From the IMG/VR virus record IMGVR_UViG_3300009001_000099, positions 1 to 23,335 of that record: a stretch of DNA of 23,335 nt. The stretch is one strand, 5' to 3'. The notes under the pieces are model-generated. The model was given only the letters and a program-made list of their open reading frames with translations, was not told the DNA's origin and made no database searches. Both the position numbers and the translations under genes were made by a program. Shown one piece after another: positions 1-23,335 of the stretch. The stretch comes from a virus. The stretch's first letter is position 1; each line of letters starts with the position of its first letter.

Positions 1-143
1 ATATACCCTGTTATCTTTTGTGTACCACCATTTCCTGTATAGGTTACAGTTTCAAAGTTTTGTAAAGGGTCAAATGCTGCTGCTGCTGCAGGTTGAGAGG
101 CTACAATACCTCCCGTTGTAAAGAATTTTTTATTAAATCCCAT
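1..143 (-). CDS. Tail fibre / adhesin-like protein, N-terminal part (cut by window edge)
   Basis: Only the first 47 codons are present; the gene continues past position 1. It begins MGFNKKFFTTGGIVAS, followed by a run of five alanines (residues 19-23) and then FDPLQNFETVTYTGNGG. From memory this N-terminus matches fibre or receptor-binding proteins of flavobacterial phages that continue into a LamG/concanavalin-like domain, but that part is not in the window. The ATG overlaps the stop of the preceding gene (TAATG at 141-145), so translation is probably coupled. Its place at the end of the structural cluster, after another fibre gene and a fibre-assembly-like gene, fits a role in host binding. 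The exact function is inferred. Confidence 0.7.
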   Translation of the reverse strand, partial: MGFNKKFFTTGGIVASQPAAAAAFDPLQNFETVTYTGNGGTQKITGY

Positions 144-613
144 TAGTCAAGATTTGGTAAAGAATAAGAAACTACCGCTGCTTTAGTTGTTTTAGCGTTA
201 ATCTCCCCTTCTTTAGTTGCACATTCAGTTCTTAATGCTGCTCTATCGTCTAATATAGATTGAGGTGTCGCAGTTCCACCTTCTGCTTCTCTTATAATAT
301 ACCAATCCGTCTCGGATAGTTTTCTATTATAGATAGCCTTTAGGTTCGCAATCTTTGCCTCTTTAAGTTCAGCTACTGTTTGTGTCCAAGTTCTATTTAT
401 TACGGGATAAGTAAAAGTACTACTATCCGCATCCCACTCTAGGTCTCCTAAGTATTGAGTTACTGAATCGTAACTTGGTGTTACTACGTCGTAGAATCCT
501 GCAGCCTCCCAATCGGAAGAAGATAATAAATTAAATCCTGCTATTACGCTACCCCATGCCTTAGGAATAGTAGTGTATCTTTTTATCGCTCCGTCTATTT
601 GTATTGCCTTCAT
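143..613 (-). CDS. Tail fibre assembly-like protein (156 aa)
   Basis: I place the start at the internal ATG at 613 (MKAIQIDGAI). It lies 2 bases after the stop of the preceding gene, whereas the longer frame from 655 would overlap that gene by 40 bases and begin with a low-complexity stretch (SSNLYNRYNR). The C-terminal half has a helical stretch (WTQTVAELKEAKIANLKAIY), then SETDWYIIREAEGG, a proline, and RAALRTEC. The pattern 'xxTDWxxxR...P...R.ALR' is typical of small phage tail fibre assembly/chaperone-like proteins that help fold fibres. It sits between two fibre-like genes, which agrees. The family assignment rests on the pattern only. Confidence 0.65.
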   Translation of the reverse strand: MKAIQIDGAIKRYTTIPKAWGSVIAGFNLLSSSDWEAAGFYDVVTPSYDSVTQYLGDLEWDADSSTFTYPVINRTWTQTVAELKEAKIANLKAIYNRKLSETDWYIIREAEGGTATPQSILDDRAALRTECATKEGEINAKTTKAAVVSYSLPNLD

Positions 614-615
614 AA

Positions 616-1368
616 TTATGCGGTTGTATCGGTTGTATAAGTTGCTACTGCCCAAGTTAAAATAGCGTCTGAATCTGTATCGTCTACGCAGAGTACTTGG
701 ATTAAATTAGTTCCTGTAGTGTCTAAATCGTTACTTCCTACTTTATTAATAGCTGAAGTAGTAAAATCGTCTGCTAAAGTAATAACCGCACTAGATAAAG
801 TACCAGAAAGTAAAATATCTATTACTTGGCCCGTTTTCATGTTTTGGATATTTAACGTAGCCGTAGTTAAGTTACCAGTTAAATTAAACGCTGCGTAAGA
901 AGAAGCGTCTAGGTTAATAGTTCCACTTGTAGTAGATATATCTTGTACGGCAGTATATCTCGCTTCTAGTTTAGCATGAGTTACTCCGTCGTCTTTTAAT
1001 CTTACTGTATCTGTATCAATCTCTATAGTAGAATCATCTACGTTTACGTTTAAAGTAGCGTCTCCATCTGTAGCTCCTCCAGTTAATCCATCTCCAGCTA
1101 CTACCGAAGTAATATCTCCGTCGTATTGTTGAACCCATGTAAAACCACTAGTAGCACTATCGTAACTTAAAACGTAGTTATCGGTAGGGGCATTAGTAGC
1201 ATCTAAATGGGCTTCTGTAATAGCATCGTCTGCTATCCTTGCGGTAGTTACAAAATCGTCTGCGTAAACTTCGTCAAAGTTATCGTTAACTTTATCAAAG
1301 GCTACTCTTAGAGCGTCCCCCGTCCCATCGTTTGCGCTACTACCAATTCCTATAGGTTGTTTAGCCAT
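616..1368 (-). CDS. Tail fibre protein (250 aa)
   Basis: The N-terminus (IGIGSSANDGTGDALRVAFD, then KVNDNFDEVY) is a recognisable start of phage tail fibre and virion-attachment proteins. The rest is rich in Thr, Asp, Ala and Val with short beta-type repeats (GDGLTGGATDGDATLNVNVD, DDSTIEIDTDTVRLKDDGVT), typical of trimeric fibre shafts. The C-terminal part (NLTTATLNIQNMKTGQVIDI onward) looks like a compact beta domain and resembles the C-terminal part of the 151-aa protein at 6720-7175 (LDASSYAAFNLT here, LDSSTYENALMIKLT there). It starts 11 bases after the preceding small gene, in the same direction and probably the same transcript. It probably forms part of the distal tail or side fibres. 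Confidence 0.75.
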   Translation of the reverse strand: MAKQPIGIGSSANDGTGDALRVAFDKVNDNFDEVYADDFVTTARIADDAITEAHLDATNAPTDNYVLSYDSATSGFTWVQQYDGDITSVVAGDGLTGGATDGDATLNVNVDDSTIEIDTDTVRLKDDGVTHAKLEARYTAVQDISTTSGTINLDASSYAAFNLTGNLTTATLNIQNMKTGQVIDILLSGTLSSAVITLADDFTTSAINKVGSNDLDTTGTNLIQVLCVDDTDSDAILTWAVATYTTDTTA

Positions 1369-1379
1369 TTTTTCTTATT

Positions 1380-1583
1380 TTAAAATTGTGTTTGATCTGC
1401 CGTATATAAATTATTATCTGCCGTTACTGCCGAAGTAGATACATCAAAAGTACTACCGTCGAAATTAAAAGGGTATATAATACCCCAATTATTAGCTTCG
1501 TTTACGTTACCCGCGTTCGCGACTTCGTAGGTCTTACCCCATCCTATCTCGTTTCTACCGTACCAATCTATTACTGCTGCCAT
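1380..1583 (-). CDS. Small Trp-rich structural-region protein (67 aa)
   Basis: The 67-aa product begins MAAVIDWYGRNEIGWGKTYE and contains NNWGIIYPFNFDGSTFDVST. The 'NWG-I-Y' signature recurs in the 35-aa protein encoded just upstream (INWGEIYC), which suggests two related short proteins in tandem. I recall similar short WG-containing proteins next to fibre genes in flavobacterial phages, but no function is known to me. The ATG lies behind a TAAAAT leader 3 bases from the end of the 35-aa gene. It may be a minor virion or fibre-attachment component. Confidence 0.6.
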   Translation of the reverse strand: MAAVIDWYGRNEIGWGKTYEVANAGNVNEANNWGIIYPFNFDGSTFDVSTSAVTADNNLYTADQTQF

Positions 1584-1586
1584 ATT

Positions 1587-1694
1587 TTAAACGAAACAAG
1601 TAGGTTGGCTATCAATATGGAGGGTACTCTCGTTCGATACATCTCCGAACCAAGAACTACAATAAATCTCCCCCCAATTAATAGCGTTAGCCAT
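1587..1694 (-). CDS. Very small Trp/Cys-containing protein (35 aa)
   Basis: A short frame of 35 codons plus stop with product MANAINWGEIYCSSWFGD followed by a hydrophilic tail ending PTCFV. The start lies 1 base after the stop of the preceding 38-aa frame (TAATATG), and the stop lies 3 bases before the next ATG, so it fits the tight gene packing exactly. The NWGEIY motif matches the NWGIIY of the following 67-aa protein. The two cysteines (12 and 33) could pair or bind metal. Support is packing, the shared motif and my memory of similar flavobacterial phage peptides; function unknown. Confidence 0.55.
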   Translation of the reverse strand: MANAINWGEIYCSSWFGDVSNESTLHIDSQPTCFV

Positions 1695-1695
1695 A

Positions 1696-1812
1696 TTATA
1701 CTAATAATTTTTTTACCAATTTGTTATCTAGGTTTTTTATATAGTTTTCTAACTTAACTATATTTTTTGCCTTTGGTTTATATTTTACTTTTTTCTCCGC
1801 TAAATAATCCAT
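1696..1812 (-). CDS. Very small basic protein (38 aa)
   Basis: An open frame starting with an ATG inside the last codons of the connector gene (13-base overlap) and ending 1 base before the 35-aa gene. The product starts MDYLAEKKVKYKPKAK and is very lysine-rich throughout (about one residue in four), with a likely helix ENYIKNLDNKLVKKLLV. It fills a gap that would otherwise be empty, which supports it being real. It could bind DNA or an acidic protein partner, but nothing in the sequence decides this. Confidence 0.45.
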   Translation of the reverse strand: MDYLAEKKVKYKPKAKNIVKLENYIKNLDNKLVKKLLV

Positions 1813-2300
1813 CCACCGAATAAATCTTTATCTGGGAATACATCCTCGTTAGTATTACTATAGTATTCTGGGAACTTAGAAGAAGCGTTAAAATTTAGAT
1901 AATCTATTAGCCTATCAGTATAATACTGGGCCGTATTTCTTTCCTTTTCTATTAGATAATCTATCTCTTCTTTAGTTACGCTATCTGAGTTCTCGCTAGT
2001 ATGTTTAAATACTCCTTTATTAGCAATAGTATAGTTGCTAAAAGGTAAAAATTCTACCATAGTCCAATGAAGAAGTGCGGGCTTAACTTGATTATTAACT
2101 AAGTTTAAATAGTCTCCCGCTAAACTACTAGCTACTATATCTTCTTTTATTTTATTTATTAAGTCGCTTCCTAGATAATTTTCTATATGCTTATCCTGCG
2201 CTATCTTAACGTACTGGATAAAATGGTCCGTATCTATATTACCGTTCATGGAGGTAAACTTAACTACGTCTTTTCTCGATATTAATAATGCCTCTGCCAT
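1800..2300 (-). CDS. Head-tail connector / adaptor-like protein (166 aa)
   Basis: A mostly alpha-helical protein placed directly after the portal gene (gap of 2 bases), where phages usually encode the ring protein that seals or extends the portal. The N-terminal stretch KFTSMNGNIDTDHF, then IQYVKIAQDKHIENYLGSDL, and the segment PALLHWTMVEFLPFSN followed by VTKEEIDYLIEKERNTAQYY, match my memory of the DUF6712-type proteins of Bacteroidota phages, which resemble HK97 gp6/SPP1 gp15 adaptors. The role as adaptor is inferred from position and helical pattern. Confidence 0.7.
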   Translation of the reverse strand: MAEALLISRKDVVKFTSMNGNIDTDHFIQYVKIAQDKHIENYLGSDLINKIKEDIVASSLAGDYLNLVNNQVKPALLHWTMVEFLPFSNYTIANKGVFKHTSENSDSVTKEEIDYLIEKERNTAQYYTDRLIDYLNFNASSKFPEYYSNTNEDVFPDKDLFGGWII

Positions 2301-2302
2301 AA

Positions 2303-4051
2303 TTATCTAGGGTTTTTATATCCTTTGTTTGGGGTATCTATTGGTCGCGTAGAAACTAAGTTAGGTTCTTCCGCAGAGGTAGGATCTTTAATCCCTTCTT
2401 TTTCTCTTTTGCTTTTATAAGCTCTTTCTGCTTTAGGACTATTAGGATCTGGTTTTACTCCGTCCTTAAATATATAGGTTTTACGGAGCCAGTAATGCTT
2501 ACAATTAGCTCCTCCTTTGTGTAAAAATAGATTATAAGAGTTCTCTCCTTTGGCCGCTAATTCGCTATTAGCAGTACTATTTTTATTTAAGTCCTCTTTT
2601 CTATAAATTCTTTTAGCTCTTACCATTTTACGGCAAAATTCTCTAGAATTACCGCTAACGATTAAAGGAGCGTACTGATATCTTACTAAATATCTTTTAC
2701 CAGTCTCAGTCTCTCCGTATAGTTCACTTTTAGCCGTTGCTCTACTTGGTGCTACGGAAGCTAAGCTTAGCATCTTATCTAAGGCCTCTTCCTGCTCGTA
2801 ATCTACCGCTCTTTCGTCGAAAAGCTCCCAGCCCTGCTCTAATAGCTCCTCCTCACTTTCGCCTAATCCTTCTAGGCTCTCTAATAGCTCTTCGTCCGTT
2901 GGCTCTTCTTTACTAAGCTTTACTCCCGTTTCTTCTTCTCTAGCTTCGTCCGTAATAGCGTTATCTGTTTCGATAAACTCTAAAGGCTGAAGCGTTTTAA
3001 AATATAATTTAAGACTAATTCCGTTTACTGCTAATATTTGGTCTATAGCGTCTATAATTAAGTCTTGGTAAGGTCTTATAGTTACATTCTGGAATAATAA
3101 AGAGGCCGTTCTAATTTCGTCTGCGTTATTACCTAAGCCGTTATTACCGTCTCTAATTCCTAAAAGCAAAGGAGAGGTTACTCTATGGCCTACCATTAAT
3201 TTAGTAGAACATTCGTTAGCTAAGTACTCGTAATGAGCTGGAGCGTTATCTAAAGGGATATCGTCTATAGTAGTTTTTTGCTCTGCGTTATTATTAAAAG
3301 CTATAATTACTTTTTCTCCTCTCGCGCCCGTAAGCTTGTGCATTACGTCGTTTTTAATCTGTAGCTGCTTCTCTCTATCTGGTATTCCTGCGTTAAAGTT
3401 TACTACTTTGGTCCCCGAAAAACCATTCTGAACATCGTTAATTAGATAATCTGCCACCTCGCTCTCAAGCTCAGCATACGCTAGGCTCCCCGCGTAATCT
3501 ACGGGGCAATAGTAATCGTAACCAGAAACATATTTTTTAATAATCTTAATTTCTGGCTCTATACCGTTACCTTTTCCAAAGGCTGCTATTCTCTCGGCCT
3601 TATCGCTATTTTTCATTTTAGCCCAATTAGGGGAATAGTAATAAGCTTCTATATCTCCGTCTTTGTTATATTTTTCAGCTCTTAGAGTTTGTCTGGGAAA
3701 ATGCTCCGCTCTATAAACCTTTCCGTCTTTATATAAGACTTGAAAAGAAGCCTCTCCTAAGAGTTTTAAGTCTAAGGCTATCTTCTTTAAGCAATCGTTC
3801 TTAAAAATCGATCTAAGGGCAGCGTATTCGTCTGTCTTAGTAGAACTATCTAGAGCATCTAATCCTTTACCGTAAATTAAATTACTTATACCGTTTATAA
3901 TAGCGTTATTTGTAGTACTATTAGTATAGAGGTCTATAAGGTACTGGTAGTAATTATTGTCGGACCCGTAAGCGACCCAGTCCTTTTTTTTATCTTCTTG
4001 GACCTTAGGCCTATTATAAGAAGAAAGGTTTACTATATGTAAGTTATCCAT
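2303..4051 (-). CDS. Portal protein with a Cys/His-containing C-terminal domain (582 aa)
   Basis: The portal forms the dodecameric ring at one capsid vertex through which DNA is pumped. Residues 1-360 have portal-like features: an N-terminal region DWVAYGSDNNYYQYLIDLYT, NNAIINGISNLIYGKGL, LKLLGEASFQVLYKDG, and GHRVTSPLLLGIRDG followed by NADEIRTASLLF, which is typical of Bacteroidota phage portals. Residues about 365-420 are an acidic linker. Residues about 450-530 form a second domain (YAPLIVSGNSREFCRKMV, RIYRKEDL, HKGGANCKHYWLRKTY) with C473, C517 and H519 as possible metal ligands. I have seen this module attached to head proteins in Bacteroidota phages; its function is unknown to me. The start overlaps the preceding stop (TAATG). 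Portal call is firm for the N-terminal part; the C-terminal domain is an open question. Confidence 0.83.
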   Translation of the reverse strand: MDNLHIVNLSSYNRPKVQEDKKKDWVAYGSDNNYYQYLIDLYTNSTTNNAIINGISNLIYGKGLDALDSSTKTDEYAALRSIFKNDCLKKIALDLKLLGEASFQVLYKDGKVYRAEHFPRQTLRAEKYNKDGDIEAYYYSPNWAKMKNSDKAERIAAFGKGNGIEPEIKIIKKYVSGYDYYCPVDYAGSLAYAELESEVADYLINDVQNGFSGTKVVNFNAGIPDREKQLQIKNDVMHKLTGARGEKVIIAFNNNAEQKTTIDDIPLDNAPAHYEYLANECSTKLMVGHRVTSPLLLGIRDGNNGLGNNADEIRTASLLFQNVTIRPYQDLIIDAIDQILAVNGISLKLYFKTLQPLEFIETDNAITDEAREEETGVKLSKEEPTDEELLESLEGLGESEEELLEQGWELFDERAVDYEQEEALDKMLSLASVAPSRATAKSELYGETETGKRYLVRYQYAPLIVSGNSREFCRKMVRAKRIYRKEDLNKNSTANSELAAKGENSYNLFLHKGGANCKHYWLRKTYIFKDGVKPDPNSPKAERAYKSKREKEGIKDPTSAEEPNLVSTRPIDTPNKGYKNPR

Positions 4052-4392
4052 TATATTAATATAAATTCGTTATCGTCGCTATTTACTGTATAAGCGTTAT
4101 TGTTTACAGAATAAGTACTTACTGTTTGATTAGTACAGAATATTTTGTCTCTAAATATTACTTCGCTACTAGCCGTAATCTCTATAGTATAGTAAGTATC
4201 TTCTTTTAAGCTGAATGTATCGCTATGCTGGTAATAATAGTCTACTTCTGTAAAAGAAGTTGCCGTAGAAGCATATACCTCTTTATTGGTAGTTTCGTTA
4301 GTTATCCTAATAGTATAAGTTACTCCGTCCGTATAGGATCTAGGAATAAAGCTAAAAGTTTGACTACTTGCTGACTCTTGTAATATTATCAT
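4051..4392 (-). CDS. Beta-rich small structural-region protein (113 aa)
   Basis: The 113-aa product is rich in Thr, Ser, Tyr and alternating hydrophobic residues (SQTFSFIPRSYTDGVTYTIR, TYYTIEITASSEVIFRDKIF), the pattern of a small beta-sandwich. It has a single cysteine (C86), no hydrophobic segment long enough for a membrane helix and no signal peptide. It is the first gene after the hairpin terminator at 4429-4455 and overlaps the portal start. I recall similar proteins in head clusters of flavobacterial phages without an assigned role. A decoration or head-completion role is possible but only inferred. Confidence 0.6.
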   Translation of the reverse strand: MIILQESASSQTFSFIPRSYTDGVTYTIRITNETTNKEVYASTATSFTEVDYYYQHSDTFSLKEDTYYTIEITASSEVIFRDKIFCTNQTVSTYSVNNNAYTVNSDDNEFILI

Positions 4393-4428
4393 ACTTATAT
4401 AATAAAAAAAAGTCTAATTTGTTATAAT
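4393..4428 (-). promoter_or_regulatory. AT-rich leader with tandem TTTTTTTATTATA elements before the portal operon
   Basis: Between the terminator hairpin and the ATG at 4392 the minus strand carries two copies of TTTTTTTATTATA about 25 bases apart; the first begins in the T-tract of the terminator. The same TTTATTATA core lies before other genes that open a group (6682, 8319, 19114). It may be a promoter -7 region for the portal group or a translation-enhancing leader. No -33 TTTG box is clear. Confidence 0.4.
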
Positions 4429-4455
4429 AAAAAAAGGGTAGCATTTCTACTACCC
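4429..4455 (-). terminator. Intrinsic terminator after the tail tube gene
   Basis: On the minus strand an 8-bp stem (GGGTAGTA pairing with TGCTACCC, one T-G wobble) closes a GAAA tetraloop and is followed directly by seven T. It lies 25 bases after the stop of the tail tube gene. The form is classic for rho-independent termination. Confidence 0.85.
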
Positions 4456-4479
4456 CTCTTTATTTAGGAAAGTTACTCG

Positions 4480-5028
4480 CTAGCTATTAGTCCCTTCCGT
4501 AACTGTTACCGTAGCTGAAGCCATTCCAGCGTAAGGATCCGAAGCCGTTGGACTATCGATAAAGTTAGCTGGCTCTTTTTCTTGAGCAGTTAAGGTTAAG
4601 GTATACCCGCTAAGGTCCCCCATACTAGCCCCGCTTACTATGGTTCCTCCAGAAACGTCCGCTCCATGTTCTAAGCCCATTAAAAAGACGTTACCGTTAT
4701 AATCTTCTACCGCTACATGAGGTCTCCCATACGCTAGAAGTTTTAGCTCTTTATTATCTTCCTTAGAAAGTTTTTTAAGAGTAAGGTTTAAAGTTTGCTC
4801 GTAGAATACAGTACCATTCTCTCTTGAAGCGTTTACTGTTTGCTCAAAGCTACTATTCCCTTTTAGTTCATATTTAAAAGCCGTAAAGGTTCCGCTTAAA
4901 TCTGTAATTTCGTCGTCTGTTTTAGTTACGGTTCCTAAATCTCCAAAATCCGTAAAATAAATAGCTTTCAGACCTCCGACTACATCTTTGCAGGGTTCCT
5001 TACGTCCTCTTGTTAAATCGCATGCCAT
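4480..5028 (-). CDS. Major tail tube protein (182 aa)
   Basis: The protein polymerises into the non-contractile tail tube. The N-terminus MACDLTRGRKEPCKD followed by GGLKAIYFTDF, and the later LSKEDNKELKLLAYGRPHVA, VEDYNGNVFLMGLEHGADVS and SGYTLTLTAQEKEPANFI, match my memory of the major tail proteins of flavobacterial siphoviruses; length and beta-rich character fit. The last 25 residues (SPTASDPYAGMASATVTVTE onward) look like a flexible tail. The gene is flanked on both sides by strong hairpin terminators and follows the capsid gene, so the level of its mRNA is probably set separately from that of neighbours, as expected for a protein needed in many copies. Confidence 0.8.
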   Translation of the reverse strand: MACDLTRGRKEPCKDVVGGLKAIYFTDFGDLGTVTKTDDEITDLSGTFTAFKYELKGNSSFEQTVNASRENGTVFYEQTLNLTLKKLSKEDNKELKLLAYGRPHVAVEDYNGNVFLMGLEHGADVSGGTIVSGASMGDLSGYTLTLTAQEKEPANFIDSPTASDPYAGMASATVTVTEGTNS

Positions 5029-5040
5029 ATCTTTTTAGTA

Positions 5041-5079
5041 TTAAAAAAGGGTAGGCAGGCTCTCTGGCTTACCTACCCC
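5041..5079 (-). terminator. Intrinsic terminator between major capsid and tail tube genes
   Basis: The minus strand has a long hairpin: GGGTAGG pairs with CCTACCC, extended inward by further pairs with one mismatch, around an AGAG loop region, then six T. It is preceded by AAAGG as in the terminator at 4429-4455, and both share the GGGTAG/CTACCC outer stem. Only 12 bases separate the T-run from the next ATG, so read-through must supply the tail tube gene unless a promoter overlaps the T-run. Confidence 0.85.
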
Positions 5080-5102
5080 TTTAAGTTAAATTATTCTAAT
5101 TC

Positions 5103-6056
5103 TTAGTTAGCAGAGTTAGTAATACCGTAAGTTACGATATCTTCTACTACTCCGTACTGAACTCCTGCAGTAAATCGCATTACGACTCTTACGTTATCTG
5201 AACCGTCTAAGTCGCTCATATCTAATACTTTAACTTCGTTATGATCTGCTAAGAGACCAGTTCCAAAGAATAAGTTAGATTTCTCAGCCGCAATAGCAGT
5301 ATTGTCTCCTAATCCGTTAGCTACGAAGATTTTTACTCCGTCGAAAGTAAGAGATCCGTTATTCCACCATTGAGTACCCATCGCGTTAGTACCCGCAGCA
5401 CCTAGTCCAGAAGAACCAAATCCTCCTAAAGCACGAACGTAAGCTCTAGCGATATTCTGAGAAACGTATACATTAAGATCTTCAGCACCGTAAAGAGCAG
5501 AAGGAATAGCGTCTACGATTTTTCCTAGCTCAGTAATTACGTTAGAAGCAGTTACTGTAGTAGAAGCTACTTCTTGAGCCGCTGGTAAGTCCGCGTCTAA
5601 AGCTAAAGTAGTAGAGAATCCGTCGAACTGTCCATTAGTAGAAGTATCTCCTGCCCAGATAGAGTTTTCAGTTCTCTGCGCTACTTTTGCAGCTACATGA
5701 GAAATTAAGAAATCGCTAAAAGAAGGAGGTAAATCGTGGTGCGCTGAATAGCCCATTTGAATTGCTTCCCAGTCTGAGATAAAGTCTTTCTTACAAAGTT
5801 GTAAGTTTACTTGCTGAAATTCTGGTTGAAGAACTCTCTCAGTAAGGGTAATTGTAGAAGTTGCGTCAAAGTCGCATGAAGCATCTTTTACGATATCGTT
5901 AGTAGATACTTTCTTAATTACCTCTTTAAATTTTACGTTAGGTTTAACTGTAATCCCTCCGTTTTCGATTGTAGATCCACTTAGAAGGGCCGCACTAATA
6001 TATTGACCAGCCGATTCCCCTGCGTAAGTAGAAGTAATTGAAGTTGTTGTTGCCAT
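5103..6056 (-). CDS. Major capsid protein, HK97-like (317 aa)
   Basis: The most abundant virion protein, forming the icosahedral head. Its length, the alpha/beta pattern, and the segments VLQPEFQQVNLQLCKKDF, HVAAKVAQRTENSIWAGD and LNVYVSQNIARAYVRALGGF fit HK97-fold capsid proteins of Bacteroidota phages; the region WNNGSLTFDGVKIFVANGLG and the C-terminal MRFTAGVQYGVVEDIVTYG fit the A-domain end. There is no N-terminal delta domain of notable length, which agrees with a separate scaffold gene immediately upstream (gap of 5 bases). Codons appear more GC-rich and regular than in neighbours, as expected for high expression. A terminator follows 24 bases after the stop. Confidence 0.85.
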   Translation of the reverse strand: MATTTSITSTYAGESAGQYISAALLSGSTIENGGITVKPNVKFKEVIKKVSTNDIVKDASCDFDATSTITLTERVLQPEFQQVNLQLCKKDFISDWEAIQMGYSAHHDLPPSFSDFLISHVAAKVAQRTENSIWAGDTSTNGQFDGFSTTLALDADLPAAQEVASTTVTASNVITELGKIVDAIPSALYGAEDLNVYVSQNIARAYVRALGGFGSSGLGAAGTNAMGTQWWNNGSLTFDGVKIFVANGLGDNTAIAAEKSNLFFGTGLLADHNEVKVLDMSDLDGSDNVRVVMRFTAGVQYGVVEDIVTYGITNSAN

Positions 6057-6061
6057 TTTAT

Positions 6062-6682
6062 TTAATTATTAATTTTTGAAATTTTACTTAATACTCTGTC
6101 GTAAGTAGTCGTAGCTCTTTTCTGAGCAAATAGGTTTAAATTACGATCTACTTCTTTTTCTGGGTTATGTTTAACCTTAGGAATCTCCGAAAGCTCTTCT
6201 TTAATTTCTTCTTTCGCTTCTTCCTCTTTAATCTCTTCGCTAAGTTCTTCCTTAGGCTCTTCAGAAACTTCCTCGCTCATTTCTTCCTTGCTTTCAATCA
6301 TAGCCTTAATCTCTTCGATCATAGACTTAACCTCTGCAAGTTCTTCTTTTGTAGCGTATGCCATTTCTTCTTTATCTTCTTCGAGTTCTGTTTCCTCGTT
6401 AAGACTTTCCTCGCTAGGTTCCTCTTCCTCTTGAGCTGCGCCAATAGAATCGATAATTCCCTCCTCTTTGACCATTAAGACGTTCCCGTCCTCTAAAGTA
6501 TAGTCTCCTACGGGTAAAGCTACTTTTTCATCTTCAGTAACGATAAAGACCTCTTGGCCCGCAGCGAAAGACTCTGCTTCGATAACCGTTCCATTTTCTA
6601 AAGTAGCCGTCGCTAATTGTACTTCTTCCGTTTCGATAGAAAGAAGTTCTTTTGCTTTTTTAAGTACTTCGGTTGCTTTCAT
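6062..6682 (-). CDS. Acidic scaffold-like head assembly protein (206 aa)
   Basis: Scaffolds guide capsid assembly and are removed by the protease. Residues 1-80 form a compact domain (ATLENGTVIEAESFAAGQEV, DYTLEDGNVLMVKEEGIIDS). Residues about 85-165 are extremely Glu/Lys-rich and likely coiled coil (EELAEVKSMIEEIKAMIESK). The C-terminus (IPKVKHNPEKEV, FAQKRATTTYDRVLSKISKI) has the basic helix expected of a capsid-binding tail and is a familiar signature in flavobacterial phages. It lies directly upstream of the capsid gene. The plus-strand frame in this region is only the complement of the Glu-rich codons. Confidence 0.75.
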   Translation of the reverse strand: MKATEVLKKAKELLSIETEEVQLATATLENGTVIEAESFAAGQEVFIVTEDEKVALPVGDYTLEDGNVLMVKEEGIIDSIGAAQEEEEPSEESLNEETELEEDKEEMAYATKEELAEVKSMIEEIKAMIESKEEMSEEVSEEPKEELSEEIKEEEAKEEIKEELSEIPKVKHNPEKEVDRNLNLFAQKRATTTYDRVLSKISKINN

Positions 6683-6719
6683 ATAGTTATAATAAATTAA
6701 TAAACATTCTGTTAGATTT
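6683..6719 (-). promoter_or_regulatory. Promoter-like leader before the scaffold/capsid genes
   Basis: This 37-base gap carries AATGTTTA (6701-6708), an octamer also present before the genes starting at 17631 and 21399, followed by TTTATTATAA and a short spacer to the ATG at 6682. The position before the scaffold and capsid genes, whose products are needed in large amounts, makes a promoter plausible. It is not proved; no TTTG -33 box is evident. Confidence 0.4.
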
Positions 6720-7175
6720 TTAAGCCTTTTTCTGTATAATAAACCACTCGCTTCCGTCAGACCATACCGCTATACCTTCGTAAGCTTTGTTAATTTCGTA
6801 AGCTGAGGTACTGCCGTCTAGGTTTTGGCCGCTAGCTGGAGTTAAGTCTACTCTAGTTGCTGAAGAAAAAGTACTATCGGTAATAAATCTTAAAACCCTA
6901 TTTGTCGAATTAGAAGAAGTAGCATCTGGTAAGGTATAAGTAGCCGTTCCCGTTGCTCCGCTCCAAGTAAGCTTAATCATTAAAGCATTTTCGTAAGTAG
7001 AACTATCTAAGTCTACGCTTTCTCCCGCTAGAACTGTTTTAGATACTGTAATAATATGGTTATTAATATCTTTTATAGTAGTTCTTTTAGTCGTACTACT
7101 TTGTACTAAAGGTACTATCTCCGTACCCGTTAAGGTAGAGGCTGCCGTTAGTTCGCTTATTTTTTTATCTGCCAT
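6720..7175 (-). CDS. Fibre- or decoration-like protein (151 aa)
   Basis: The N-terminus ADKKISELTAASTLTGTEIV followed by PLVQSSTTKRTTIKDI is a common motif in phage fibre and virion-decoration proteins ('KISxLTxAxxLTGxExV'). The remainder is beta-rich (KLTWSGATGTATYTLPDATS) and ends in GIAVWSDGSEWFIIQKKA, which looks like a C-terminal beta domain. Its location between the Cys-rich small gene and the scaffold, inside the head module, favours a head fibre or decoration role over a tail fibre, but this is inference. It overlaps the preceding gene by one base (TAATG). Confidence 0.6.
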   Translation of the reverse strand: MADKKISELTAASTLTGTEIVPLVQSSTTKRTTIKDINNHIITVSKTVLAGESVDLDSSTYENALMIKLTWSGATGTATYTLPDATSSNSTNRVLRFITDSTFSSATRVDLTPASGQNLDGSTSAYEINKAYEGIAVWSDGSEWFIIQKKA

Positions 7176-7378
7176 TATTGATATAGTTTACTTTCGTTTT
7201 CTTGTATAAATTTTTCTCCTTCTTCTGTATATAGGAAAAATAGATATCTAGTTATATTACCTATTCCTTGAGCTTGAAAGCTACCGTCGCAGCACTTTCT
7301 AGAATAAGTACCGTCTTTACAGAGACATCCTCTTCTATCGTTTTTAGGACTCGGAGCTTTTTCGTTATAATCTCTCAT
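7175..7378 (-). CDS. Small Cys-rich protein with CLC-x7-8-CC motif (67 aa)
   Basis: The product has the tight motif KNDRRGCLCKDGTYSRKCCD followed by GSFQAQGIGNI, with four cysteines at residues 18, 20, 29 and 30, which could bind a metal or form disulfides. The C-terminal 25 residues are helical and acidic. I recall this motif in small proteins of head clusters in flavobacterial phages, with no known function. It is locked between its neighbours by one-base TAATG overlaps on both sides, so it is co-translated with the protease and the decoration-like protein. Confidence 0.65.
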   Translation of the reverse strand: MRDYNEKAPSPKNDRRGCLCKDGTYSRKCCDGSFQAQGIGNITRYLFFLYTEEGEKFIQENESKLYQ

Positions 7379-8319
7379 TACTCTATTAAACCTAAACCTT
7401 TTAATTTAGACTCAGCGTATCTTTTTGCTGAGAGGCCTCCCCATAATAAAAAACTTATCGTACCGCATGCTTCGTTATCTGAAGGATCGTAAAACTCCTC
7501 CGCTCTAGATAAGTAGCTATACATTCTTTTAATAGTCTCTATGCTTATAGGTTTACCTTGAGCTAATTGCTGCGCTCTAATCTTTCCTACTGGAGTAGCG
7601 CATTTATTATTTATTTTTTCGTTTAGCTCTATACCTCTTTTAGCATTATTCTTAACTGAGTCTGGATAATCACTATAGGACTCCATTTCTACCGTCTTAC
7701 CGTTTTTATATCTTTTGTCGCTTTTTATAATAGCGGTAATCTCGCTTAATAGGTATTCTGCTTCTTCTTCTTCTAGGGCTGCTAGAGAGTTAGGTTCATT
7801 AGGTCTTTCTAAACGATCTGCAAAATACCCCTCTATACTAAATCCTTTTACCTTACCAGTCTTAACGTAATTTTCCCAAACGTCGTCGTTTTGTACTTTC
7901 ATTGAAAGCATCCAAGTACCTACTGGCATACTCATGCCGTAAGCTGCGCTTTTATCTTTTTCAGAATCTTCTACTAACCAAGACTCTACGGCTACTAGTC
8001 CGCTTAATGCTTTACCATGTTCTAAAGTAGACTTATTATAGTTTCCTTTTATAAAGAATAATTCGCTAGCTTTTCTTACCGTATCTCTAGAGAAGTAAAT
8101 GTAATATTCGTTCTCTTCGTTTCTTCGATATATCGGTTTATTAGGAATAAGAGCAGCACCCATTAGAATACGCTTCTCTTTGTTCACTTCTGCAAATTTA
8201 ACCTCATGGTTTTTAAGTGCTATAAAGTCCTCTTCAATCGCAGGGTTTTCTACTATAGATACTGCCTCGATTCCCGAAATTTCATCTTCTTCGTCTATAA
8301 AAAGTTCTACTATATCCAT
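7378..8319 (-). CDS. XkdF-like prohead protease with C-terminal helical domain (313 aa)
   Basis: Residues 1-170 resemble the XkdF/phage serine protease-like family that matures the prohead: ISGIEAVSIVENPAIEEDFI, then ILMGAALIPNKPIYRR, YYIYFSRDTVRKASELFF, STLEHGKALSGLVAVESWLV and VKGFSIEGYF. H101 (LEHG) and S161 (GFSIEG) are the best candidates for catalytic residues. Residues about 210-313 form a separate domain (SDYPDSVKNNAKRGIELNEK, CATPVGKIRAQQLAQGKPIS, RMYSYLSRAEEFYD, CGTISFLLWGG, AKRYAESKL). This module is widely seen fused to phage head proteases and portals, with no role known to me. Place in the head module upstream of scaffold and capsid supports the call. Confidence 0.78.
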   Translation of the reverse strand: MDIVELFIDEEDEISGIEAVSIVENPAIEEDFIALKNHEVKFAEVNKEKRILMGAALIPNKPIYRRNEENEYYIYFSRDTVRKASELFFIKGNYNKSTLEHGKALSGLVAVESWLVEDSEKDKSAAYGMSMPVGTWMLSMKVQNDDVWENYVKTGKVKGFSIEGYFADRLERPNEPNSLAALEEEEAEYLLSEITAIIKSDKRYKNGKTVEMESYSDYPDSVKNNAKRGIELNEKINNKCATPVGKIRAQQLAQGKPISIETIKRMYSYLSRAEEFYDPSDNEACGTISFLLWGGLSAKRYAESKLKGLGLIE

Positions 8320-8348
8320 ACTATTATAATAAATTTTAAGAGGTTTTG

Positions 8349-9938
8349 TTATCCTATCGACGCTTCGTTAGTAATATTTCTATCTAACTCTTGCTGGTTA
8401 CTAATTTCGTTACTTACTACAAAGGCCTTAATAGGCTTCTTTTCGTTTTGGCCTAAGGCTTCTGCTAATTGGTTTTCTGGAGCAGCTCCCACTATATTAA
8501 AAGCTGGGGCTTGAGACTCTCCTCTACCTCCGCTCATTCCTCCGCCTACTCCTCCCGTAGAAGTTTTAGCAGCACCTACCGCGTTTTTAATACTCATGAA
8601 GATACCCGCAGCTTGAGCAGCATACCCTATAAGTAAAGGTATATTCTGAGGAAAACCTACTTTAGCAGTCTGGGCCGTACCTTCTGCTAACGATACTGTA
8701 CTTCTTGCACTAGCTTGAGTAGCAAAGCTTATAGTTTTAGTAGCCTCTAATACTAATTCTCTAGCCTGCAGTACTGATTTAGCAATAAGAGCAGCTTTAC
8801 CTACTTTACTTTCTGCTCCCGCTATAGCTATTACATTATCTAGAGAGCTTCTTCGGGCCGCATCTAATTTAAGCTGGTTTTCTATTTGCGCTTGTAATAG
8901 AGCAGCGTTTTGATCTGCAGCATCCTTATTGAAGATGCTTATTTGCTGAGCTTTTATTCCTTCAGCCTCTACTTCTTTAATTCCTTGCTCTGTAATTACG
9001 TTTACCGTTTCTACCTTTTCTCTTTTTACTACGTCTATTTTACCGTCTCTTATTCTTTTCTGCTCTGCAGCTTCTAAGGCTAGTAATTCAGTTTCCTTTT
9101 TAAATATCTCTTCTTTCTCTGCGTTACTATCTCTTAATTGTTGTAACTCTGCTTCTAAAAGGCTTTTTCTTAATTGGAAAATCTTTTTAGCAGACTCTCC
9201 TGCAGCTTCGGCTACTGCTATTTCTCTTTCTAGTTCTTGTATAGAATTGCTTACCGCTTTCTTAGTTGCTATGGCCGCTCTTTCCGCTTCGTCTGGTAAA
9301 ATACCTAAGAACTCTAATACTGGTCTAGCAGCATCGAATAAATTATTAAAGGTAGTTTTTACCGCGTCTATAGCTTTACCTACAAAGGGTACGTTACTAG
9401 CAAATCTTTTTACTGCCTTAGTTATACTATCCCAGTTATTTATTATAGCAGCTAATAATATAGCAAAGGCTCCTACCCCAGTAGCTAATATTGCTTTTTT
9501 AGTAGTAGATCCAAATAACTTAGCAGCTACTCCAGATTTTTTAGCAGCTTGGGCTACTTGGCCAAATCCTTCCGATACGTCTTTAATTCCTAAACCTACC
9601 GCAATAGCTGAAGCAGCTTTTTGTTCGAACTCTCCGAAAGCTTCCGATTCGATTCCTAAAGTTCCTAGAGTACCTACTACCGCAGAGAGAGAACCTCCGA
9701 AAACTTTAGCCGCACCGTCTGCAGCTTGTAGTTTGTCGTCTAGATTAAATCCCTCTATCTGGTTATTAACCTTTTCTATCTCTTTAGTAAGTAACTGCGA
9801 CTTCTTAGCAGCTTCCTTAAAAGCGTCTGAATTTCTATCTAGGTCTTTTAGTTCTTGGTTTACGTCCTCTAGCATACCCTCTAGTTGACCTAGAGATTTA
9901 GAGTTTACGTCTATTTCTATTGTCTTTTTAACTGCCAT
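8349..9938 (-). CDS. Tail tape-measure protein (529 aa)
   Basis: This protein sets tail length and occupies the tube lumen. The N-terminal 70 residues are coiled coil (LGQLEGMLEDVNQELKDLDR onward), followed by an Ala/Gly-rich region with a hydrophobic segment (AILATGVGAFAILLAAIINN, about 149-168), a long coiled coil (about 230-360) and a second hydrophobic Ala-rich stretch (NIPLLIGYAAQAAGIFMSIK). A Gly-rich linker (GGVGGGMSGGRG) precedes the C-terminus. This layout is typical of tape measures. At about 0.15 nm per residue the tail would be near 80 nm, i.e. short. Unlike in most siphoviruses, it is followed by head genes, not by distal tail genes. Confidence 0.8.
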   Translation of the reverse strand: MAVKKTIEIDVNSKSLGQLEGMLEDVNQELKDLDRNSDAFKEAAKKSQLLTKEIEKVNNQIEGFNLDDKLQAADGAAKVFGGSLSAVVGTLGTLGIESEAFGEFEQKAASAIAVGLGIKDVSEGFGQVAQAAKKSGVAAKLFGSTTKKAILATGVGAFAILLAAIINNWDSITKAVKRFASNVPFVGKAIDAVKTTFNNLFDAARPVLEFLGILPDEAERAAIATKKAVSNSIQELEREIAVAEAAGESAKKIFQLRKSLLEAELQQLRDSNAEKEEIFKKETELLALEAAEQKRIRDGKIDVVKREKVETVNVITEQGIKEVEAEGIKAQQISIFNKDAADQNAALLQAQIENQLKLDAARRSSLDNVIAIAGAESKVGKAALIAKSVLQARELVLEATKTISFATQASARSTVSLAEGTAQTAKVGFPQNIPLLIGYAAQAAGIFMSIKNAVGAAKTSTGGVGGGMSGGRGESQAPAFNIVGAAPENQLAEALGQNEKKPIKAFVVSNEISNQQELDRNITNEASIG

Positions 9939-10075
9939 ACCTCTCTCTTATGTTGTTTGTAAGCTTCCTTAATACTCTCTGGAGCTTTATTTTTACCTAA
10001 GGCTATAAAAGTATAGTACCCTATGTTATCTTCTTGCTTCGCTATCTCTAGCATTTCTAATATATTACTTATCAT
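9917..10075 (-). CDS. Small helical protein between tail and tape-measure genes (52 aa)
   Basis: This frame starts in an ATGA overlap with the end of the 941-aa tail gene and ends 22 bases inside the tape-measure gene. The product MISNILEMLEIAKQEDNIGY, then YTFIALGKNKAPESIKEAYK and a basic end HKREVWQLKRQ, looks like a helical hairpin. Without it there would be a 133-base gap in a region that otherwise has none. Position next to the tape measure could suggest an assembly or chaperone role, but I see no family signature. Confidence 0.6.
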   Translation of the reverse strand: MISNILEMLEIAKQEDNIGYYTFIALGKNKAPESIKEAYKQHKREVWQLKRQ

Positions 10076-12897
10076 GTCGTAGTAATTTCTTCTATTTCAC
10101 TTAAAGCGTCTGCTTCTGCGTAAGCTAAATCTGTATTCGTTCTACCATAGAATCTAAAGTAGTAAGTAGTCGCAGAGGTCGCATTATTTTTCTGGTAACT
10201 AGAACTAAAGGGTACTGTAGGCCTTTTATTATTACTAGCCGTAACGTAATCTATTTTAGTTACCCCAGCTACCGCAGCTATATCGTCTACGTCCGTTCCT
10301 AATAAATCGTCTGAGGTAGTACTATATAAGAATCCGTATTCGTCTATATTATCCGAAGTTCCTATCTTACCTAAAGTCTTAATTTGATAACCTATCTTAA
10401 AGGAAGAAGAAGTAACCTCTCTTAAATTAGCATCTGCTTTATAATCCTCCGTATCTGCTTTTACTATAATAGAATCTACGGTAATATGCGGATCGAATAA
10501 CGTAGGAGGAGTAACCTCTACTGGGTTCCCGTTTATACTCGTATCTGGAGTATTACTATCTGCAGTAGTACCGTCTCCAGAATCATTTACGATTACATAT
10601 CCGTCCGAGACTTGTACTCCGTCGGTATCTGCTAATATAACCGTATTATCTACAGTAATTACAGTAGAATCTATAGTAGGAGCGTTATCCGCAGTTACTA
10701 ATTGGTCTCTTCTAAAGATAGTATCTCTTACTATATTTTGACCTTGTACTGCAGTAGTGTTAATTAATTCTAGATTAGTTAATAGCTTCTGAAAATCAGT
10801 AGTTAGCTTATTTATTTTATAAAGCCTATCTGCTATTAATATTTTATCGTTTAACTTTATGCTAGATAATATTCTTTGAGGTAGATAAGCTGAAGTACTA
10901 GTTAATCTTCTTTGCTTATCGAAGATATCTAAGATATAATTCTTATAGTACTGATCAAACAAAGTACTCTTAAAAGGAACCTCAGCGTATTCGTTAATCT
11001 CTGAAGCGAAATTTATATTAACTGAGTCCGTTAAATTCTCTCCTAACTCTATAGAATTAGAAGGCATATAGACCTTAGTATTTGCCGTTAAAGTACTCGT
11101 ACTACTATCGAAGTTTATAAGTTTTATAGGCTCGTTTATTTCTTTGCTTACTGCGTAAAATAAAAGAGGTTTACCTATAGTCGCTTCTTGTTTTTCGTCT
11201 GCACTCCAGCCTATTTGTATACCAGTATCGGAACTATCGTTAGCATCCGTTAGCTTCTCGAAAAGCATATGTTCGAAAGGAGCTACTATTTTATATTCAG
11301 TTCCTAAATTATTATCGTTTTCCTTATAATGTAATCCTCCCCAGTCTTTATTATTTAAATCCTCGTAAGTAGCTGCTAAAAAACTCTCTCTTCCTTCGTA
11401 AGAAAAGGAGACTTGTCTATAAGGTACTACCGAGTCTACTGTAATAGTATCTTTATCTAAATAAGGAGTTATATCGTAAACTTTATCGCTACCTCCATAG
11501 AATTGATCTAGAGTTTGTACTACTATTTTTCCTTCTTCGTTTTGATAGGCCGTAAGGTTAAACATCTTAAAGAGTCCAGTAAGGAATCCTAAAATAGTTA
11601 TATCTGGCATCTGGTTAGCTGCATATACCTCGCTATCCGAACCTACTACCGCAGTTCCCGTAAAATTTATCTCTCTATATCCTCCAAAATTTTTCTTTCT
11701 TCTAACTTTAGCTTTAAGAGTAAATGTAGAAGGGGTATTAGATTTTACTGCAAAAGTATAAGAGCCTTTATCTATTTCTATTTCGTCCGCTAATGCTATA
11801 GGGGTAAATATCCCGTTAGTTTGCGTCCCAGTATAGGTATTAAATTCGTTTCCTTGTTCGTCGTAAATAATAACAGTAAAAGGTCCGCTTACTGTAGTCT
11901 CTACGCTCAAGCTCAAAAACCTTTGCTTCTCTGCTCTTTCAGGATTGCTAATTACTTGGTCGGGATCTGGGGTAGTAAAAGTATTACCGTTTTGTATAAT
12001 TCCCACTCCTACAGCCCCTACGTCTGAACCCGCAGAAACAGTTAAGTCTTGAAAATAAGTACCGCCCTCTTGGTCTACAAATAATCCGCCCGTTTTAGTA
12101 TGTAACCATAAATATAAATTATAATAAGGTAGATTAGTCTCAGTAAAAAAGTCTGTACTAAACTCTATACCACTTTCTTTATATTGGGCCTCTATAGCTT
12201 TTATAATAGCATGAACTCTAATAGCTGGCTTTAATTCCGTAAGCTTTAATCCTCCATTAGTTACATTCGCTAAGTTAGCCTCTCCAGCTACTCCAGTATA
12301 AGAAGTATTACTATCGAATATCATTCTATCGGTGTGCGATATAAGAGGAAAAACTATAGCGTCTTGAATTTCTATAGGACTTACGGTTCCACTTAGTCCC
12401 TTTATAGGGGTATACATTATCTCATTCTTACCGTCTTGTAGATATTGCTTTACGTTGGACGAAGTATAGTCAAATTGAAAGTTACTAATTAAATAAGATA
12501 GAGAGGATAATTTCTTTTCTCTAAATACATCTTTTAAAATAACTCCACTTCCAAAGAAAGTAAGTCTATAGGTAAATGGCCTATTATCTTTAGTAGTAGA
12601 CCCCTCTAGCTTTATGTAACCTTCTTTATAAAGTTCGTAGTTAAGATATATTTTAGCTTTATGCCTTTTCTTAGGATCGAAGCCGTCTATAAAGTAATTA
12701 TAAAAATGCTTAAAAATAATATTATTAGTACGAGAAGCGGGTACGTTAAAAGTCCTAGTAAAGTCTGAAAAAACCTTAGATATATCCCGTACATCTTGTA
12801 GCGATTGCGTATAACTTACGGTCTCATTATCGTAAAGTTCTACTTCGTCGTAGGACTGCCCGTTTTCGTTTAATATATATAACTGTAAATTAATCAT
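10072..12897 (-). CDS. Large tail/baseplate protein with Fn3-like C-terminus (941 aa)
   Basis: The first 140 residues (VSYTQSLQDVRDISKVFSDF, TRTFNVPASRTNNIIFKHFY, FDPKKRHKAKIYLNYELYKE, GYIKLEG) are a familiar signature of large tail proteins in flavobacterial phages and prophages. The middle is mixed, with many beta segments (RVHAIIKAIEAQYKESGIEF, YGGSDKVYDITPYL). Residues about 720-805 are a Thr/Asp-rich linker. The last about 135 residues contain IDEYGFLYSTTSDD and TTYYFRFYGRTNTDLAYAEA, the pattern of an Fn3-like domain common in Bacteroidota surface proteins. By place (after the two smaller tail proteins, before the tape measure) it is probably the tail hub or tip protein, which is inferred. 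Confidence 0.68.
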   Translation of the reverse strand: MINLQLYILNENGQSYDEVELYDNETVSYTQSLQDVRDISKVFSDFTRTFNVPASRTNNIIFKHFYNYFIDGFDPKKRHKAKIYLNYELYKEGYIKLEGSTTKDNRPFTYRLTFFGSGVILKDVFREKKLSSLSYLISNFQFDYTSSNVKQYLQDGKNEIMYTPIKGLSGTVSPIEIQDAIVFPLISHTDRMIFDSNTSYTGVAGEANLANVTNGGLKLTELKPAIRVHAIIKAIEAQYKESGIEFSTDFFTETNLPYYNLYLWLHTKTGGLFVDQEGGTYFQDLTVSAGSDVGAVGVGIIQNGNTFTTPDPDQVISNPERAEKQRFLSLSVETTVSGPFTVIIYDEQGNEFNTYTGTQTNGIFTPIALADEIEIDKGSYTFAVKSNTPSTFTLKAKVRRKKNFGGYREINFTGTAVVGSDSEVYAANQMPDITILGFLTGLFKMFNLTAYQNEEGKIVVQTLDQFYGGSDKVYDITPYLDKDTITVDSVVPYRQVSFSYEGRESFLAATYEDLNNKDWGGLHYKENDNNLGTEYKIVAPFEHMLFEKLTDANDSSDTGIQIGWSADEKQEATIGKPLLFYAVSKEINEPIKLINFDSSTSTLTANTKVYMPSNSIELGENLTDSVNINFASEINEYAEVPFKSTLFDQYYKNYILDIFDKQRRLTSTSAYLPQRILSSIKLNDKILIADRLYKINKLTTDFQKLLTNLELINTTAVQGQNIVRDTIFRRDQLVTADNAPTIDSTVITVDNTVILADTDGVQVSDGYVIVNDSGDGTTADSNTPDTSINGNPVEVTPPTLFDPHITVDSIIVKADTEDYKADANLREVTSSSFKIGYQIKTLGKIGTSDNIDEYGFLYSTTSDDLLGTDVDDIAAVAGVTKIDYVTASNNKRPTVPFSSSYQKNNATSATTYYFRFYGRTNTDLAYAEADALSEIEEITTT

Positions 12898-13883
12898 TAC
12901 CTTACGTTATTAATCTTATTAAATGCGAACTCGAAGTCTATAGTATAGTTAGATAATTTATTATTTAGGCTTGTTTTTAACTCTAGGTTTTTACTTGTAG
13001 GTATAATAGGGAGCGTTTTATTATTCCAGCGAATCCAAACTTTCTCAGATAAAAATAGCTCCTCTATCGCACTATTAAAATCGTCGTTTACGAATCCAGT
13101 ATTAAGGCTTATACTAGTTTTAGCGTTAGTATTATATCTTTCCCTTTGGCCTCTATAAGTATCGTAGGTAACATTATTATTCTCGAAGATATTTCTCTTA
13201 AAAGTTTCGTCCGTTACGTTAAAACTCTCTGTAGTCTTTTTAAAGAAGTATAAGTCTTGGAAGGCTCCGAACTTATTTACGAATGTAACTTTATAAGGAG
13301 TATACTTAGGCTCGCAGACGTTATTTATATTTATAGTTTTTAAAAGAGTAGTATCGTCCGTATCGTATACTCTAATAATAGAACTATTTGCGGGTATATT
13401 TAAGTATTGTATCTTTTGATTAGTATTACCGTTATCGCTTATCTCTGTTTCGGAACTATCTACTACTACCTTACCTACTCCTTCAGCGAATAAAGGAAGC
13501 TTTCCTATAGTACCTTCTGGAATATATAGAGTTGAGGTAGAAATTAAAGCATGCCTATTTAATTCGGGATTTATGCCCTCCTCAAAATATCCAAAGCCGT
13601 CTAAAGCTAGATAGGTATTTGAGATAGGACTTCCGTAAGTAAATTCTGTATCGTTTTCGTCTCTTACCGTAGCGTCTGTATATACCCAAACGCAGTAACT
13701 AAGGTAATCGTCGTTAAACTCTATATTTATATAATCCCTTACTAATTCTGCTATTTCGAAATTAATTTTAGTCTCTCCCGTTATTAAAGACTTATTTAGA
13801 GTATATCTTTTATCGCTACCAGTATACCCAGAAGATAATCCCGTATATATATAAATATCTAAAACTATGTTATCAAATGCCAT
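12897..13883 (-). CDS. Tail/baseplate structural protein (328 aa)
   Basis: A beta-rich protein with the central motif CEPKYTPYKVTFVNKFGAFQ followed by DLYFFKKTTESFNV, which I associate with tail proteins of Bacteroidota phages. The N-terminal half has FEIAELVRDYINIEFNDDYL and YCVWVYTD; the C-terminus has SLNTGFVNDDFNSAIEELFL, then SEKVWIRWNNKTLPIIPTSK and NYTIDFEFAFN, resembling the closing strands of distal-tail-type proteins. It has one-base TAATG overlaps with both the 506-aa gene before it and the 941-aa gene after it. A distal tail/baseplate role is inferred from size and neighbours. Confidence 0.62.
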   Translation of the reverse strand: MAFDNIVLDIYIYTGLSSGYTGSDKRYTLNKSLITGETKINFEIAELVRDYINIEFNDDYLSYCVWVYTDATVRDENDTEFTYGSPISNTYLALDGFGYFEEGINPELNRHALISTSTLYIPEGTIGKLPLFAEGVGKVVVDSSETEISDNGNTNQKIQYLNIPANSSIIRVYDTDDTTLLKTININNVCEPKYTPYKVTFVNKFGAFQDLYFFKKTTESFNVTDETFKRNIFENNNVTYDTYRGQRERYNTNAKTSISLNTGFVNDDFNSAIEELFLSEKVWIRWNNKTLPIIPTSKNLELKTSLNNKLSNYTIDFEFAFNKINNVR

Positions 13884-15403
13884 TACAATCTTCTTAATTC
13901 TTTAGTATTCCAATCTTTTAAATAAACCGCAGCGATAGTATAATTACTACCGAAAGTTAAAACGTATTCAAACTGAGTAACTGATGCGAGATAAGTACTA
14001 CCCTTAGTCTTTCTTATATAAGTATGATGCCCATTAGGAAACTCCGCTACTTTACCTAAATAACAGAGCTGCTTTCCTTCCCATGCTCCACTAGGAGCTA
14101 ATACGTCCTCCGCCTTTATTTCGTATCTACAATAGCTTATATTCTTTTCTATGAAATTCGTATAAACGTCTCCAGTCTTTACTCCAAAATACCAAAGTTC
14201 TGTTTTATCTGCACAAGGATCTACGATTTCTACTGGCTCTGCAGGCTGCCAAATTCTAGCCTCGCAATCTATTGTACTACCGCTATTAGAAAAACCAGAA
14301 GCAGGAGTCTGTATAGTATAGGTAACCGTTCTACGAGTAGCCTCTTGTACTCTAGTAAATTTACTAGGAGTAAAGCTATCGATAGTTAAATAGTATTCTG
14401 GATCGTCTTTTCCTAGAGGTGCAGCATGCCATTTAGCTACTCCTGCAGTTACGTTGCCGTCTACTAATATAGCTTGATCGTCTAAATCTACGTCTGAGCA
14501 TTCAAAGGCGAAAAGAGTAATATTAGATTTTTGCGTATACGTTACGTTACATTCTATTGTCGAACCAGAATTAGAATACCCATTAGGTACTAATACGTCG
14601 TAATATAAAGTAACGCTTATTTCTGAGCCAGTATTATTAGCAGCTATACTCGCAACCGAAGCACCTCCGCTAGTTTCTTTAGTTGCGGTAACTGTGCCTA
14701 TAGAAGAAGGGGTAGTAAGAGTTCCGTCTTTTGCTACTGCTCCCCCAATTAGATTAGCCGTACTACAGTCGAAAGCTACTGGAGCAGAAAGAGTAGTACT
14801 TACAGTTTGTTTAGCACTACAGCCCGTTACATTATCTATTCTTTCTAATTGTATTGTAAATACTCCTGCAGTATCTCTAGAGGTAATAGTTATTTCTTCG
14901 TCTATCGTATTTATGCTAGTATCTAAGTAAGCTCCGTTAGAATTTAAAACTATATCGTTAAAATCTGAAGTAGTACCCGTAAAATAACTAGAATAGTCTA
15001 TAGTTACCGAACTTCCTCCAGTATTTAAAGATTGACTAGGAATAGATCCGCTAGGACTTACTACGGCAGGGCAGCTTACTGGTTTAGCTTCTTGAGTAGC
15101 CGTAACTTCGCAAATAATTGCTGATCCCTCATTACTAAAACCCGCAGGGGCTATAATAGTAAGTTTTAGAGTTCTAATAGTATCGCTACTTACCTCCGCA
15201 AAAGTATCATTAGAAAAATCTGCAGCATCTGAAGTATAAGACTGTATAGCTCCATATTCTAAGACGGGCAAAGATATAGTTCCGCTTTGGTCTACAGAAA
15301 AGTTAGCTGCATTAGCATACCCGCAAGTAAATTCGGGAGTAGGATCTATAGGCTCCGTATAACTTAGATAATAAGGGCTTCTTATATTTATTTTAGTACT
15401 CAT
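13883..15403 (-). CDS. Tail protein with three repeated Cys-paired beta domains (506 aa)
   Basis: Three related modules of about 80 residues lie at about 25-104, 211-290 and 299-387. Each starts with F-[TDE]-C, and ends with P-[AN]-x-G-[FY]-SN-[SE]-GS-x-I-x-C. The cysteine pairs are C27/C98, C213/C285 and C301/C380. A fourth, different domain lies between the first two (about 105-205, C111/C195). The C-terminal about 110 residues (CADKTELWYFGVKTGDVYTN, QLCYLGKVAEFPNGHHTYIR) are different and contain a His pair. The pattern suggests Ig-like sandwiches, a common feature of proteins that contact the host surface. It overlaps the preceding gene by 4 bases. Function in adsorption is inferred. Confidence 0.65.
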   Translation of the reverse strand: MSTKINIRSPYYLSYTEPIDPTPEFTCGYANAANFSVDQSGTISLPVLEYGAIQSYTSDAADFSNDTFAEVSSDTIRTLKLTIIAPAGFSNEGSAIICEVTATQEAKPVSCPAVVSPSGSIPSQSLNTGGSSVTIDYSSYFTGTTSDFNDIVLNSNGAYLDTSINTIDEEITITSRDTAGVFTIQLERIDNVTGCSAKQTVSTTLSAPVAFDCSTANLIGGAVAKDGTLTTPSSIGTVTATKETSGGASVASIAANNTGSEISVTLYYDVLVPNGYSNSGSTIECNVTYTQKSNITLFAFECSDVDLDDQAILVDGNVTAGVAKWHAAPLGKDDPEYYLTIDSFTPSKFTRVQEATRRTVTYTIQTPASGFSNSGSTIDCEARIWQPAEPVEIVDPCADKTELWYFGVKTGDVYTNFIEKNISYCRYEIKAEDVLAPSGAWEGKQLCYLGKVAEFPNGHHTYIRKTKGSTYLASVTQFEYVLTFGSNYTIAAVYLKDWNTKELRRL

Positions 15404-15921
15404 GGTCTTAATCTTTTTTCGTTAAGCGAAAAGGCTAATAAATCTTCTACGTCTAATCCAAATCTTTCTATTAGTTCGTCTGGTAATTTCTTAAAGTATT
15501 TCTCGAAGGGCTTAGTAAAAAATAAGCTAGGCTTTATTCCTTTCTTATATACGCTTCTAGCTATTATATAACCCATGCTTTTATAGGTTCCAAATTTTCC
15601 GTTCTTTAATCTAGGCTGAAGGCCTCTAAATCTAGCCCAGTCTATAAAATGTTTACCAGAAGGTATCTTATTAGTATAAGAGTAAGGAGTATTAAATTTT
15701 CTTTCCGTACCGCTTACCCCTTTGTCTTGGTATAAACCATATTCCTCCATAGAAAAACTAAGCTCGAAGCTATTCTCGTATACTTCGAAGTCTCCGCTTA
15801 TACTTTCGTATAACTTTTTACTTACCCTCTTTCTTTTCTTGGATAGATTATGCTTAGCCTCTCTTACGATCTTATCTCTAAACTCTTCTAAGTACTTTCT
15901 ACCTTCTCCCGTCGTTAGCAT
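15400..15921 (-). CDS. HK97 gp10-like tail completion protein (173 aa)
   Basis: The N-terminal half is basic and helical (YLEEFRDKIVREAKHNLSKK), followed by SFELSFSMEEYGLYQDKG, the 'Y..y...G' core of HK97 gp10-type proteins, and near the C-terminus GIKPSLFFTKPFEKYFKKLP, which matches the usual 'kpspFf..a' end of that family. Such proteins sit at the head-tail joint. The region between (PYSYTNKIPSGKHFIDWARF) is a longer insertion than in short members. It overlaps the tail-terminator-like gene by 7 bases. The family call is fairly good; the precise joint position is inferred. Confidence 0.7.
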   Translation of the reverse strand: MLTTGEGRKYLEEFRDKIVREAKHNLSKKRKRVSKKLYESISGDFEVYENSFELSFSMEEYGLYQDKGVSGTERKFNTPYSYTNKIPSGKHFIDWARFRGLQPRLKNGKFGTYKSMGYIIARSVYKKGIKPSLFFTKPFEKYFKKLPDELIERFGLDVEDLLAFSLNEKRLRP

Positions 15922-16370
15922 ACTGTCATATCGTTTTGAACTAAAATATCTAAGGTAGATACCCAGCCTGCAAGTTTATTCTCAAATCTATCTACAAAAG
16001 GTTCGCAAGTAACCGCTCCTTCTACTTGGTATTTATCTTGGTATAAAGTACCTCTTTGTAATAAAGCTATTAATCTATTCTGGATTGCTAGCTGCGTATT
16101 TAGAATATCCTGCTCGTTATCGTTTCCTATAAAGTTATCTGTAGTTTCCGATTTACTTTCGTCTACTACGTCCATAGAAAGCACGCTAATATTAAACGTA
16201 ATAAAGTTAGAATTTACTGTAGCGTTATTTACTATAATATGCGATAGAGGAAAGATAGTAGTCTTATTCAAATCTATATCGTCTAGGCTACCGTAAGAGA
16301 CAGTATTAACGAAAGGCTCCGCTATTAAGGTATCTTTTATTTTATCGGTTAATTCGTAGAAGGCTTTCAT
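15915..16370 (-). CDS. Tail terminator-like protein (151 aa)
   Basis: An alpha/beta protein with N-terminal helix YELTDKIKDTLIAEPFVNTV, central strands SHIIVNNATVNSNFITFNIS and SVLSMDVVDES, a helix NTQLAIQNRLIALLQRG and C-terminal strands CEPFVDRFENKLAGWVSTLD followed by ILVQNDMTVC. This arrangement and length fit tail terminator proteins, which cap the tube at the end joining the head, and I recall this family from flavobacterial phages. Its ATG overlaps the stop of the frameshifted chaperone frame as ATGA, which links its translation to ribosomes that have shifted frame. The function is inferred. Confidence 0.6.
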   Translation of the reverse strand: MKAFYELTDKIKDTLIAEPFVNTVSYGSLDDIDLNKTTIFPLSHIIVNNATVNSNFITFNISVLSMDVVDESKSETTDNFIGNDNEQDILNTQLAIQNRLIALLQRGTLYQDKYQVEGAVTCEPFVDRFENKLAGWVSTLDILVQNDMTVC

Positions 16371-17115
16371 TTCTTAAATTTTTCTAACTGTTTCTTTTCT
16401 AATTCTATCTTTTCTTTTTCGAAGGCTAAAAATAATAGAGCTTGGTGCATGTTTAATCGGGTAGCAATATCGAAGCGGGTAGCATCTCCCTTAGCAAGTC
16501 CGTAAATTGATTGGAACCAGCCCCACTTCTTTCCAAAGCCGCTAATACTTCCGTATTCATTTGGTTCGGAGCTTCCCTCTTCAAATAATTCAGGATAGTT
16601 TCTAGTAACTCGTTGTTTAAACGGTAAAAAAAAACCATAGCTCCCATCGCTATACCTAGAGGCATCTTCTTAAATACCTCAGCATTATCTAGGCCCTTAT
16701 ATTCTTCTATAAGATATTTACCTTCTTTCTTATAGTTAATAGGTCTATATAGGACCGCCATAGCTTTATGGATTGTTTCCCACTCCGTAAGGTTTTCGTC
16801 TAGATCTATAAACTCCCCTATAGTCATATCGTCGAGCTTAGGGATAAATCCGTATTCTATACCTTCTAAACTAAACGTAGGAACTAGATCTGTTTTTTCA
16901 GTAAATAGCCTATCTATATCTCCTAAGATTTCTTTTATACTAGTAACTCTTATAGTAGCTATATCTTTAAGCTCTAGGCCGCAGAATATCTCTACCGTCT
17001 TATGGAATAAGAAATTAGAGTTTTGGTTTTCTTCCGTATTTATCTTATCGAATCGCTGATATTGTTCTAGCGTAATCTCGTTAAGGTTTTCGGGTACGTT
17101 TATTTCTAGCTTCAT
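16367..17115 (-). CDS. Tail assembly chaperone-like protein, -1 frameshift product (249 aa)
   Basis: The product is the first 167 residues of the shorter frame joined, by a -1 shift, to an 82-residue extension read from 16615 down to the stop at 16367-16369. The extension starts QRVTRNYPELFEEG and contains GFGKKWGWFQSIYGLAKGD, ATRFDIATRLNMHQALLFLA and FEKEKIELEKKQ, which looks like real protein and resembles a C-terminus I know from flavobacterial phages. Coordinates cover both parts; read continuously they do not give this protein. The arrangement parallels lambda G/GT, where the longer form brings tail tube subunits to the tape measure. The stop overlaps the next start (ATGA). Frameshifting has not been measured; a one-base homopolymer error could also explain it. 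Confidence 0.68.
16453..17115 (-). CDS. Tail assembly chaperone-like protein, unshifted form (220 aa)
   Basis: The uninterrupted frame gives NVPENLNEITLEQYQRFDKI, LFHKTVEIFCGLELKDIATI, GFIPKLDDMTIGEFIDLDEN and HKAMAVLYRPINYKKEGKYL, a set of motifs I recall in Bacteroidota siphovirus tail regions. After residue 167 the frame continues with NELLETILNYLKREAPNQ and QFTDLLREMLPASI, so it stays open for 53 more codons while the -1 frame also codes. It is the first gene after a hairpin terminator and has an AT-rich leader (TTATTATTAATAT) before the ATG, so it may have its own promoter. The chaperone role follows from the frameshift and position in the tail module, not from a database match. Confidence 0.72.
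   Translation of the reverse strand: MKLEINVPENLNEITLEQYQRFDKINTEENQNSNFLFHKTVEIFCGLELKDIATIRVTSIKEILGDIDRLFTEKTDLVPTFSLEGIEYGFIPKLDDMTIGEFIDLDENLTEWETIHKAMAVLYRPINYKKEGKYLIEEYKGLDNAEVFKKMPLGIAMGAMVFFYRLNNELLETILNYLKREAPNQMNTEVLAALERSGAGSNQFTDLLREMLPASILLPD
16615..16633 (-). promoter_or_regulatory. Probable -1 ribosomal frameshift site with two slippery heptamers
   Basis: On the minus strand, in the chaperone frame, T TTT TTT (16627-16633) is followed six bases later by T TTA AAC (16615-16621). Both fit X-XXY-YYZ in the exact phase for a -1 shift, and T TTA AAC is among the most efficient known heptamers. A slip at either leads into the same -1 frame, which stays open to 16367. I saw no strong stem-loop just downstream by eye. 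Confidence 0.72.
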
Positions 17116-17147
17116 ATATTAATAATAATTTATTCTTAAATATGTAT

Positions 17148-17176
17148 AAAAGAAAAGAGCCGTATTTCTACGACTC
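17148..17176 (-). terminator. Intrinsic terminator before the tail module
   Basis: On the minus strand GAGTCGTA pairs with TACGGCTC (8 bp, one T-G wobble) around a GAAA tetraloop and is followed by TTTTCTTTT. It lies 31 bases after the stop of the gene at 17208-17438 and separates the terminase side from the tail genes. Confidence 0.85.
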
Positions 17177-17207
17177 CTAACTAATTAATCAAAACAAAAT
17201 GAAAAGG

Positions 17208-17438
17208 TTATTTATCTCTATTATAATAATACTTATAAAGTTCTGCTATTCTTTCGTACATGGCCAAATTTTCTTTTTTGTTTCTTTGGCTCCAGATCAT
17301 ATCTCCAGTTCTTTTAAAACCTTGATAGTTTACTTGAATAGCTAAGCGAGGAGGATTTTCTGGACTAGCCTCCCTCCAGATAATAGGGTATATAGTTATA
17401 CCGTTATCTATACACCAGCTTATACTAGGATCACGCAT
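17208..17438 (-). CDS. Conserved phage protein of unknown function (76 aa)
   Basis: The product starts MRDPSISWCIDNGITIYPII and contains RLAIQVNYQGFKRTGDMIWS, then a C-terminal helix NLAMYERIAELYKYYYNRDK. The 'WCIDNxIxIYP' start and the 'I.ELY.YYY.R' end look like a conserved family of small proteins in flavobacterial phages; no enzymatic motif is visible. Its start overlaps the end of the membrane protein gene by 8 bases and a terminator follows its stop, so the two form a small transcription unit. No function assigned. Confidence 0.6.
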   Translation of the reverse strand: MRDPSISWCIDNGITIYPIIWREASPENPPRLAIQVNYQGFKRTGDMIWSQRNKKENLAMYERIAELYKYYYNRDK

Positions 17439-17631
17439 ACCAAATCCAAAGTAAAAAGTCTAAAGTAGCGTACATAAAGAAGAAACTTAACGCTACAAAT
17501 AGCGCAGCTTGGCCTATAATCTTTAAGGCATTTTTTCTACGAGCTTTAGAAGTAGCCTTTCTAATTAAATAGTATTCCATACTGAAATCGTTTCTCCAGT
17601 TATCGGTATTAATTTCTCTGTAATCTTTCAT
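17431..17631 (-). CDS. Small membrane protein (66 aa)
   Basis: Residues 1-35 are polar and basic (RKATSKARRKNALK), and residues about 36-65 are hydrophobic (IIGQAALFVALSFFFMYATL, then DFLLWIWYA), enough for one membrane helix or a tight hairpin. The basic side before the segment predicts an N-terminus in the cytoplasm. There is no signal peptide cleavage site that I can see. It is preceded by the promoter-like region at 17632-17683. A holin-like role is conceivable, since no other lysis gene is in the window, but single small membrane proteins are common in phages and nothing else supports this. Confidence 0.6.
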   Translation of the reverse strand: MKDYREINTDNWRNDFSMEYYLIRKATSKARRKNALKIIGQAALFVALSFFFMYATLDFLLWIWYA

Positions 17632-17683
17632 AATTATAAGTTTTAAAGTTTAAATATATAAACATTTTATTAATAAAACAAAT
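17632..17683 (-). promoter_or_regulatory. Promoter-like region before the small membrane protein operon
   Basis: On the minus strand a TTTG is followed after 20 bases by TATATTTA, close to the flavobacterial TTG / TAnnTTTG promoter pattern. The region also holds TTAATAAAATGTTTA (17659-17673), identical to a 15-mer at 21433-21447. Next comes a 21-base block ending in the ATG (17629-17649) that matches 21397-21417 with one difference. Two dispersed copies of a 52-54-base arrangement before genes make a promoter or operator likely. Confidence 0.6.
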
Positions 17684-18853
17684 TTAGTAAATAAAATATT
17701 CCCCCTTATTCGGGTTCTCTAGAGTATCGGTAAGAATATATCTAGCCGCATCTATACAGTCTGGGTGCGCTCCGCTTGGCTTTTGTAACGTATTACCGTC
17801 TTTATCTTTAGCCCAAACGTAACCCTCCAGCTCTCGCTTTAAGTTCTTACTTCTTGAAGTTATATATATCTCGTTTTGGTTTATTAGATTTATACCATAT
17901 ACTACGGAATCTCTTCCTTTGGATACTGGGAAAACATTATGGCCGTAGCTTACTAGTTCCGCTATACTCTTAGGCTCTGCGGAATCGGCTATTATATTTT
18001 CTTTTATATTATTCTCTTGCAAGAAGTAGGAGATATCTCTATTTAGCATTCCTTTCTTATAAAGTACTTCGTCAAAGATATAGGCCTCGTTCCATTTGTA
18101 TAATCCTATTAGCGTACTAGGATCCACAGAATAACCGAAGTCCATACCATACCCTATAAGTCTAGCTTCTTCTGGTATATTATCTATTTCTCTCCAATCT
18201 GGTATACATGCCCCAGAAAGAGATCCCTGCTCTCCAAGACCGTAGACTCTCCACCAGTTGGCCCAAAAAGTTGAGGTCTTAGCTTTCTCTCTAGCCTTTT
18301 CTATTTCTTTTACTATAGAAGGCGCTAAAGCATCGTTATCTTTATAGGTAAGAGTTATATAATCTACGTCTGGCTCTCCTATTATTTCTTTATCTACCCA
18401 GAAGGCATGCGAAGGGTTATAATCTAACCAGATATTCCCAGAGGTTCTTATTTGGAGTTCCGAGAAAGCAGAAAAAGAGATATTATTACACTCATTAATA
18501 AAGAGATCTGTACGGCGACTACCGCGTAATTTGTCTGGCTGGTCCGTACTAAAGAACTCTATATAGCTTCCGTTAGTAAAAGTATATTTTAAAGTACTGC
18601 GATTAAATTGGTTTTCTTTATATCTATTAAGGCCTTTTAGGATATTTAAAAAATCTTTTAATGCTCCCCGTCTTACTGCAGGAATAGACTCAGCTACTAC
18701 GCTTATTTCTTTTCCTTCTTGAGTAATTGCCTCGTTAATTAGTATAGCTAGTATACAGATAGTTTTACCCGCAGAGGTTCCACCCTTCACTACTTTAGTT
18801 CTTTGGGTTAATTCTCTTAGTTTATAAAATGCTGGGGTTTTCTTTATCCGCAT
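17684..18853 (-). CDS. terL: Terminase large subunit
   Basis: The ATPase/nuclease motor that packages DNA through the portal. Walker A is GGTSAGKT (24-31) and the Walker B-like segment is DLFINE (116-121, with E121 catalytic), followed by the coupling motif LDYNPS (143-148). The C-terminal nuclease domain shows MDFGYSVDPSTLIGLYKW (D248), IIADSAEPKSIAEL (D300) and HPDCIDAARY (D365, D368), the expected RNase H-like acidic set. The length of 389 aa is on the short side, with only about 20 residues before Walker A, but both domains are complete. The gene follows the small subunit after a 30-base gap. Confident call. Confidence 0.95.
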   Translation of the reverse strand: MRIKKTPAFYKLRELTQRTKVVKGGTSAGKTICILAILINEAITQEGKEISVVAESIPAVRRGALKDFLNILKGLNRYKENQFNRSTLKYTFTNGSYIEFFSTDQPDKLRGSRRTDLFINECNNISFSAFSELQIRTSGNIWLDYNPSHAFWVDKEIIGEPDVDYITLTYKDNDALAPSIVKEIEKAREKAKTSTFWANWWRVYGLGEQGSLSGACIPDWREIDNIPEEARLIGYGMDFGYSVDPSTLIGLYKWNEAYIFDEVLYKKGMLNRDISYFLQENNIKENIIADSAEPKSIAELVSYGHNVFPVSKGRDSVVYGINLINQNEIYITSRSKNLKRELEGYVWAKDKDGNTLQKPSGAHPDCIDAARYILTDTLENPNKGEYFIY

Positions 18854-18883
18854 ATAAGTACAGATAAGAGCTTAGGTTATCTC

Positions 18884-19114
18884 TTAATCCATAAATAGAG
18901 GGACATCTTCGGAGATATTAATATCCTTAGTCTCTCTAGGTTTTCCTGCGTAGTAGTTATAAAATAACTGTACGAATTTAAAGTCTCCTTTTTCTACTCC
19001 CTTCTTTAGAGCTTCGAATGCAGTATCTTCTAAAGGAGATAACTTCTCTATTAAAGAGATTTCTTCTGCTTTAGGTTTACGTCCTGCTCCTTCTCTTTTT
19101 CCTCCGTGAGCCAT
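18884..19114 (-). CDS. terS: Terminase small subunit-like protein (76 aa)
   Basis: The N-terminus MAHGGKREGAGRKPK is the Gly/Arg/Lys-rich motif found at the start of many phage small terminases and DNA-binding proteins. The rest is helical (SPLEDTAFEALKKGVEKGDF, KFVQLFYNYYAGKPRETKDI), and the 'xxFYNYYAGKPxE' segment is typical of small terminases, which recognise viral DNA and hand it to TerL. At 76 aa it is short compared with usual 100-180 aa members, and no separate helix-turn-helix domain is clear. It lies immediately upstream of TerL. A T-rich leader with TTTTTTTATTATATA precedes it. Confidence 0.82.
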   Translation of the reverse strand: MAHGGKREGAGRKPKAEEISLIEKLSPLEDTAFEALKKGVEKGDFKFVQLFYNYYAGKPRETKDINISEDVPLFMD

Positions 19115-19156
19115 TTGATATAAGTTGATTATTCAAGTATATAATAAAAAAAAGGG

Positions 19157-19570
19157 TTAACTGTTAATTACTAGTTGATCTATTAGGATTCTTTTCTCTT
19201 TTCTTTCTTGTCTTAGGGCTAATAAAGCAGAAGCGTATTTCTTACGATAGTAAGCTGCAGGATTTATTTCTTTGTCCCTTACTCCGTTCTCTTTCTTTAT
19301 GTATATAACTAATTTGTTATATATCTCTAAGTACTCTCTAGCATCTTCGTAAACGCTTATCTGCTGGTCGAATACTTTTAAACCATGTAGGGCAGTGGCA
19401 TGATCTCTTTCTACTAGGCTAGCTATTCTAGCTAAAGAGTTTCTAGTATTTAGTCTGGCTAGTTTATAATATATAGCCCTAGCGTATACTGTTTCTCTTT
19501 TTCGGTTTTTACTTGCTAGTTTAGTCTCGGTTTCCTTTTCGACTATTTCGAGTATTGTTTCTAATTTCAT
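19157..19570 (-). CDS. Stand-alone DnaA domain IV-like DNA-binding protein (137 aa)
   Basis: Residues about 24-65 match the helix-turn-helix of bacterial DnaA domain IV: RETVYARAIYYKLARLNT, then LARIASLVERDHATALHGLK, where RDHATALHG corresponds to the DnaA signature RDHTTVLHA that contacts the DnaA box. The AAA+ ATPase domain is absent. The C-terminal half is helical and basic (YYRKKYASALLALRQERKEK). Such proteins occur in Bacteroidota phages near replication genes. It could mark the phage origin, act as a regulator, or compete with host DnaA; the sequence does not decide. The start lies inside the preceding 80-aa gene (50-base overlap). No DnaA box (TTATCCACA) was seen nearby by eye. Confidence 0.8.
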   Translation of the reverse strand: MKLETILEIVEKETETKLASKNRKRETVYARAIYYKLARLNTRNSLARIASLVERDHATALHGLKVFDQQISVYEDAREYLEIYNKLVIYIKKENGVRDKEINPAAYYRKKYASALLALRQERKEKRILIDQLVINS

Positions 19571-19763
19571 CTATCTTTAATTTTATTGAGTTAATGGTAT
19601 TTTCTTTTACTTCTTTGACTGCTCTAAGAATACCCTCGCAGGCTTCGTAATCTTCTAGGGCCTCGTAGTAGGCGATCGCTTTTTCTAAATCGTCTATAGA
19701 AGCCCCTTCAGATAAATCTTGCAAGGCCATATAATAAAAATCATTTACTATATTCCTATTCAC
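19521..19763 (-). CDS. Small helical protein (80 aa)
   Basis: The product MNRNIVNDFYYMALQDLSEG, ASIDDLEKAIAYYEALEDYE, ACEGILRAVKE is predicted helical with a TPR-like look ('AIAYYEALEDYEAC'), followed by a basic C-terminal tail (NNTRNSRKGNRD) that overlaps the DnaA-like gene. Similar small 'YYEALEDYE' proteins occur in flavobacterial phages next to replication genes, with no known role. It overlaps the ParB-like gene by 8 bases. A partner role for the neighbouring DnaA-like protein is possible but only inferred from the overlap. Confidence 0.6.
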   Translation of the reverse strand: MNRNIVNDFYYMALQDLSEGASIDDLEKAIAYYEALEDYEACEGILRAVKEVKENTINSIKLKIDEIRNNTRNSRKGNRD

Positions 19764-20466
19764 TAATTAAGTCCTTTTTCTTGCAGTAATTATAAACCTC
19801 TACAATTTCTTTTACTATATCTCCTTCTCTATTATAGATATTTAGTTTTCTCTTATAGCAGTTCTTAATTAAATGGTCCAAATCAAAGTTATCGTTTTTT
19901 ATCATTACTTTCTTCATGGCCCGCACAAATTTAGACTGTTTAGCGTTATCTAGTACTTCTGAGAGTTCTACGCAATTATTTAAAACAGAATCTCCTAATT
20001 CTAAATTTATTTTATAGGACCTATTCTTTATGGCAGTATTACTTCCTTTTCCCGTAGCGTTATAAGCATCTACTACAGTCATAAAATTAAAGTCATCCTC
20101 CCAGTCCTCAGTAAGCTCTAAAATTCTAGCGCAGTCTAGGTTACCTTGTTTAGCTTGGTTATGTAATCTATCCTTTGCCTTCCAGTCTTTCCTGTCGTTA
20201 TTCATTACTTCTATATCGTTATTGGTGGAGTAATTATTTACGACGTACCAAACTGGTAGATTATTTTTTCTTAGAATTATAAACCTATGCTGGCCATCTG
20301 TTATATAGCCATCGCTATTAACCATTAAAGGAGTCTTTAAACCGTGTGCTAATATAGACTTTTCTATAGTTTTAAGATTCTTATTATCTATATCTCTATT
20401 GTGGTCTAAGAAGTTAAATAAATTGTAATCGGTAGTCGAATGTAAATTAAATAAGGGTTTTTTCAT
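19756..20466 (-). CDS. ParB/Srx-fold nuclease-like protein (236 aa)
   Basis: The N-terminal about 100 residues match the ParB-like fold: DHNRDIDNKNLKTIEKSILA, HGLKTPLMVNSDGYITDGQH, RFIILRKNNLPVWYVV, with the diagnostic DGQHR at residues 57-61. This motif binds nucleotide or phosphate in ParB/Srx proteins. The C-terminal part (ITEDWEDDFNF-like acidic helix, DAYNATGKGSNTAIKNRSYK) is specific to phage homologues. These are common in replication and recombination clusters. It follows the exonuclease after a 25-base gap with the AT-rich TATTATAACAAAT element. Role in partition is unlikely without ParA; a regulatory or nuclease function is more plausible. Confidence 0.75.
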   Translation of the reverse strand: MKKPLFNLHSTTDYNLFNFLDHNRDIDNKNLKTIEKSILAHGLKTPLMVNSDGYITDGQHRFIILRKNNLPVWYVVNNYSTNNDIEVMNNDRKDWKAKDRLHNQAKQGNLDCARILELTEDWEDDFNFMTVVDAYNATGKGSNTAIKNRSYKINLELGDSVLNNCVELSEVLDNAKQSKFVRAMKKVMIKNDNFDLDHLIKNCYKRKLNIYNREGDIVKEIVEVYNYCKKKDLISE

Positions 20467-20491
20467 GTTTTCTAATTATTTGTTTTATTTG

Positions 20492-21253
20492 TTATAATAT
20501 TCCTCTCAAAACGTATTGGTCTATATCGTTCTCTTCTCTAAAGAAGTATTTATATATTCCTACGGCTTGGATAAATTTAGCGCGTCCTGCTTCTATAAAT
20601 TCTTCGCTTGTTTCGAATATACCTATATCTGTAGAAGCTTTATCTACTACGATAAAAGTACATTTCTTACGGTTAAACATCTTTAAATATAAGTAAGCTT
20701 GTAGGTCATATCCGTATTTAGAAGCTGAAAAACGGAAGGTAGAAAGGTCGGCTGAGCTTTTTATATCGCAGATCATATCGTCCCTAAGGATATCTGCTTT
20801 AGCTCTAAAAGGTAATCCTTCTAACATAGCTATCTCTGGCACTTCGAACTCAGACTTGCCTAATAATTTTAATACCTCTTCATTCCTTAATAGAGCATCT
20901 GCTAATCTTTCGCTTTCGCTTATTTCTTTTCTTAGGTATACTTCCCCATGCTCTGCTAGAGCCTCTTTATATATCTTAGTATTTTTAGTCGTAGCGTCTA
21001 CCACTTTCAAAGCGTCTATTTTGTGGGGTTCTAAAACCGTCCAATGCAAAAGCTTTCCTAGTCTAAGGGCTGGACTATCTCCAGATCCGTACTTAATTAC
21101 GTTCCTATAAGTCTTAGGAGATTTAAGTAAAGTTTTTAAAGAGCTACTACTTAAAGCGTGCTTACCTAAGTGGCCGTAATAAAATTCGTCGCTATACATC
21201 ATACTAAGGATCTCTTCCTTTAAATACGATTCGTTATTAAGTAAGGTTATCAT
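20492..21253 (-). CDS. RecE/Cas4-type PD-(D/E)XK exonuclease (253 aa)
   Basis: The conserved set of the YqaJ/RecE/PDDEXK_12 exonucleases is visible: LRLGKLLHWTVLEP (H70), an acidic residue at E137/E140 (FEVPE), LPFRAKADIL (D154), MICDIKSSADLSTF (D163-x-K165) and KYGYDLQAYLYL (182-YDLQ-185). The enzyme probably degrades one strand of linear dsDNA to feed strand annealing recombination. A RecT-type annealing protein is not in the window. The start overlaps the preceding 49-aa gene in an ATGA junction. Confident for the nuclease family. Confidence 0.88.
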   Translation of the reverse strand: MITLLNNESYLKEEILSMMYSDEFYYGHLGKHALSSSSLKTLLKSPKTYRNVIKYGSGDSPALRLGKLLHWTVLEPHKIDALKVVDATTKNTKIYKEALAEHGEVYLRKEISESERLADALLRNEEVLKLLGKSEFEVPEIAMLEGLPFRAKADILRDDMICDIKSSADLSTFRFSASKYGYDLQAYLYLKMFNRKKCTFIVVDKASTDIGIFETSEEFIEAGRAKFIQAVGIYKYFFREENDIDQYVLRGIL

Positions 21254-21399
21254 AGCTCTATAATTTCTTGTTGGGCCTCTAGCCTTGATAATAATACTTG
21301 CTTACATTTTTTTCTATAAGCATCTAAAAGACTCTCGTTAGTAGCATCCTCTAGGAGCTGCTCGTTAGTCATCTCTTGGTAATAAATCTCAAATTCCAT
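21250..21399 (-). CDS. Small acidic helical protein (49 aa)
   Basis: A 49-codon frame from an ATG directly after the promoter-like region, ending in an ATGA overlap with the exonuclease. The product MEFEIYYQEMTNEQLLEDAT, NESLLDAYRKKCKQVLLSRL and EAQQEIIEL is helical and acidic at the front. As the first gene of the exonuclease transcript it may be a leader or partner of the nuclease; no family is recognised. Support comes from its fit between a promoter and an overlapping stop/start. Confidence 0.6.
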   Translation of the reverse strand: MEFEIYYQEMTNEQLLEDATNESLLDAYRKKCKQVLLSRLEAQQEIIEL

Positions 21400-21447
21400 A
21401 ATTATTAGTTTTAAAGTTATACGCTAATATAGTAAACATTTTATTAA
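21400..21447 (-). promoter_or_regulatory. Promoter-like region before the exonuclease transcript
   Basis: It carries the 15-mer TTAATAAAATGTTTA (21433-21447), identical to 17659-17673, then TATATTAG and the leader block ACTTTAAAACTAATAATT just before the ATG at 21399. The distance between the two shared blocks is 15 bases here and 9 at the other copy. Two dispersed copies argue for a promoter or regulator site, but the TTTG seen at the other copy is missing. Confidence 0.55.
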
Positions 21448-21569
21448 CTATCGCTATTTTCTTTTAAAATTTTTTCCTCTAGCTTTTCTATTCTACTTAA
21501 AGCCACTACTAACGCTTGCTGGACTAGCTTTAAATCGTATTGCATTTTAATAAGTTTAGCCTCTTTCAT
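21444..21569 (-). CDS. Very small coiled-coil protein (41 aa)
   Basis: A 41-codon frame with product MKEAKLIKMQYDLKLVQQAL followed by VVALSRIEKLEEKILKENSD, which shows a clear heptad pattern (L, V, L, I, L, I) of a short coiled coil. It overlaps the end of the 47-aa gene by 14 bases and its stop abuts the promoter-like region. It may dimerise or bind a partner. It is supported by gene packing and amphipathic pattern only. Confidence 0.5.
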   Translation of the reverse strand: MKEAKLIKMQYDLKLVQQALVVALSRIEKLEEKILKENSDS

Positions 21570-21699
21570 TATAAGCTTGCTTACAGACTGCGTAACGCTG
21601 GTCTTTGTTTTTATATTCGTTTACCATTACGCGATCTATCATGCACCGCTGGATAAATTCTTTTTCTGTTTCTGTAGTTTTAGGTTTAGGTATTGGCAT
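21556..21699 (-). CDS. Small MPIPKPK-type protein (47 aa)
   Basis: The product MPIPKPKTTETEKEFIQRCM, IDRVMVNEYKNKDQRYAVCK, QAYNERG corresponds closely to a motif that is common in phages ('xPKPxxGExxxEFIxRCMxDxxMxxEYxxxxQRxAVCxxxw'), normally at the N-terminus of head proteases or other head proteins. Here it is a whole stand-alone protein on the early side. The two cysteines (19 and 39) are the conserved pair of the motif. The ATG overlaps the preceding stop (TAATG). Function unknown; protein-protein tethering is possible. Confidence 0.75.
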   Translation of the reverse strand: MPIPKPKTTETEKEFIQRCMIDRVMVNEYKNKDQRYAVCKQAYNERG

Positions 21700-21950
21700 T
21701 ATCTTAAATTTTTAATTTTTTCTAAATATAAGGCAGCGTCTAAAAGTTCCTGCTGAAGTTCGTTTACCCATCTATAAAATCCATCTGGATTATCTTCTAG
21801 GGTAGTACCGTATTCTTTTATTCCCTTCTGGGATCTAGAATCTAGTAAGTTCTTAACTTTCTCTACTATTCCGTCTTTCTTTGCTTCGTATACTAAACCC
21901 GTAGTAGAATCAGTAACGAACCCTTTTAAGTTATCCATGTAGCTATTCAT
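21699..21950 (-). CDS. MazG-like small protein (83 aa)
   Basis: The second half (SRSQKGIKEYGTTLEDNP, GFYRWVNELQQELLDAALYL, EKIKN) resembles small phage MazG-type/all-alpha NTP pyrophosphatase proteins, with the pattern 'R..KG..EYG..L......W..EL.qELLDaalYLek'. E65, E68 and D71 would be metal-binding residues if catalytic. The set of acidic residues is smaller than in full MazG, so it may be inactive or act as a dimer. An alternative ATG at codon 5 exists. MazG-like enzymes in phages are thought to adjust nucleotide or alarmone pools; this is inference. Confidence 0.6.
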   Translation of the reverse strand: MNSYMDNLKGFVTDSTTGLVYEAKKDGIVEKVKNLLDSRSQKGIKEYGTTLEDNPDGFYRWVNELQQELLDAALYLEKIKNLR

Positions 21951-22029
21951 TTATTATAAAGTAATATATTTTTACTATAAAGTATTCTAATATCCTAAAG
22001 GCTATATAGCCAGCTAAAAAACTATCCAT
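21943..22029 (-). CDS. Possible tiny membrane peptide (28 aa)
   Basis: A 28-codon frame, MDSFLAGYIAFRILEYFIVK followed by IYYFIINE, hydrophobic over nearly its full length with two basic residues. It overlaps both neighbours by 8 bases and fills the 71-base gap between them. The packing supports it, but a hydrophobic AT-rich frame of this size can arise by chance. Confidence 0.35.
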   Translation of the reverse strand: MDSFLAGYIAFRILEYFIVKIYYFIINE

Positions 22030-22321
22030 AGGCTATTCTATATTTTTGTAATTCTTTTTCTACCTCAGCTAGTTTCTCTTCTGCTTTCCTTGCTCGTTCT
22101 ATTGCTCTTAGCTTATCGGATCGAAACTCTTCTATAATCTTTTCTCTATACCATTCGTTAGTTTCTAGTTCATGCGTATAAAAATACCAGCTATTAATAG
22201 CGTCTATAAGTTGGTCTAATTCTGGAATAGGTTTTCTTCTTTTCCATTCTAATACTTTACTAGCTATTATCTCGAAGTCGTTACTAAACTGGAGGCTTTT
22301 AAGGTTCTGGATTTTTCTCAT
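22022..22321 (-). CDS. Coiled-coil protein of unknown function (99 aa)
   Basis: The N-terminal half (FSNDFEIIASKVLEWKRRKP, PELDQLIDAINSWYFYTHEL) is helical with Trp residues, and the C-terminal about 45 residues (EEFRSDKLRAIERARKAEEK, LAEVEKELQKYR) form a charged coiled coil. I recall this combination from small proteins in flavobacterial phage early regions without known function. It overlaps the upstream nuclease-like gene by 23 bases, so the two are probably co-translated. No catalytic motif. Confidence 0.6.
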   Translation of the reverse strand: MRKIQNLKSLQFSNDFEIIASKVLEWKRRKPIPELDQLIDAINSWYFYTHELETNEWYREKIIEEFRSDKLRAIERARKAEEKLAEVEKELQKYRIAYG

Positions 22322-22775
22322 ATTCTATTATTTGTTTTTGTAAGTGTCTAATATCGTTATAAGTTACTTTAATTAAAACATCTTTCCTATCTTTTCTAGT
22401 ATATCTTTTTTTATAGTCTTTCTTATCTTTTGCTATTTCTGTAAACTGACTAGCGTACTCGTATAGATCTATTCTCTTAAAAAAGCAGAACGAATTAAGC
22501 TCTATAATATCAAATACTATATATTCTGCGCAGCACTCTAACCAGCCCTTATCTCCTTTTACATTCTTTAATTCTAGCCAGATAGTCTCTAGATGCCTAT
22601 TACCTTTTACGTCTATACCTATGTCGTTAACGTAAAAATCTATATGCTTATTAATATCGTCTTGGGTACTAGACTTTACGCAGGAATTATCTCTCTCTAG
22701 CATTAGCTTTAGAAATTTATCCTCTGCTTTATTACCCTCGTTAAAAGAATATCTATATCTAGCTCCCGATACCAT
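22299..22775 (-). CDS. PD-(D/E)XK nuclease-like protein (158 aa)
   Basis: The core shows an endonuclease-like arrangement: an N-terminal helix with E18 (KAEDKFLKLML), then DINKHIDFYVNDIGIDVKGN with D46 and D55-x-K57, then TIWLELKNVKGDKGWL with E68-x-K70. D46 / D55 / K57 would be the PD-(D/E)XK triad and the 'WLELKN...GWL' segment is typical of the following strand. The C-terminus is basic (KKDYKKRYTRKDRKDVLIKV). It starts 1 base after the preceding stop (TAATATG). It may act in recombination or host DNA breakdown; the substrate is unknown. The fold call is from motif pattern only. Confidence 0.65.
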   Translation of the reverse strand: MVSGARYRYSFNEGNKAEDKFLKLMLERDNSCVKSSTQDDINKHIDFYVNDIGIDVKGNRHLETIWLELKNVKGDKGWLECCAEYIVFDIIELNSFCFFKRIDLYEYASQFTEIAKDKKDYKKRYTRKDRKDVLIKVTYNDIRHLQKQIIEYEKNPEP

Positions 22776-22776
22776 A

Positions 22777-23253
22777 TTAAGAATATTCGTTATAAACTTT
22801 TACTAAAGCATTCCAGACTGTGTTTCTAAAAGAGCATTGAGTACATTCTACTTTAGTTCTAAATATCCGCTCGTATATAGCAGCGTAAGTTTTTACCTCT
22901 TCTGCGCTAAACTTATTCTTTCTAGTATCTATGGCCATTTTCATTAAATCAAATTCAGACTCCGTAAAACATTCTGGCTTTCTAGAAGGAAAGAGTTGAT
23001 TGAGCCGTTTTTTTCTAGAATTGCATCCGCAATCGAGGCCGAGAGCGTCAAAGGTAGTATCTACTATTTTCTTTATACCAGTAGCTTTAGTTACCTTTTC
23101 TATTTTATCTCCTAGACCCGTAGAAAGGGCAGCATGGTTTTCTTTAAAGTTTTCGTACTCTTCTTTTTTTACCGCTTCTTTTAAAGCTCGATATTCTTTA
23201 GATCGTTTATCACCCTTATAAGCGTTCAAAATCTCCTTGTTTGAAATCTTCAT
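22777..23253 (-). CDS. Conserved phage protein with Cys motifs (158 aa)
   Basis: The middle region STGLGDKIEKVTKATGIKKI, VDTTFDALGLDCGCNSRKKR, LNQLFPSRKPECF carries a motif familiar from Bacteroidota phages ('GLGDxIEKVTKATGIKKxV...GxDCGCxxRKxxLNxLFP'). Cysteines at 75, 77, 95, 137 and 140 (CTQC) may bind zinc. The N-terminal 35 residues are helical and charged and the C-terminus ends VWNALVKVYNEYS. I know of no function. In related phages I recall it near replication or structural genes alike. Its start overlaps the end of the partial upstream frame by 38 bases. Confidence 0.7.
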   Translation of the reverse strand: MKISNKEILNAYKGDKRSKEYRALKEAVKKEEYENFKENHAALSTGLGDKIEKVTKATGIKKIVDTTFDALGLDCGCNSRKKRLNQLFPSRKPECFTESEFDLMKMAIDTRKNKFSAEEVKTYAAIYERIFRTKVECTQCSFRNTVWNALVKVYNEYS

Positions 23254-23335
23254 AATCTTCGCTAATTTTATTTTTAATATCTAATTTAAGGTTTTTTAAA
23301 GTATTAAAGATACTTACCCAGCTTATTTTAGTTTC
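23216..23335 (-). CDS. C-terminal end of a gene cut by the window edge (39 aa visible)
   Basis: An open frame enters from the right edge and stops at 23216-23218. The visible 39 residues (ETKISWVSIFNTLKNLKLDI, KNKISEDYEDFKQGDFERL) are plausible protein, charged and helical. It overlaps the next gene by 38 bases, similar to other overlaps here (for example 50 bases at 19521-19570). No family can be named from so little. Confidence 0.5.
   Translation of the reverse strand, partial: ETKISWVSIFNTLKNLKLDIKNKISEDYEDFKQGDFERL

Follow-up and report, generated by a model that had tools for sequence, protein, structure and literature searches.

A putative recoding gene with an invariant run of nine T in Bacteroidota phages, probably encoding a pair of tail assembly proteins

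Introduction

The production of two proteins from one gene by -1 ribosomal frameshifting is described for the tail gene clusters of phages lambda (G/GT) and HK97 (gp13/14), where a short product is accompanied by a version of it extended in the -1 frame, and where the pair is encoded between the genes for the major tail protein and the tape measure. Downstream stimulators of -1 frameshifting are common but not obligatory. The recoding known in tail genes is ribosomal (PMC5009743), U_UUU_UUC is among the efficient frameshift motifs of E. coli (PMC4066793), and in the SEA-PHAGES data the slip lies on average 26 nt from the stop of the 0 frame (PMC10885494).

Overlapping frames may also be joined by RNA polymerase, as in Shigella mxiE and Thermus dnaX, where transcriptional slippage occurs on nine identical A or T bases and needs no downstream structure. 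The published slippage range of RNA polymerase covers Tn with n>8 (PMC3711429), slippage is efficient at nine A or T (PMC5009743), and the known T9/A9 cases come from bacterial genes and IS elements (PMC1088944, PMC5009743); in the literature covered, which has most subscription journals outside it, we found no tail assembly gene that uses polymerase slippage.

The locus analyzed here lies in an IMG/VR virus record of 23,335 bases (the window), and what appears to be new about it is that a phage gene read in two frames carries nine consecutive T as its invariant signal. It shares with the lambda and HK97 pairs the predicted short and -1 extended products of a single gene and the setting in a tail gene cluster, and differs from them in its neighbours, which are the terminase on the upstream side and a neck-type gene on the downstream side, with about 6.4 kb separating it from the tape-measure-like gene, in the invariant T9, in the lack of detectable homology and in the distance from the slip to the 0-frame stop, which is about 165–210 nt. 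With mxiE and dnaX it shares the nine identical bases between overlapping frames, the difference being that this is a phage gene and that slippage here is a candidate from sequence alone. The closest counterpart is found in the Nonlabens phages P12024L/S, whose gp40 and gp41 (PHROG 32199, and by inference 38404) constitute the same gene with the T9 run and a -1 domain containing KWGWY, although they were deposited as two hypothetical proteins and the 0-frame tail is only 25 aa long.

Results

The 0-frame gene of the window (16453..17115, minus strand) encodes 220 aa, of which residues 1–163 would be common to both products. On the minus strand its slip region reads GTT TTT TTT TAC CGT TTA AAC, in which the T9 run (16626..16634), the putative recoding site, contains the slippery heptamer T TTT TTT (16627..16633) and is followed by a second heptamer, T TTA AAC (16615..16621), both of them phased for a -1 slip. 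From 16669 the -1 frame runs uninterrupted to a stop ending at 16367, giving an extension (16367..16627, minus strand) of 86 aa plus stop when counted from the first heptamer, or of 82 aa when counted from the second, and a fusion product of 249 aa whichever of the two serves. The TGA closing the -1 frame shares bases with the start codon of the following gene (ATGA), and the stretch from 16453 to 16625 (minus strand) is read in both frames, as a 0-frame tail of 57 codons and as the -1 domain. The sequence-only reading of this DNA had described the two in-phase heptamers, the 82-residue extension open to 16367 with its 249-aa fusion and the ATGA overlap, and all of these proved exact.

Relatives were collected from IMG/VR with several queries (the -1 domain, the protein of the 0 frame, the homologue from P12024L and an alignment), the search patterns being degenerate at the codon level so that T was not selected over C. 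The alignment scan gave at least 595 confirmed matching loci; removal of identical stretches left 217 distinct loci for analysis, which form 90 clusters below 80% similarity and include 209 complete copies. A heptamer of the X XXY YYZ type is conserved in phase at the junction in all 217, as T TTT TTT, and at the homologous place every relative has a homopolymer of at least nine T, namely T9 in 212 and T10 in the other five, which keep the 0 frame because their codon 161 is TTT. The -1 frame extends beyond the 0-frame stop in each of the 209 complete copies. The same two-frame layout is present in a contig of a Bacteroidetes MAG (L109) and in the isolated phage P12024L, which is only about 28% identical and has CTT TTT TTT TAT followed by the -1 domain with KWGWY.

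These data bear directly on whether the two frames are real. Nine-T runs are error-prone in some sequencing methods, and a miscounted base splitting a single 249-aa gene was the alternative that the sequence-only reading itself had offered; the frame relation is nonetheless the same in 217/217 distinct loci and in a deposited isolate genome, with no single fused frame among the 217, and we consider such an artefact ruled out. The count of nine T can thus be trusted, as the same run recurs in hundreds of independent contigs and in the isolate genome. T runs are slippery for DNA polymerase too, which would allow run length to change in the DNA and switch the long form on and off between virions, but neither a fused genome nor a phase-changing length occurs among the 217, and phase variation is likewise rejected as extremely improbable. 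The programmed shift into the -1 frame, with a short and a long product, that had been proposed therefore stands as far as the layout kept in 217/217 relatives is concerned.

The second heptamer fared differently. It is a slippery heptamer in only 59 of the 209 complete copies (as TTTAAAC in 41 of those 59), and for this reason the tandem pair, earlier regarded as part of the device, is not a conserved one and T TTA AAC is probably incidental; as the main slip site it was rejected.

The earlier remark that the product of the -1 frame escapes gene callers is upheld, in that the join between the frames is missed by them. The P12024L record lists gp40 and gp41 as separate hypothetical proteins, the latter with an internal ATG as its annotated start, as though the -1 frame were an independent gene. 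Conservation in the -1 frame sets in ahead of that ATG, at the T run itself; in the window, this frame contains none of the start codons ATG, GTG and TTG from the run to the KWGW motif, and a start codon ahead of the conserved motif is found in only 18 of 209 relatives. An independent start was therefore rejected and is regarded as very improbable.

Database comparisons placed the gene only in families of unknown function. In PHROGs, phrog_32199 matches all 13 aligned members and phrog_38404 one of the 13, the latter match being taken by inference as the P12024L tail. A tblastn search of isolated phages with the -1 domain by itself gave no match, Pfam and NCBIfam gave none for the products of the recoding gene, and no earlier description of the gene was found in the literature covered, to which most subscription journals do not belong. 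We consider the locus to be a recoding gene that is conserved among tailed Bacteroidota phages. As a separate observation on P12024L, a 2OG-Fe oxygenase, a glucosyl-HMC glucosyltransferase and a methyltransferase are annotated consecutively at 4464–6729, and three modification-type genes in a row suggest hypermodified DNA in this phage.

Selection on the T run was assessed in 46 representatives. Codons 161–163 are GTT in 45/45, TTT in 46/46 and TTT in 46/46, so that codon 163 (F163) is never TTC, whereas conserved control Phe columns do contain TTC (14/40, 2/40, 7/43 and 8/44), the control column V121 is GTT in 25/44, and all remaining well-conserved columns with synonymous freedom vary. On the coding strand of the 46 relatives (254 kb), T9 occurs at the slip site in 46/46 and only seven times elsewhere, and its presence at the site is therefore beyond chance. 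Among the 209 complete copies the nearest upstream -1 stop comes to within 5 nt of the run, and the +1 frame is closed within two codons in 195; these two limits identify the T run as the entry point into the -1 frame. Two loci, L063 and L223, have the run displaced by a single base, each in the opposite direction to the other (TTTTTTTTTCTA and AATTTTTTTTTG); the loss of a T from one end is offset by the gain of a T at the other, with nine T retained.

The two C-terminal tails differ in their conservation. The -1 tail has the consensus L.F..R....YPELF...F..KWGWYQSIY.LA.GD...CL.YL.FEKEK...E and an entropy of 1.63 bits, as against 2.07 bits for the 0-frame tail. When the two halves of the fusion were folded apart, the shared residues 1–163 were modelled with high confidence and the -1 domain as helices with pLDDT 74–83 over its conserved part, its model being moderate overall (mean pLDDT 70, pTM 0.41), while the 0-frame tail was of low confidence (pLDDT 31–56). 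Sequence and model together indicate that the -1 extension is a conserved helical domain; solved structures, searched by sequence and fold, gave no usable match, which does not speak against a known fold. The 0-frame tail, although only 25 aa in P12024L, may be under some selection, as suggested by the 0 frame remaining free of stops over a greater length than expected when the -1 frame is shuffled synonymously (a median P of 0.026 for single sequences, which are related and not independent).

The neighbourhood of the gene is of the tail type. Upstream lies the terminase large subunit (17684..18853, minus strand), which is close to the recoding gene in 40/46 relatives, and downstream a gene for 151 aa (15915..16370, minus strand), the one that begins in the ATGA overlap, which is conserved beside the recoding gene (syntenic in 41/46 relatives) and whose product we guess to be tail terminator-like. 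It is followed by a 173-aa gene (15400..15921, minus strand), whose P12024L homologue matches the tail completion/Neck1 family, then by further tail-type genes and by a gene for a 529-aa protein (8349..9938, minus strand), called tape-measure-like from its sequence character; gp50 of P12024L, similarly positioned, matches tape measure families. Two other genes of the window, both on the minus strand, may be mentioned: 7378–8319, which matches Peptidase_S78_2 (XkdF-type phage serine protease) in Pfam with E 3e-12 and is predicted to encode the head protease of this phage, and 19157–19570, encoding a 137-aa protein with a stretch, LARIASLVERDHATALHGLKVF, that may resemble the DNA-binding end of DnaA.

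Discussion

The mechanism that we propose would operate as follows. Normal decoding would yield the 220-aa protein, and some decoding events at T9 would enter the -1 frame and yield the 249-aa protein, which would keep the same first 163 residues and replace the remainder with a different, helical C-terminal domain of 86 residues. Two routes into the -1 frame may be envisaged, the addition of one U by RNA polymerase in the T run or a -1 slip of the ribosome on U UUU UUU, and both would give V-F-F-L at the junction and an identical fusion protein. The comparison of relatives demonstrates where the putative shift lies, that the -1 domain is conserved and that the gene is laid out in two frames, and the probable best explanation as a whole is a two-product gene recoded at T9 in Bacteroidota phages, most plausibly a tail pair of the G/GT type, with polymerase and ribosome both as candidate agents of the shift.

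The sequence-only reading had called the shift ribosomal. The in-phase heptamer conserved in 217/217 loci agrees with this, while what never varies is the presence of nine or more T, and nine T is also the threshold for polymerase slippage. A purely ribosomal -1 shift, in which U UUU UUU allows two tRNA-Phe to re-pair and the additional T's on its flanks are kept for the protein sequence only, is quite possible, if somewhat short of probable: the heptamer is in phase in every relative, tail gene recoding has a ribosomal precedent (PMC5009743), and the flanking T's also serve the hydrophobic residue 161 and the Leu codon of the -1 frame. Against it, the run is never 7 or 8 T long among 217 loci, although the heptamer needs only seven, codon 163 avoids TTC in all representatives, the register shifts of L063 and L223 are compensated, and no conserved downstream RNA structure was detected (80-nt windows in 46 representatives, mean z -0.38, two below -2, pseudoknots not included), so that a downstream hairpin was rejected as stimulator. 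The shape of the T run offers a suggestive argument for polymerase, even though compensated register shifts are confined to two lineages and part of the run is fixed by the residues required in the two frames.

RNA-polymerase slippage would thus fit the data at least as well as ribosomal frameshifting. For the shifting agent itself we slightly favour RNA polymerase adding one U, at roughly an even chance, over the ribosome slipping by -1 on U UUU UUU, which we hold to be a little under even, with a small share left for both or for another agent. The fuller proposition, that a widespread Bacteroidota phage family sets the ratio of two tail assembly proteins by polymerase slippage on an invariant T9, not by ribosomal frameshifting, with about 60 dual-coding codons behind it, is put forward tentatively.

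With regard to function, it had been suggested that the products are tail assembly chaperones. The two-product architecture and the tail-gene neighbourhood fit this suggestion, whereas homology to the lambda or HK97 proteins was not found and the tape-measure-like gene is no immediate neighbour. From the layout and the frozen site conserved in 217 loci, one gene is predicted to give both a short product and a longer, frameshifted one; the position usual for such chaperones, between the major tail protein and the tape measure and directly before the latter, was not found, and head and tail gene order is rearranged across this phage group as a whole. Most tail chaperone pairs overlap only briefly, and in this respect the 0-frame tail of about 60 codons counts against the chaperone reading. 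Profile comparison by hhalign with lambda G, lambda T and HK97 gp13 gave nothing, with single-sequence targets and low power, and the fold matches among the viral models of BFVD were mostly uncharacterised phage proteins, together with one weak match, at rank 43, that is named a tail assembly chaperone.

The same evidence leaves some room for products that are recoded but serve another step of head or tail assembly, such as a connector or scaffold. The gene sits between terminase and neck-type genes and not beside the tape measure, shows no detectable homology to known chaperones and has mostly uncharacterised fold matches, all of which would suit such a role; the combination of a two-product layout with a tail gene cluster, as in the G/GT device, and the one match named tail assembly chaperone speak against it, and we regard it as unlikely. 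A G/GT-like role of the two products in tail assembly is, by comparison, rather likely from the layout and the neighbourhood. In such a pair the abundant short form would bind the tape measure protein and the rarer long form would recruit tube subunits.

A further fold match, gp10 of Flavobacterium phage 6H (BFVD rank 35), was checked for the same device. In this phage (10050–10930, minus strand) a T TTT TTC lies at the end of gp10, close to its stop, and the unannotated stretch preceding gp09 has, in a different frame, the coding sequence of a plausible protein (…GLGMKGVLLSMAESGVYGPEQG…); the frames around gp10 gave no clean -1 join, and the stretch is perhaps a second recoded gene or perhaps a homopolymer error in the record.

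Conclusions

In conclusion, this study defines a previously unannotated, putatively recoded gene that is shared by a common group of Bacteroidota phages, with at least 595 loci matching it in IMG/VR, and it would explain gp40 and gp41 of P12024L as two halves of one protein, revealing a predicted product that ordinary annotation misses. If the shift proves to be transcriptional, tail assembly would join the few systems in which a protein ratio is fixed by polymerase slippage.
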